From assembly GCA_902524655.1 (NCBI GenBank), contig CABZEG010000009.1, positions 1 through 54,828 on the forward strand: a DNA stretch of 54,828 bases, read 5' to 3'. Shown one piece after another: positions 1 through 54,828 of the stretch (its first letter is position 1; each line of letters begins with the position of its first letter). The notes beneath the pieces were generated by a model. The model searched no databases and had not been told where the DNA came from. It saw nothing but the letters and a program-made list of their open reading frames with translations. Both the position numbers and the translations under genes were made by a program. This DNA comes from an uncultured Alphaproteobacteria bacterium (GTDB lineage: Bacteria; Pseudomonadota; Alphaproteobacteria; Rhodobacterales; Rhodobacteraceae).

Positions 1-928
1 TTACAAGTCGGCCTCTGACTCCGCCATCTTCAAATCGTTTATGTGCTTCCGAAACTTGAGACGGACTATAAGTATCTGCTAACCTCAATGAAATTTTTTT
101 TGCGTTTACAAGCTTCCTTAAATCATCTAATTTTTCGTACATGCAATCTTGAGTTCTTACCCATGTTTGCGTAAAATTTATATCACGCTCACCTGTCCCC
201 TGATAACCTCTTACTGCGGTAAAGGAGCCTCCATTTTTGACTGCAGCAACTGCTTTTTCATTTAATAAAGCACCGTCTGCTAAGCCATCTATGCCCTCGG
301 GAAAACGTTCCAATATATGTTCAATGAATTCTTCTCCTCTTGGAAGCGATAGATCCGCACCAAGTGATTTAATTAAATTTTGATCTTTTTCTGACGTATC
401 TGCTATCACATATAAACCTAAAGTTTTTGCAATTTGGATAATGTAACCTCCGAAGGCCCCTGCAGAGCCAGTAACTGCTAACTTATCACCTGAATTTAAG
501 TTTAAAAGTTCTAGAGAAAGCTTCGCCGTTAATCCATTCATCGGTAAAGTACATGCTTCTTCAAAACTCACCCCCTTAGGAATTGGCACCACTGCTCCTG
601 ATTTTAGTGTAATTTGTTCGCGGTATGCCCCATGTTGACCATTTGGTATGACCATTGCCATGACCGCGTCGCCCTTTTTGAGATGTGTTTTGACGTTTTC
701 TCCAATCGCAACTACTTTCCCAGAAATATCCATTCCCGGAACATACGGAGGATTATATGGTTTTTGTCGTTCTGCTATACCTCCATTACGAGCTAAAATA
801 TCTGTTGGATTTATAGCTGCGCAAAACACCTGCACTAGTATTTCATCCGCTTCAGGTTTAACCTCAGGCACTTCAATAAGCTCTAGCACTTCAGGTCCGC
901 CATGCTTCATTAAACCAATCGCACGCAT
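1..928 (-). CDS. Zinc-independent quinone oxidoreductase-like MDR protein (3' end cut by window edge)
   Basis: Medium-chain dehydrogenase/reductase that would reduce a quinone or enone with NAD(P)H in the cytoplasm. Reading from ATG at 928, the first ~120 residues form the GroES-like half. A Rossmann nucleotide-binding turn (AVTGSAGAFGG) lies near residue 150, and the C-terminal GGVRGRLV run typical of the family ends at base 1. The catalytic-zinc Cys/His set of alcohol dehydrogenases is not seen, so this is the quinone-reductase branch. The frame is open at the left edge with at most a few residues missing. It diverges from the DUF924 gene over 69 bp. Substrate unknown. Confidence 0.85.
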   Translation of the reverse strand, partial: MRAIGLMKHGGPEVLELIEVPEVKPEADEILVQVFCAAINPTDILARNGGIAERQKPYNPPYVPGMDISGKVVAIGENVKTHLKKGDAVMAMVIPNGQHGAYREQITLKSGAVVPIPKGVSFEEACTLPMNGLTAKLSLELLNLNSGDKLAVTGSAGAFGGYIIQIAKTLGLYVIADTSEKDQNLIKSLGADLSLPRGEEFIEHILERFPEGIDGLADGALLNEKAVAAVKNGGSFTAVRGYQGTGERDINFTQTWVRTQDCMYEKLDDLRKLVNAKKISLRLADTYSPSQVSEAHKRFEDGGVRGRLV

Positions 929-997
929 CTCTACTCCTTTGATTAAGATAGAAAGTTGATTGATTTATGTTACACTATTAAAAAAGAATTTTAAATA

Positions 998-1747
998 ATG
1001 TTACCAGAAGATCTTACCCCTGAACAATTTAGTAAAAAGCCCGTAGTCCTCAAAGCTCTTAATAATCCTCGTTCTCCAAGCAGTGTTTTAAATTATATGT
1101 GTGGCTGCGATATTAATAATCCTAATGATAGGAAAAGCCTTTTTTACGATGAAACAGTGGAACCACTATTAGGCATATGGTTTCGAAGTGGAACCGCTTT
1201 AGACGATATTTGCAAGCCATTTTCATCTGTTATTCGCGAATTGAAAGCAGATCCACAAACCCTAATTGAAGATGAATGGTTTACCCTTGAAGGCCAGGTT
1301 GCTAGAGTTTTACTAGCAGACCAACTATCTCGCTCGTGTTTTCGAGGTACAGCTGAAGCTTTTTCGTTTGACTATATAGGACGTGAACTCGTTCGAGACC
1401 TAGTTAGTAAAAAGAAAGTTGATCAAACTTTAAAATTGCCTCCAGCGCTACTATATTTACTCCCATGGGCTTTGGCCCACTCAGAAGAAATAAGCGACCT
1501 TGTTCGCGCATGCGATATAATTGACATGGCAATTGGTGCTTATCCTGATTTCAGTCTATTCGAAGGAAGAAATAAAAAAGCGGTAGATCAACATAGGCAA
1601 GTTCTAGAAAAATTTGGGCGTTACCCACAAAGAAATTTAGAGTTTGGAAGAGCCAATACTGCTGAAGAAGAAAAATGGCTCAATGATAAAGAGAATTTAC
1701 CAATTTGGGCAGGTGGCAATCTTTCTTTTGATCAAAAAATTAAATAA
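998..1747 (+). CDS. DUF924 family protein
   Basis: A 249-residue helical protein of the DUF924 family, whose biochemical role is unknown. The family pattern is visible in order: IWFRSG near residue 60, VLLADQLSRSCFRGTAEAF around 105-125, LPWALAHSEE near 155-165, and FGRYPQRNLEFGRANTAEE near the C-terminus. The canonical text is LLDQFPRN and FGRFPHRN, so the first motif is slightly divergent. No signal peptide. The stop codon lies 2 bp before the tRNA-Gln T-arm copy R1, so the gene is the leftmost payload of the repeat array. ATG 998 is chosen because it gives the full family length. Confidence 0.8.
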   Translation: MLPEDLTPEQFSKKPVVLKALNNPRSPSSVLNYMCGCDINNPNDRKSLFYDETVEPLLGIWFRSGTALDDICKPFSSVIRELKADPQTLIEDEWFTLEGQVARVLLADQLSRSCFRGTAEAFSFDYIGRELVRDLVSKKKVDQTLKLPPALLYLLPWALAHSEEISDLVRACDIIDMAIGAYPDFSLFEGRNKKAVDQHRQVLEKFGRYPQRNLEFGRANTAEEEKWLNDKENLPIWAGGNLSFDQKIK

Positions 1748-1749
1748 GA

Positions 1750-1780
1750 ACCGTAGGTTCGAATCCTACCACCCCAGCCA
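1750..1780 (+). repeat. R1: truncated tRNA-Gln 3'-end copy (T-arm and acceptor only)
   Basis: Thirty-one bases identical to the last part of repeat R2: variable-loop end, T-stem/loop GTAGG-TTCGAAT-CCTAC, acceptor strand CACCCCA, discriminator G and CCA. There is no anticodon arm and no P-arm-like leader, because the DUF924 stop codon is directly to the left. It cannot make a functional tRNA. Best read as an attachment-site scar whose left side was lost or replaced. Confidence 0.85.
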
Positions 1781-1880
1781 CATGCAGGCATAAGTTATGC
1801 AAAGTTTCCTGAGATTGATGTCTACGCTAAACTGTATCTCGAGCAACGCTCTTTATCGATTTTAATATCGAATTAAATAC

Positions 1881-3515
1881 TTATTTTAACCACCTGACCC
1901 ACCTTGTTACCTCATCAGGCTTAAGTATGTCAAATTTCATATCCCCTTTATTCAGCAATACTAAATTAGGACTTTTGGGTCGTTGAACGTCCGCAGAACA
2001 CAAAGCATCCATAAGTCCATCATCATTTATGTCTATTAATAGACTTTTATGACAGTATGAATTCCAGGGGTGACGAAACTCATCTTTGACCATTGAGCCC
2101 CAAACTTTTGGGTTTTGCCATTCTGGTAGAGGCTTCAGAAAGATATTGTGATCAGCTAAGCGCAATTGTCCACCAATATTTTCGTATGCAATCCAAGCAG
2201 AACCGGAGTAATTTGGACCTACCACTGAGCTAATAATATCGGCATCGCCATCATTATCAAAATCAAATGCAGTCATTTCAGGTACTGTAGAGAACATGAA
2301 CTTGCCGTCCATAAGGGGTTCCAATTTTTGCTTTATATAAAACGTTCCTTTTCCATCACCTAGCAATAACACTGTCCTTTGTCTCTTTGGGTTAGAATAT
2401 TTTTGCGAGGAATATTTTGCATACACAGGATTATAATGATCTGCACTTACCACCATATCTAGGTTCCCATCATTATTGAAGTCTGCTGTAGTCATCGAAG
2501 AACCATTTACATTTGAACAAAGTTTCCCATTAAAGTTTCCATTTCCATCATTATAATGGCAAACTACGCCTGCAAACTCAGTCGTTAGAATGTCGATATC
2601 TCCGTCATTATCAATATCGCCAGCATCTGCTCCATGAGAAAACCCCATATATATTTTTCGTTTTTTGTCGGTGAGATATCCAGTATGATAACTTTGTTTC
2701 CATTTTCCTTGGCCATCCGAAATGAGAATATGATTAGGTCCTTTGTAGCTAAATTTCCCTTTTATATTTTGAACCTGTGCATTAGTAGGATAAATGTCGT
2801 CTATACCATCTCCATTAAAATCTTCTATAATCGCCCTAGCAGCGTTCGCTGCATAACCTATGTTTCTATCGCCATCGAAATCAAAAATCTTGTTAACATT
2901 TAGCTTTTCAAACCTTTTTTCTTTTTTGATCACTTTGAACGGAATGAATGGTACCCATAGAGCCGTTTGAAAAGACGCGCACCCCTCACGACCTTCCTTG
3001 ACCACGCTGTTCCCTGACGTTCCGCCAGTACCACAACGGTGCCCCATCCCTAGCCCTATATAGTCCAGTAATCCATCACTATCCCAGTCACCCCAGGCAG
3101 AGCCTGCTTTATAAAAGACACCGCGATCACTATTTATTTTTCCTCGAAACCATGAATTGCTTGGAAGAAGGTATTTCCCCGAACTTTCTTTCAGAGTTTT
3201 GTCAATATAATGCCCTGAAAGCGTAATACCTAAATTCTCAGCTCGGATTTTCAGTGACAGATTTTTACTCTTTAAGGTGGCTTTTAAATTCTCAAGGTCA
3301 CTGGGGTCGATCGTTCCGTCGAAAGTTGATCCCTGATCCGTATAATAGTTAGCGATTGCGTTTATGGTCTTTTTTCCTATTACGCCGTCACTTGGTCCAG
3401 CCTTATATCCAAGTTGATTGAGTATTTTTTGCGCTTTTAATACATTTGTAGAAGCCCAGATAGTGGACGCAAAAAGCAAAGCTCCACAAAAAACTGCAAG
3501 CAACCTAAAACCCAT
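1881..3515 (-). CDS. Secreted FG-GAP/VCBS-repeat protein with N-terminal peptidoglycan-binding-like domain (A)
   Basis: A 544-residue exported protein. Residues 1-22 are a signal peptide ending near WAS. Residues ~27-85 resemble a PG_binding_1 domain (QKILNQLGYKAGPSDGVIGK followed by KTINAIANYYTD). The rest is FG-GAP/VCBS beta-propeller repeats with Ca-binding Asp-rich loops: DFNGDGIDDIY, DIDNDGDIDIL, DFNNDGNLDMV, DFDNDGDADII and DINDDGLMDAL. Such propellers bind ligands or other proteins outside the cell; no catalytic residues are evident. ATG 3515 has a good upstream site (GGGAGAAAA). It is the only payload between R1 and R2 and is clearly paralogous to the protein at 3826-5565, on the opposite strand. 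Target unknown. Confidence 0.85.
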   Translation of the reverse strand: MGFRLLAVFCGALLFASTIWASTNVLKAQKILNQLGYKAGPSDGVIGKKTINAIANYYTDQGSTFDGTIDPSDLENLKATLKSKNLSLKIRAENLGITLSGHYIDKTLKESSGKYLLPSNSWFRGKINSDRGVFYKAGSAWGDWDSDGLLDYIGLGMGHRCGTGGTSGNSVVKEGREGCASFQTALWVPFIPFKVIKKEKRFEKLNVNKIFDFDGDRNIGYAANAARAIIEDFNGDGIDDIYPTNAQVQNIKGKFSYKGPNHILISDGQGKWKQSYHTGYLTDKKRKIYMGFSHGADAGDIDNDGDIDILTTEFAGVVCHYNDGNGNFNGKLCSNVNGSSMTTADFNNDGNLDMVVSADHYNPVYAKYSSQKYSNPKRQRTVLLLGDGKGTFYIKQKLEPLMDGKFMFSTVPEMTAFDFDNDGDADIISSVVGPNYSGSAWIAYENIGGQLRLADHNIFLKPLPEWQNPKVWGSMVKDEFRHPWNSYCHKSLLIDINDDGLMDALCSADVQRPKSPNLVLLNKGDMKFDILKPDEVTRWVRWLK

Positions 3516-3564
3516 AGTATTTTTTCTCCCTTAAATTCTTTATCCTCCATCACCCATTTACAAG

Positions 3565-3741
3565 ATATTTTTTGACAACACTTTTGACAACAGTTTTCGT
3601 GATTGACCTGATAACGCATAAGAACCATGAGAAGCATAAGAACTATTTTAAAGGGTTATGAGAAAACTGATAACTCCTGATAACAATATCCACGGGTTTT
3701 GATCCCGTGTACCGTAGGTTCGAATCCTACCACCCCAGCCA
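3565..3741 (+). repeat. R2: full-length tRNA-Gln-derived attR-like repeat
   Basis: About 177 bp. The left part (3565-3690) carries two TTTTGACAAC boxes about 12 bp apart (3570-3592), CTGATAAC boxes at 3608, 3667 and 3677, and phased CATAAGAA/CATGAGAA boxes between them. The right part (3691-3741) is the 3' half of tRNA-Gln: an anticodon stem-loop with loop TTTTGAT (anticodon TTG), variable loop, T-arm, acceptor CACCCCA, G and CCA. No matching 5' half (D-arm, TGGGG acceptor strand) precedes it. This is the layout of attR after integration into a tRNA 3' end: element arm with arm-type repeats, then the tRNA core. Confidence 0.85.
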
Positions 3742-3825
3742 TCTAATATCTTTTATCTATCAGGGCAAGATTGATTGCTATTTACATAAAAAAGTTCCAA
3801 GCTATTTTTTGTCAGGAGAAAAAAT

Positions 3826-5565
3826 ATGATGAAGATTATCAAGATTCTAGGGATAGCCTTATTTATATTTTTGCAGAGCATGGCAGCGAACTCTAATTCA
3901 TACGTTCGAGGAAGCCAATATATGCTCAATCAATTAGGTTATGCAGCCGGAACAGAAGACGGGATAAAAGGAAAAAATACAATAGAGGCATTAACTAAAT
4001 ATTATGCCGATAATAATAAAGTTTTTGATGGAACCATTGATGACAATGAATTGATAGATTTAAAAGCTTCTGTAATAAGTTTGGGAATTCCTAAAATCGA
4101 GGAAACGAAAAATAAGTTAAAGGTACACTTTTTTGGAAACTTTATTTCAAATCAATCGAAAATAATACCGGACTCAAACTCACCATATTTTTTACCCTCC
4201 GATCTATTTCAAAGAAAAAATGCCTCTGAAAATAGAGAGGTATTCTACATAAATCATATGGCATTTGGAAATTTGAATAATGATGGTCGCCAAGATTTAC
4301 TTATGTCTTATGAGATGGAAGTTTGTCCTGATGGCTATACCCTTACATCTATAGGTGTCCCTCTGTGCGAGATAAAAAGTGATAATGACCGTTTCTTAAA
4401 TTTTACTGCATTTTCGGTAAGTATTAATGAACGAGACGAAACCATTATCAATGATTTTGAGCACAATACTTCTATGGGTAGAAATTGTCAGAGACCAGTA
4501 CTAGCCGATTTTAATAATGACGGAATAGATGACGTATATTGCCCAAGTGCTTTTGGCCACACTTACAAAGGAAAGTTTTATCATGGGGGAGCAGATATAG
4601 TTTTCATTTCTAACGACAAAGGTTGGATGCATGTAAAGGAAAAGGGAGCTTTCGTAGATAAAGATACAGGGCTATACCAAGGGTTTTCACATGGCGTTAC
4701 GGCGAATGATATTGATCATGATGGGGACTTAGATGTGGTAACTCCCCATATTAAATGGGAAAATACAAAAGGCGGGGGCAAGATATATTGCCATTTTAAT
4801 GATGGTGCTGGGAACTTTACTGTAAAACACTGTGCTGACCAATTTGCTTTTGCCGTAACAAGCGGTGATTATAATGGTGATGGAATAGTTGATTTAATAG
4901 CTAGTGGAGGTTGGTTTGAAAAAAAATTGTATTCACATAATAGTAGTAAGAAACATAATAATACCGTAGTTCTGTTTGGGGATGGTAAAGGAAGTTTTAA
5001 AACCGGTTGGGAAAAAATTCCACCAGCTTATGACATTTATGGATCGGGATATTTACTATCACACGTCGTAGATCTAGTATCATGGGACTTTGATGGAGAT
5101 GGGGATCTAGATATAGCAGGAACCACCGTAGGCCCACTTTACGCTGGAGGAACTCACACTATTTGGTCTAATAATGGGGAGGGTAAATTTACCATCGCAG
5201 ATCAAATTCCGATGATTTCTGGAAAAAAGAGCTGGACTTCTGTAAAAGCCTGGAAGAAGGATATTAAGTCTGAAAGTAATAGATGGAATTCATATTGCGG
5301 TAGCACCAAGTTAATTGATGTTAATAACGACGGTATGATGGATATGTACTGCGATACTCCTACACAGGATAAACATGGTGGCTGGGTCTTTCTAAACATG
5401 GGAGGACTTCAGTTTAAAAAGATTTCTCCGTTTAACGCATGGAGTAAAGACTGGACCATTTATTACACAGGCCCAACAGGTTATTCATTTCAAGATTTTG
5501 AGGGTTACTCTGATCCAGATCTCTTTGAAACTCATTGGGAATATAAACCATTATTTGAAAAATAA
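3826..5565 (+). CDS. Secreted FG-GAP/VCBS-repeat protein with N-terminal peptidoglycan-binding-like domain (B)
   Basis: A 579-residue exported protein with the same design as protein A: signal peptide at ~1-23, PG_binding_1-like segment at ~27-85 (MLNQLGYAAGTEDGIKGKNT, then IEALTKYYAD), then FG-GAP/VCBS repeats with DFNNDGIDDVY, DIDHDGDLDVV, DYNGDGIVDLI, DFDGDGDLDIA and DVNNDGMMDMY. The linker FDGTID(D/P) and the ending WNSYC...LID-N-DG-MDA-C are shared with A, so the two are diverged paralogs rather than a recent copy. CAGGAGAAAAAAT precedes ATG 3826. It is the sole payload between R2 and R3. The cell-wall link and ligand are inferred from the domains only. Confidence 0.85.
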   Translation: MMKIIKILGIALFIFLQSMAANSNSYVRGSQYMLNQLGYAAGTEDGIKGKNTIEALTKYYADNNKVFDGTIDDNELIDLKASVISLGIPKIEETKNKLKVHFFGNFISNQSKIIPDSNSPYFLPSDLFQRKNASENREVFYINHMAFGNLNNDGRQDLLMSYEMEVCPDGYTLTSIGVPLCEIKSDNDRFLNFTAFSVSINERDETIINDFEHNTSMGRNCQRPVLADFNNDGIDDVYCPSAFGHTYKGKFYHGGADIVFISNDKGWMHVKEKGAFVDKDTGLYQGFSHGVTANDIDHDGDLDVVTPHIKWENTKGGGKIYCHFNDGAGNFTVKHCADQFAFAVTSGDYNGDGIVDLIASGGWFEKKLYSHNSSKKHNNTVVLFGDGKGSFKTGWEKIPPAYDIYGSGYLLSHVVDLVSWDFDGDGDLDIAGTTVGPLYAGGTHTIWSNNGEGKFTIADQIPMISGKKSWTSVKAWKKDIKSESNRWNSYCGSTKLIDVNNDGMMDMYCDTPTQDKHGGWVFLNMGGLQFKKISPFNAWSKDWTIYYTGPTGYSFQDFEGYSDPDLFETHWEYKPLFEK

Positions 5566-5588
5566 TTTCAAGAGTTGTCATTATAGAG

Positions 5589-5618
5589 CCTTAGGTTCTA
5601 GTCCTACCACCCCAGCCA
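5589..5618 (+). repeat. R3: truncated, slightly decayed tRNA-Gln 3'-end copy
   Basis: Thirty bases matching the T-arm and acceptor end, with two changes in the T-arm (TTAGG-TTCTAGT-CCTAC). It keeps CACCCCAGCCA. As with R1, no anticodon arm or repeat-rich leader precedes it, and it sits 23 bp after the stop codon of FG-GAP gene B. Confidence 0.75.
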
Positions 5619-5672
5619 ATTACTAAAATTAGCCTTATGGTTTTGTAAACTTTTGTCTTTATAAGATTATCA

Positions 5673-7034
5673 TTAATATTGCTTCCAACCTACTGAGCAG
5701 TGAAATGGCATAGAGTATATAAGGTTAGATTTGTCAGAAATTTTTTTCAGCTCAACATCTAGTTCAATTTTCTCATCTTCATTCAAAGTTTGTCGTGTGC
5801 GTCTTAGAAACCACTCAAATAAATTTTTGTCTTTTCCTCTAGGCACAGCAACCATGCTTGGAAAGTTAATCGATTCATGAAGTCCGTTTTTGCGCATCTG
5901 GTCATAAAGTGATTTGTCAGCAATGCCATAAGTACTTTTTAATTGAAGAGGAATATTTAACTTATGCTTTAATTCGCCAGTTATATCGAAGTTAAACCAC
6001 TGAGGCATGTCAATAGCTCTTACAATTATTCCTATAGATCCTCCTGGTTTGACTACCCTCACTATTTCTTTTATTGCTTTATCTGCATCACATTCCTCCA
6101 AGACAGTTACGGAATAAACAGCATCAAAAAAGTTATCGGGAAAGGGTATATCAATGGCGTCACTGTAAGCGAAGTTTAATTCACCAGCTTCAGAAAAATT
6201 CTTCTCTGTAAATTCTTTCTCATCAATATAATTATTAACATGCAAATCTTCATTTTCAGCGATTTGGATTGCTCCATTCAACAAGTAGGTATTTATATCA
6301 ACCCCGGTTAAAGAAAGGTCTGGTCTCAAGTTTAAAACTTGACGACATAGAGCACCAGTCCCACAACCCAATTCTAAAATTTTTCCATTTGGTGTAATAT
6401 TCATTATTGATACCAATGATGAAATCATAGTTTGATAAGTTGGTAGAGCTGCACGACTTTCCAAAACTGGAATAAATCCTAAATTAGGCCCACTTAAAGT
6501 GATTACTGTAAATTTTTCTGCCAGTAATGGTATTACTGGTTTCCATTGTGCTGCCGACAGAGTGAATGGGAAAAGAATTAAAGGAGGTCCACTTCCTTCA
6601 ATTGAAAAGTAAGTGTCTTTGAATTTTCCGTCCATTTTGGATTTTGCAAATGCATTTTTTTTTGAACCCATAGATCCAAAAAAGTTCGAAAGACTTTCGA
6701 ATAATTGTTTGGGATGATCTATGGAAATATCTGACCACGGAAGTATTTCATAGTTTTTTATTTCATAGGTACTTGCCTTTTTTAAATCCTTTTTAAAATC
6801 ATTTGCTGCCGTCTTGGTAGGTCCATGCTCACTATTTATCATCAATATTCTTTCAGCAATAATTTCAAAAGCTGAGCTATTTGTTTCATTTGGGCCAACG
6901 AGGGCTAACCCAATAACTTTTTCCGGATAAACTTTACAAAAATCCTCGATATCAGCAGGGTATTGCGCGGCAAGGAAAGCATCGTTTAATTCCAGATGGT
7001 CCAATAGGTCAGCAATGTCACTTGACTTACTCAT
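5673..7034 (-). CDS. Degenerate alpha/beta-hydrolase-like N-terminus fused to a class I SAM methyltransferase
   Basis: A 453-residue protein. The C-terminal half is a Rossmann SAM methyltransferase: motif I ELGCGTG at 221-227, an acidic VD after strand 2, DNFFDAVYSVTVLEE as the motif III region, and EIVRVVKPGG. The N-terminal half looks like alpha/beta-hydrolase sequence in swapped order. Residues ~1-50 resemble the helix-nucleophile-elbow stretch (LLDHLELNDAFLAAQYPADI) but lack GxSxG; residues ~143-190 resemble the beginning of a hydrolase (GSGPPLILFPFTLSAAQW). It is therefore probably non-catalytic as a hydrolase. Methyl acceptor unknown. The only payload between R3 and R4. The frame is closed 15 codons upstream of ATG 7034. 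Confidence 0.75.
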   Translation of the reverse strand: MSKSSDIADLLDHLELNDAFLAAQYPADIEDFCKVYPEKVIGLALVGPNETNSSAFEIIAERILMINSEHGPTKTAANDFKKDLKKASTYEIKNYEILPWSDISIDHPKQLFESLSNFFGSMGSKKNAFAKSKMDGKFKDTYFSIEGSGPPLILFPFTLSAAQWKPVIPLLAEKFTVITLSGPNLGFIPVLESRAALPTYQTMISSLVSIMNITPNGKILELGCGTGALCRQVLNLRPDLSLTGVDINTYLLNGAIQIAENEDLHVNNYIDEKEFTEKNFSEAGELNFAYSDAIDIPFPDNFFDAVYSVTVLEECDADKAIKEIVRVVKPGGSIGIIVRAIDMPQWFNFDITGELKHKLNIPLQLKSTYGIADKSLYDQMRKNGLHESINFPSMVAVPRGKDKNLFEWFLRRTRQTLNEDEKIELDVELKKISDKSNLIYSMPFHCSVGWKQY

Positions 7035-7174
7035 AGGCGATAAACTGTATAATCGAAAGCATGCCTGACCAGCGAAACAAGATCAGGTAATTTATATCTT
7101 TAGAAAATATATTTAAGATCGCCATCGACAATTCCTTGATTTAGTTCACATTAGAAACTATTACGGAAATGCTA

Positions 7175-7348
7175 GTTTTTGACAACACTTTTGACACCTG
7201 TTTTCGTGATTTTCCTGACAACGCATAAAAAACATGAGGAGCATAGGAGCTATTTTAAAGGCTTATGAGAAAACTGATAACTCCTGATAACAATATCCAA
7301 GGATTTTGATCCCATGTACCGTAGGTTCGAATCCTACCACCCCAACCA
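7175..7348 (+). repeat. R4: tRNA-Gln-derived attR-like repeat
   Basis: About 174 bp, collinear with R2. It has TTTTTGACAAC and TTTTGACACC boxes (7175-7197), CTGACAAC and two CTGATAAC boxes, then the tRNA-Gln 3' half from ~7299. The anticodon stem has lost pairing (CAAGGA/TCCCATG), the discriminator is A not G (CCCCAACCA), and the T-arm is intact. Not a functional tRNA. Confidence 0.85.
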
Positions 7349-7510
7349 TGCTGAATTTAGATAAAGATCCCACAAAAACTACCAGATACCAAGGTCCAAA
7401 AAATATCTCAATATAAATATGGGTGGGATGTTGCTAAAAATATTATCATATTTTTAAGACTAGTATATGCTTTTTAAAGGGCAAAGAAGAGTAGAAAGGA
7501 AATTTAAAAT

Positions 7511-8338
7511 ATGTCTAGAACTACAAAAATATCTGTGGGTTCCATTCAAGTAACAGCACTTCGAGATGGTGAGCTTTATCTCCCCAAAGAGGCTCTCGTT
7601 AATTTAAGAGAGGAAGATGCAGCAATAATTAATGATAGTGAAAATAGTGAGCTTATATACGGTAATGTGAACGCATACTTGATACAAAGCGCTAATCGAA
7701 ATCTTTTAATTGACGCAGGATGCAGGGAATTGTTTGGGCCTACATGTGGCTTTCTTCAAGATGCTATAAAGGAGACTGGACTACAACTAAACGATATAAC
7801 TGATTTGTTTTTCACGCATCTACATCCAGATCATATTGCTGGTGCAATCAATACAGATGGAAAGGCTATTTTTGAAAATGCGGCATTACAAGTATTGGAA
7901 TCAGAACATGATTTTTGGACAAAAAATAACTTTGACCCCATCGAAGTAAACGGAGCTGATTGGGCAAACTTAGCAAGAGGTGTTTTAAGCGCATATAATG
8001 ATAAAAAAGAAATAATTTCATTTACTAAAGATCTAATTCCTGGTGTTTCACTACTAAGCATTCCAGGGCATACTCCAGGCCACTCTGGATTTAGAGTTGA
8101 TAGTGATAATCAAGCTCTTGTTCATTTAGGGGATATAATCCATGCTCCCAATCTGCAACTTAATGATCCGAATGCTTCCACAATATTCGATATAGACGGT
8201 GGAGAAGCGCTGAACTCTAGGAAGAAAATGCTTGATATGGTTAGTACGGACAGAGTTATGTGTACGAGCGGACACACTTTAGAGCCAAAATTCGGATTTA
8301 TTGAGAAGCATGGTACAGGTTTTAAATTTAAAGCTTGA
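7511..8338 (+). CDS. Metallo-beta-lactamase-fold metal-dependent hydrolase
   Basis: A 275-residue cytoplasmic MBL-fold enzyme. The metal signature HLHPDH is at 103-108, the next ligand motif PGHTPGHSG near 185, HLGD near 205 as the bridging Asp, and a late His in SGHTLEP. No signal peptide. Family members hydrolyse esters, lactones or thioesters, and this subgroup (N-terminal GSIQVTALRDGE) resembles lactonase-like MBL proteins, but the substrate cannot be read from sequence. It shares the R4-R5 interval with a convergent DUF1330-like gene. AAGGA lies ~9 bp before ATG 7511. Confidence 0.85.
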   Translation: MSRTTKISVGSIQVTALRDGELYLPKEALVNLREEDAAIINDSENSELIYGNVNAYLIQSANRNLLIDAGCRELFGPTCGFLQDAIKETGLQLNDITDLFFTHLHPDHIAGAINTDGKAIFENAALQVLESEHDFWTKNNFDPIEVNGADWANLARGVLSAYNDKKEIISFTKDLIPGVSLLSIPGHTPGHSGFRVDSDNQALVHLGDIIHAPNLQLNDPNASTIFDIDGGEALNSRKKMLDMVSTDRVMCTSGHTLEPKFGFIEKHGTGFKFKA

Positions 8339-8404
8339 AAGCTAAGAAATAATTTTCAAGCAATAAACGCTTTCTGATAACAGTTTTCATTATTCTCTTT
8401 ATAA

Positions 8405-8797
8405 CTAAGCTGTATAGTCGCTACATTTGTGTAAGTCAGCCTTTTTTACAGCCAGACTTCTTAGTTTCATGTTTTTCTCCGATGATGGTGCGGTCATCAA
8501 ATCCAGAAAAGCCTGATGACTGGGATACCAGATCCCTAAAGCTTCATGAATTTTCTGATTACCGATAAGTGTGGCTGAAGCCTCTGTTTGCCATAAAACT
8601 TTGCCTCCGACCTCAGCTAGAAGAATATTCAATATTTCCATGTAGTCTTTATAAAGTTTGCCATTTGGAAACTCAGCTTCTGCGTTGTACTCATTAAGAT
8701 TCAACATGATAATTGAACAATCTTTTGAAGTTCCAGCAATCTCTTTAAATTTTTCTATTTCTTCGATATTGACACTAGGTAGATCAACCAAATTCAT
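8405..8797 (-). CDS. DUF1330-like small protein
   Basis: A 130-residue protein with a ferredoxin-like pattern seen in DUF1330 proteins: MLNLNEY, LAEVGGKVLWQTEA, then YPSHQAFLDLM. The family is uncharacterised and related in fold to dimeric alpha/beta-barrel proteins. No signal peptide or membrane helix. Convergent with the MBL gene; the 66 bp between them includes CTGATAACAGTTTTCAT, which weakly recalls the repeat leader. A second, shorter DUF1330 protein is encoded at 19296-19586 but is not a close copy. Confidence 0.65.
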   Translation of the reverse strand: MNLVDLPSVNIEEIEKFKEIAGTSKDCSIIMLNLNEYNAEAEFPNGKLYKDYMEILNILLAEVGGKVLWQTEASATLIGNQKIHEALGIWYPSHQAFLDLMTAPSSEKNMKLRSLAVKKADLHKCSDYTA

Positions 8798-8840
8798 TCT
8801 CCATTAAAAGTAATTTTTTATTCATAGTCGTATTTTAAAA

Positions 8841-9019
8841 AGATATTTTTTGACAACACTTTTGACAACAGTTTTTGTGATTTTCCTGATAACTCATCAG
8901 AAGCATGAGAAGGAAAAGAACTATTTTAAAGGGTTATGAAAATCCTGATAACTCCTGATAACAATATCCACGGGTTTTGATCCCGTGTAACGTAGGTTCG
9001 AATCCTACCACCCCAACCA
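8841..9019 (+). repeat. R5: tRNA-Gln-derived attR-like repeat
   Basis: About 179 bp, the copy most like R2, starting with the same AGATATTTTTTGACAACACT. It has both TTTTGACAAC boxes, three CTGATAAC boxes, and an intact anticodon stem-loop (CACGGG-TTTTGAT-CCCGTG region). The T-arm is intact, the discriminator is changed to A (CCCCAACCA), and the variable loop reads TAAC. The conserved leader places the left boundary within a few bases of 8841. Confidence 0.85.
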
Positions 9020-9076
9020 TCTATTGCTAACATTCATTTTAAGTGGTCAATTTGCAAAGCAAAAGCAAATAAAAAT

Positions 9077-9787
9077 TCAATTAGCCATTTTAATGAAAAT
9101 ATCCCCCATACCTCCTCTGACCTCTTTGAGTAGTGTATTATTTCTAAGTGGACAGTAACTTCCAGTTATAACTTCTCTATTTATTTCTTCAATGTCCTTA
9201 GGTGAGCAAATTTTACCTTCGAATAGTACTCCAACTACAAGCCTTCCATTTATTTCAGTCACTCGTTTTTTATTTAGTGAGGTACCAACACAAATGGAAT
9301 CTCTATCGACCTCTTCGGGAAAATCTGATTTTATACAGGGACTTTTTATTGTTAATACGTTAATCAATTCCGTCTTTTCATTAAATGTTTTTTCAAGGAC
9401 CTGCACCTGAACAAATTTCATCACATCACAAGAACAGGGCCAACAACACCTGTAAAGCGAGCCACAAATTAGTTCATCTTCATCCTGGCCTCTAACAGAA
9501 ACAAATTCAGGTTGAGACCCGGGTCGTACAAGTGACCCAGAGACACTGCAATACATTTTATTTTTCTCAAAAAACTCGTCTCTAGATTTCGAATTATCTA
9601 AAATATATTTAAAGAATAGAGCACCCCCCGCATTTCTATTTTTATTTGGAAATATTTTTCCCCAATCTGCTCTTAACTCTTCATAATAACGTATCAATTT
9701 TAAACTATCAGAACTTTGAGGCTCTCCTAAACTTATTGAGGAGGTCAATAAGCACATAACAAAAAGTGTGAAAAGATATCGAGCCAT
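9077..9787 (-). CDS. Secreted Cys-rich protein, unrecognised family
   Basis: A 236-residue protein I do not recognise. The signal peptide is ~1-21 (MARYLFTLFVMCLLTSSISLG). The mature part has a striking cluster YRCCWPCSCD near residues 112-121 plus several further Cys (MYCSV, ICGSL, PCIKSD, ICVGT, ICSPK, YCPL), so it is probably disulphide-bonded or metal-binding in the periplasm. It starts 1 bp after the stop codon of the upstream ASPIC/UnbV gene (both on the - strand), so the two are one operon and the sole payload between R5 and R6. Confidence 0.7.
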   Translation of the reverse strand: MARYLFTLFVMCLLTSSISLGEPQSSDSLKLIRYYEELRADWGKIFPNKNRNAGGALFFKYILDNSKSRDEFFEKNKMYCSVSGSLVRPGSQPEFVSVRGQDEDELICGSLYRCCWPCSCDVMKFVQVQVLEKTFNEKTELINVLTIKSPCIKSDFPEEVDRDSICVGTSLNKKRVTEINGRLVVGVLFEGKICSPKDIEEINREVITGSYCPLRNNTLLKEVRGGMGDIFIKMAN

Positions 9788-9788
9788 A

Positions 9789-11285
9789 TCAATTTTTTTT
9801 ACCTTGGTTGAAAATATATTGATAGTTCAGCTTATCAATTTTGTATTTTGATTGTTGACCGTCAGTCCAATTTATCAGAATGTATTCAATCTCTTCATTT
9901 TCGCGAATTCCAAAATGGGCAACTGGTTCCATCTGGCATAAATACCCAGAGCCTGCATCTATAGTTTTAGCGTGGTTTCTGAAATTTGTCTTAAGTGTTA
10001 CGGTAGCACCTCGCGCTGGTGCATTATAAGAGTTTCTAGGTTCTATTCTTAAATATTGAAAATCGTCCTTAACATTAGCTGAGAAAAGGCTTAATGGTTC
10101 AGGGGCACTTTCACCATGAGCAATCAGTAGCTCCAAAATTCCGTCACCATTTAAATCCGCTACTGCTCCACCAGTGCCCAGACCAGTTTTTTCCAAAGCA
10201 TTCGTCAGTTCCAATAGTTCGAGTTTATTGTTATCAAGAACTCTAAATAATTTATTTGGTTGACCGATATTATTCAAAAATATCTCATCAAAACCATCAT
10301 TATCAAAATCGGCAGATATAACCGTTCTTATTTTTGAAGGTTGTCTGAAATTTAAAGACGCCGTATCGACAAATGTGTTATTTGCATGAGTGTATATTCT
10401 ATGAAAACCATTCCAATTCCCTGTAATAAGATCTAAGCTCCCATTATAACCAATATCAGAGAGAGCCGTTCCTCTTCCATTTTGAAGAGTATCATCGATA
10501 CCATACTCTACAGCTTTGTTAGTATATGAGCCGCCCCAATTTATCAGTAAAAAATTTGGGCCCCGCTCATTAGCAGCAAAAATATCGACTTTTCCTGATA
10601 GAATATGGCCTGCTACGACAGCACGGCCACCAGTCGTAGAATTTATTCCAAGCGAAGGTGCAATGTCTTGGATAATATCATTTTCCAGTTCGTAAAATCT
10701 TGTTGGGCCCCCATAGTTTGAGACATAAATTCCATAGTTACCGTTGCCACGTCTATCAACGCAAGCTACCGACCTACCCGCCGTAAGATTCAATTTTGCC
10801 TGATTTTTTTTTAAACTGAAGATATCGTAAATTGTTTCGTCCGCATCTATTAGACGATCTGAATATTTTTTTGTTCCACTATAAGTATCTGTATTCATGA
10901 AATAAATTTCTTCATATCCATCCTGATCCACATCGCAAGCAACAACTCCAATAGATGACCTTTTTTCATCAGCAAATAGTTCACTAGAATTAATATTTGT
11001 ATATGAACCATCCACATAGCTAAGGGCAAGATTAGGATACCGAAACCCTGTTACTATAAACTCCATTTTTCCATCATCGTTAAAATCTGTTACCGCCACG
11101 CCGTAAGAAAATCTCGGTATGTTATTTTCTATTTTATCGGTAATATTTTGAAAGAACTGAGCATTAGCAGCAAGATTATTTTCAGAAACACCTAAATAAA
11201 CAGCAAAGAAGGCTAGAACAACTTTACATTGTTTTAACGAGAAAATGTGTGCAGCAACTTTTTTAAAAAGTTCTTTTAAATCCAT
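9789..11285 (-). CDS. CRTAC1-like FG-GAP protein with C-terminal ASPIC/UnbV domain
   Basis: A 498-residue protein if started at ATG 11285, which has GGAG ~8 bp upstream; a GTG at 11306 would add seven residues and lacks such a site. A short positive N-terminus and hydrophobic segment (VVLAFFAVYLGV) suggest export. FG-GAP/VCBS repeats follow (DFNDDGKMEFI, DVDQDGYEEIY, DFDNDGFDEIF, DLNGDGILELL). Residues ~410-490 match ASPIC/UnbV (GATVTLKT, GSGYLCQMEPVAHFGI, INWTDGQ). CRTAC1-type proteins are extracellular Ca-binding propellers of unclear function. Co-transcribed with the Cys-rich gene at 9077-9787. Confidence 0.85.
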   Translation of the reverse strand: MDLKELFKKVAAHIFSLKQCKVVLAFFAVYLGVSENNLAANAQFFQNITDKIENNIPRFSYGVAVTDFNDDGKMEFIVTGFRYPNLALSYVDGSYTNINSSELFADEKRSSIGVVACDVDQDGYEEIYFMNTDTYSGTKKYSDRLIDADETIYDIFSLKKNQAKLNLTAGRSVACVDRRGNGNYGIYVSNYGGPTRFYELENDIIQDIAPSLGINSTTGGRAVVAGHILSGKVDIFAANERGPNFLLINWGGSYTNKAVEYGIDDTLQNGRGTALSDIGYNGSLDLITGNWNGFHRIYTHANNTFVDTASLNFRQPSKIRTVISADFDNDGFDEIFLNNIGQPNKLFRVLDNNKLELLELTNALEKTGLGTGGAVADLNGDGILELLIAHGESAPEPLSLFSANVKDDFQYLRIEPRNSYNAPARGATVTLKTNFRNHAKTIDAGSGYLCQMEPVAHFGIRENEEIEYILINWTDGQQSKYKIDKLNYQYIFNQGKKN

Positions 11286-11387
11286 CTTGTTTATTCTCCA
11301 ATACACAGAAGGTATTTTTTAATATTCTTTCTGAGGCAGTGAGTTGAGACCCTATAGTTACTCGATATCAAATAGACTAAAAAGGGA

Positions 11388-11548
11388 AATTGACAACAAT
11401 TTTGACAACAGTTTCTATGATTTTCATCATAACTCACATTAAGCATCAAAAGCATAAGAACTATTTAAAGGATTATGAGAACCCTGATAACAATATCCAT
11501 GGGTTTCGATCCTGTGTACCGAACGTTCGAATTTTACCACACCAGCCA
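11388..11548 (+). repeat. R6: partly decayed tRNA-Gln-derived attR-like repeat
   Basis: About 161 bp, collinear with R2 but shorter. Both TTGACAAC boxes are present (11390-11409), only one CTGATAAC remains before the tRNA part (the tandem pair has collapsed to one), and the anticodon stem-loop is mutated (TGGGTTTCGATCCTG). The T-arm is broken (CGAACGTTCGAATTTTACC) and the end is CACACCAGCCA. More decayed than R2, R4 and R5. Confidence 0.8.
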
Positions 11549-11657
11549 CTAAATCATCAAAAATTATAGTAAAAAGGTCCACGATCAAGCAATTGAAATT
11601 TTGAGAATAATAGTCTAACGTCGATAAAGAAAAGATACGTCAGGTAAAGGAATAATC

Positions 11658-12572
11658 ATGGAGAATATCGGCTCAATAACAACCCTAATAGTTATAGCAT
11701 TAATTATATTAACGATTTACCTCGGCGTTAAGGTAGTACCTCAATCCAAAGTATTTGTTATCGAACGATTTGGTAAATATTACAAAACCTTAAACGCTGG
11801 ACTATCAATAATTGTGCCTTATCTCGATAAGGTCGCACACAAAATTGATATTCTCGAAAGACAACTGGAAGCCCAGAAAATCTCAGTAATCACAAAAGAT
11901 AATGTTGAGGTCGAACTGGAGACCAGCATTTTCTACAGAGTAATAGATGCATCAAGGTCCGTTTACAGAATTTCTAATATTGATCAAGCCTTAAATACTG
12001 AGACATCATCGGTAGTAAGATCTGCAGCAGGAAAGCTTGAACTGGATGAGTTGCAATCAAGCCGAGACCAAATGAATTCAGAAATTGCAAACAGTTTGTC
12101 TCCATCGGCAGAAGTTTGGGGAATAGAAATAACTAGAACTTCTATTACGGATGTGATTGTAGATGATGCAACCAAAGAGGCTCAGCGTCAGCAATTGAAT
12201 GCTGAAAGAAATCGAAGAGCAACTGTCGCTGAAGCAGAAGGACAAAAACAATCAATCCAATTGAAGGCAGACGCAGAATTCTATAAGGCTAAAAAAGAAG
12301 CGGAGGCTGTAAAAGTATCAGCAGACGCTGAAGCATACTCTATAGAAGTTAAAGCCGCAGCAGATGCAAAGCAAACTGCTTTATTAGCCAAAGCCATAAA
12401 AGATAATGGAAAACCTGCAATTGATTTTGAAATAGCAAAGCGACAAGTCGATGCTATAGGTCAACTTACTGCTTCTCAAAATACAAAAACCTTAGTTTTA
12501 CCATCTAATATAAGTGGAATCTTTAGTGCATTCTCTGCGTTGATGGAAACTCTTCCAAAAGAAAAGAAATAG
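11658..12572 (+). CDS. qmcA: SPFH/stomatin-like membrane scaffold protein (QmcA type)
   Basis: A 304-residue protein with one N-terminal membrane helix (~8-25), then a band-7/SPFH domain starting VVPQSKVFVIERFGKYYKTL. A long Ala/Glu/Lys-rich coiled coil follows (~175-240), and the tail resembles the QmcA end (NTKTLVLPSNISG). Members form large ring or cage oligomers in the inner membrane and influence protease and membrane-domain organisation. AAAGGA precedes ATG 11658. The NfeD-like gene begins 4 bp after its stop, the standard SPFH/NfeD operon. This pair is the payload between R6 and R7. Confidence 0.85.
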   Translation: MENIGSITTLIVIALIILTIYLGVKVVPQSKVFVIERFGKYYKTLNAGLSIIVPYLDKVAHKIDILERQLEAQKISVITKDNVEVELETSIFYRVIDASRSVYRISNIDQALNTETSSVVRSAAGKLELDELQSSRDQMNSEIANSLSPSAEVWGIEITRTSITDVIVDDATKEAQRQQLNAERNRRATVAEAEGQKQSIQLKADAEFYKAKKEAEAVKVSADAEAYSIEVKAAADAKQTALLAKAIKDNGKPAIDFEIAKRQVDAIGQLTASQNTKTLVLPSNISGIFSAFSALMETLPKEKK

Positions 12573-12576
12573 GCAA

Positions 12577-12879
12577 ATGGATTACCTATTAATGTTTGTG
12601 TTCATTTTTCAAACTTGGATAGTTATCGGGATAGTTTTTCTTGTTTTTGAATTATTTGATGGAAGTACGATTTTTTTCTTGCCATTAAGTTTAAGTAGCT
12701 TCGTAACCAGCGCATATGTGTTTGCTTTAGAAAATGTGTTTCTTCCCTCTATCTTGTTCTTTGATCAGTGGTATGAACTTTTATTATTTTGGGCAGTCTT
12801 AGGATTACTTTTTTCACTTGTATTAGTTAAGTTTTGGAAGAGGTCTAGTTTTGACGATAGTGATATCAATAATTATTAA
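12577..12879 (+). CDS. NfeD-like small membrane protein
   Basis: A 100-residue protein with three or four hydrophobic helices (~5-25, 28-50, 58-85) and a short charged tail. Its size and its position 4 bp downstream of the stomatin gene match the YbbJ/NfeD1b partners of QmcA, although a C-terminal OB-fold is lacking. Assigned by context and membrane pattern; little sequence signature is otherwise visible. Likely co-translated with the SPFH gene. Confidence 0.65.
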   Translation: MDYLLMFVFIFQTWIVIGIVFLVFELFDGSTIFFLPLSLSSFVTSAYVFALENVFLPSILFFDQWYELLLFWAVLGLLFSLVLVKFWKRSSFDDSDINNY

Positions 12880-12892
12880 TGGGATGAGACGT

Positions 12893-13054
12893 CTGTTTTG
12901 ACAAAAGTTTTCATGATTTTGCTAATAGAGCATAATTATCATGAAAAGATAGGAACTATTTTAAAGGGTTATGAGAAAGCTGATCACTTCTGACTACAAT
13001 AGCCATAGATTCTGATCCACTACACCATAGCTTTCAATCCTATGACGCTAGTCA
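12893..13054 (+). repeat. R7: strongly decayed tRNA-Gln-derived attR-like repeat
   Basis: Collinear with R2 across ~160 bp but with many substitutions: a single TTTTGACAA box, GATTTTGCTAATAGAGCATAA for the CTGATAACGCATAA stretch, and a well-kept AACTATTTTAAAGGGTTATG block. Remnants of the anticodon loop (TAGATTCTGATCC) and T-arm (ATAGCTTTCAATCCTAT) end at GCTAGTCA. It is the most diverged copy and marks the right end of the recognisable array. Confidence 0.7.
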
Positions 13055-13761
13055 CTCGGTTTATTTTCACAAAAACGATCCGTGAGTTTTATGAGTTATC
13101 AACAGGATGATTGATGTGAAGTGAGATATTAGGCCCTTGTTATCACCTGAAAAAATTTTGCTTTCCCCAATTATTATGGGTTTTTCAATTTTTTTTTGAG
13201 CGCTTTATACAAAAGGATCATCAACTACAGGTTTCACAAAATTATTACTTTGAAATGGTGTACCTCTAACGGGATTGTGGGCGGTTTACATAGTTACCAA
13301 CATTACAGTTTGTACAACTACTATCAGTAGTCGGCCGCAGATTGTTCCATAAAAATCTAAAAATTGGCTCTGTTCTTGAACCTTACTTAAACGAAATACT
13401 CTCAAACTTCACAGAATTCAATGTTTAATGCCTTTACCCAATGTGCAAGAATAAACTCATCTTTTTCATTAATATTTTCTACAGCCATCTTGGTATGTTT
13501 CATATTACCCTTTGATCTAAATAAAATATTTATATTATCAAGGTAGTTCCTATTTTGTTTTCAATAACGATTTTCAGAAATTTTTCAATCCTTTTAACTC
13601 ACCACCCTAATATACTAAACGAAAAGTTTGAAATCACAGATCCTGACCGATTAACAGGACTTCTTTACTATATTCATTAAAATTTGTACTACACTGAAAA
13701 TAAAGTATTCTATCTTATCAGGAAGTTAATAGACTAGAATTGTTTAAAAAAGGGAAATGAA
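13055..13761. other. Gene-poor stretch with decayed coding remnants
   Basis: No intact gene is visible over ~700 bp right of R7. The one piece that reads like protein is the minus-strand remnant at 13402-13605, listed separately. The remainder (13055-13401 and 13606-13761) is AT-rich, with several homopolymer T runs, and I see no RNA gene, repeat copy or promoter I can support. It probably represents eroded payload of older integrations. Confidence 0.4.
13402..13605 (-). pseudogene. Frameshifted C-terminal remnant of an unrecognised protein
   Basis: On the minus strand a protein-like tail ends at the TGA at 13402-13404. It reads NRNYLDNINILF, RSKGNMKHTKMAVENINE, then KDEFILAHWVKALNIEFCEV. 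Just upstream, one frame over, comes VKRIEKFLKIVIENK, also protein-like; the two join near 13560 if one base is shifted, and both frames are closed by stops further upstream. No start codon with full length exists. I do not recognise the family. The decay fits its place beside the most degraded repeat R7. Confidence 0.4.
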
Positions 13762-14586
13762 ATGCCTATTTTTAGTGATTTTAAGAGTTTTGAGAAAGAT
13801 GGTTGGGAACAACGTGCTGCGACCTACGGCAAATGGTCAGCGACAAGCCAAATAGTACCCATTGCTGTTGAAGCGTTAAATCTGTCTAGTGTCGATCGCG
13901 TTTTAGAATTAGCGTGTGGCCCGGGTTATGGCACTAGTGAAATTTCGAAAAAAACACAAGATGTCTTAGGAACAGATTTTGCTGATTCGATGATCACTGA
14001 AGCAAAAGCCCTGTATCCAGACCTAGAATTTGAGCAAGCGGACGCCGAGAATCTTAAATTTAGCAACAATAGTTTTGATAAAGTATTTTGTACTTTTGGA
14101 GTTCTTCACTTCGCCCATCCCGATAAGGCACTGAGAGAAGTCTGCAGAGTATTGAGACCAGGCGGGATTTTTGTTTTTACCGTTTGGGCTCCTGTAGAAA
14201 AATCCCCTTTTTTTGGTATTCTTTCGGAGGTTATAAGCCAGCTGGGAAGCTTTGACGTCGGCTTACCAGATGGTCCTCCGATAGATGATTTTAGCGTTAA
14301 AGATCGAGCTTCAACAAAGCTATCTGCACAAGGGTTACTTATGACAAATTTTCAAATGAAAGACAATGTATTTGATACCGGATCCCCTGCATCTGAGATA
14401 CCAAAAATTTACAGAGAGGTGGGTGTCAGGTCAAAAGGCTTACTTGATTTTCAAGATCAAAATAAATTACCTCGAATAGAAACAGAACTTATTTCCAGGT
14501 TTAAAGAATTTGAAGAAGAAGGAACTGTGAAAATGCCATTTCCTTATGTGATTGTTACAGCTCGAAAAGAACAGCAGCATTATTAG
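13762..14586 (+). CDS. Class I SAM-dependent methyltransferase (UbiE/Methyltransf_11 type)
   Basis: A 274-residue cytoplasmic methyltransferase. Motif I LELACGPGYG is at 48-57, the acidic end of strand 2 is GTDFAD, motif II is EFEQADAENLKFSNNSFDKV, and the post-motif is REVCRVLRPGGIFVFTVW. The C-terminal part varies between members and would contact the acceptor, which cannot be named. GGGAAATGAA lies before ATG 13762. It stands alone between the gene-poor stretch and acdS and is not closely similar to the methyltransferase at 5673-7034. Confidence 0.85.
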   Translation: MPIFSDFKSFEKDGWEQRAATYGKWSATSQIVPIAVEALNLSSVDRVLELACGPGYGTSEISKKTQDVLGTDFADSMITEAKALYPDLEFEQADAENLKFSNNSFDKVFCTFGVLHFAHPDKALREVCRVLRPGGIFVFTVWAPVEKSPFFGILSEVISQLGSFDVGLPDGPPIDDFSVKDRASTKLSAQGLLMTNFQMKDNVFDTGSPASEIPKIYREVGVRSKGLLDFQDQNKLPRIETELISRFKEFEEEGTVKMPFPYVIVTARKEQQHY

Positions 14587-14747
14587 GCTATGTTTATGAT
14601 TTGCAAAGATTTGATAAAAGCATCTAGGGTTTTCACTCAACTCTACTCTAATTTGGATCAAGCTGCTTCGACATTTAATTATTGAAATATTTGTGTCTGC
14701 GAACCATTATATTTTAGCTTTATATAAAATTAAAAAATAATCGAAAG

Positions 14748-15764
14748 ATGAACCTTAAAAAATTTAAACGTTATCCTCTTACATTTGGTAAAACACCTAT
14801 TGAGTATCTGCCAAGGCTTACAGAAGCTATTGGAGCTGATGTAAAAATTTACGCAAAAAGGGATGATTGTAACTCTGGCCTTGCAATGGGTGGTAATAAA
14901 CTTAGAAAACTCGAATATATTGTTCCAGACGCAATAGAATCTGGAGCAGACACTTTGGTCTCAATTGGCGGTGTTCAGTCAAATCACACTCGAATGGTTG
15001 CAGCCACGGCTGCGAAAATAGGCATGAAGTGCGTTGTTGTCCAAGAAAGCTGGGTTCCCCATGAGGATGCAGTGTATGACAGAGTAGGAAACATTTTAAT
15101 GACCCGTCTTATGGGGGCAGACAGTAGGTTGGTTGATGAAGGTTTTAATATAGGCATACGCAAAAGTTGGGAAGACGCTATGCAATCTGTTATTGACTCA
15201 GGTGGTAAGCCATATGCAATTCCAGCAGGAGCCTCCGTTCACAAATATGGAGGACTTGGGTATGTTGGGTTTGCTGAGGAAGTTCGTGCTCAAGAAAAAG
15301 ATATGGGCATAAAATTTGATTATATTATTGTATGCTGTGTTACTGGATCTACGCAAGCAGGAATGGTTGTGGGATTTTCGTTAGACGGTCGAGCCAATAA
15401 GGTAATTGGAATAGATGGATCTGGCACACCTGAACAACTGAGAAGTCAGATGTACGGTATTGTTACAAATACTGCTAAATTGGTGGAACTTGACCAAAAA
15501 ATTGCAGATAACCAAATTGTAATTAATCCAGATTATGCTTATCCAGCCTACGGTGTACCCAGCGAAGAAACAAATAACGCTATTAGATTAGCAGCTCAAA
15601 CAGAAGCAATGATAACAGATCCCGTTTATGAAGGAAAATCGATGCAGGGAATGATTGACTTGGCTAGAAAGGGCTTTTTCAAAAAAGGATCTAATATACT
15701 TTATGCACATCTTGGAGGAGCCCCTGCAATTAATGGTTACAGTTATACCTATCGTAATGGATGA
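14748..15764 (+). CDS. acdS: 1-aminocyclopropane-1-carboxylate (ACC) deaminase
   Basis: PLP enzyme that opens the cyclopropane ring of ACC, giving 2-oxobutanoate and ammonia. The 338 residues equal the Pseudomonas enzyme in length and match it nearly throughout ([13 protein letters not shown] start, AHLGGAPA...RNG end). The PLP lysine is K51 in MGGNKLRK, the Ser/Asn pair lies in GGVQSNHTR, and catalytic Tyr-Glu lie in DPVYEGKSM. Glu and Leu at the positions that are Ser and Thr in D-cysteine desulfhydrases are retained, favouring true ACC deaminase. Plant-associated bacteria use it to lower ethylene; in a marine setting ACC would be a nitrogen source (inference). Confidence 0.92.
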
Positions 15765-16120
15765 AATCATTTTTTACTTAAGTATAAATAGTTGGGACAG
15801 TAACCCGCTCAAAGGTCGCAAAGAGACGTACTATAAGCTTAATAGAATCTTGGCGCCTAATTGATTTCACTTCCGGTCATATGCCTGAGTCTCTATTCCA
15901 GCCGCTAGTGCCCCAAAACTTGGATATGCAGATTCATCTATAAAAAAATGAATTTAGCACTTATTATCTAACGTAATCATTGCAAGATCCAGACTAACTA
16001 AATAAAATCGTAATTAAGAGCACTTTTTTTCTGATGAAAATTAGAATTATATTAACCAAAGTTCAAACGGTTTTTTTTACTGTTTGATAAGCTGATTTAA
16101 AAAAAAACAGAATCTTTACA
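15765..16120. other. Intergenic stretch with a short coding remnant
   Basis: 356 bp between acdS and otsB. The only protein-like text is on the minus strand at 15867-15944, reading FIDESAYPSFGALAAGIETQ then AYDRK before a stop. It looks like the C-terminal end of a lost gene, too short to assign. The rest is AT-rich with no clear terminator or promoter I can defend. Confidence 0.3.
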
Positions 16121-16870
16121 TTGCCACCAAGGTTTGAAATAAGTTTACTTCCCTTAACGTTAAAAAGTATAGCTCTGTTTCTTGACGTCGACGGTACCCT
16201 GTATGAAATAGAAAAAAGACCAAGTTTGGTTAGGCCTTGTTTCAAATTACAAAAAAAACTGTACCTAATTCGTAATAGGCTTGAAGGTGGGCTTTGTCTT
16301 GTAAGTGGTCGATCAATAGCCGATCTAAACAGAATTTTTGATAGGTATCAAATAACTCTTGCCGGCAATCATGGTGGACAAGTGAAAGATGCGTTGCGAG
16401 ATATAAACTTTTCGACAAATACTAAAAAAGTAGAAAAAATAGCTTTTAAAATTCAAGAGATAGTAAGTGGAAAAGATAATATTGAGATCGAAAACAAGGG
16501 CTCAAATTTAACTGTTCATTTCCGAAACTCGACAAGCGATACAAAAGTTATTAAAAGAAAAATAACAATGCTTTTAAAACATGAGCCCGAGTTAATATAC
16601 CTTGAAGGAAAAGAAGTTCTGGAAATCAAACCTTTATGGTTCAACAAAGGGACGGCAATCTCATATTTTATGAAAACCAAACCCTTTATTAACCGAAAAC
16701 CAATTTTTATCGGTGATGATGTAAGTGATGAAGATGGTTTTGAGACTGTAAACAAAAAAAATGGATGGTCGGTGCGCGTTGGAAAGTTTAAAAAAACGAA
16801 GGCCAATTACTTTTTGCCCAATGTAAAATCTGTTCATAAAATACTGAATCATCTGTTAATGATTAGGTAA
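16121..16870 (+). CDS. otsB: Trehalose-6-phosphate phosphatase
   Basis: HAD-superfamily phosphatase making trehalose from trehalose-6-phosphate. HAD motif I is DVDGT at 22-26. Family marks follow: LVSGRSIADLNRIF, LAGNHGGQVKD, the cap segment, the Lys motif EIKPLWFNKGTAISYF, and motif IV IGDDVSDEDGFETV. The length of 249-250 aa is normal. TTG 16121 is the only start that leaves a usable N-terminus ahead of motif I; the upstream Shine-Dalgarno site is weak. Three bases separate it from otsA, so the pair is an otsBA operon for compatible-solute synthesis. Confidence 0.9.
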   Translation: MPPRFEISLLPLTLKSIALFLDVDGTLYEIEKRPSLVRPCFKLQKKLYLIRNRLEGGLCLVSGRSIADLNRIFDRYQITLAGNHGGQVKDALRDINFSTNTKKVEKIAFKIQEIVSGKDNIEIENKGSNLTVHFRNSTSDTKVIKRKITMLLKHEPELIYLEGKEVLEIKPLWFNKGTAISYFMKTKPFINRKPIFIGDDVSDEDGFETVNKKNGWSVRVGKFKKTKANYFLPNVKSVHKILNHLLMIR

Positions 16871-16873
16871 AAA

Positions 16874-18280
16874 ATGAAAATTATGAATAGAGTAATAGTA
16901 GTTTCTAATAGGGTAATGCTTCCGGCAGAAAAAAAGCCAGAGGCGGCTGGAGGGCTTGCAGTTGCATTACTTGATACCCTGCAGGAGACAAGCGGATTAT
17001 GGTTTGGCTGGAGTGGTGATGTTACGTTAAATAAAGAGATAAAAACAAAGGTAAGAAAAGAGAAAGATATAACTTTTGCCACAGTTGATCTATTAAAAAA
17101 AGACTATGAAAATTATTATAATGGTTATTGTAACGAAGTACTTTGGCCTATCTTTCACTATCGATTGGACTTGGTAGAATATTCCAAAATAAAATTTGAA
17201 AATTATAAAAGGGTTAACAACTTTTTTGCTTTAAATCTCAAACAACTTCTTCGTCAAGAAGATTTGGTCTGGGTTCACGACTATCACTTTTTGTTACTTG
17301 CAAGAGAGTTGAGAAAGCTTAGGTGTACACAGAAAATTGGCTTCTTTTTACATATACCATGGCCATCAAAAGAAACCTTGACTGCATTACCCGATCATCG
17401 GGAGATCATCGATGCGTTATTAGACTTTGATTTGATTGGTTTTCAGACCAAAAGCCATGTACTTACTTTTTTAGATTACATAATCAGCGAATTGGGTGGT
17501 TCAGTTGAGCCTGATGGATCAATTTTCGCCTTAGGTAAAAGATCTAAAGTAAAACATTTTCCAATATCTATTGATACAAACAAAATAATAAAATTGGCTG
17601 AAGGAACTGATAACTCTGCACAAGTAAAAAGGCTTATCAAGAGTATAAAAACAGATAAACTGATCATCGGGGTTGATAGGCTAGACTATACCAAGGGACT
17701 CGAAAATAGATTTGCTGCATTTAATTACCTTCTCACCAATCATAGTGAACACACTCGATCGACAACACTACTGCAAATAGCGCCTACGTCGCGAGGTTCA
17801 GTTTTTCAGTACAGAGAAATAAGAAAAAAACTGGAACTCAGTGCCGGTAAGATAAATAGTTCATTTGGAGATTTTGATTGGACGCCAATAAGGTATCTTA
17901 ATAAAGGCTTCCAACAGAAAAGTTTAATGGGATTTTTTAGAAATAGCAGGGTTGGACTTGTAACTCCACTCATGGACGGGATGAACTTGGTGGCTAAGGA
18001 ATATATTGCTTCTCAACGCCCAAATGATCCGGGAGTTCTGATTTTATCAAGGTTTGCAGGTGCTGCCGAGGAATTGACCGACGCTTTGATGGTAAACCCT
18101 CATGATCCGGAAGGAGTAGCAGGTGAACTAGATAAAGCTTTGAAAATGTCAAAAAAGGAACGAATACAGAGATGGATAAACCTTATTGACCAATTGCATT
18201 CTTTCAATATTACTGTTTGGAGAACTCGCTACATAGAAGCCTTGGAAGCATCAGTAAATACATTTTCTACTGGTGGTTAA
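16874..18280 (+). CDS. otsA: Trehalose-6-phosphate synthase
   Basis: GT20 glycosyltransferase joining UDP-glucose and glucose-6-phosphate. The 468 residues show the family order: VIVVSNRV start, AGGLAVALLDTLQETSGLWF glycine-rich loop, VWVHDYHFLLLARELR, IGFFLHIPWPS, GVDRLDYTKGL, and DGMNLVAKEYIASQ as the nucleotide-sugar site. Start ATG 16874 follows the otsB stop by 3 bp; ATG 16883 is an alternative. Together with otsB it gives the full OtsBA osmoprotectant route. No regulatory element is visible. Confidence 0.93.
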   Translation: MKIMNRVIVVSNRVMLPAEKKPEAAGGLAVALLDTLQETSGLWFGWSGDVTLNKEIKTKVRKEKDITFATVDLLKKDYENYYNGYCNEVLWPIFHYRLDLVEYSKIKFENYKRVNNFFALNLKQLLRQEDLVWVHDYHFLLLARELRKLRCTQKIGFFLHIPWPSKETLTALPDHREIIDALLDFDLIGFQTKSHVLTFLDYIISELGGSVEPDGSIFALGKRSKVKHFPISIDTNKIIKLAEGTDNSAQVKRLIKSIKTDKLIIGVDRLDYTKGLENRFAAFNYLLTNHSEHTRSTTLLQIAPTSRGSVFQYREIRKKLELSAGKINSSFGDFDWTPIRYLNKGFQQKSLMGFFRNSRVGLVTPLMDGMNLVAKEYIASQRPNDPGVLILSRFAGAAEELTDALMVNPHDPEGVAGELDKALKMSKKERIQRWINLIDQLHSFNITVWRTRYIEALEASVNTFSTGG

Positions 18281-18375
18281 CTGAAGTTCCAAGGATGAAA
18301 GCCAATGTCTAAAAAGAAATAAACTAAATCAACTCTAATAAATAAGTTTCATTTGCAGTAACTTTCAAACCACCT

Positions 18376-19227
18376 TTAACTTTTTCTTGAAATTAAAATT
18401 CCACCAAAAACAATTAAACTTCCACCAGAAACGGTTGAAATCGTTAAAGGGTCCTGAAAAAATAAAATTCCTACTAAAGAAGCAAAGAATAGATGAAAAT
18501 ATGAAAATGGTTGCAATACGCTGGCTTCCGCATGCCGATAGGCGTTGGTAAGCAAAAAGTGGCCTACTAGGCTGAAAATACACAACAAAATTAGAAAGTA
18601 AAAATCAGAGAATTCAATTGGCTTATAAAATAGTGGACTGGGAATTGTGATTGCAATTGCAGAGACTAAAGATACCCAAAAAAAACTGGTTTCAGTATTA
18701 TCTGTAGAAGCTACCTTTCTTGTAAGCACTGCATAAATTGCGAAGGTAACCGCAGAGATCAAAGGCAAAATAGATACTAGAGAGAATTCAAGATTGATTG
18801 GATTAATGATAATGATAACACCTAGAAATCCCACTCCAACTGCTAATATTTTTATTCTTGAAATTTCCTCTTCTAAAATAAGTGCGGACAACACCACTGT
18901 TATGAGGGGGAAAACAGCCATTAGTGCATGCGTCATTATCAATCCAACTTGAGTATATGAATAGATAGCCATTAATAAAGATGAAATAAATAAAAGACCT
19001 CTAGAGATCTGGGCAATTGGTTGCTTAGTGTTTAAAATTGACTGCAAAACGCCCCGGCCTCTCAAGCTGATTAGAAGCACAAAACTTCCAATTATCCAAA
19101 ATCGGAACATATTTATATTTAAAACATCATAAAGCTCAGCCATATACCGAGACATACCATCCATCAATGCTAGAAAGAATGTTGCTATAATTAGGGTTAT
19201 TATTCCTTTTTTTGATGAAGTGGTCAT
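18376..19227 (-). CDS. EamA/DMT-family transporter
   Basis: A 283-residue inner-membrane protein with about ten hydrophobic helices in two EamA halves. Recognisable pieces are ALMDGMSRYMAE near the start, ALMAVFPLITVVLSALILEE at the end of half one, and VLQPFSYFHLFFASLVGILFF in half two. These proteins export amino acids or other metabolites; the substrate is unknown. Convergent with otsA, with ~95 bp between. A second EamA protein at 20149-21060 is only distantly similar. Confidence 0.85.
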   Translation of the reverse strand: MTTSSKKGIITLIIATFFLALMDGMSRYMAELYDVLNINMFRFWIIGSFVLLISLRGRGVLQSILNTKQPIAQISRGLLFISSLLMAIYSYTQVGLIMTHALMAVFPLITVVLSALILEEEISRIKILAVGVGFLGVIIIINPINLEFSLVSILPLISAVTFAIYAVLTRKVASTDNTETSFFWVSLVSAIAITIPSPLFYKPIEFSDFYFLILLCIFSLVGHFLLTNAYRHAEASVLQPFSYFHLFFASLVGILFFQDPLTISTVSGGSLIVFGGILISRKS

Positions 19228-19295
19228 AATAGCTTAAAGATGATAACAGTTCATCTAATGGACTATTTAAAAAAATTTAGCAACATATTTGATTA

Positions 19296-19586
19296 TTAAT
19301 ATCCCTCGACCATAAGAATATAGCCTATTGAGTTTTCTTTACGTATATTGATTATTTTTGTGTACTCTTCTGACTCATAGAATTCTTTCGCTTTTTCTAT
19401 GGAGTCGAATTCAACTACCACGTCACGATTACCCTGCGGCTTTCCTTCAGCAATAATTTGATCACCATACCTTATTAAGTACCTACCCCCAAAATTTTTG
19501 ATTATGCTTTCTGTCTCAGAAGCGTATTTTTGATATTTTTTGGGATCAGTAATTGTCATCTGTCCAATAAGATAGCCTTTTTTCAT
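19296..19586 (-). CDS. DUF1330 family protein
   Basis: A 96-residue protein of the DUF1330 type: KGYLIGQMTITDPKKYQKYA start, GGRYLIRYG, then VVVEFDSIEKAKEFYESEEY and IMVEGY-like end. The dimeric alpha/beta-barrel fold is shared with antibiotic-biosynthesis monooxygenases, but no activity is established. GAGGTGG lies ~6 bp before ATG 19586. It lies between the DMT gene and the GFA gene on the same strand, 38 bp after the GFA gene in transcription order. Confidence 0.85.
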   Translation of the reverse strand: MKKGYLIGQMTITDPKKYQKYASETESIIKNFGGRYLIRYGDQIIAEGKPQGNRDVVVEFDSIEKAKEFYESEEYTKIINIRKENSIGYILMVEGY

Positions 19587-19624
19587 CTTACCACCTCAGT
19601 ATTTTCAATTAAATTTCTTTTACT

Positions 19625-20035
19625 TTATTTTGGCTGTGTCTCAAATATCTGATCCGTTTTGATAAATTCTACCCAATCCAAACAAGATTTTTTCCACGCC
19701 TGCCTCTTTGGATGGAGACTCCTTCTTTGTCTAATCGTACCAACTCTTAACCCAAAAAAGCCAGATTTTCCATTTTCAGGCTTAGCATAAATCCTTGTTC
19801 CACACTTGCCACAAAATGCTAACTCACGTTTTGCACCGCTATCTGCCGTTTTAATATAAAAGCTCAATTCTCCTTTTAAAAGATTAAAGCTATTATTGAC
19901 AGCACCAACGACATAACCAAATGCAGTACCTGAATTTATTTGACAATCCGTACAGTGACAGATTGTTGCTGACTGTGGGTCAATATCCGCTTCAAACTGA
20001 ATTTGCCCACATAGACACTTTCCATCCACAATCAT
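19625..20035 (-). CDS. GFA-family (CENP-V/GFA domain) zinc protein
   Basis: A 136-residue protein of the glutathione-dependent formaldehyde-activating family. Zinc-binding cysteines stand in the family pattern: GKCLCGQIQFEA at 5-16, CHCTDCQ near 28, and FCGKCGTRIY near 75. Despite the name, most small family members have no proven formaldehyde role; a zinc-dependent thiol adduct enzyme or binding protein is the safe reading. Likely co-transcribed with the DUF1330 gene downstream. Confidence 0.85.
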   Translation of the reverse strand: MIVDGKCLCGQIQFEADIDPQSATICHCTDCQINSGTAFGYVVGAVNNSFNLLKGELSFYIKTADSGAKRELAFCGKCGTRIYAKPENGKSGFFGLRVGTIRQRRSLHPKRQAWKKSCLDWVEFIKTDQIFETQPK

Positions 20036-20148
20036 TTAGTACCTTTCTAATTATTAAGCTTCTCAGAGTATGGAGACTTTAATCATTTGAGTACAACTAA
20101 TTTTAAAATAAACCTAGAAAGTTCGCTGAATATATATAGAAATAACTC

Positions 20149-21060
20149 ATGCTTTTTTTAAATCACTCATATTTAGGAGTTATTATTGCGTTTATGACAG
20201 TTTCTATCTGGGCTGTCTTCATAGTTGCTACTAGATTTTCTGTAAGTACTACCTTCACCGTCGAGGAGGTTCTATTTTTAAGACTAGTACCGAGTACCTT
20301 GATCATGGCGCCTTTTATGATCAAATATGATTTGATCCCCAGAGGTCTCTCTTGGTTTAAGGCTGGAATGCTAATGATTGGCGCTAGTGCTATTTTCCCG
20401 TACATTGTCTCAAGTGGACTATCGTTCGCGCCGGCATCCGACGGTGGGGTACTTGCCCCTGGTATGCTACCTTTCTGGACCGCATTAGCTGCTTTTTTTA
20501 TATTGGGAGAAAAGTTAGATCACATACGTAGAACCGGATTATTTATCATACTCGTGGGGGCACTATTGGTTGGATTATGGCAAATTTTATTTAATTCCGA
20601 CGAAGGCGTTTGGAGGGGCCATATTCTTTTTCTTATTGGGTCGGGATTATTTGCTGTCTATTCAGTTATTTTTCGGCAAAGTGGACTTACTCCCCTTCAT
20701 GGGCTTGTAATTGGTTTGTTTTGGGGCACTCTGTTCATTACACCTATATTATTTTTCACAGGAAGGGTAAATTTCAGCAATGTATCAGTTACTGATATAG
20801 GGATTACCATAGTTATTCAAAGTTTAATAATCGGTATTTTAGCCACCATTCTTTTCAACTACGGAGTTCGATTAATAGGAGCATCAGAGATGGGTGCCTT
20901 TGGTGCATTAACACCAATTCTTGCTATGCTCGGAGGAATTATGTTTTTAAATGAGACCGTGCCAGCGATTAAGATGGTAGGAATTTTTCTAGTAGCAATT
21001 GGCGTATTTTTGGCCTCTGGTATCCTGAAAATGAAGAACCAAAAAAAAAAATCATTGTGA
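20149..21060 (+). CDS. EamA/DMT-family transporter
   Basis: A 303-residue inner-membrane protein with ten predicted helices in tandem EamA repeats. It has VSIWAVFIVATRFSV in helix 1, a charged loop and SGLSFAPASDGGVLAPGMLP in the first half, and GASEMGAFGALTPILAMLGG in the second, followed by a basic tail (KMKNQKKKSL). Probable metabolite exporter; substrate unknown. Divergent from the GFA gene across ~110 bp, which must hold both promoters. Followed 89 bp later by the antiporter gene on the same strand. Confidence 0.85.
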   Translation: MLFLNHSYLGVIIAFMTVSIWAVFIVATRFSVSTTFTVEEVLFLRLVPSTLIMAPFMIKYDLIPRGLSWFKAGMLMIGASAIFPYIVSSGLSFAPASDGGVLAPGMLPFWTALAAFFILGEKLDHIRRTGLFIILVGALLVGLWQILFNSDEGVWRGHILFLIGSGLFAVYSVIFRQSGLTPLHGLVIGLFWGTLFITPILFFTGRVNFSNVSVTDIGITIVIQSLIIGILATILFNYGVRLIGASEMGAFGALTPILAMLGGIMFLNETVPAIKMVGIFLVAIGVFLASGILKMKNQKKKSL

Positions 21061-21149
21061 AACGAACATTTTAATAATGATTTCAGGGAACGGAATTTGA
21101 CTGAGTATCTTTTAAAACTAAACTTAAGTTAATAATCGAGGAACGAAAC

Positions 21150-22685
21150 TTGGAAACGATATTGTTATGGATGGCTGGGGCACTTTTTGCTGGCTATTTG
21201 TGCCGATTAGTATTTATCCCTACTATCGTAGGATTTATTGCGTCGGGCTACCTGTTTTCACTTTATGACGGAAGCGGACAATCACTATTAGGCATACCTT
21301 CTGAGATTGGAGTCGAGCTTCTTTTATTTTCAATAGGTTTAAAAATCAAACCTTCATCATTATTAAATTCCTCACTCTTTTTGGTATTCATGATGCACTC
21401 TTCCGTAGTTTTTTTAATTTTTTTGTTTCTCCTAAATCTTGGTGTGAGCTTAGAAATCAAAATACTCATCTGTTTAGCTTTCACCTTCTCAAGTACAATT
21501 ATAGCGTCAAAGGCTCTCGAAAGTCGAAATGAGCTAACAACTTTTCACGGCAGGTTAGCGATATCTTTGCTAATATTCCAAGATATTTTAGCTCTCATAG
21601 TATTATTACTTACAAATGACACATCATGGACACCTTCAGCTCTTTACCTGCTTGCGTTACCCTTATTAATTCCAATATTAAAAATATTACTAGATAAATT
21701 TAATCCAAGTGAAGAATTGGAGCTAATCGCTACAATCTTACTGGCTTTGTTATTAGGTTCAGCACTATTCAAATACGCTGGATTATCAGGAGAAATAGGT
21801 GCCCTCATTCTAGGTATGTTAATGGCAAACTATAAGTCTGCAAAACAATTGGGAGAAAGAATATGGACAATAAGAGAGATCTTATTAGTAGCATTTTTCT
21901 TCTCACTCGGAATGAGCTTAGATCTAAATTTACAGATTATCCAAACGGCATTTTTGATAACAATCCTTGTATTCATTAAATCGATTGTTTTATTTGGTCT
22001 GCTGTTAGCATTTAAGCTAAGAGCGTATACAGCCTTTTTAATAGTCATTTCTTTAGCAACGTATTCAGAATTCTCGTTGATACTTATATCTTCTTGGGAA
22101 CGCATCGGACTTTTAAACTCAGAGATATTCTCAGTTCTAACTTGCACCATTTGCTTTAGCTTTGCACTAGGTGCTATCTTGAACAACTCAGTGCATGAGA
22201 TTTTTGTAGTAATTGAGAAGTATTTAGTGAACTTTGAAAGACATCAACACCATCCAGATGAACAACCACACACATGTGGTGGCGCTGATGTCATGGTTTT
22301 AGGCATGGGTAGAGTTGGTAGCGCGATTTTTGATAATTTGTCAGCTAACAATGTAAAAGTAGTAGGATTTGACGCTGATACTAATCTTGTTAAGGAACAA
22401 TTAAAATGTGGGAAAAGGGTAACTTTTGCAGATGCCGAGGATCCAGGGTTTTGGTCAAAGCTCCGATTTGGAAAATTAAAAGCCATTATCTTAGCTCTAC
22501 CAGAATTTCATGCGCAAAATTGGTCTACACAGCAAGCAAGACGCTACGGTTTCAAAGGAAAAATAATTGTGCCCACGCGATCTCAAGGCAATCCCGAGAC
22601 TCTTAAAATTTCAGGGGCTGATGAAATATATGATGCTTATCAAGCAACAGGTATTGGCGTAACTGAAATTTTTCTAAAGGACTAA
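21150..22685 (+). CDS. CPA2-family cation:proton antiporter with TrkA-N (RCK) domain, KefB-like
   Basis: A 511-residue membrane protein. About 12 hydrophobic segments occupy ~1-360, including FSSTIIASKALESRNE, LAISLLIFQDILAL and LSGEIGALILGMLMANYKSA as in Kef/RosB transporters. A cytosolic RCK domain with Rossmann motif VLGMGRVGSAIFDNLSA occupies ~385-505. The predicted role is K+ or Na+ efflux against protons, gated by a nucleotide or thiol ligand. The start is TTG 21150 with GAGGAACG ~8 bp upstream, since no ATG leaves helix 1 intact. Confidence 0.88.
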   Translation: METILLWMAGALFAGYLCRLVFIPTIVGFIASGYLFSLYDGSGQSLLGIPSEIGVELLLFSIGLKIKPSSLLNSSLFLVFMMHSSVVFLIFLFLLNLGVSLEIKILICLAFTFSSTIIASKALESRNELTTFHGRLAISLLIFQDILALIVLLLTNDTSWTPSALYLLALPLLIPILKILLDKFNPSEELELIATILLALLLGSALFKYAGLSGEIGALILGMLMANYKSAKQLGERIWTIREILLVAFFFSLGMSLDLNLQIIQTAFLITILVFIKSIVLFGLLLAFKLRAYTAFLIVISLATYSEFSLILISSWERIGLLNSEIFSVLTCTICFSFALGAILNNSVHEIFVVIEKYLVNFERHQHHPDEQPHTCGGADVMVLGMGRVGSAIFDNLSANNVKVVGFDADTNLVKEQLKCGKRVTFADAEDPGFWSKLRFGKLKAIILALPEFHAQNWSTQQARRYGFKGKIIVPTRSQGNPETLKISGADEIYDAYQATGIGVTEIFLKD

Positions 22686-22738
22686 ACTGATTTGAAGAAA
22701 CTAAGGAATACCGAAATTTAATTTTAAGAGGTGAATTG

Positions 22739-23728
22739 ATGGTGAAAAAGTTATTAACTATTTTTGGGGCTAGCGGTTTAGTTGGTTCAAGCATTTTAAG
22801 AGAGGTACTAGATAAAGGGTATCATGTTAACGGCACACTTAGAAATATCGAGAATCAAGATAGAATTACCAGATTAAAAAGCCTTCCTTCTGGAAATAAT
22901 GCCAAATTTTTTTCGGCAGATATGGCGGATATTTCTTCCTTAGATAATCCTCTCATTAATTCCGATGCAGCTATTATCTGTTGTCTTACACCCACATATT
23001 CAGGCTTTGACGGAACACCTGCAAAAGAGCTTGATGACGAAAGAGGCTATAACGAGATCATAAAGCCCACAGTGGATGGGTGCCTTAATATTCTTAAGAT
23101 AGCAAAAATAAATAACGTTAAGAATATCTTAATTTGTTCCTCTACTTCCAGTACAAACCCCATTCCCCCAGTTCCAGTAAAAAACGAGCTGGATCATTGG
23201 TCTGATGAAAAAGAGCAATGCAATTCAAAAAAGTATACATCAGCTGCTAAAACATATATGGAGAGAGCCGCGTTCAAATTTTGTAATGAAAATAATCTGC
23301 GGCTGTCCGTATTTCTACCTACTGGATTGTACGGGCCCGCCATATTACCAGAGCATTTAAAACATAATCCATTTTTATGGATTAAAAGCGTCTTAGAAGG
23401 GGGAGCTCCTAGACATCAAAAAGTGCCAAATGACTCCGCTTCGTTAATACACCTCCAAGACTTAGCAAAGCTATTTTTGGCAGCTTACGAAAACACTTCA
23501 GCTTCTGGTCGATACTTTGGCGTCTTGGAAAGTTTTCATTGGAATGACATTTATAAGGAATGTCAAAAGTTAATACCAGAGATGCGAATGCCTGAACCGA
23601 TGTCAGAAGATCCCGTAGAACCAACGCAATTTGATTTTAAACGAAGGGACAGCCTTGGAATTAAGATCAGAGATTTTCCCACGACAATGCGTGAAACAGT
23701 TGAGTGGCTAAAAAGCGACCCATTTTAG
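22739..23728 (+). CDS. NAD(P)-dependent SDR epimerase/reductase (dihydroflavonol-reductase-like)
   Basis: A 329-residue extended SDR. The N-terminal dinucleotide site is FGASGLVGSSILREVLDKGY, and FLPTGLYGPAI follows the active site. The catalytic region reads KKYTSAAKTYMERAA. Aligned on the Lys, the Tyr is five rather than the usual four residues before it, so the YxxxK spacing is altered and activity is uncertain. ATG 22739 is preferred over the overlapping TTG 22736, with AAGAGGTG upstream. Substrate unknown; it stands as a single gene after the antiporter. Confidence 0.8.
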   Translation: MVKKLLTIFGASGLVGSSILREVLDKGYHVNGTLRNIENQDRITRLKSLPSGNNAKFFSADMADISSLDNPLINSDAAIICCLTPTYSGFDGTPAKELDDERGYNEIIKPTVDGCLNILKIAKINNVKNILICSSTSSTNPIPPVPVKNELDHWSDEKEQCNSKKYTSAAKTYMERAAFKFCNENNLRLSVFLPTGLYGPAILPEHLKHNPFLWIKSVLEGGAPRHQKVPNDSASLIHLQDLAKLFLAAYENTSASGRYFGVLESFHWNDIYKECQKLIPEMRMPEPMSEDPVEPTQFDFKRRDSLGIKIRDFPTTMRETVEWLKSDPF

Positions 23729-23817
23729 GGAAATTGAAACCCACTACGCTGGATCACCTCTTATACTATTCAGCGAGATTACTAATAGATATATGCCGAG
23801 AGCTGCTAATAGAATAG

Positions 23818-24951
23818 CTACAAATTGAGTGGATTTAACATGGAAAATAAAATCCAAAGAAATATAAAGTCAGTTTTATCTTGGTGATGCAAAATCGTAT
23901 TAAAGAACTCAATTAACCATGTAACTGATAATATTGTAACAATCGCAGGCACTATAATTTTAAAATAATGGTATAGAACTTCTTGCTTACTTCTCGATTT
24001 AACAAAATCTCTTTGATCAATAAAAAAGCCAGCCAAACCTCTAGGAAAGTAAAGAACAAAAATCATTAGTATAACCCCTTGATATAAGGGCCAAATTTCT
24101 GTGCTATTACTTAATAAGATACTACATAATGAAAAAATAGAAGCACCAATAATTGGCCCTAAAAAAAAGCCTATGCCACCAATGAAAGTTGCTGATAGAA
24201 TGTTGAAGGCCTCTCGGAGGCTGAACACCTGTGGGGAGAATAATTCATAGTTGATTACAAACAAGGTTCCTGCAATTCCTGCTATAAATCCGGAGTAACA
24301 AAAAGAAAGATATCTAACCATATAGCTCGAATAACCTATATATTCTGCTCTAGACACATTTTCTCTCACAGCATTACACATTTTGCCAAGTGGAGTTTGT
24401 AGAAAATAGTAGGAAACAAATACAGCTATGAATAACCAAGCCATCACGATAAAGCATACTGAATCGTTGCCACCATAATTAAAATTAAAAAAATCGGTAT
24501 TGAGAGTCCGATCTACTATGATCCCGCCTAAAATGCTTGGGAATGAGGTGCTAAATGAGTTAACAAATTCAAGTATTACTAAAGTCAACATAGCGAAAAT
24601 TATTCCAGATCGTTTTACGGAGAAATATCCAGTTATTCCTGCCACAAGGAGCCCTGCAAGACCACCAAATAGGGGTAAAATTGATAGAGGAATAGATAAT
24701 GCACCACTGTTAATCTGTAATAAAATCAAACCTGAAAAATAACTTCCCGCTCCCATAAAGATTGAATGTCCTAAATTTAATAATCCCATTTGTCCAAGAA
24801 GCTGGTTAAAACTTATTGCGAAAATTATTGTTATGCCAACTTGACTTATGATCATCAAATGCCAATCTCTAGAGATCCAAGCGGGCATAGTAATTAGAAA
24901 TAAGAAAATCAAACTCCACATAATGATATGTAAGCGTTTAGTGCACAACAT
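23818..24951 (-). CDS. LivM-type branched-chain amino acid ABC permease, C-terminus probably frameshifted
   Basis: A 377-residue inner-membrane permease. The LivM family core is clear: FNQLLGQMGLLNLGHSIFMG near the start, GYFSVKRSGIIFAMLTLVI, ENVSRAEYIGYSSYMVRY, and LSATFIGGIGFFLGPIIGAS. It runs past the usual LivM end with an extra hydrophobic hairpin. After the stop, another frame continues with a convincing membrane segment (FVAILLAALGIYLLVISLNS) down to 23744, suggesting a frameshift near 23835-23870. No LivH, LivG, LivF or binding-protein genes are nearby, so it is an orphan. It starts 13 bp after the aminotransferase gene on the same strand. Confidence 0.8.
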   Translation of the reverse strand: MLCTKRLHIIMWSLIFLFLITMPAWISRDWHLMIISQVGITIIFAISFNQLLGQMGLLNLGHSIFMGAGSYFSGLILLQINSGALSIPLSILPLFGGLAGLLVAGITGYFSVKRSGIIFAMLTLVILEFVNSFSTSFPSILGGIIVDRTLNTDFFNFNYGGNDSVCFIVMAWLFIAVFVSYYFLQTPLGKMCNAVRENVSRAEYIGYSSYMVRYLSFCYSGFIAGIAGTLFVINYELFSPQVFSLREAFNILSATFIGGIGFFLGPIIGASIFSLCSILLSNSTEIWPLYQGVILMIFVLYFPRGLAGFFIDQRDFVKSRSKQEVLYHYFKIIVPAIVTILSVTWLIEFFNTILHHQDKTDFIFLWILFSMLNPLNL

Positions 24952-24964
24952 GATTGAAAATATA

Positions 24965-26206
24965 CTATTTGAACTCTAGAGATATTTTTTTCATTGCAAA
25001 TTCGACCGCATCAAGTGTTATATCCACATCCTTGGCAGTATGAGCCAAGGACAGAAACATATTATGCCAAGGATGAAAATAAATTCCCCTTCCTAGTAGA
25101 TATTGGACAAATTTTTTACCTCTTGAGAAATCCTTATCGTCTTTGAACAAAATCAAGGGCATTTGGGGGGGACCTGATTGAGATATATCAACTCCTAAAT
25201 TATTTGCTATTTGGTCTATTCCAGCTCTGAGCTTATTACCCAAGAAGGAAATATGGCCTACTACGTCTATTTCTTCGATTATTGATAATGTCTTTAAGCT
25301 CGCAGCCATAGAGGTAGCATTACACCAGAAAGAGCCTGTTACATAAATTTCACTTGCTGCTTGTCTCAATTTATCAACACCTACGACTGCAGAAAGAGGA
25401 TATCCATTCCCAATAGCTTTTGAAAACGCAGTTAAGTCAGGCTTTACCCCATAATCAAACCAGCTCCCACTTTTATTCAGTCTAAAGCCCGCTCTTACAT
25501 CATCTAGAATAAGAACAGCATTTTTATTATCACAAATCTCTCGTGCTTTCTTCAGAAAAGCCTTTTTTGGTAAATCCTGGTCTCTTCGAACGTCATGGCG
25601 AAAAGCAGTCAATATTATTCCCGCTAGGTCACTACCGGCTTCCTGAACGGCAGCTTCAAGACTCGCGTTGTCATTGTATTCAAAGAAAATTAAGTTGGAA
25701 GTGTCTTCCTCTACAACACCGGTTGTTACGGGAGTACACCATGGAGCAGATCCATGATAAGATCCTCTTGCAACCAATATCTTTTTTTTACCAGTTGCCG
25801 CTCTTGATATGGTTAAACACGTTGTTGTAGCATCAGTACCATTCTTTGCAAATAACGACCAATCTGCACTATCAACAAGCGTTATCATTTTTTCTGCCAA
25901 ATCCACTACTAACGCAGATGGGCCATTCCCTAGGTCTATTTTTTTTCGTTGCTCATTCACTGCGTGGTCGACTTCCGCATTATTGTAACCGAGCAGATTC
26001 GGTCCATAACCACACATAAAGTCGATATAACAGTTCCCATCTAAATCCCATATTCTTGCGTCCTTTGCTTTAGAAAAAAACTGTGGGTAACCATAGGGTA
26101 GCTTTTTAACACTCATATGACCCCACATTCCACCAGGAATAAAAGTCTCTGCTCTTTTTCTAAGCGAGAGGTCCTTGTCTAATTTAATATTATGCTGTTT
26201 GTTCAA
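24965..26206 (-). CDS. Class-III PLP aminotransferase (glutamate-1-semialdehyde aminomutase-like)
   Basis: A 413-residue fold-type I PLP enzyme. Family marks: FIPGGMWGHMSVK start, DLDGNCYIDFMCGYGPNLLG, ILDDVRAGFRL with the PLP-ring Asp, and FSKAIGNGYPLSAVVG with the Schiff-base Lys. This is the GSA-aminomutase-like subgroup, which includes many amino-acid or amine transaminases, and it is unlikely to be hemL because it sits in an accessory setting. It leads the operon with the orphan LivM permease, suggesting import or handling of an amino compound (inference). Divergent from the acyl-CoA ligase gene. Confidence 0.85.
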   Translation of the reverse strand: MNKQHNIKLDKDLSLRKRAETFIPGGMWGHMSVKKLPYGYPQFFSKAKDARIWDLDGNCYIDFMCGYGPNLLGYNNAEVDHAVNEQRKKIDLGNGPSALVVDLAEKMITLVDSADWSLFAKNGTDATTTCLTISRAATGKKKILVARGSYHGSAPWCTPVTTGVVEEDTSNLIFFEYNDNASLEAAVQEAGSDLAGIILTAFRHDVRRDQDLPKKAFLKKAREICDNKNAVLILDDVRAGFRLNKSGSWFDYGVKPDLTAFSKAIGNGYPLSAVVGVDKLRQAASEIYVTGSFWCNATSMAASLKTLSIIEEIDVVGHISFLGNKLRAGIDQIANNLGVDISQSGPPQMPLILFKDDKDFSRGKKFVQYLLGRGIYFHPWHNMFLSLAHTAKDVDITLDAVEFAMKKISLEFK

Positions 26207-26285
26207 TTACATACCTTTTTAGATAAAGCTTTAATTTAATCTAAAATTAAGTTTAATAAAAGAAAGTCGTCTTTGGAAGGTGCTA

Positions 26286-27893
26286 ATGACAAAAAAAAAT
26301 GTAATTGATTTTAAAAAGAAAATTGAACCTCATTATGATGGCCGAGACGTTTTATGCTTTGAGAATAGACCGAACGACTTTCTCGAAATTTTTAAAGACA
26401 TAGTTAAAAAGCATCCAGATAGGGTCGCTCTATGCTTTCAAGAACGGGGTATTTCATACAAACAACTAGATGAGCTGTCAGATAGCTTGGCCGGAGGCTT
26501 GTTGAAATCTGGGCTAAAAGAGAAAAATATCCTTGTTATCAATCTCGCAAATTGCATTGAGTTTGTAGTCGCTCTATTTGCTTCATTCAAAACTGGTCTT
26601 ATTGCTATGCCGATTGGCCATAGACATAAAAAAGACGAGCTTATTTCTCTTTATGATGACGCAGGTATACACGCAGTTTTATTTGATAAAGAAACCGAGA
26701 AAGAACAACCTCTCAGCGAAGATGGCAATTCTATTCTTTTTATAACTACGCAAGCTGAAACTCAAACTGATTGTTTAAAATTTAATGAATTAATTGAAAA
26801 AGGCGTTGAGGAAAACATCACTTTAAAAACAATCGATGAGGAAGACCCAGCCATACTATTATATACCTCTGGTACTACCGGTCGCCCAAAAGGAGCTATA
26901 TTGACACATCTTGGGCTAGTCCATTCTTTTCTTCATTTCCAGATGGAGCTAGGACTTGAAGATGGTGAATGCACTATTCTTGCTGTACCTGCAAGCCATG
27001 TTACTGGGCTAGTAGCTCAAATTCTGACCTTAATTGGATGTGCGGGGAAAATTGTCATAATGGAGCATTTTGAAGTACAAGAGTTTGCAATTCTTGCAAA
27101 GAAGCATGGATTAACATATTCAATACTTGTTCCAGCAATGTACGCATTACTACTTCATCGCAATGCGTTAATTGCTGAAGATCTACAATCGTGGAGAATA
27201 GGTGCATTTGGGGGAGCTCCAATGCCTGATGCTGTTAGGAAGGAATTAGCTTCAAAGTTGCCGTTTTTAAGTTTAAATAATGCCTACGGGGCAACTGAAA
27301 CCACGTCCCCTACAACTATCATTCCAATTAATTGCAATGACCCAGGTGATAGCGTCGGTCTTGTCGTACCCTGTGGTGAAATTAAGATTGTTAACGAAAA
27401 TAATGAAGAAATTAATCAAGGTGAGACTGGCGAGCTTTGGATTAAAGGTCCTATGGTTATACCGGGATATTGGAAAAACGAAGAGGCTACCAAAAGCTCT
27501 TTCGAAGATGGTTACTGGAAGTCTGGTGATATCGCCAGTCAAGATAAAAACGGCTTTATACGTATTCATGATAGAAAGAAAGACATGATAAATCGTGGAG
27601 GATATAAAATTTTTAGCGCCGAAATAGAAAACCTTATGATGTTAATGGATGAAGTCCAAGAGGCTGCTTTAGTTCCCTACCCTTGCCCCATACTCGGCGA
27701 AAGATCACATGCTTTTGTTGTTCCTTCATCAGCCTCGCTTGAGCCTAATGAAATTCGGACCCAAATGTCTGAAAAAGTTGCCGATTATAAGGTTCCCGAT
27801 AAAATTACAATCACCAGAGAACCACTTCCACGGAATGTAAATGGTAAAATTACCAAGGCTCCTCTTAGAGAGAGGGCACACAAAGAATTATAA
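26286..27893 (+). CDS. AMP-forming acyl-CoA synthetase
   Basis: A 535-residue ANL-superfamily ligase activating a carboxylic acid through an acyl-adenylate to the CoA thioester. Motifs in order: LLYTSGTTGRPKGAILTH P-loop, NAYGATETTSP, GYWKSGDIASQDKNGFIRI, the hinge DRKKDMINRGGYKI, and the C-terminal lysine motif PRNVNGKITK. Start ATG 26286 has GGAAGG 5 bp upstream; the in-frame GTG 26280 lies inside that site. Chain-length preference cannot be read. Divergent from the aminotransferase, with ~75 bp between. Confidence 0.9.
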   Translation: MTKKNVIDFKKKIEPHYDGRDVLCFENRPNDFLEIFKDIVKKHPDRVALCFQERGISYKQLDELSDSLAGGLLKSGLKEKNILVINLANCIEFVVALFASFKTGLIAMPIGHRHKKDELISLYDDAGIHAVLFDKETEKEQPLSEDGNSILFITTQAETQTDCLKFNELIEKGVEENITLKTIDEEDPAILLYTSGTTGRPKGAILTHLGLVHSFLHFQMELGLEDGECTILAVPASHVTGLVAQILTLIGCAGKIVIMEHFEVQEFAILAKKHGLTYSILVPAMYALLLHRNALIAEDLQSWRIGAFGGAPMPDAVRKELASKLPFLSLNNAYGATETTSPTTIIPINCNDPGDSVGLVVPCGEIKIVNENNEEINQGETGELWIKGPMVIPGYWKNEEATKSSFEDGYWKSGDIASQDKNGFIRIHDRKKDMINRGGYKIFSAEIENLMMLMDEVQEAALVPYPCPILGERSHAFVVPSSASLEPNEIRTQMSEKVADYKVPDKITITREPLPRNVNGKITKAPLRERAHKEL

Positions 27894-27987
27894 TTTTCAA
27901 ATATTAATTTTTAAGTTTTTAAAACCAAAATTATGTATTGATTTGAATATCTTTATTAAAACTTATTTTATTTGTAAAGGAGATGTT

Positions 27988-28233
27988 TTGAACGATAACT
28001 ACGAAAATCTATTATATAATGTAAGTGAGCCCATCGTCTGCGAAGCCTGCCTCAAAGAATATAAAAATTTAGATAACCCAGACATAGCTCTTAGAGATTA
28101 TGTAAAGGTAGATGTCGGGTTTACCCGAATTGGCATTCAAATTTGGTGCCAACGTCATGAGAAAAATATCTGTCATATTGATTTTGAGGGAAATAGACCC
28201 CCAGCTGACTTCAGATGCTTAGAGAAGAGCTAA
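27988..28233 (+). CDS. Small Cys-containing protein, unrecognised
   Basis: An 81-residue protein from TTG 27988, chosen because AAAGGAG lies 5 bp upstream and the residues before it look non-coding. It contains CEACLKEY near residue 18 and WCQRHEKNICHIDFEG in the second half, so a small metal site is possible. I do not recognise it. Its stop overlaps the region just before the next small Cys protein (2-bp gap), so the two are probably translated together. Confidence 0.55.
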   Translation: MNDNYENLLYNVSEPIVCEACLKEYKNLDNPDIALRDYVKVDVGFTRIGIQIWCQRHEKNICHIDFEGNRPPADFRCLEKS

Positions 28234-28235
28234 AA

Positions 28236-28502
28236 ATGCAAAACTTTATTTATAACCAACCTGAAGCAAAGTGTGATTTTTGTAAGGCAACAGAAAACCC
28301 TCATCCTGATTATGATGAAACAATTCCAATAACCAGAATAAATATTGGGAAAAAAAGAAAATTAACTCTATGTATAAATTGCTTTTTTATGCATAAAGAA
28401 TGTTCTGAAAAAAAAGGTCACCCGCTCATTGCCTATTTATCAATATTGAATAATTTGTCTCTTATTTTGGATAAATCAAACAAAAAAAAACCTCAAACTT
28501 AA
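28236..28502 (+). CDS. Small zinc-ribbon-like protein, unrecognised
   Basis: An 88-residue protein from ATG 28236, 2 bp after the stop of the previous gene; an upstream ATG at 28215 would overlap that gene and is less likely. CDFCKATE (~13-20) and LCINCFFMHKEC (~46-57) form a CxxC...CxxC pair typical of a treble-clef or zinc-ribbon site, with a lysine-rich tail. A metal-binding adaptor or nucleic-acid contact is possible. It sits 13 bp before the flavoprotein gene, so the three genes form one unit. Confidence 0.55.
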   Translation: MQNFIYNQPEAKCDFCKATENPHPDYDETIPITRINIGKKRKLTLCINCFFMHKECSEKKGHPLIAYLSILNNLSLILDKSNKKKPQT

Positions 28503-28515
28503 TTGTGATTTATAT

Positions 28516-29463
28516 ATGAATGCGAAGAAAATTGTAGTAATTGGCGCTGGAATCTCTGGATTACTATGTGGCAAAAGATTAGCCGAAGGCGGCCATTCAG
28601 TTCTAATAATTGATAAAGGCAGGAATATAGGTGGAAGGCTAAGTACACGGCGAACTGATGGAGCTGTATTCCATCATGGTGCAAGTTCCTTACCTGACTT
28701 TTACAGTCATACAGAATTGCCAGAATTTGGATTAGAAATATTCAAAAGAGCAGAGAAAGAAAAAATAATCCAGCGTAAAGGAAATTTATTTGAGCCCATA
28801 AATTCAGTTGCCGACTTTATAAATTATTGCGGGAAGAATCTAAATATATGGAATAGCTCTGAGGCTATCTCGTTAAATTTATACAATAAGACAATTGTTG
28901 TGAAATGTAGGGATGGAGTTCATGAAAAAACACCTTATGATGTCTTGGTCCTTTCAATACCTCCAAATCAAGCTAAAACTCTAATTAATAAACAAATTAA
29001 TAAGTTTGACAGTCTAATAGAGAAAGTCCAAATGAGGAGCACTGCAGCAGCTCTCTTTTCCTTTGACATAAATCCAGAACCTGTAAAAGAAAAACATTTC
29101 TCGAACAAAAAAGTTCACATTCAGGTAGAAAATAATCGATTCAAATGTGAGCAGCAGTTATTCTGCTTAACCGTTCACACTAAAGAACCTTTTGCCAAGA
29201 AAATCGTTAAAAACGACAAAAATACAATTAAAGAGCTGTTGCTTAAAGAGATAATAGATACCGTCCCCTTTTCCTTGCCTAAACCAATTTACGAAGCTGG
29301 CCACCGTTGGCTTTATGGGTTCACCGAACGAGCTTTGGGAAAATCTTTTCTATTTTATAACGAAGAAAATGTCGGCATTTGCGGCGATTGGTGTTTAGGT
29401 GGGACGATTTTAGATGCCGCCTCGAGTGGAATAAAGTTAGCGGAACATATATTAACTCGTTAG
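28516..29463 (+). CDS. FAD-dependent amine-oxidase/renalase-like flavoprotein
   Basis: A 315-residue oxidoreductase. The N-terminal Rossmann FAD motif IVVIGAGISGLLCGKRLAEG is followed by VLIIDKGRNIGGRLSTRR, the GG-doublet typical of renalase-like and amine-oxidase flavoproteins. The C-terminal FAD contact is GICGDWCLGGTILDAASSG. Substrate unknown; bacterial renalases oxidise mis-reduced NAD(P)H isomers, which is one option. No signal peptide. It ends a run with two small Cys proteins and converges with the cyclase gene 29 bp away. Confidence 0.82.
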   Translation: MNAKKIVVIGAGISGLLCGKRLAEGGHSVLIIDKGRNIGGRLSTRRTDGAVFHHGASSLPDFYSHTELPEFGLEIFKRAEKEKIIQRKGNLFEPINSVADFINYCGKNLNIWNSSEAISLNLYNKTIVVKCRDGVHEKTPYDVLVLSIPPNQAKTLINKQINKFDSLIEKVQMRSTAAALFSFDINPEPVKEKHFSNKKVHIQVENNRFKCEQQLFCLTVHTKEPFAKKIVKNDKNTIKELLLKEIIDTVPFSLPKPIYEAGHRWLYGFTERALGKSFLFYNEENVGICGDWCLGGTILDAASSGIKLAEHILTR

Positions 29464-29492
29464 TGTCTTTAAAGACATGTTTATTTAAGCCT

Positions 29493-31256
29493 TTAAAAAA
29501 GACTATTAGCAAACTCTATAAGCGACTCTTTTGCTCCTTCATTGTTGAGCCGAAAGCTATCAACTTCAGCTGCCCAATCTTTATCATTAAACTCTTCTTT
29601 TCCGCGTTTATACCAATCTTCTTCTGTTATATCGTGTTCCTCATCACTACAAAGCTTTGCAGTTAAAAGCCATGATTTAGAGTCTATATCTTCTATCTTT
29701 TTTACTAACTCGAGACAATTATCTTTATTTCTAGCCAAATACTCTCCAAATAAAACCGGAGCTGTTCTGGAGTCAGAGTTTGTTTTTCCTTGTGCAATTG
29801 GGTCGATCTCTAATGCTAGCTTCAGCGCATCTAGGCCTTGATCGATTTTTCCTAATCGCAGTGATACTTCCCCATAAACTGATAAAACTCGTGGGTCATT
29901 GGGAACCATTTTGTAAGCCTTAGAGGCATGTCTTTCTGCTACTCTAAAATTTCTACCCGATAAATTAACTTCGGCCATCAATCGATGAACCTCAAAATCA
30001 TTGTCATTAAGTTCATGTGCCTTTTTAAGGCATCCTTCCGCTTCACTCCATATTTCAGCCATATCACCCTCAATAAAGCCTCTACTCATACCCTGGCCAA
30101 GAGCACAGGCTTTCCAAGCATACGCTTGGCCGTTAGTCTCGTCAGCTTTTATAGCTTCATCGAAGGTCGTTAAGGCGTTTTGTAACGCATCCTTTTGTAT
30201 TTTGTGGTGTAAAACTTTGCCCTTCAAAAGTAATTCGTAAGAAGACAAATTTTCAGTGGGTTTTCTTTGCGCTCTTTCTAAGCTTGATAATTCAATCTCT
30301 CCCAGAAGTTTTCCAGAAATTTGTCTAACTATTTCATCTTGTACATCAAAGATATCTTCGATGATTTTATCAAATTTTTGGCTCCATATCTGGCTATCAT
30401 CTTTTGCGTCAGACAATTCAACTGAGATTCTTACCCTTTTACCAGATGAACGAATACTACCAACAACAACATAATCAACGCCAAACTTTTCACAGAATGC
30501 TTTCAGATCCATCTCGTTGTCTCTAAAATCGAAACATGATTGTCGAGAGACTAGCTCTAATTCTCTTATCATGGAAAATTCAGTTATTAAGTCCTCTACG
30601 ATTCCATCTACTAAATATCCACTATCTTCGTCATTGCTAGCATTTGAGAACGGCATGACAGCTAGCTTTGGCTTATAATTTTTCTCAGACTCCTTTTTTG
30701 CGTAGCTCCTACCATCAGTCTTCTCTACTTTCCCACCTGTTGGAGAAATGCCAAACGTCTGATAACTATCGGAAATATTCTTTAATGCCTTGGTACCTGC
30801 ATCTTCAACTCTGAATTCTATTTTGTTATCAACTTGATCCTTCACTGTTGATGAAATTAGTATTTGGCCAGGAGTGCAAGCAGCCTCCAACCGTGCAGCT
30901 ATGTTAACACCACTACCATAAATGTTATCCTTTTCAACAATCACATCATCCATATGCACTCCCACTCGCCATGTCATGATTGAGCTTTCTTTAGTGACTT
31001 TATTTCTTTCATCAATAGCTTTTTGAAAGTTTATCGCAGCGTTGACACAGGAAACGGGACTCGCAAATTCAGCAATAACAGAGTCTCCGGCGGTATAGAA
31101 AATTTTTCCACCAAATTCTTCAATATAGGGATCTATAATAGAACGACAGGCCTTTAAATTATCTAGTGTTTTCTCTTCATCTTTTTCCATTAGACTGCTA
31201 AATCCCACACAATCAGTTGCCAAAATAGATGTTAGTCTTCTGTTTACGCTAGCCAT
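29493..31256 (-). CDS. Class III adenylate/guanylate cyclase with TolB-like and TPR domains (paralog 1)
   Basis: A 587-residue soluble protein. The cyclase homology domain spans ~5-170, with metal-binding D15 (LATDCVGFS) and D58 (YTAGDSVIAEF) and transition-state N118/R122 in GVNIAARLE, so catalysis looks possible. Residues ~195-300 are a TolB/FlgO-like segment (LAVMPFSNASNDEDSGYLVD) and ~340-560 are TPR-like helices. Makes cAMP (or cGMP) in response to something sensed by the C-terminal part. Very similar in every domain to the protein at 48737-50506. Confidence 0.85.
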   Translation of the reverse strand: MASVNRRLTSILATDCVGFSSLMEKDEEKTLDNLKACRSIIDPYIEEFGGKIFYTAGDSVIAEFASPVSCVNAAINFQKAIDERNKVTKESSIMTWRVGVHMDDVIVEKDNIYGSGVNIAARLEAACTPGQILISSTVKDQVDNKIEFRVEDAGTKALKNISDSYQTFGISPTGGKVEKTDGRSYAKKESEKNYKPKLAVMPFSNASNDEDSGYLVDGIVEDLITEFSMIRELELVSRQSCFDFRDNEMDLKAFCEKFGVDYVVVGSIRSSGKRVRISVELSDAKDDSQIWSQKFDKIIEDIFDVQDEIVRQISGKLLGEIELSSLERAQRKPTENLSSYELLLKGKVLHHKIQKDALQNALTTFDEAIKADETNGQAYAWKACALGQGMSRGFIEGDMAEIWSEAEGCLKKAHELNDNDFEVHRLMAEVNLSGRNFRVAERHASKAYKMVPNDPRVLSVYGEVSLRLGKIDQGLDALKLALEIDPIAQGKTNSDSRTAPVLFGEYLARNKDNCLELVKKIEDIDSKSWLLTAKLCSDEEHDITEEDWYKRGKEEFNDKDWAAEVDSFRLNNEGAKESLIEFANSLF

Positions 31257-31413
31257 TTTTAACCCTTCGTTTTTTCCTTTTGAACTTATAGAAACGACCA
31301 GCCTGAAACGTTAGGGCTCCTTCTGTTAGATCCATTTTTCCCGCAAATAACATTTCTAGGTAATCGTTTAGAATCCAATAGTATTATTTTTCAACTAATC
31401 TTCAATGGAATTT

Positions 31414-31794
31414 TTATCGTTTGAAAAAAATCTTCTTATATTCTGGTCTTGCTAAAAAATGAGAGAGTAACGCTGCTAATAGAAAGAAACCGAGCGTCGC
31501 ATACTCACGATAATTAGTTATTCCTTGCTGATAATAAATAATAAGGCCCGAGCCTCCTATGGACTTTAAATATATATCAAGAAATTGGATCGGGAACATT
31601 CTTTCCTTACCAAACAAAAAGTGTCGTATAGCGAGATAACCAAAGGTAAGAAAAACACTCACCCTTACGATTTGCCATCGATGAAAGGGAATTTCCTGTA
31701 TTGATTGATTAAATTCAAAAGGGAAAGAAAAAGAGTAGCCCAACAGTGCAACTAAACCTGCAAAGAGCGCCCAGACCCCAAGTAGAAAGATCAT
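31414..31794 (-). CDS. Small four-helix membrane protein, unrecognised
   Basis: A 126-residue integral membrane protein with hydrophobic helices at ~1-22, 45-62, 72-90 and 95-115 and a basic end (PEYKKIFFKR). No family motif that I recognise; it resembles small DUF-type membrane proteins. No signal peptide separate from helix 1. It lies alone between the cyclase gene and the gene at 31960, with ~160 bp on both sides. Confidence 0.6.
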   Translation of the reverse strand: MIFLLGVWALFAGLVALLGYSFSFPFEFNQSIQEIPFHRWQIVRVSVFLTFGYLAIRHFLFGKERMFPIQFLDIYLKSIGGSGLIIYYQQGITNYREYATLGFFLLAALLSHFLARPEYKKIFFKR

Positions 31795-31959
31795 TATTTG
31801 TGCTATTAATCTCAGTTACTTCCCTCAATTGCTTAGAACATAATAAAAAAAATTGGTGAACTGATTACGTGACAAAAAAATATCATATTTTTCAAATTTT
31901 TTCAATTTAAGGAAAATTTCATCTAAATATAACAACCAATTCAGATAAAATTTTGGCTA

Positions 31960-32301
31960 CTAATTCCTTACAACAGACGCACCTTCTATTTTAATATCCG
32001 TTGCCACTGCTTCTTTTTCGTAGGTAAAGGCGAATACTCCAGATACCTTATTTTCTTTAAAAACAAAACTATTCCTCAAATCTCCAAGTAGTTTTTCTGA
32101 GTCATCTTCAAACTTTTTCAAAGCTTTAGCGTCTTCAAACTTCACGTGAATATTTAAATCACCATCTTTACTTATAAGTATATTCAGTCCGAGAAAATCA
32201 TACTCCGCTATTTTCCCACCCAAGGACTCTGAGCAGAATCCCGCCGCTACTTTTGCTTCACTAACACCAGGAAACTTAAACTGATAAATCACTGCAAACA
32301 T
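31960..32301 (-). CDS. Small soluble protein, unrecognised
   Basis: A 113-residue protein without a signal peptide. The beta-alpha-beta pattern (MFAVIYQFKFPG, FLGLNILISKDGDLNIHVKF, EDAKALKKFEDDSEKLLGDL) recalls dimeric alpha/beta-barrel proteins, but no family is assigned. It begins directly after the last base of the stop codon of the upstream GAF gene (no gap), so it is translationally linked to it. Confidence 0.6.
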   Translation of the reverse strand: MFAVIYQFKFPGVSEAKVAAGFCSESLGGKIAEYDFLGLNILISKDGDLNIHVKFEDAKALKKFEDDSEKLLGDLRNSFVFKENKVSGVFAFTYEKEAVATDIKIEGASVVRN

Positions 32302-33129
32302 CTAAATATCTCCCAACTCAGAAAGCATATTATCGAGATTGACTTGAGCTTGTTCTTTAGAAATTGATATTCTCTTGAATATTCCTTGATCAAGATCTAA
32401 TTCACTTTGGAACTCCCTAGCTCTCTTAGTCATCAATCCAGATGCGTCGAGCAAGTCGTATTTTATCAGACTTTGTTTTCCTGGTTCATCTATAGGTCTA
32501 CCTTCAATTACGGTCAAAAAATTAATTGTATCTTTAATAGTCATATCTGGATTATGTTTAATAAACACCTTGAGCATATCAATAGCTCGAGATGCAGTAA
32601 TTTCTCTTTGATCACCCTGGGTTTCAAGTTGATGTGCCAGTCTTGCCGCAAGCTTTTGTATTAGTGTAATTTGATTATTGTCGAGTTTTTTACCCAACTC
32701 CGTGTCGACAACACAAAGCGTTCCTAATATTAATCCACCTTGAGTAATTAAAGGGAACCCCCCATAAAATTTTACATATGGATCTCCAGTCACAACGGGG
32801 TGATTTTTAAACCTCTCGTCCTTACTACAATCCTCTACTAATATCGGGTCAGTGCTATTCAAAGCAAATTGGCAAAATGTTCTTTCTCTAGGGGCACTGT
32901 CAGGACGATCTTCTGATAGCCCAACATGACACAACATATACTGTCTTTCTTCATCTATAAGCCCAGTATAGCTAACAGGCATATTCGATATTTCTTTTGC
33001 TAGCTCTGTATAGATTAAAAATAAATCTTTGTTGGCAACATCCATTACCCCCGTTTTTCGAACTGCCTCAAGTCTTCGAGCTTCATTGCTTGGGATAGCA
33101 GCGGGTGAAAAGTCCCTATAATCGTTCAA
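32302..33129 (-). CDS. GAF-domain sensory protein
   Basis: A 275-residue soluble protein. The GAF domain at ~20-165 has the usual text: EARRLEAVRKTGVMD start, YTGLIDEERQYMLCHVG, RTFCQFAL, DERFKNHPVVTGDPYVKFYG, GTLCVVDTE. No kinase, GGDEF or HTH output domain follows; residues 170-275 are helical and may dimerise. It probably binds a small ligand or senses redox. Directly abuts the small gene at 31960-32301. Confidence 0.82.
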   Translation of the reverse strand: MNDYRDFSPAAIPSNEARRLEAVRKTGVMDVANKDLFLIYTELAKEISNMPVSYTGLIDEERQYMLCHVGLSEDRPDSAPRERTFCQFALNSTDPILVEDCSKDERFKNHPVVTGDPYVKFYGGFPLITQGGLILGTLCVVDTELGKKLDNNQITLIQKLAARLAHQLETQGDQREITASRAIDMLKVFIKHNPDMTIKDTINFLTVIEGRPIDEPGKQSLIKYDLLDASGLMTKRAREFQSELDLDQGIFKRISISKEQAQVNLDNMLSELGDI

Positions 33130-33225
33130 AAAAATCCTCTGTGTTAAGGTTTCTGTTGTTAAGCTTTAATTTTATCGTTCTTAAAAAGTTTTTCAACTTT
33201 TTCATTATATTTACTGGCGTGCAGA

Positions 33226-33972
33226 TTATCCCATTCGCCGAAAAATTGATGGCATATAGTAAGGTATTTTTTGTTGGTAATCGGAAAATCTTTTGCCGTA
33301 AATTTTTTGGAATCTTTTTTCTTTCAACATAGGACCAAAATAGCAATAAAGACTGTAGGATAGCGCAACAATAAATAAATCCAAACTCATCACAGGACTT
33401 GTCCAAAGGACTAAACTGAAAGATAGATAAATGGGTTGCCTAATTATCGAAAAGAGACCATGAGTAGGCATGTCAGGAAAAACCGGTTTTTTCCCCTGAT
33501 ATACAGATGTCCAGCCTAAGGAACCAGTTTGCACTTTATATCCTGCTTGTATAGATGAAATAGATAATAATGCCCAACTAAGTAAGTTAAGTATGATCAT
33601 ATATATGCTTGCTGGTGTTTCAATTTGCCAAATAAAAACTCCAGAAAAATTCCAGAGAGAGAATAAGAGTATGAGTTGTATGGAAGCTATAGTAGCGTAG
33701 ACCGTTGTTCTAAGAGTTTTGGCATAACTTTTAGGCGCAAAAATCTCTAATATCTTCATACCACTGTTAGATAGAAAGAATGAGTGACCCATAGGAAACT
33801 GAATTAACAACAAAAGATTTATTGCCACTGCACCGAAGCCTTCGAAGGGTCCAACTGAAAATTGAAAACCGGTCAAAATAGTAATAAACATCACTGCGCC
33901 AGCTACTAGAAAAATACCATGACACGCTATACCATACAATAAAGCAATGGGTTTGTTACCTGATCGATCCAT
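33226..33972 (-). CDS. MddA/isoprenylcysteine methyltransferase-like membrane methyltransferase
   Basis: A 248-residue protein with five or six membrane helices. Its N-terminus (ALLYGIACHGIFLVAGAVMF) and the HSFFLSNSGMKIL loop resemble MddA methanethiol S-methyltransferases. The C-terminal SAM region GLFSIIRQPIYLSFSLVLWT ... EKRFQKIYGKRFSDYQQKIP matches the RHPxYxG...EExxL...Y pattern shared by MddA, NnrU and ICMT. The canonical HP pair is QP here. Making dimethyl sulphide from methanethiol is a plausible role but not proven; another methyl acceptor is possible. Confidence 0.6.
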   Translation of the reverse strand: MDRSGNKPIALLYGIACHGIFLVAGAVMFITILTGFQFSVGPFEGFGAVAINLLLLIQFPMGHSFFLSNSGMKILEIFAPKSYAKTLRTTVYATIASIQLILLFSLWNFSGVFIWQIETPASIYMIILNLLSWALLSISSIQAGYKVQTGSLGWTSVYQGKKPVFPDMPTHGLFSIIRQPIYLSFSLVLWTSPVMSLDLFIVALSYSLYCYFGPMLKEKRFQKIYGKRFSDYQQKIPYYMPSIFRRMG

Positions 33973-34008
33973 AGACTACAGATAGTACGTCTTAAGAAAA
34001 TGAAAACA

Positions 34009-35514
34009 TTAAAACTCAAATTCATTTTGTAATTTTGGTTTCTTTTTTCTCGATTTAAGATAATCATTTTCAGAAATTTTTCTGCTACCTATCTTCCTCC
34101 AAATAGCTTCCGATTGGGATCTTGCTATTTTTAAGTTTTTGAGTTGATGAATTCTTGTCGAAGCGCTTTCCCTTGAAAGTTTCTCATCAACAATGGGGCT
34201 ATAATATTTACCTAATAATTCTGGTGTCTCCCAGGGAGTATGGACGTTTGCCTGAGGCATATGCCTTAACTCTGGAACCCACTTTTTTATAAATTTTCCT
34301 TGAGGATCATGTTCCAATCCTTGCTTGATTGGGTTATAAATTCTTATGGTATTTATACCGGTAGTACCTGACTGCATCTGTACTTGAGAATAATGAATTC
34401 CAGGTTCATAGTCTGAGAATAGACGCGCCAGATAAAGAGATGTTTGCCTCCAATCTATCCATAAATTGTAACTAGCGAAGCTAACAAGCATTGCTCGCAT
34501 ACGGAAGTTTATCCATCCAGTTGATATCAATGATCGCATACAGGCATCAACAAAGGGGAAACCTGTTTCTCCACGTTTCCATCTTTCAAAATTTTCCGAA
34601 TAAGAGGTTTCTCTTTCCAATTTATCATAAATAGGATGAATGTTTTTCCACTCTATGCTCCTTAAATCTTCCAATTTTTGAATGAAATGACAATGCCATC
34701 GGAGTCTTTTCTGGAATGAATTGTAAGAGGCTCGCCAGTTTTTTAATTTATCCCCAACTAGGTCTAGCTTTTTTTGGGTTTGTTGTTGTGTCCTCTGGAA
34801 AATAGTTCGGATAGAAATAGTCCCGAAGGCAATATGTGTAGACAGTCTAGAACAAGAATCTGCAGATAGCAAAGGTCCAGACATCTCTCTCTGATAGTTT
34901 TCACCCCGCTCAGTCAAAAAACTTTTTAAAACAATACCGGGCTCAATTTTGCCGAGGTTAGAATTTGGTTCGAAACCATCAAATTCCAACAACATGTCTT
35001 GACATGATGGTAAATTATCAGAGTCTTCAGATACACATAATATTTTTGCAGGTACCTCATAAATTTTTTTTCGCATGTGACTGTGCCAAAGGGTTGACCA
35101 TCCGTCACGAGAATTTAAATTCCTTACCACTCCATTTTGTTGATATTCTTTCCAGTCTATAGAATTTTTATCGGTCCACTTTCGGATTGCTGAATCGCGA
35201 TCTTTTGAAAATTTATTCCATGTTTCATAGTGAGAAAAAATTGCTTTGACGTTATGTCGGGTTGCCAAAGACTTTAATACAGGAAGCGCTTCTCCAACTT
35301 TGATCACTAGCTTAGCGCCTCTTTTAATGAACATATCGTCGAGTTGGCTGAGGTAGTGCTGAAGATGTAGAAAATGCCGGTACGAAACATCGGGCTGTCT
35401 CCAGAGGTTTGGCTCTAAAATGTAAAGAGGTAGTATTTTTCCTTTTGCGCAAGCATTTGACAGAGGCCCGTGATCGAGCATCCTTAGATCTCTTTTGAAC
35501 CACACGATATTCAA
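34009..35514 (-). CDS. Cryptochrome/DNA photolyase family protein
   Basis: A 501-residue flavoprotein. The N-terminal photolyase antenna domain (~1-135) starts MNIVWFKRDLRMLDHGPLS. The C-terminal FAD-binding domain has GETGFPFVDACMRSL, TGWINFRMRAMLVSF and SYNLWIDWRQ, then the aspartate loop FSDYEPGIHYSQVQMQ and RIYNPIKQ. It should repair UV pyrimidine dimers with blue light, or act as a cryptochrome; the exact class cannot be settled by eye. Upstream are two small genes (35523-35723 and 35723-35944) within 8 bp and 1 bp, forming an operon. Confidence 0.88.
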   Translation of the reverse strand: MNIVWFKRDLRMLDHGPLSNACAKGKILPLYILEPNLWRQPDVSYRHFLHLQHYLSQLDDMFIKRGAKLVIKVGEALPVLKSLATRHNVKAIFSHYETWNKFSKDRDSAIRKWTDKNSIDWKEYQQNGVVRNLNSRDGWSTLWHSHMRKKIYEVPAKILCVSEDSDNLPSCQDMLLEFDGFEPNSNLGKIEPGIVLKSFLTERGENYQREMSGPLLSADSCSRLSTHIAFGTISIRTIFQRTQQQTQKKLDLVGDKLKNWRASYNSFQKRLRWHCHFIQKLEDLRSIEWKNIHPIYDKLERETSYSENFERWKRGETGFPFVDACMRSLISTGWINFRMRAMLVSFASYNLWIDWRQTSLYLARLFSDYEPGIHYSQVQMQSGTTGINTIRIYNPIKQGLEHDPQGKFIKKWVPELRHMPQANVHTPWETPELLGKYYSPIVDEKLSRESASTRIHQLKNLKIARSQSEAIWRKIGSRKISENDYLKSRKKKPKLQNEFEF

Positions 35515-35522
35515 CTGGCGTC

Positions 35523-35723
35523 CTACTTTCCTTTACGAAAAATTCTTTTACGCCACGCAGTATAGCTTCCTGGTCTTAGATTTTTTCTCATTAAATTTTT
35601 TACTTCGATCTCCTCTAGCCCGAATTCGCTTTTAATAGCCTTGAAGCTTACTTTGTCACTGAGTGCTAGCTCAATTAATTCGGACAAACGCGCCTGAGAT
35701 AGGTTTCGTTCACCGCTTGGCAT
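35523..35723 (-). CDS. TIGR03643/DUF2805 family small protein
   Basis: A 66-residue protein from ATG 35723, which overlaps the preceding stop as TGATG. It carries the family text LSELIELALSDKVSFKAIKSE and KNLMRKNLRPGSYTAWRKRI, a small basic helix-turn-helix-like protein. I recall this family being encoded beside cryptochrome/photolyase genes in marine bacteria, and here the photolyase follows after 8 bp. Possibly a DNA-contacting or regulatory partner; function not established. Confidence 0.8.
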   Translation of the reverse strand: MPSGERNLSQARLSELIELALSDKVSFKAIKSEFGLEEIEVKNLMRKNLRPGSYTAWRKRIFRKGK

Positions 35724-35944
35724 CAAATGTGATGATTTAACAGTAAATAATAAAAAATTACAGAACCAACAGCGCCTGCTATTGCTGCTTGAGCAAACCT
35801 TGTTCTCATTTTTGCAGCCATTTCTTTCATTTTATCGGGATCTGACCCGAAAATTAGTTCAACAGAGTCTTGAAGTGTTTCTCTATCACTTGGATATTGA
35901 CCCTTTGTTTTCATAGCTGCTGTTGATGTTCGCCTGGTTCTCAT
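35723..35944 (-). CDS. Small tail-anchored-like membrane protein, unrecognised
   Basis: A 73-residue protein: a charged soluble part (~1-50; RTRRTSTAAMKTKG, SVELIFGSDPDKMKEMAAKM) and one C-terminal membrane helix (AAIAGAVGSVIFYYLLL). The stop overlaps the next ATG by one base (TGATG), so it is translationally coupled to the DUF2805 gene and leads the photolyase operon. AGGAGAA is 7 bp upstream of ATG 35944. No family recognised. Confidence 0.65.
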   Translation of the reverse strand: MRTRRTSTAAMKTKGQYPSDRETLQDSVELIFGSDPDKMKEMAAKMRTRFAQAAIAGAVGSVIFYYLLLNHHI

Positions 35945-36105
35945 GATTAATTCTCCTTTTCTTGTTCAACAGATATGTTCTGGATCGAAAAGATGACAAC
36001 TGGGTGTGTCATTTTGCCTCAGATTTGGAAAAAAATTTTTTTTAGCTTGGTTTTAAAAAAAATAGACCTACTTGTAGCGCGTAGAAAAAAAGCGGAGATT
36101 TAAAA

Positions 36106-36357
36106 ATGAAGAAAATTATTGCGTCTGTGTTCGTCATTACACTTTTCGGCTCAAGTGTGTATGCAAGTGGCTGCAGCGAAATGGCGGCATTCAACACAAA
36201 AATAAAGAAAGCACTAAAAACAGCGTCTTTTAACGAAAAGACCCTTGCAAATATTAGAAATTTGCAGTCTGAATGCAAAAGACAGCATGACATGGGAATT
36301 GCTGTGAGTGCGATAAGTTCATGCAACAAGGCGCTCGATTTGGTCGCTGTCAACTAA
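36106..36357 (+). CDS. Small secreted protein, unrecognised
   Basis: An 83-residue protein with a clear signal peptide (~1-20, MKKIIASVFVITLFGSSVYA). The mature domain of ~63 residues has three Cys (SGCSEM, SECKRQ, SSCNKA), is helical and rich in Lys and Ala. No family recognised. It begins a three-gene + strand cluster with the CDGSH and DoxX-like genes; base composition here looks more GC-rich by eye than the flanks. Confidence 0.65.
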   Translation: MKKIIASVFVITLFGSSVYASGCSEMAAFNTKIKKALKTASFNEKTLANIRNLQSECKRQHDMGIAVSAISSCNKALDLVAVN

Positions 36358-36391
36358 GACTTTAATAATGTACGGGATTATGGAGTAAGAT

Positions 36392-36607
36392 ATGATTAAC
36401 GAAGAGAAGAAATTTACTAAGCTTGACGTCGTTAGCGGAAAGTCGTATTTCATTTGTCAATGTGGTCAGAGCGCAAAGTTCCCTTTATGCGATGGAAGCC
36501 ATAAAAACACCTCCTTTAGTCCTGAGAAATATGTCGCCTCCGCAGACACTTCTGTGAGCGTCTGCGGATGCGATGATTTAAAAACAGTTGTTTGCGACTG
36601 CGCTTAA
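36392..36607 (+). CDS. CDGSH iron-sulphur domain protein
   Basis: A 71-residue 2Fe-2S protein. The cluster ligands C22, C24, C33 and H37 are in the pattern CxC-x8-CDGSH (ICQCGQSAKFPLCDGSH). Bacterial CDGSH proteins act as small redox or cluster-transfer proteins in the cytoplasm. Three further cysteines in the tail (VCGCDD, VCDCA) are extra to the motif and could bind a second metal. GGAGTAAG lies 6 bp before ATG 36392. It precedes a DoxX-like membrane protein by 14 bp. Confidence 0.88.
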   Translation: MINEEKKFTKLDVVSGKSYFICQCGQSAKFPLCDGSHKNTSFSPEKYVASADTSVSVCGCDDLKTVVCDCA

Positions 36608-36621
36608 TAAGGAGTGAGCAC

Positions 36622-37050
36622 ATGAATGCTATTGTGAAAAGATTGGAACGGTTAAACAGCGCTATACCAGAATTTTGTACGTCTCATTGGTTATTAAGAA
36701 TACCTTTAGCGCTATTGTTCATACAAATGGGATTGATGAAGTTGCCCATAGACCCTGCTGAAGCAGAATCCTATGGTCTTTCCGTTCTTGTTTGGTGGGT
36801 TGTAGCTCTTGGTGAATTGGGGAGTGGACTCGGTTTAATAGCAGGCGGATTGTTTAACACAAGAAAAATACCAAGTTGGTTAGGAGACACCCTAACGCGG
36901 TTCAGCGGGTTTACTATAGGTTGTATAACAACCGGCGTGATATGGATTGGCGAACCCGAAAGCTTTCTAGACGTGATTTTGTACGACAATCTTCACGTGT
37001 TTATGTGGGTCGGAGGTTTATTTTTCGCTCTACGCGGAAACCGTGCTTAA
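36622..37050 (+). CDS. DoxX-like membrane protein
   Basis: A 142-residue protein with four hydrophobic helices, starting at ATG 36622 with AAGGAG upstream. Its RIPLALLFIQMGLMKLP start, ALGELGSGLGLIAGG mid-helix and NLHVFMWVGGLFFALRG end fit the DoxX/DoxD-like layout, a group of inner-membrane redox-associated proteins of varied role. An ORF start at 36592 would overlap the CDGSH gene and lacks a ribosome site. Operon with the CDGSH gene suggests a membrane redox function (inference). Confidence 0.65.
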   Translation: MNAIVKRLERLNSAIPEFCTSHWLLRIPLALLFIQMGLMKLPIDPAEAESYGLSVLVWWVVALGELGSGLGLIAGGLFNTRKIPSWLGDTLTRFSGFTIGCITTGVIWIGEPESFLDVILYDNLHVFMWVGGLFFALRGNRA

Positions 37051-37057
37051 AATGTTT

Positions 37058-37078
37058 AGGGGACCTTAAACGTCCCCT
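37058..37078. terminator. Bidirectional stem-loop terminator between convergent genes
   Basis: Perfect 7-bp stem AGGGGAC / GTCCCCT with loop CTTAAAC. T-rich sequence follows on the + strand (GCATTTCTTTT) and a weaker one on the - strand (AAACATTTT). It lies between the stop of the DoxX-like gene and the stop of the convergent MazG-like gene, overlapping the last codons of the latter. Confidence 0.55.
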
Positions 37079-37473
37079 GCATTTCTTTTAGCATCAAACT
37101 TTTCATTAAATTGATGTTGTGGAAATCGCTTTGACAGTTTTTCCTTATTTCCATTTATAATATCCACTAAGTCAACCTTCAGCGCTAGACAAGCTTGAGC
37201 TACATACCACATTATATCTCCCAATTCTCTTCTCATGTGCTCATGCGCGACAACATCAAAAGCCTTTTCCTGAAACATTATTTTCTTGATTATTTCATTA
37301 AATTCTCCAACCTCTCCAGATAAACCAATACCAGCTGTTAGCAATCGTGACATCTCGATATCTTTGGAATTGAGATAATTGATACGTTCCCTCATTTTAT
37401 CTGATGATTTTGAAGCTTCACTTGTAACTTTATCTACGAAATCCGTATACTCTTCTAGCAAATTTTGTTGCAT
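37066..37473 (-). CDS. MazG-like nucleotide pyrophosphohydrolase
   Basis: A 135-residue all-alpha NTP pyrophosphatase-like protein. The core GLSGEVGEFNEIIKKIMF carries the EExxE-type metal ligands, followed by HMRRELGDIMWYVAQACLAL with the second acidic pair (E, D) and KLSKRFPQHQF. Short single-domain MazG-like enzymes hydrolyse non-canonical or excess NTPs. It ends at the shared terminator and lies 33 bp downstream of the VOC gene on the same strand. Confidence 0.85.
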   Translation of the reverse strand: MQQNLLEEYTDFVDKVTSEASKSSDKMRERINYLNSKDIEMSRLLTAGIGLSGEVGEFNEIIKKIMFQEKAFDVVAHEHMRRELGDIMWYVAQACLALKVDLVDIINGNKEKLSKRFPQHQFNEKFDAKRNAGDV

Positions 37474-37506
37474 TTTTAACCCTATTTTGATTTATCCTAA
37501 TATTAA

Positions 37507-37989
37507 TCACTTTATATCCTTACCATCCTTTCGAATGTAATCATCTTTTGATTTAAACTCTTCGCCCTCTTTTAATAGACCAGCACCAGGAATAAAATTT
37601 ACCTCTATCCGAATTCCATCTGGGTCTTCAAATAATACATAATAATAACCTGGAGCCCAATCTCGTTCTTCGGGGCCACGTACAACTTTTGCATTGATCT
37701 GTGTCAAAAGCTCATAAGTTCTATCGACATCATCACGACTTTTAGCCCTTAAACATAGATGATGAAGACCAACCCTATATTGTTGGAAGGTTTCGGCTGA
37801 AAATTCAGGATCACATCTTCTTATACCTATAGCCGTTCTACCTCCAACATGATAGCAAAAATCCTGTCCATCCATAACACAGATCATTCCAAATTTTGGC
37901 AAAAGGCTTTTGTAAAATTGTCTTGCGTCACCAAAACGTGTAACCGTTAATATTACATGAGCCATACCATTAATCTCAATTTCACTCAT
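37507..37989 (-). CDS. Glyoxalase/VOC-superfamily protein
   Basis: A 160-residue vicinal-oxygen-chelate protein. Metal-ligand positions look kept: GMAHVILTVTRFGDARQFYK start, LHHLCLRAKSRDDVDRTYEL mid, and FEDPDGIRIEVNFIPG end, giving two beta-alpha-beta-beta-beta units. It may be a glyoxalase, dioxygenase or fosfomycin-type enzyme; the substrate is not readable. It overlaps the upstream GST gene by 4 bp (ATGA), suggesting they act on glutathione-linked substrates together. Confidence 0.85.
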   Translation of the reverse strand: MSEIEINGMAHVILTVTRFGDARQFYKSLLPKFGMICVMDGQDFCYHVGGRTAIGIRRCDPEFSAETFQQYRVGLHHLCLRAKSRDDVDRTYELLTQINAKVVRGPEERDWAPGYYYVLFEDPDGIRIEVNFIPGAGLLKEGEEFKSKDDYIRKDGKDIK

Positions 37990-38648
37990 GTCGTAGTCAT
38001 CGCACTTCCAAAAGTCTTTACCTTATCTGCTTTTCCTGGCGATGGAGGAATGTTAAGACCTCTGTCACAAGCTGGACGTATACGCATTTGTTCCATCCAT
38101 CTTTCCAAACTTTCCAGACCCTCAGTCGAAACTCGTGCCCATTTATGACTCCTTATCCAAGACCAATTGGCAATATCGGCGATAGAAAAGTCCCGAGCTA
38201 GCCATTCAGATTGACTGAGCCGTACATCTAAGACTTCATATAATCTTCTTGTTTCATTATGATATCGTTTGCGCGCGGCAGGAACATCGTTTGGGAAGTA
38301 CCGTTCAAAAACCACTGCCTGCCCTTGCATTGGCCCTATCCCGCTTGCTTGGAACATTAACCATTGTAAAACTAATGTTCTATCAGGTTCATTAATTGGT
38401 AATAACTGGCTAAACTTTTCTGCCAAATAAATAAGGATGGCGTTTGAGTCAAAAATGATGGTGCTGTCTTTTCCCATTGTTTTTAACACTGGAATTCGTC
38501 CATTGGGATTTATTTGTAAGAACCAGTTTGTATGTTGCTCGCCTGATTGTAAATCTATAAGCTGTACCTCGTATTGAGCTCTTAACTCTTCAAGAGCCAT
38601 AGCTACTTTCCATCCATTTGGAGTGGGTGCTGTGTAAAGTTTATACAT
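37986..38648 (-). CDS. Glutathione S-transferase (Ure2p/YghU-like class)
   Basis: A 220-residue cytosolic GST. The thioredoxin-like N-terminus (LYTAPTPNGWKVAMALEELR, then NPNGRIPVLK and DSNAILIYLAEKF as the glutathione site) is followed by the helical C-terminal domain (FSIADIANWSWI). TPNG in place of a catalytic Tyr is typical of the Ure2p/nu-class. Translationally coupled by ATGA to the VOC protein. Distinct from the longer YghU at 43062-43937. Confidence 0.87.
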   Translation of the reverse strand: MYKLYTAPTPNGWKVAMALEELRAQYEVQLIDLQSGEQHTNWFLQINPNGRIPVLKTMGKDSTIIFDSNAILIYLAEKFSQLLPINEPDRTLVLQWLMFQASGIGPMQGQAVVFERYFPNDVPAARKRYHNETRRLYEVLDVRLSQSEWLARDFSIADIANWSWIRSHKWARVSTEGLESLERWMEQMRIRPACDRGLNIPPSPGKADKVKTFGSAMTTT

Positions 38649-38737
38649 AGTGTTTCCTAAGGATAAAATGCTATTATACTAAATAAAAAAGCACAAGTTC
38701 GTTCTATATGATAGCATGAGTATAGTAGGAGATTATT

Positions 38738-39379
38738 TTGAAAAAAGTTGATTGGTATTTTGATTTTATTTCTCCCTTTGCTTATTTACAATTTTCACAA
38801 TTTAAAAAGTTTGAAAATGAGCTTAACATCTCAATACATCCAGTCTTATTTGGTGCTCTTCTGAAACATTGGGGTCAACTTGGACCTGCAGAAATTGTCC
38901 CTAAAAGAATATTTACGTATCGTTTTTTCAAATGGAAAGCTGACAAGTTAGGGATAAAATATACTATGCCTCCCTCACACCCATTTAACCCTCTACCGGC
39001 CTTGCTGTCATGTATCGCAGGAAATTCAACCTATGAAGTAACTAAAGAAATATTCGACATTATCTACAAACAAGGACAACAACCGGATCAGAAGGAGGGA
39101 ATAGAAAAACTAGAAGCCGTAGTAAATGAATACACATCATCAACGCATTCGACACAAGATGAAAGTGCTCATAAAAAGATATTGCGTGCCAACACATCTA
39201 AAGCTATAGAAAATGGCGTATTTGGCGTACCAACGTTTGTAGTCGAAGGACAAGTTTTTTGGGGAGGAGATGCATCGGATATGATGTTAGACTTTATAAA
39301 AAATCCTGAGCTATTTTCTTCGGAAGAAATGAAGCGTATTTCTTCCATGCCGATGGGTTTAATAAGAAACAAACCCTAA
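38738..39379 (+). CDS. 2-hydroxychromene-2-carboxylate isomerase / DsbA-family protein
   Basis: A 213-residue kappa-class GST-like protein. The start KVDWYFDFISPFAYLQFSQF has the Ser of SPFAY that activates glutathione in HCCA isomerases; GVFGVPTFVVEGQVFWGGD is the family cis-Pro and C-terminal signature. In naphthalene degradation it isomerises hydroxychromene carboxylate; here the substrate is unknown. TTG 38738 is used, with AGGAG ~8 bp upstream. Divergent from the GST/VOC pair and convergent with the homocysteine methyltransferase gene. Confidence 0.87.
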   Translation: MKKVDWYFDFISPFAYLQFSQFKKFENELNISIHPVLFGALLKHWGQLGPAEIVPKRIFTYRFFKWKADKLGIKYTMPPSHPFNPLPALLSCIAGNSTYEVTKEIFDIIYKQGQQPDQKEGIEKLEAVVNEYTSSTHSTQDESAHKKILRANTSKAIENGVFGVPTFVVEGQVFWGGDASDMMLDFIKNPELFSSEEMKRISSMPMGLIRNKP

Positions 39380-39388
39380 CTGACATTT

Positions 39389-40309
39389 TCATTTTAATTG
39401 GGCTATCTCTCTAATATGATTTGGTGACAACCCGCAACAGCCGCCAATAATATTTACCCCTTCCTCAATCCATTTTTCAGCAAAGGATTTAAGTTGTTTA
39501 GGTTTTATTACTTTATTGAAGTCCCAATTCGGTGACACCCATCCGCCCGAGTCCGGATAAACCATAAGTGGTCCATCAAAAAAGTTTCTTAAAACCTTTA
39601 ACGACTCGCTAACGGCGTTTACATCAGTGTGCATAATGCCGGCAACATCGATATTAAAATCTTTGACTATATTAACAATTCGTTCAAAAGGAATATCATC
39701 TTCTTCCATAAAACTTAACACAAGACCTGTATCGCTCAATCGAGTTGAGAAACCTGCCCATACGGGTTTTTTACTTTTTGCTGCAGCTTCAAAGACTGCT
39801 AGCATTCTATCAGGGTGGTACATCATTTCTAAAATAATTATATCACACCCATTTTCAGCTAAAAACAGAGCCATTTCCTCACAATTTTCTCTCAATCTAT
39901 TTTCGGAAACTCCGTGCTTTGGATCAGATTGCTTTGCACCGTCAGGTATCGGAAGTCTATGAGATAAAGATCCTGCAATTAATATATCGTCTCTTTTTGC
40001 CTTTATTTTTGCTTCTTGCGCTGCAAAAATCGCTTTTGAATTAATTTCTTTAAAGCTATCTGCCAGACCTGCTGCTTCTAACATTAAACGACTAGATGCA
40101 TAGGTATTTGTAGTTATCACTTCTGCACCCGCATTTATGTAATCTAAATGAATTTGTTCTAAAACTTGAGTATTTAGTGAGGCGGACCCACACCAAGTTT
40201 CATCCATCTCTATACCCCTAAATTGCAACTCAGTTCCGACGCCTCCATCCAGTATAATCAAATCATTTTCATCAATTTTCTTTTTAAGGGTCTCATATTC
40301 AGTTTCCAT
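39389..40309 (-). CDS. Homocysteine S-methyltransferase family protein
   Basis: A 306-residue barrel enzyme transferring methyl from S-methylmethionine, SAM or a betaine-like donor to homocysteine. The N-terminus LILDGGVGTELQFRGIEMDE, the internal VITTNTYASSRLML, and the C-terminal zinc motif IIGGCCGLSPNHIREI (two Cys) plus an upstream zinc Cys region fit the MmuM/BHMT family. Donor not readable. Close to other sulphur and one-carbon functions (MddA-like gene at 33226, gcv operon). Confidence 0.88.
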   Translation of the reverse strand: METEYETLKKKIDENDLIILDGGVGTELQFRGIEMDETWCGSASLNTQVLEQIHLDYINAGAEVITTNTYASSRLMLEAAGLADSFKEINSKAIFAAQEAKIKAKRDDILIAGSLSHRLPIPDGAKQSDPKHGVSENRLRENCEEMALFLAENGCDIIILEMMYHPDRMLAVFEAAAKSKKPVWAGFSTRLSDTGLVLSFMEEDDIPFERIVNIVKDFNIDVAGIMHTDVNAVSESLKVLRNFFDGPLMVYPDSGGWVSPNWDFNKVIKPKQLKSFAEKWIEEGVNIIGGCCGLSPNHIREIAQLK

Positions 40310-40393
40310 TAAATATCCTTTTTTTGCCTTGTAATTTAGTCTTTAGCACTTTATGCAAAAAAAAGTGAAGCAAATAGTTTTTTTAGAAATTTA

Positions 40394-41014
40394 ATGACAA
40401 TCGACTACAGTCAAATCATCCTTTATTTTTTTGCATTAATTATTTTGTTTCTTACCCCTGGTCCTGTTTGGGTGGCTTTAATTGCTAGGACAGTTTCTGG
40501 TGGAGCTAAATCTTCAATTTCGCTTGCTCTAGGCGTTTCTCTAGGTGACATGCTTTGGCCCTTTGCGGTTTATTTTAGCTTGGGTCTTCTTATATCAATT
40601 TATTCCGATATTTTATTGATATTTCGATACTTTGCTTCTTTTGTTTTAGTCTTGATGGGATTGCATATAATATACTCAAGGAATAAGCTGTTAAGTGAAG
40701 ATCATCGTCTCACTAAATCAGGATTTGTTGCAGGTTTTTATGCAGGCTTCATCGCTGTAACTGCAAATCCCAAAGCATCACTTTTCTATATGACACTTCT
40801 TCCAGGTTTTTTCAATTTTGAATTAATAGGTCTTGTTGATGTTTTTCTAATTTCAGTTCTCTCTTTTTCCGTCCCGATGATAGGAAATATTTTAATGATA
40901 CTTTTCGTTGCAAAAATTAGGTCACTATTATCTTCTCCAAACTCAATTAGTTTAACGAATTTAATATCTGGTATACTCTTGGTACTTGTAGGAATATCCA
41001 TATCGATTTTTTAG
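40394..41014 (+). CDS. LysE/RhtB-family amino-acid exporter
   Basis: A 206-residue inner-membrane protein with five or six helices. The family start FFALIILFLTPGPVWVALIA and the motif SLGDMLWPFAVYFSLG are clear, then NPKASLFYMTLLPGFF. LysE/RhtB members export amino acids or related compounds; substrate unknown. Divergent from the homocysteine methyltransferase gene and convergent with the FMN-binding protein gene. Confidence 0.87.
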   Translation: MTIDYSQIILYFFALIILFLTPGPVWVALIARTVSGGAKSSISLALGVSLGDMLWPFAVYFSLGLLISIYSDILLIFRYFASFVLVLMGLHIIYSRNKLLSEDHRLTKSGFVAGFYAGFIAVTANPKASLFYMTLLPGFFNFELIGLVDVFLISVLSFSVPMIGNILMILFVAKIRSLLSSPNSISLTNLISGILLVLVGISISIF

Positions 41015-41055
41015 TTAATCTATTTCCTTTCTTATTCTGATAGAGTATCCGTAAT

Positions 41056-41667
41056 TCACTTTTTCCTATGTGGATCGCCCTTAGGTAATATATCTCGAAT
41101 ATAATCCCTCTGTTTCCACTCTGGTGGCGGAGGTACTGCCTTTCCTTTTCTAGGAATATGCGGGGATGGTTTACTCTCTTTTAAATTTGGTACGTATCGC
41201 GGGCAATTTGGATAAATTTCGCATTTTATTCGCACAACAAACTTAGCACCATGGTGTTTTTCCAAGGATTTTCTATCCCTATGAATACTCGCCTGTCCAT
41301 TAATCCTTATACGGCGACTTTTCCCGTCAAAATTTACGAATAATAACGCAACATTTGGATTTTTTATGATATTACCGGCTGTCCGATACATGGAATTCCC
41401 ATCATATTCTGGATATTCAATTACTCCTCCCTCAAGTATCTTCACGAATCCCGGATCCCCTGATTTTATATTACAATCGATATATTCTTTCCAAGAGCTC
41501 GCTATAAAGAAGAATTGCGCATTTTTTATTAATTCTTTTTCATCATCCCAAAACTCATAGTGCTTTCTGTTTGTTTCAATGGCTTCAGCTGTTCTGCGCC
41601 CGTCAAAAAGATCCTGAAACTCTCTCATTCCCTCATGAAAAAAATCTCTGTTCCTAAAGTCATTCAT
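41056..41667 (-). CDS. Pyridoxamine-5'-phosphate-oxidase-related FMN-binding protein
   Basis: A 203-residue split-barrel flavin protein. Recognisable: FFIASSWKEYIDCNIKSGDP, DGNSMYRTAGNIIKNPNVAL as the FMN-phosphate region, LLFVNFDGKSRRIRINGQAS, and a Pro/Lys-rich C-terminus. Members are FMN reductases or oxidases of varied substrate; the PdxH-specific residues are not apparent. Located between the LysE exporter and the MFS gene, 86 bp downstream of the latter. Confidence 0.83.
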   Translation of the reverse strand: MNDFRNRDFFHEGMREFQDLFDGRRTAEAIETNRKHYEFWDDEKELIKNAQFFFIASSWKEYIDCNIKSGDPGFVKILEGGVIEYPEYDGNSMYRTAGNIIKNPNVALLFVNFDGKSRRIRINGQASIHRDRKSLEKHHGAKFVVRIKCEIYPNCPRYVPNLKESKPSPHIPRKGKAVPPPPEWKQRDYIRDILPKGDPHRKK

Positions 41668-41753
41668 ATATGTCTCACAATTTTTTATTTTTGTTACAGA
41701 AAGTTACATCAAAGTATAGCATTTGGACAAAGGAAAATAGCCCAACAACTTTA

Positions 41754-42956
41754 TTATTTCCTTAAAATCATCCTCTCAGCACGAGTAGAACTTTGTGACG
41801 GTAATAAAATAGATGCCAGAACAATAATAACAGAAAACAAACTTAAAAAACTAAAAAGCTCCGACAACTTATATCCCTTGTCCAACATAAAACTACATGT
41901 TGGTAGCACAGTAGCGCCAACTCCAAGATTGAGAACAAACTTTATGCTAAGAACGCGATTCCTCCAACCATCAGGAACATACCGAACCATAATAGCATCA
42001 ATAATTGGAATTTGCCCGAAAACAAAACAGACCGCTAACGTCATAAAGAATAATAGCTTGTAACCGTCGAATTGAGACGCCAAATATATAAAGATTATCT
42101 GACCAATTGAGACAATAAATAAAACTATTTTCGGCGATATACGATCAATAAACCATCCAACAACAACCTGTGAAAAAGAAGATATTGCATAGACAAAAGA
42201 AGCAAGTAGTCCAGTCATCGCAACAGAGAGCATAAGGTTTTCCATGTAAAGCTCCAAATACCGAGGAACGAGGAAAGTTACCGCTGTAAAAACGAAACCT
42301 CCAAAGGTGGTACTAATTGCTAAGGCTAAAAGAGCTTGCTTCCAGCCATGAGAAAACTTTTCAGACTTTATTTTAGGCGATCCTTCATTTGGCAACTCCA
42401 TAGGTTTGAGAGCACGTGCAAAAAATATTCCGTAGATTATGCATATTATTCCAGATATCAAGAAAGCCATTTTCCAATCACTATAAAAAATAATAATGCC
42501 TGTAATTAATGGAGCACTAGCTACGCCCATATTTCCGAATAAGCCATTGACACCGAGGCGTAGACCGACGCGCTCTTTTGTTTCCAATAGCATTGCTATT
42601 CCGACCGGATGAAAAATAGCAGCAAAAAAACCCAAGCTGGACAAGCCTAATACCAAATGAAGTGATGTGTAAGAAAAACTTATCAGGATCGACGAAATGC
42701 CTATCCCAAAATGAAATACTACCATTGTAATAGATCTTGAAAAAATGTCAGCTACTCTGGCTGCTATTGGTGATGCGATACCAAACAGAATAAACCCCAA
42801 TGTTGCCAGCTTTATAGTTTCACCATAGGTTAGTCCGATGTCCTGCCCTGCATCGTATGCTGCCTTGGCAAAGACAAGAATTATAAAATGGTCTAAAAAA
42901 TGACTTATAAAAAGATATATGTCCGGAATTTTTTTGTTTCGAAACTGTGAAAGCAT
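41754..42956 (-). CDS. MFS transporter
   Basis: A 400-residue membrane protein with 12 helices. The MFS mid-loop marker is seen as PIAARVADIFSRS (loop 2-3) and GWFIDRISPKIVLF (loop 8-9). HFLDHFIILVFAKAAYDAGQ in helix 1 and VPDGWRNRVLSIKFVLNLG in the second half suggest the FsmR/fosmidomycin-resistance-like branch. Substrate unknown. Short AT-rich gaps separate it from the FMN-binding gene downstream and the divergent yghU gene. Confidence 0.85.
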   Translation of the reverse strand: MLSQFRNKKIPDIYLFISHFLDHFIILVFAKAAYDAGQDIGLTYGETIKLATLGFILFGIASPIAARVADIFSRSITMVVFHFGIGISSILISFSYTSLHLVLGLSSLGFFAAIFHPVGIAMLLETKERVGLRLGVNGLFGNMGVASAPLITGIIIFYSDWKMAFLISGIICIIYGIFFARALKPMELPNEGSPKIKSEKFSHGWKQALLALAISTTFGGFVFTAVTFLVPRYLELYMENLMLSVAMTGLLASFVYAISSFSQVVVGWFIDRISPKIVLFIVSIGQIIFIYLASQFDGYKLLFFMTLAVCFVFGQIPIIDAIMVRYVPDGWRNRVLSIKFVLNLGVGATVLPTCSFMLDKGYKLSELFSFLSLFSVIIVLASILLPSQSSTRAERMILRK

Positions 42957-43061
42957 GCTAGTTTACTAGCACAATTTATTTGCAACGGCATAATAAATAA
43001 CTTTCACTTATCACTTTGGTGAAGAGATCATAGTTTCTACGGGATTATAAAGGGCATAAAA

Positions 43062-43937
43062 ATGACTAAAGAAAGCACATATATTCCACCTGAGGTTTGG
43101 GAATGGGATAAGCCTAGTGGAGGAGCGTTTGAGAGCATAAACAAACCCACGGCTGGTTCTGCTTATGAACAGAAACTTCCCAGAGGGAAGCATCCTTTGC
43201 AACTTTATTCTCAGGGTACACCAAATGGTGTCAAAATAACATTGATGTTAGAAGAACTGATAGCTTTAGGACACATAGGCGCTGAGTATGACGCGTGGCT
43301 TTGCCGAATAAATAAAGGTGAGCAGTTTTCATCTGGTTTTGTAGAAATAAACCCTAATTCAAAAATTCCAGCGTTACTAGATCAATCAAATGGAAAAGAA
43401 CAAAGAGTTTTTGAGTCCGGTGCTATTCTCTTGTATTTAGCCGAAAAATTTTCAGAGTTTTTGCCAACTGAACTAAATAAGCGCACTGAATGCCTTTCCT
43501 GGTTGTTTTGGCAAATGGGAAGCACTCCTTATTTGGGAGGCGGCTTTGGTCACTTTTATTCCTATGCGCCTGAAAAATTTCAATATCCAATAGACAGATA
43601 TGCGATGGAAACTAAACGTCAGTTGGACGTATTGGATCAAAGATTAAGTCAAAGTGAATTCTTAGCTTGTGACCAATTCACTATTGCTGATATAGCTTCT
43701 TGGCCTTGGTACGGACAACTCGTGCTTGGTCGATTATATAGCGCTGGTAATTTCTTGGATGTAAGTTCATATAGGAATGTCGTTGCTTGGGCTGAGAAAA
43801 TAGATCGAAGACCGACAGCAAGTAAAGCACGAATGGTCAATCGTATAGTAGGCAACCCAAAGTTTCAGTTGCACGAAAGACATGACGCGTCGGATTTTGA
43901 ATTAAAAACCCAGGATAAACTTAAAGGTTCTGAATAG
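43062..43937 (+). CDS. yghU: Glutathione-dependent disulphide-bond oxidoreductase YghU
   Basis: A 291-residue nu-class GST very close to E. coli YghU: the N-terminal YIPPEVWEWDKPSGGAF arm, HPLQLYSQGTPNGVKITLML, GEQFSSGFVEINPNSKIPAL, ESGAILLYLAEKF, and the ending LHERHDASDFEL-TQDK. YghU binds two glutathiones and reduces disulphides. Monocistronic and followed at ~40 bp by the promoter of the glycine riboswitch. Start ATG 43062. Confidence 0.93.
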   Translation: MTKESTYIPPEVWEWDKPSGGAFESINKPTAGSAYEQKLPRGKHPLQLYSQGTPNGVKITLMLEELIALGHIGAEYDAWLCRINKGEQFSSGFVEINPNSKIPALLDQSNGKEQRVFESGAILLYLAEKFSEFLPTELNKRTECLSWLFWQMGSTPYLGGGFGHFYSYAPEKFQYPIDRYAMETKRQLDVLDQRLSQSEFLACDQFTIADIASWPWYGQLVLGRLYSAGNFLDVSSYRNVVAWAEKIDRRPTASKARMVNRIVGNPKFQLHERHDASDFELKTQDKLKGSE

Positions 43938-43975
43938 GTTTATTTTTTAATTGAATATCTATTTCACCAAAATTC

Positions 43976-44004
43976 TTGAAAGTTTAAAGCTTTTGTAATA
44001 CGAT
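43976..44004 (+). promoter_or_regulatory. Predicted sigma70-type promoter of the gcv riboswitch
   Basis: TTGAAA (43976-43981), 17-bp spacer, TACGAT (43999-44004). The start of transcription would fall around 44011, just before the first conserved base of the riboswitch at 44015. Assigned from sequence match and position only. Confidence 0.45.
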
Positions 44005-44014
44005 TTCAATAATA

Positions 44015-44160
44015 TCGGGAGAAACTAGTAATAGTTGCCGAAGGAGCAACCGCCCCGGAAACTCTCAGGCAAAAAGGACCGGTATAGACTGAACACTCTG
44101 GAGAGCGACTTTAAATAGTCCGCCGAAGGGATAACGATCTCAGGCAAATGAACAGAGGGG
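44015..44160 (+). promoter_or_regulatory. Tandem glycine riboswitch
   Basis: Two aptamers in tandem. Aptamer 1 (44015-44083) has TCGGGAGA, CCGAAGGAGCAA, and CTCAGGCAAAAAGGACCG. Aptamer 2 (44094-44158) has TCTGGAGAGCG, CGCCGAAGGG, CTCAGGCAAATG and ACAGAGG. The linker of ~10 bases (GTATAGACTGAA) is normal length for the class. Glycine binding should turn on the gcv genes downstream, which degrade glycine. Confidence 0.93.
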
Positions 44161-44224
44161 GCATTCTAAGATGTGTACTTATACACATCTTTAACGAATG
44201 CCGGTAAAATCAATTAATACCGGA
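44161..44224 (+). promoter_or_regulatory. Riboswitch expression platform with two strong stem-loops
   Basis: First hairpin: outer stem GCATTC / GAATGC (44161-44201) with an inner 9-bp stem AAGATGTGT / ACACATCTT (44168-44191). Second hairpin: CCGGTA / TACCGG (44201-44223), just before the gcvT ribosome site AGAGGG (44228-44233). No T-run follows, so control is more likely by hiding the ribosome site than by termination. The switch partner between aptamer 2 and these stems is not worked out. Confidence 0.6.
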
Positions 44225-44240
44225 ATAAGAGGGTTAAGTT

Positions 44241-45374
44241 TTGACAGAGCTTAAAAGGACAGCTTTATTTGATCTTCATCGATCTCTCGGTGCTAAAGCG
44301 ATACCTTTCGCTGGATATGAAATGCCAGTTAATTACCCTTTAGGAATTATGAAAGAGCACTTATATTGCAGAAAATCTGCAGGTCTGTTTGATGTTAGTC
44401 ATATGGGACAGTTGGTCATTTCGTCTAACACACAGTCAATGCAATTCATTGCTTCTGAGTTAGAAAAACTACTCCCTATTGATTTAATAGGTCTTGGCAA
44501 AGACAGGCAGAGATATGGGTTTTTACCAAATAAAGAGGGAGGAATAATAGACGACCTGATGATATCAAATCGAGGCGATCACTATTTTGTTGTTATAAAT
44601 GCTTCGAGAAAGGAAATTGATTTTAAATATCTTAGAGAAAATATTTCTAAAGAAATCGATGTTGACTTAATTAAGACAAGAGCACTTATTGCTATTCAAG
44701 GTCCTCAATCAGAAAAGATATTATCCAACCTAATCGGAGAATTAAGTTCCTTAAAGTATCTTGATGTGAATAACTTTTCGTATAGAGGAGAGATACTATG
44801 GGTTTCAAGGTCTGGCTATACTGGACAAGATGGATTTGAAATATCACTACCTAATAGTCTATGTGAAGTTTTCTGTGAAAACATTCTCGACCAAGATGGT
44901 ATTGAACCGATTGGATTGGGAGCCAGAGATACCCTCAGACTGGAATGTGGGCTTTGCCTATATGGGCAGGACTTAAACGAAACAATTACTCCTATTGAGG
45001 CCGGTTTAAAATGGGCTATCCAAAAAGTTAGACGGACTGGAGGGGAGCGAGAAGGTGGTTTTGTAGGGCAAGAAAAGATTTTGAACCAAATTGAGGAACA
45101 ACCTTATTTCAAGAGAGAGGCTTTTTTTCCCGATGGGAGAGCTCCACTAAGATCTGGGACTAAACTGTTTAGTGATGATAGTGGAAAGAATAAAATTGGT
45201 GTGATCACATCTGGCAGCTACTCACCATCTCTTGAAAGACCCATTTCAATGGGGTATTTGAACCATAATAAATTCAATGTTGATGAACCAATTTTTGGTG
45301 AAGTAAGAAACAAGTTCTTTTCTGTAACACTTACAAAATTACCGTTCGTACCAACCAGTTTTAAAAGAAATTAA
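44241..45374 (+). CDS. gcvT: Glycine cleavage system T protein (aminomethyltransferase)
   Basis: A 377-residue folate enzyme moving the methylene unit from the lipoyl-H intermediate to tetrahydrofolate and releasing ammonia. Family text is full-length: TALFDLHRSLGAKAIPFAGY, GLFDVSHMGQL, VSRSGYTGQDGFEISL, LGARDTLRLECGLCLYG, and YSPSLERPISMGYL near the end. TTG 44241 is the only start ahead of the conserved N-terminus, with AGAGGG 8 bp upstream. First gene of the riboswitch-controlled operon. Confidence 0.95.
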   Translation: MTELKRTALFDLHRSLGAKAIPFAGYEMPVNYPLGIMKEHLYCRKSAGLFDVSHMGQLVISSNTQSMQFIASELEKLLPIDLIGLGKDRQRYGFLPNKEGGIIDDLMISNRGDHYFVVINASRKEIDFKYLRENISKEIDVDLIKTRALIAIQGPQSEKILSNLIGELSSLKYLDVNNFSYRGEILWVSRSGYTGQDGFEISLPNSLCEVFCENILDQDGIEPIGLGARDTLRLECGLCLYGQDLNETITPIEAGLKWAIQKVRRTGGEREGGFVGQEKILNQIEEQPYFKREAFFPDGRAPLRSGTKLFSDDSGKNKIGVITSGSYSPSLERPISMGYLNHNKFNVDEPIFGEVRNKFFSVTLTKLPFVPTSFKRN

Positions 45375-45388
45375 GAGGAGATAGTAAT

Positions 45389-45748
45389 ATGAAATTCACA
45401 GAAGAGCATGAATGGCTTGGGTTTGACGGAGATATGGTCAAGGTTGGCATCACAGAGTATGCCGCGGAACAATTGGGAGATATTGTATTCATTGAACTAC
45501 CAGATGTAGGAACTTCAGTTACCAAAGGGCAAGAAATAGTTGTTATAGAAAGTGTAAAGGCAGCATCGGATATCCTGGCACCTCTTGATGGTGAAATTAC
45601 CGAGATCAACAACGCAATAGTGGATGACCCATCTATGGTTAACAACGATCCAACAGGGGAGGCTTGGTTTTTCAAAATGTCCTTAAAAAATCAAGGAGAG
45701 CTTGACGGTCTAATGAGTGAAGACGAATACAAGAAACATATCGAATAA
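45389..45748 (+). CDS. gcvH: Glycine cleavage system H protein
   Basis: A 119-residue lipoyl carrier protein that shuttles the aminomethyl group between P, T and L proteins. The lipoyl lysine is K57 in IESVKAASD; TEEHEWLGF opens the domain and DPTGEAWFFKM closes it. AGAGGAGA lies 8 bp before ATG 45389, 14 bp after gcvT. Depends on lipoate ligation or transfer enzymes outside the window. Confidence 0.95.
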   Translation: MKFTEEHEWLGFDGDMVKVGITEYAAEQLGDIVFIELPDVGTSVTKGQEIVVIESVKAASDILAPLDGEITEINNAIVDDPSMVNNDPTGEAWFFKMSLKNQGELDGLMSEDEYKKHIE

Positions 45749-45769
45749 CTAAATTATTAGGGGGAAAAA

Positions 45770-48643
45770 ATGAATTTTGAAAATAATAATTTTGAGCCAA
45801 CAGAGTATCTACCTTACGATTTTGCTAATAGGAGGCACATAGGTCCATCGCCTCAGGAGATGAAAAAAATGCTTAAGCTTCTTGGTCTGAATAGTATTGA
45901 TCAATTAATTGATCAAACAATTCCTCTATCCATAAGACAAAAAAAATTACTTGATTGGGATAAGCCAAAATCTGAACGAGAGATGCTTTTCCATCTTAGA
46001 GAAACAGCTTTAAAAAATAAAAAAATGATGAGCTTAATCGGTCAAGGGTATCACGGAACTATAACACCCCCTGCAATTCAAAGAAATGTTTTAGAGAATC
46101 CTGCCTGGTACACTTCCTATACGCCTTATCAGCCAGAGATTTCCCAAGGACGTTTAGAGGCTCTTCTTAATTTTCAAACAATGATCAGTGACCTAACTGG
46201 ACTGGAAATAGCAAACGCGTCTTTACTTGATGAAGCCACTGCGTGTGCAGAGGCAATGACTATGGCAAAAAGGATAACTAAAAACAAGTCCCTCAATTTC
46301 TTTGTTGACAAAGAATGTCACCCACAAAATATAGAAGTCCTGAAGACAAGAGCACAACCACTCGGATTAAACATAATTATCGGTGATCCGGATAAAGACA
46401 TTAATTATGAAGATTGTTTTGGGGCAATATTTCAATATCCCGGAACTTTTGGTGCACTTAGAGACTTTACAAATGTGACCGATAAACTGCACGACAAGGG
46501 TGCTCTTGTTACGATTTCAGCAGACCCAATGTCGTTAACTTTACTGAAAGAACCAGGTTCCATGGGGGCCGACATCGCAGTAGGATCAACACAAAGATTT
46601 GGTGTTCCGCAAGGATTTGGAGGACCCCATGCCGCATATATGGCTACCAAAGAAACTTACAAGCGGTTTCTTCCCGGTAGAATTGTGGGTGTTTCTATAG
46701 ATAGTAGAGGCAACAAAGCGTATCGATTGGCTCTACAGACAAGGGAACAACATATTAGACGTGAAAAGGCTACTAGCAATGTGTGTACGGCACAAGCTCT
46801 TCTGGCGGTAATGGCATCTTTTTATGCTGTAATGCATGGTCCAGATGGGTTAAAAGCTATTGCGCAAAGGATCCACAGAAAAACCGTTAGATTAGCCAAG
46901 GGATTGGAGGCACATGGTTTCAATGTGGAACAAAAACATTTTTTTGATACGATTACGATAGACGTCGGTCCCTTGCAAAATGTAATTCTCAAATCAGCCA
47001 TTAGTGAAGGAATTAATCTTAGAAAGATAGGCAAGTCTAGAATTGGAATATCATTGGATGAGAGAACCAGGCCAGCTATAATTGAGGCAGTATGGAGATC
47101 ATTTGGTATAAAAAGAAAAGATAAAGACTTAACTTCAGGTTATCGAATTCCGAACGAATTATTCAGACTTACCGATTTCCTTACACATCCTATATTTCAT
47201 ATGAACAGAGCGGAGAGTGAGATGACAAGATATATGCGCCGTCTTGTTGACAGAGATATAGCTCTTGATAGATCTATGATACCACTTGGCTCATGTACTA
47301 TGAAACTCAATGCGGCTGCAGAAATGCTCCCGCTGTCTTGGCCTGAGTTTTCTCAAGTCCACCCATATGCTCCCAAGGAACAAACCTTGGGCTATAACAT
47401 AATGATAGACAACTTGTCTAAAATGTTGTGTGACGTGACCGGATATGACTCTATATCGATGCAGTCTAATTCAGGAGCCCAGGGAGAGTATGCTGGGCTG
47501 CTTACAATAGGGCGATATCATAAATCACGGGGAGATAATAACAGAGACATTTGTTTAATTCCCATGTCGGCACATGGCACAAATCCGGCTTCAGCACAGA
47601 TGGCTGGATTACAAGTTGTTCCAGTCAATACATCAGATAATGGGGACGTTGATATAAACGACTTCGAAAGTAAAGCTAAGGAATATAAAGATAGGCTGTC
47701 GTGTTGCATGATTACCTACCCTTCAACTCATGGTGTGTTTGAAGTTAATGTTTCAAAAATTTGCGCAATTACCCACAAATATGGTGGTCAGGTTTACCTT
47801 GATGGTGCAAATCTAAATGCAATGGTTGGACTGGTTAAACCAGGCGAAATTGGGGCTGATGTAAGCCATTTAAATCTTCATAAAACTTTCGCGATACCAC
47901 ATGGTGGTGGTGGGCCAGGAATGGGGCCGATAGCAGTCAAAGATCATTTAACTCCATTTCTTCCAGGAAATCCAGTTGAGGATAATAATGGAGGAGCTGT
48001 CTCTGCTGCTCCATTTGGATCAGGTTCAATTTTGACTATTTCATGGGCTTACTGTTTAATGATGGGCGGAACAGGGCTCACACAAGCTACAAGAGTAGCC
48101 ATTTTGAATGCAAATTATATTGCAAAAAAATTGGGAGAGTTTTATCCCATTCTTTACACTGGGCCTTATGGAAGAATTGCACATGAATGTATCGTAGACA
48201 TTAGACCCCTAACTAAAGATACAGGTGTTACTGTTGACGATATTTCAAAGCGATTAGTTGATTGTGGTTTTCATGCGCCAACCATGAGTTTCCCAGTTGC
48301 GGGAACACTTATGATTGAACCAACTGAAAGTGAAACCAAAGCAGAACTTGATAGATTTTGTGACTCTATGATAGCGATCTTCCATGAAGCAAAGGATATT
48401 GAAGAAGGTCGTATCGATCCAGATAATAATCCCTTAAAAAACGCTCCTCATACCGTTGAAGATTTGGTTGGAGAATGGAACCGACCATATACTAGGGAGC
48501 AAGCTTGTTTTCCTCCTGGGTCCTTTCGTGTAGATAAGTATTGGCCGCCCGTAAATAGAATTGATAACGTCCATGGGGATAGAAATCTAATTTGCACATG
48601 TCCGCCAATGTCTGACTTTGAAGAATCAAGCAAGGGAAACTAA
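45770..48643 (+). CDS. gcvP: Glycine cleavage system P protein (glycine dehydrogenase, decarboxylating)
   Basis: A 957-residue PLP enzyme in the single-chain form (both P1 and P2 halves present). It decarboxylates glycine and loads the residue onto GcvH. PLP lysine is K705 in [17 protein letters not shown]; the N-terminal half ends with the typical [20 protein letters not shown] and GSCTMKLNA transition. AGGGGG lies ~9 bp before ATG 45770, 21 bp after gcvH. The L protein (Lpd) gene is not in the window. Confidence 0.95.
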
Positions 48644-48736
48644 TTTTTTATAGCTTTTGATTATTTGTTCGTTTTACACTAGGTATTGGAAAGGGCCAAT
48701 CATACCCATAATAATCAGAGCTTTATTTAATACGTA

Positions 48737-50506
48737 ATGTCAAAAGTTAAGCGTAAATTAACAACCATTCTTGCTACCGATTGTGTCGGCTTTAGCAAAA
48801 GAATGGATGAGAATGAAGAACTAACACTTGAAAACCTAAAAGCTTGCAGATCTATAATTGATCCACAGATTAAAGAATTCGGAGGAAGAATTTTCTATAC
48901 AGCAGGGGACTCTGTAATAGCGGAGTTTGAAAGTCCTGTTGAATGTGTGAACGCAGCAATAGGTTTTCAAAAAGCTATCAATGATAGAAATAATACGCTT
49001 TCTGAAGAATCACAGCTGGACTGGAGAGTTGGCATACATCTGGATGACGTCATAATAGAAGGAGATAATGTCTACGGTAACGGCGTAAACATAGCAGCTA
49101 GACTTGAGAATGCCTGTTCTCCAGGACAAATACTACTTTCAACAGCAGTACAAGATCAGGTTAATAAAAGAATAAATTTTAGCATTGAAGATGCTGGGAC
49201 AAAATCTTTAAAGAATATTGACGAGGCCTTTCAAGTATATGGAATCTCTCCTTCTGGCGAAAAAATTTCTAAGACCGATGCACTTAAGGAAAAAGACGCA
49301 CAAGAGGCGGTTAAGAGCTATAAGCCTAAATTAGCAGTTTTACCTTTTGATAATATGAATAATGATGAAGATAGCGGTTATTTAGTTGATGGTGTTGTTG
49401 AGGATTTAATTACAGAGTTTTCACGAATACGAGAACTTGAGGTCTTATCTAGACAGTCTTGTTTCGAATTTCGTGGTGCTACGAGTAGTATAAGAGACTT
49501 TTGTAAAAAATTTGGAGTAGATTATGCAGTCTCAGGGAGTATACGTACATCTGGTAAACGAGTTAGAATTTCTGTTGAGCTATCTGACGCAACTGATGGA
49601 AACGCTCTTTGGAACAATAAATATGATCGTATCTTAGAAGACATTTTTGATGTACAAGACGAAATTGTAAGAAAAATATCAATTGCACTCTTAGGTGAAA
49701 TTGAGATTTCAAGCCTTGAACGGGCCAATCGTAAACCTACAGAAAATCTTACATCATATGAATTGTTATTAAGAGGCAAAGTATTGCACCATAAATTTAA
49801 AAAAGAGGCGTGCCTTGCAGCTATCGACTCCTTCAATAAGGCGATCCAAGCTGATAATAATAATGGTCAGGCATATGCTTGGAAGGCTTGCGCAATAGGA
49901 CAGGCAATGGGACGAGGTTATTTAGAAGGAGACATGCAAGGATGGTGGGATAATTCAATGCAATGCATAGATAAGGCTCAACAATTAAATGATAATGATT
50001 TTGAAGTGCATAGAATGCTAGCAGAGGTTGCCTTAAGTACCCATGATTTCAAAGCTGGGGAAAGACACGCTCGTACCTCATTCAAAATGGTGCCAAATGA
50101 TCCTAGAGTATTATCAGTTTATGGAGAGATTTTATCCCGAACGGGTTCGACAGAGAAAGGAATAGAGCTTTTAGAGAGCGCTCTTGAATTGGATCCCATA
50201 CCAATGGGAAAAACAAATACAGACCATAGGACTAGAGCTGTTCTTTTCGGATATTTTATGGATAGAAACAGCAAGATGTGTAAAGAGCTGATAAACAATC
50301 TACAGGATATAGATTTTAAGTCATGGTTGGTGACTGCAAAAATCTGCGATGATGAAGAGATAGAATATAGATCAGAACCATGGTTTGCTGACAATAAAGA
50401 CCAGTTCAAAGAGATGGATTGGGACATGGAAATAGATAGGTTTCATTTAAATAATGAAGGTTTGCAAAATTCTCTCGGAAGATTTGTAAAAAAATTTTTC
50501 AGCTAA
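48737..50506 (+). CDS. Class III adenylate/guanylate cyclase with TolB-like and TPR domains (paralog 2)
   Basis: A 589-residue soluble protein, domain-for-domain like the one at 29493-31256. The cyclase domain has D15 (LATDCVGFS), D58 (YTAGDSVIAEF) and N118/R122 (GVNIAARLE). The TolB/FlgO-like segment LAVLPFDNMNNDEDSGYLVD lies at ~198-217, then TPR-like helices to ~560. Shared text such as LSRQSCFEFR and YELLLRGKVLHHK shows that the two genes are paralogs. The next gene on the same strand, 205 bp on, encodes a BLUF photoreceptor, so light control is worth considering. Confidence 0.85.
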   Translation: MSKVKRKLTTILATDCVGFSKRMDENEELTLENLKACRSIIDPQIKEFGGRIFYTAGDSVIAEFESPVECVNAAIGFQKAINDRNNTLSEESQLDWRVGIHLDDVIIEGDNVYGNGVNIAARLENACSPGQILLSTAVQDQVNKRINFSIEDAGTKSLKNIDEAFQVYGISPSGEKISKTDALKEKDAQEAVKSYKPKLAVLPFDNMNNDEDSGYLVDGVVEDLITEFSRIRELEVLSRQSCFEFRGATSSIRDFCKKFGVDYAVSGSIRTSGKRVRISVELSDATDGNALWNNKYDRILEDIFDVQDEIVRKISIALLGEIEISSLERANRKPTENLTSYELLLRGKVLHHKFKKEACLAAIDSFNKAIQADNNNGQAYAWKACAIGQAMGRGYLEGDMQGWWDNSMQCIDKAQQLNDNDFEVHRMLAEVALSTHDFKAGERHARTSFKMVPNDPRVLSVYGEILSRTGSTEKGIELLESALELDPIPMGKTNTDHRTRAVLFGYFMDRNSKMCKELINNLQDIDFKSWLVTAKICDDEEIEYRSEPWFADNKDQFKEMDWDMEIDRFHLNNEGLQNSLGRFVKKFFS

Positions 50507-50517
50507 CTGACTTACCC

Positions 50518-50679
50518 GGATGCATTAGCTATAAAGTTTGTGCACGTGTATTATTAAACAATCCGCGATATGCCTTGCTAATGGGTGTTTTGACTGTCGA
50601 TACTGTAACGGCTTACCTCATCGGAGTTATATCCCCAGTAATCTTAATTTGGTTTGTTGCCAACTCTACTCTACCATAG
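50518..50679 (+). other. Possible remnant or tiny membrane ORF
   Basis: Between the cyclase and BLUF genes a frame stays open with protein-like text: CISYKVCARVLLNNPRYALL, then MGVLTVDTVTAYLIGVISPV and ILIWFVANSTLP. It ends in TAG at 50677-50679. ATG 50581 would give a 32-residue single-helix peptide; no good ribosome site is seen. It may be the end of a lost gene or a small membrane peptide. Confidence 0.2.
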
Positions 50680-50711
50680 TAGCAATATGCCTATAATAAC
50701 TAAATGATACT

Positions 50712-51146
50712 ATGTTTAAATATATTATCTATTACAGCTTCTCTCAGTCAGAAATAAGCAGTAGTGCGCTAAAAGAATTATTACAAAAGGCAAGAGAATG
50801 GAACAAGGCCCATGAAATCACAGGATTACTTGTTTATAGGTACAATAAAAAGTTTAAAAGAGGCAACTTCCTTCAAATCATTGAAGGTCCCCAAAAATCA
50901 ATATCGTCTACGTGGGATAGAATATCTGCTGACCCTAGACATCATACCATAACAGTTCTAGAAGATGGGAGTTTTGAAGTAAGAAACTTTTCGACTTGGT
51001 CTATGGGTTTGAAGAACTTAAATACTGAAGCACTGGAAGGTACTCCAGGATTTATCAATATCAATAATGACCAATTTTGGTCGAACCCAAATAATTTGAA
51101 ACCTACCGCTTTGGAGCTATTGAGAAAATTCTATGACATGGGTTGA
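50712..51146 (+). CDS. BLUF-domain blue-light sensor
   Basis: A 144-residue FAD photoreceptor consisting almost only of the BLUF domain. The flavin-site residues are in place: Y7 in IYYSFSQ, N31 in AREWNKAHEITGLL, Q55 in GNFLQIIEGP, and W96/M98 in FSTWSMG. Light shifts the hydrogen bonds of Tyr-Gln-FAD; short BLUF proteins signal through partner proteins. Located directly downstream of a class III cyclase on the same strand. Start ATG 50712; a clear Shine-Dalgarno site is not seen. Confidence 0.9.
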   Translation: MFKYIIYYSFSQSEISSSALKELLQKAREWNKAHEITGLLVYRYNKKFKRGNFLQIIEGPQKSISSTWDRISADPRHHTITVLEDGSFEVRNFSTWSMGLKNLNTEALEGTPGFININNDQFWSNPNNLKPTALELLRKFYDMG

Positions 51147-51157
51147 TTTTTAAAAAT

Positions 51158-51334
51158 CTAAAGGGACTTAATTACTTTCTGTTTTGCTTCTGAACTCAAA
51201 GATACAACCACTCCTTTGGTAATTTTTTTTGTTTTTTCATATGGCTCTTTTTTTTCCCCAACACCTTCAAGCTTTACTATTTTTTTTAAGCCTTCGGCTA
51301 GTACTTTTGATGTTAGAATATCGGTTTTAATCAA
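51158..51334 (-). CDS. Small hypothetical protein downstream of the M29 peptidase
   Basis: A 58-residue Lys-rich protein from TTG 51334, chosen because AAGGTGAG lies ~7 bp upstream; the longer frame would run back into the peptidase gene. Text includes LTSKVLAEGLKKIVKLEGVG and VVSLSSEAKQKV. The tail vaguely recalls the serine-rich segment of small flagellar regulators, but this is too weak to name. It overlaps the 3' end of the peptidase gene by 8 bp, so it is probably co-translated. Confidence 0.5.
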   Translation of the reverse strand: MIKTDILTSKVLAEGLKKIVKLEGVGEKKEPYEKTKKITKGVVVSLSSEAKQKVIKSL

Positions 51335-52562
51335 CCCACTCACCTTTTCTAAATATAGGTATAATTTCTCCATTTTTCCCAAAACCATCAATGTCAATCT
51401 CGCCCGACCCTATCATCCAATCAATATGGATCATGCTTGAATTACCTCCTCGCTCACTTATCTCTGAAGATGTTAGATTTTTTTCTCCCTTGAAGCACTT
51501 AGAGTAACACTGACCAAGCGCTATATGACATGCAGCATTTTCATCAAAAAGTGTATTATAAAACAAAAGTCCTGAGTTTGAAATTGGTGAGCTATTAGGT
51601 ACAAGTGCAACTTCTCCCAATCTTCTAGCTCCTTCATCAGAATCTAAAACTTTCTTCAAAACAGTCTCGCCTTTGCTAGCTTTTGCATCTGTTATACTAC
51701 CTTTTTCAAATACAACTCTAATGTTATCAATTAAAGTTCCTTGATGCGATAATGGTTTAGTAGAAGATACATGTCCCTCAACTCTCAACGCGTGCGGCGT
51801 AGTGAAAACTTCTTCAGAAGGAATATTAGGATTACAAACCAAACCATTTTGAGCCATCGAAGCACCGCCCATCCACTCGTGCTCATCAGCCAAACCTACT
51901 CTTAAGTCTGTTCCAGGTCCTTTGAAATGGATTTCTTTGAAATTTTTTTGATTTAACCATTCCCTTTTCTCTTTCAGTTTCTGATTATGCGTATTCCATG
52001 ATGCAACGGGATCTTCTGTATTAACACGAGAAGCCATAAAGATGGCCTCGGCTAAACGGGTTTGCGCTTCACCTTCGGCTATGTCAGGGAACATTCTTTT
52101 TGCCCAAGCCAAGCCCGGCCAAGCTATAATATTCCAATTAATATCAAACTGGGTAATTCGTTCTCTTGCCGGTTTGTAGGCTTTAGAGTTAGCTTTATTT
52201 GCTCTTGCAACCTTTTCAGGGTCCATATCTGATAATAGCATTGGGTCATCGCCGGCAATTGCCATTCTAGCTGTATTATTATCAAAAGCTTCGCCCATAC
52301 CCTTGTAAAGCCAATCTGCAGCGACGTCGAAACTTTCACTAGATGCGTATTGGTATCTTGCAAGGGTTATTTCGCTATCGGAGAAAAAAGGTGTTACTAA
52401 GCCCGCTCCTGCTTTGTAAGCATGCTTCGCCACTAATCTGACTAATGGTAAAGCATCTGATGGAGCGGTAATTAATAGGTTTTGTCCTTTTTGCAGACCA
52501 ACACCGGTACTGACTGAGAGTTCAGCAAGCTTATCCAACTTTTCAATATTTATCGAACTCAT
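51327..52562 (-). CDS. M29-family leucyl aminopeptidase (AmpS/PepS type)
   Basis: A 411-residue metallo-aminopeptidase. Family marks: LAELSVSTGVGLQKGQNLLI start, LVAKHAYKAGAGLVTPFF, and the metal-ligand region NPNIPSEEVFTTPHALRVEG, then GRRLGEVALVP-like text, NTLFDENAACHIALGQCY, and NSSMIHIDWMIGSGEIDIDG. It removes N-terminal residues from peptides in the cytoplasm. Its last codons overlap the small gene downstream. Start ATG 52562 gives the standard length. Confidence 0.9.
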   Translation of the reverse strand: MSSINIEKLDKLAELSVSTGVGLQKGQNLLITAPSDALPLVRLVAKHAYKAGAGLVTPFFSDSEITLARYQYASSESFDVAADWLYKGMGEAFDNNTARMAIAGDDPMLLSDMDPEKVARANKANSKAYKPARERITQFDINWNIIAWPGLAWAKRMFPDIAEGEAQTRLAEAIFMASRVNTEDPVASWNTHNQKLKEKREWLNQKNFKEIHFKGPGTDLRVGLADEHEWMGGASMAQNGLVCNPNIPSEEVFTTPHALRVEGHVSSTKPLSHQGTLIDNIRVVFEKGSITDAKASKGETVLKKVLDSDEGARRLGEVALVPNSSPISNSGLLFYNTLFDENAACHIALGQCYSKCFKGEKNLTSSEISERGGNSSMIHIDWMIGSGEIDIDGFGKNGEIIPIFRKGEWVD

Positions 52563-52675
52563 GGTAATTAACCTTTCATTTTAAATTCGAATGTTTTTGA
52601 TCCAGGAGGTTTTTCAAATTCCGAAGATTTATATAATTTTTAATATAGTTTGGATAATAGAAATAATCAGTCTTT

Positions 52676-53350
52676 TTAAGATATCAACCTCTGATTTAAG
52701 ACAGACGGCAAAGATCGTTTTTTGTATCTCTTCAAAGTAGCTAGCAATCCAACATCTATTAAACACTCTATGCCAATGACTGTTGAGTAGGCTAAAGAGA
52801 ATATGCCGACATTGTATAATGTACCTTGATTAAATCCTTGGCCATAAAAACACCAAAAAGCTACCCAAAGAATTATTCCGCCCTGATATATACCTGTTAA
52901 TGATAAAACATCTCTATACTTCAAATCTGTGTATGCAATGTTGGCAGGTATTATCTTCTTTGAAACGAAAGAAACCGCAAATAAAGGAAATAGTAAGGTT
53001 GATATGTTTATGTAAAGCTGCGGTAAATCTGATGGAGCTAGCCAAATTCCCTGCAAAGATAAACCTGCGACTAAACCAAAAGCTGTTGCTCCAGCACCAA
53101 AAAATAAGAACAAAGTTGCACCAAAGATAAAATGGACCTCTGATACACCGAGTGGGTATTGTGGGAGAACCTCAAAAAAAGAAAAAACAAAAATAGTTGT
53201 TATCAGACATCTGACAGCTGTTACTAAGACAGATGTGCTGTTAAACATTCGCTGAAGGAGCAATTTTAAACCTATTCCTATCGCTGCTGCGCCGGTTAAA
53301 TAACTAAGTCCAATTTTCGCGCCGTTTACTACTCCGGGTTCTACGTGCAT
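52676..53350 (-). CDS. CbiM-family ECF transporter permease (Ni/Co-type S component)
   Basis: A 224-residue membrane protein with six or seven helices. I choose ATG 53350 rather than 53386 because the CbiM/NikM fold needs a free N-terminal Met-His (here MHVEPGVV) as metal ligands, and AAGGAA lies ~8 bp upstream. The motif YPLGVSEVHFIFGATLFLFF fits the family. It should bind a divalent metal such as cobalt or nickel, but no T, A or cobalamin gene is adjacent, so it stands alone here. Confidence 0.75.
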   Translation of the reverse strand: MHVEPGVVNGAKIGLSYLTGAAAIGIGLKLLLQRMFNSTSVLVTAVRCLITTIFVFSFFEVLPQYPLGVSEVHFIFGATLFLFFGAGATAFGLVAGLSLQGIWLAPSDLPQLYINISTLLFPLFAVSFVSKKIIPANIAYTDLKYRDVLSLTGIYQGGIILWVAFWCFYGQGFNQGTLYNVGIFSLAYSTVIGIECLIDVGLLATLKRYKKRSLPSVLNQRLIS

Positions 53351-53448
53351 TTTGTATTTCCTTAAGGTTTTATATAACCAAATCATACGTTACACAGCTT
53401 AATTCTGTCAATAAAAACTGGCATTAAAAAACTGAATTTTTCTTATTT

Positions 53449-54606
53449 TCAAGAAAGCTTTTTGAGCATATTTTTCATAAACCTTAGGCCTAGTTCAAAC
53501 TGAGATTTCTCAATATATTCATTAGGTTGATGGGCTACAGAAATGTCACCTGGTCCACATATTACGGCAGAATAACCTCTTTCTTGAAATTGACCAGCTT
53601 CAGTACCATAAGAAACGAAATGGTTTCCATTATCCCCTGTGATCTGTCGAACAAAAGTTTCGGCCTCACCATTATTTTCGGGCCTCAGCCCTGGTACCGC
53701 TGATTTATTAGAAACAATTATTTTTGCGTCAGTAGAAATAGCTTTCATTTCTGACTCGATTTCTTTAACTTTTTCACTGTATTTTTCGATCCAAAAATCG
53801 ACTTTTTGATCAGAGACCACTCTTATATCCATTTCAAAGGTACAATCTTTAGAGGTAATATTATGAGCTGTTCCTCCTTTTATAACTCCTACATGCAAAG
53901 TGGTATAAGGAGGATCGAATAGTTCTGCGGTTTCTGTCTGCTCAGCTTTTTTATTGCTCATATTCTGTTGGTTAGCCCAATCAATCAACTTTGCTCCATT
54001 CATTATTGCACTCACGCCTCTATCTAATATTGACGAATGAACCTCTTTTCCAACCAAATGCGTTGTAAAACCCAAAGCACCCTTATGTCCAGTTACTGCA
54101 AGCATATTAGATGGTTCACCAACGATTACCATGCTGGCCTTAGGCAATTTTTTTATCATTTCTTCGATCATTGGAGGTGCGCCAATACAGCCAACCTCTT
54201 CATCATAACTAAGCGCGATTTGAAGCGGTCTTTTCAAATTACTCTTATGACCCTCTATTGTTGCCCAAATAGCTAATGCATCAAATCCTTTCATATCACA
54301 GGATCCGCGACCATACAGTTTATTATTATTTTCTGTTAGCACCCAAGGATCAGTAATCCAATCCTGGCCTTCAACCGGAACTACATCAGTATGGCCAGAT
54401 AACACTACACCTCCCTCTATTTGCGGGCCTACGTGAGCAAAAAGTGAAGCCTTACTCTTATCTCCATTATGTTTTCTATATGTTTTTATTTCAAATGAAT
54501 TTAAGTAGTTCTCTACCCAATCAATAAGCTCAAGATTACTTCTATCACTCACAGTCGGAAAGCTTACTAATTTTTCTAAAATTTCTAGAGCCGACAGTTC
54601 ATTCAC
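53449..54606 (-). CDS. argE: Acetylornithine deacetylase (ArgE) / M20 peptidase
   Basis: A 385-residue di-zinc amidohydrolase of the M20 family. Metal and catalytic residues: H72 and D74 in SGHTDVVPVEG, D104 in GRGSCDMKG, E136/E137 in SYDEEVGCIG, and the later glutamate and histidine regions GTEAGQFQERGYSAVICGPG and HQPNEYI. The overall text matches ArgE closely (KLVSFPTVSDRSNLELIDW). It starts 3 bp after the stop of the peptide-ABC ATPase gene, so a peptide or N-acyl amino-acid substrate is an alternative to acetylornithine. Confidence 0.85.
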   Translation of the reverse strand: MNELSALEILEKLVSFPTVSDRSNLELIDWVENYLNSFEIKTYRKHNGDKSKASLFAHVGPQIEGGVVLSGHTDVVPVEGQDWITDPWVLTENNNKLYGRGSCDMKGFDALAIWATIEGHKSNLKRPLQIALSYDEEVGCIGAPPMIEEMIKKLPKASMVIVGEPSNMLAVTGHKGALGFTTHLVGKEVHSSILDRGVSAIMNGAKLIDWANQQNMSNKKAEQTETAELFDPPYTTLHVGVIKGGTAHNITSKDCTFEMDIRVVSDQKVDFWIEKYSEKVKEIESEMKAISTDAKIIVSNKSAVPGLRPENNGEAETFVRQITGDNGNHFVSYGTEAGQFQERGYSAVICGPGDISVAHQPNEYIEKSQFELGLRFMKNMLKKLS

Positions 54607-54609
54607 TTG

Positions 54610-54828
54610 TTAATACCCACAATTAGTTGTCAACACATAGTGATTTTTTGCTATTTTCCTATAGACAGATGGTTCAGCCTTATAGCTTAAATCGTGAATA
54701 GGTGATGGAAGCGATTTGAAATTTAGATCTCTTTCCGACGTTCGCTTATCTGGATCCGCAATGGGCACCGCTTTTAATAGATCCCGTGTATAAGGATGTT
54801 GCGGGTTACGGAAAATACTTTGTCTGGG
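54610..54828 (-). CDS. Peptide/oligopeptide ABC transporter ATP-binding protein (C-terminal end, cut by window edge)
   Basis: Only the last 72 codons are inside the window. The start of the visible part, RQSIFRNPQHPYTRDLLKAV, is the C-terminal element of DppD/DppF/OppF-type ATPases (NPxHPYTxxLL). The Walker and signature motifs lie to the right, outside. The stop TAA at 54610-54612 is 3 bp before argE in the direction of transcription, so the M20 enzyme belongs to a peptide-transport operon. Confidence 0.85.
   Translation of the reverse strand, partial: PRQSIFRNPQHPYTRDLLKAVPIADPDKRTSERDLNFKSLPSPIHDLSYKAEPSVYRKIAKNHYVLTTNCGY

Follow-up and report, generated by a model that had tools for sequence, protein, structure and literature searches.

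The ssrA islands of Dehalococcoides lie in tandem behind an RNA gene, with direct repeats of the gene's 3' end as their boundaries; in the excerpts of the report considered here, 16 islands have an integration module and 15 have none, the authors discuss possible cis-mobilizable elements for the latter, and an old fixed region lies past the farthest repeats (PMC3146451). Excerpts of two further reports describe additive islands with tRNA-end repeats, at tRNA-Lys of 'Ca. Methylopumilus', where they range from 330 bp to 42 kb (PMC10872708), and in 'Ca. Actinomarinales' (PMC7771536). The locus studied here looks like an unusually tidy, extreme form of this known kind of genomic island. It shares with Dehalococcoides the tandem RNA-gene-end repeats preceded by a short conserved motif, but the Dehalococcoides islands, as excerpted, involve ssrA, a serine recombinase and a 20-nt repeat with a 15-nt motif (PMC3146451), whereas the present array combines tRNA-Gln, a candidate tyrosine integrase, a 49-nt core with a ~123-nt leader, units that mostly hold one or two genes, and a single integrase in 89 array intervals. 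Common to the Methylopumilus and Actinomarinales islands and to this locus are tRNA-added cassettes, recurring partial tRNA copies, strain-variable content and streamlined aquatic hosts; the excerpts of both descriptions mention no long conserved leader (PMC10872708, PMC7771536). These published precedents trim the novelty that the original prediction had seen in small integrase-free units arranged in series. In accretion of cis-mobilizable elements (CIMEs), integrase-free elements that retain att sites are likewise stacked via site-specific recombination, but the excerpted account presents tandem decayed ICEs or IMEs (PMC5704250), and the units here are very small, recur and form long series. 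The microcin H47 island is also small and without recombinase genes, and excerpts of its description report experimentally demonstrated excision and integration using functions elsewhere in the cell; it is a single 13-kb island rather than an array (PMC3191183).

The window, a 54,828-nt contig of an uncultured alphaproteobacterium of the Rhodobacteraceae with a GC content of 35-40%, carries seven copies of a 31-nt tRNA-Gln core (1750-1780, 3711-3741, 5588-5618, 7318-7348, 8989-9019, 11518-11548 and 13024-13054), all on the forward strand, as predicted, and with 100 to 71% identity to the first copy; no tRNA gene was found within the window. Five of the seven repeats bear a leader, as had been proposed, its length being ~123 nt rather than ~110 bp. 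The tRNA-Gln origin of the repeats also stands; the supposed 3' half of the gene corresponds to a core of 49 nt, from the anticodon stem to CCA, in leader-bearing copies, and to only ~31 nt in the leader-less R1 and R3. R1 (1748-1780), consisting of the last ~31 nt of the tRNA, abuts the stop of a DUF924 gene. The R2 leader (3570-3692) displays a pair of TTGACAAC sites and GATAAC sites, and is followed by a core (3693-3741) identical to the 3' part of the intact tRNA. R3 (5588-5618) retains 87% identity over 31 nt; R4 (leader 7177-7299, core 7300-7348) and R5 (leader 8848-8970, core 8971-9019) follow. Partial decay is seen in both the leader of R6 (11389-11499), where one inner site is deleted, and its core (11500-11548), while R7 has a decayed leader (12884-13005) and the most strongly decayed core (13006-13054; 71% over 31 nt). 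The paired leader motif is found at four window sites with at most three mismatches, against 0.12 expected from shuffles.

The intervals between repeats span ~1.3-2.4 kb and hold one or two genes each, as originally described. An alcohol dehydrogenase/quinone-reductase-like gene on the reverse strand and the DUF924 gene on the forward strand (2-1747) are followed by an FG-GAP protein with a peptidoglycan-binding domain (1881-3515, reverse), a second FG-GAP protein of the same cluster (3826-5565, forward) and a protein with a methyltransferase domain (5673-7034, reverse). Farther along lie a metallo-beta-lactamase-fold protein (forward) with a 130-aa protein (reverse) at 7511-8797, a 236-aa protein with an FG-GAP/UnbV_ASPIC protein (9077-11306, reverse), and an SPFH/Band 7 protein with a 100-aa membrane-like protein (11658-12879, forward). 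Pfam scans detected no relaxase or secretion genes among 10 window proteins.

The array extends from the window (contig C9) onto contigs C38 and C8 of the same genome, and the three parts are expected to make up a single array of ~38 kb. The two elements that the original prediction proposed to look for outside the window, an intact tRNA-Gln(UUG) and a tyrosine recombinase with the leader in its own att flank, are both present on C8: the integrase lies ~3 kb behind the intact tRNA, in an element that also encodes a replication-initiation-like gene and measures ~6.4 kb up to the leader at its distal end. The predicted absence of an integrase holds for the window cargo but not for the genome, because this leader-bearing element sits behind the genome's own intact tRNA. 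The paired motif recurs 93 nt past the intact tRNA, i.e. on both sides of the integrase element. The 1.77-Mb genome has eight exact copies of the pair, seven in leaders and one past the intact tRNA, and a reversed-motif control yielded none. Phage_integrase matches number four in this genome (on C46, C8, C1 and C32, none on C9) and 80 in the 22 genomes of the genus, the C8 integrase being the only one on an array contig. Its comparison with named genomes returned a single distant match, at 27%.

The leader was found in 19 of the 22 genus genomes (18 of the 21 others), and in none of 389 sampled genomes of the order outside the genus. Leaders scattered independently of tRNA-Gln are not seen in the window's own genome; one orphan fragment occurs in species G019. 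An intact tRNA-Gln heads 15 arrays, no opposite-strand repeats occur in the oriented arrays, and in many of them kdsA borders one side and conserved genes the other. We searched other genera for a clean empty site: tRNA-Gln is present, and kdsA adjoins it in only one of 10 short loci. In the integrase loci fetched (20 out of the 80 matches; the leader and tRNA scan used 21 loci), 11 other tRNAs show at most one additional partial copy. Core identity drops with rank from the tRNA, with a Spearman correlation of -0.61 over 52 nt among 51 core-bearing repeats of 12 tRNA-anchored arrays, core-less repeats being unscorable; as the 52-nt measure inherently penalizes core-only copies, the correlation was also calculated over 31 nt (-0.53). 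Leader similarity tracks sharing of the upstream cargo (a level reached in 1 of 1000 label shuffles) and, to a lesser degree, of the downstream cargo (145 of 1000). This comparison used 66 of 67 full repeats, and of the 101 non-tRNA model matches 34 were partial and excluded; these shuffles and p-values take related repeats as independent.

Cassette presence and order vary between species, so an array fixed among close relatives is not what is observed; the attR-like layout and cassette-like behaviour put forward originally are supported. The 15 tRNA-anchored arrays open with 10 different first units, and 28 of 38 shared gene clusters occur with more than one pair of neighbours, with genes called as ORFs of at least 70 aa, longest first, so that some are spurious, and clustered by single linkage at 35% identity. 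A 7.24-kb cassette shows 98.9-99.75% identity between G000 and five species; its flanks, where aligned, are 92-95% identical on the kdsA-tRNA side and 85-86% on the far side. This cassette is located at the tRNA in some species and within the array in others, and in comparison with the four species holding it at the tRNA the identity starts with the core's first base. G011 and G005 share 98.3% identity across 8.7 kb, ending at the core end and diverging beyond.

We consider it probable that cis-mobilizable cassettes accrete site-specifically at tRNA-Gln and are additionally edited by homologous recombination. As in accretion arrays, an intact tRNA stands at one end with same-orientation partial 3' copies beyond, and in the window's own genome a tyrosine integrase is linked to shared attachment arms; as in CIMEs, att-like ends are kept and the integrase is lost; as in additive flexible islands, cassettes are gained and lost at a single conserved chromosomal place. 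Each unit would run from the end of one 49-nt core through the cargo (mostly one or two genes) and the ~123-nt leader to where the next core starts. The leader most probably represents one arm of an attachment site, which a phage-type tyrosine integrase might bind via the paired TTGACAAC sites and perhaps the GATAAC sites, with strand exchange taking place within the tRNA core. New units, presumably arriving as circles by some transfer vehicle, would enter beside the intact tRNA and push older units outward, where their cores decay. Units without an integrase would obtain the enzyme in trans from the integrase element behind the tRNA of the window's own genome, as in the cis-mobilizable-element model, and homologous recombination between the ~175-nt repeats would delete or swap internal units.

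Several observations count against site-specific accretion. Integrases of this kind usually require two arms, and most cassettes have only one. A relative of the C8 integrase (E ≤ 1e-5) is found in one of the 22 genus genomes, its own, so that the 18 other leader-bearing genomes, which are 62-91% complete, show no such enzyme. Neither a circle nor a tRNA-Gln free of units was seen in the genus. Core decay is not strictly monotonic (0.66 at rank 5, 0.84 at rank 6), the outermost leader window also shows some association with the gene downstream (39 of 1000 shuffles), and for 41 of 61 repeats the closest leader from another genome has neither neighbour in common. Across 405 comparisons, the mean similarity of cassette proteins is 2.0 points below that of flank proteins.

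The units might instead be remains of full two-armed integrase islands from which the integrase and right arm were deleted, movement now being a rare chance event. This reading, which we judge unlikely, would explain why a right arm (at least 14 of 19 matches, against a maximum of 13 in shuffled segments) is retained beside six of 92 cores, four of them at an intact tRNA, and it agrees with the decay of distal cores, the single integrase among array contigs and the fixed position of distal units c8+c9 and c12+c10 in many species. It is less easily reconciled with small integrase-free units recurring in several species: the one-gene c40 unit occupies different contexts in G004, G005 and G019 at 95.9-97.5% identity, ends included, which argues that small units moved as they are. 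Somewhat less probable still is homologous recombination at the repeats alone, with leader and core as leftover homology from old insertions, foreign-species DNA swapped in at any repeat and no integrase active today. Such recombination has left a trace in G007, whose single repeat is chimeric, joining parts of the two G017 repeats on either side of the extra unit: up to column 90, seven of the 10 informative columns resemble one G017 repeat, two the other and one neither, and from column 101 on all seven resemble the other; the switch falls inside the leader and thus points to homologous recombination. The 21 genomes out of 22 without a relative of the C8 integrase fit as well, as do the nearest leaders that share no neighbour. 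Yet the 10 different first units adjoin an intact tRNA that is leader-less and offers only the 49-nt core, breakpoints coincide with the core's first base and with its end, the leader is tied to upstream cargo, and the arm motifs beside the six cores always lie at +93 to +95. Misjoining of contigs at repeats, which may occur in these fragmentary assemblies (the window's own is broken inside leaders at C8 and C38), is highly improbable as the source of the cassette orders, since it would not produce a distal order common to many species, near-identical cassettes in diverged species or a regular decay gradient.

A further scenario is possible but tentative: genus-wide, integron-like gene sharing, in which cassettes of one or two genes with a uniform single-armed site move between species and are caught at tRNA-Gln by an occasional integrase from a phage-like or satellite element using that site. 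Integron arrays are series of small cassettes with attC sites. They share with this locus the serial small cassettes, an apparently single entry end and outward decay, but here the core is a piece of tRNA, the C8 integrase scores 29.5 bits against an IntI cut-off of 265 (TIGR02249), and first genes behind the leader are on the same strand in 33 cases and on the opposite strand in 55, so that an integron proper was rejected. The same orientation counts give no support to the leader as a promoter, and its fold (z = -0.76) none to an attC-like folded single-stranded site. Tycheposons, a name attributed to Hackl et al. 2023, reportedly combine tRNA targets, a tyrosine recombinase and cargo in marine bacteria, all of which recur here; they span 4-200 kb in the excerpted description (PMC10872708), against ~2 kb for the present units. 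As for vehicles, a gene transfer agent was rejected on PF13547, one marker family, found in 0 of 22 genomes with a positive Caulobacter control. A phage was likewise not supported, exact leader and leader-core patterns having 0 matches in viral_contigs, where diverged copies may escape exact patterns and where no relatives of the C8 integrase were found.

In streamlined aquatic bacteria, much of the variation in gene content resides in flexible islands at tRNA genes, but the unit that is exchanged usually lacks clear limits. At the present locus, sequence from 19 species genomes allows the unit to be recognized together with its docking site, a candidate enzyme and the direction in which the array grows, which makes it testable whether genes without mobility functions can travel as single cassettes using the enzyme of a passing element. 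The locus looks like a site-specific collector of genes, of which related species carry different, reshuffled stacks, and reading the array outward from the tRNA would give an approximate chronology of gene acquisition.

The window carries seven copies of the core, the 3' part of tRNA-Gln(UUG) (49 nt, but ~31 nt in the two copies with no leader), and five of the leader, the conserved stretch of ~123 nt directly before it, all on one strand and all located correctly by the original prediction. As anticipated, the payloads are small, with one or two genes per interval, and the window contains no tyrosine integrase. No tRNA gene lies in the window; a search outside it found the intact tRNA-Gln(UUG) on contig C8 of the same genome, with a tyrosine integrase ~3 kb behind it. 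The paired leader motif occurs at four window sites with at most three mismatches, against 0.12 expected. The source genome (1.77 Mb, 72 contigs, 71% complete) yielded 15 matches to one leader-core copy: seven on the window's contig C9, five on C38, two on C8 and one on C7, the last being a tRNA-Ser gene. C38 holds four repeats and a leader truncated by its right end. C8 reads, in order, intact tRNA-Gln(UUG), ORFs (one replication-initiation-like), integrase, flagellin-like gene and a leader at the contig end. Both C8 and C38 (at its right end) break off within a leader. We infer a single array of ~38 kb made of C8, C38 and C9.

Of the 22 genomes available for the genus, 19 contain leader matches; G010 has a tRNA match only, and G014 and G021 have neither. 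The leader alone, searched in 390 genomes sampled from the order, matched only the source genome. With the tRNA oriented to the left, the genus arrays give 116 model hits. Intact tRNAs account for 15 of these and full repeats for 67; the remainder comprises 7 hits to a core only, 18 to a leader only and 9 that are partial in other ways. The 89 intervals between successive hits range from 433 nt to 10.3 kb (median 2.0 kb), contain one or two genes in 68 cases, and comprise 80 gene clusters, 42 of them restricted to a single genome. A control sample of 20 integrase loci included nine without a tRNA. For each of the 11 tRNAs other than tRNA-Gln, the 5.5-17 kb available behind it contain no more than one additional partial copy (at least 22/30 matches). 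Of the places examined, only tRNA-Gln has such an array.

Comparison of the locus among relatives revealed that cassette content and order vary. Ten different units occupy the first position across the 15 tRNA-anchored arrays, and of the 38 gene clusters present in at least two genomes, 28 occur with more than one pair of neighbours. One cassette has seven genes, with a SnoaL-like and a solute-binding protein among their products. Across 6.6-7.4 kb its G000 copy matches those of G003, G005, G007, G010 and G011 at 98.9-99.75% identity, and it matches the 1.7 kb present in G017 at 98.1%. For the genomes whose flank sequence was in hand, identity to G000 is 92-95% in the stretch from kdsA, the gene beside the tRNA, to the tRNA (G003, G005, G010, G011), and in the far flank 85-86% (G003, G005, G007) or 88.9% over 785 nt (G017). 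It is possible that contigs were misjoined at repeats, but misjoins would not create cassettes that are nearly the same in species diverged elsewhere. The seven-gene cassette sits next to the tRNA in G003, G005, G010 and G011 and within the array in G000 and G007; in alignments of G000 with the first four, identity sets in exactly where the 49-nt core starts, at C38 11390. Its proteins stand 8.6-12.8 points above flank proteins between G000 and G003, G005 or G007. Over 405 comparisons the mean cassette-minus-flank protein difference is -2.0 points, with clusters c12 and c22 among the genes diverging more than the flanks. Recent transfer is thus true of some cassettes, not all. G011 and G005 share an 8.7-kb stretch at 98.3% identity that runs from kdsA across the seven-gene cassette, and they diverge at the core end. 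A two-gene unit of ~2.3-2.5 kb is present in G017 and absent from G007, between flanks 97-98% identical.

In the window, c4 (DUF924) stops at the core of the first repeat (1740-1790). G003, G005, G008 and G017 have no core between c4 and c6, and both genes form one unit; core loss here is a possible route to two-gene cassettes. In G004, G012, G016, G019 and G020, c14 is often bordered by leader pieces without a tRNA core, which are perhaps dead sites. A further core-less leader fragment (locus L050 1983-2064, on contig C11 of G019) adjoins a gene 97% identical to a G009 cassette gene; the surrounding 6 kb contains tRNA-Ser and no tRNA-Gln, and the fragment is possibly an off-site insertion.

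Core identity to the intact tRNA declines with rank, the repeat's place counted from the tRNA (Spearman -0.61 over 52 nt and -0.53 over 31 nt; 51 repeats), mean 31-nt identities at ranks 1-6 being 0.98, 0.92, 0.87, 0.92, 0.66 and 0.84. The c8+c9 and c12+c10 units occupy the far end of the array in many species. This polarity fits entry of new units at the tRNA.

Leaders of repeat pairs from different genomes were grouped by shared neighbour gene, with 1000 label shuffles. Identity is 0.838 where the upstream gene alone is shared (84 pairs; 1/1000 shuffles as high), 0.803 for the downstream gene alone (74 pairs; 145/1000), 0.821 for both (16 pairs) and 0.780 for neither (1835 pairs). Resolved by stretches, the upstream link peaks in the outer 32 columns (0/1000) and is less marked farther in (14, 53 and 33 per 1000); the downstream link gives 39/1000 in the outer window and 20/1000 at the core start. 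In the pairs that share one neighbour, the flanks on the two sides of the repeat contrast, one side being no more alike than unrelated sequence (0.84 to 0.50; 0.49 versus 0.78). Thus a leader and the cargo upstream of it tend to move as one, but for 41 of 61 repeats the best-matching leader in other genomes has neither neighbour in common, which counts against a clean picture. The G007 repeat is a mosaic of two G017 repeats: of the ten informative columns in its outer part (up to 90), seven agree with one of them, two with the other and one with neither, and all seven from 101 on agree with that other repeat, the mark of homologous exchange inside the leader.

In the leader consensus, drawn from 33 well-kept copies among the 67 full repeats, TTGACAAC stands at positions 3 and 15, and GATAAC at 41, 100 and 110. 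The integrase element carries a second TTGACAAC pair 93 nt behind the intact tRNA, a right arm on the other side of the core. The exact pair occurs at eight sites in the whole source genome, namely seven leaders and this right arm, and its reversed-motif control at none. Among the 92 cores followed by a sufficient length of sequence, six have a right arm at 14 or more of 19 matches, every one at +93 to +95, and a clear one is absent from the other 86; shuffled segments peak at 13, a score reached by three further cores. The 389-aa C8 integrase is akin to phage integrases (phrog_1, 223 bits), and its solved-structure relatives (53-55 bits) include 6emz and others, titled Int protein, which we take to be Tn1549 Int. 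An arm-binding domain is hinted at (21.8 bits, below the cut-off of 22.3). The adjoining flagellin-like protein (L010 on C8, 133-2130, forward strand) has 665 aa, with Flagellin_N and Flagellin_C ends.

Cargo in the window includes related FG-GAP proteins encoded on opposite strands in two adjacent units (1881-3515 and 3826-5565), a third FG-GAP protein of a different kind (9789-11306), and a metallo-beta-lactamase-fold protein (7511-8338, forward strand) that most resembles AidB-type N-acyl homoserine lactonase (170 bits, below the cut-off of 360). Possible phage-defence cargo lies in units on C38 (L009 3612-5640 and 5969-10031): a modification-dependent endonuclease of the PvuRts1I/SRA type (mREase_II, 271.6 bits), together with a set of vWA, PP2C and kinase-like genes. 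A tandem glycine riboswitch lies at 44006-44165 of the window, forward strand (aptamers 59.2 and 41.3 bits).

We recognised no published account of this tRNA-Gln array in the open-licence literature. Among related systems, Dehalococcoides ssrA islands have the same tandem layout, their repeats too are preceded by a conserved motif, and 15 of them lack an integration module (PMC3146451). Methylopumilus and Actinomarinales carry additive islands in which tRNA ends recur as repeats (PMC10872708, PMC7771536), and islands of the additive type more generally are described for Alteromonas (PMC5217437). Accretion of CIMEs (PMC5704250) and an integrase-free island mobilised by functions from elsewhere (PMC3191183) have also been described. 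The 22 genomes contain 80 Phage_integrase matches, one of them on an array contig (C8), and no relative of the C8 integrase turned up in the other 21 genomes. Putative movement in trans by a C8-type integrase, seen in 1 of 22 genomes and with no circular form observed, is the weakest step of the accretion model. Cis-mobilizable cassettes probably accrete site-specifically at tRNA-Gln and are edited by homologous recombination.
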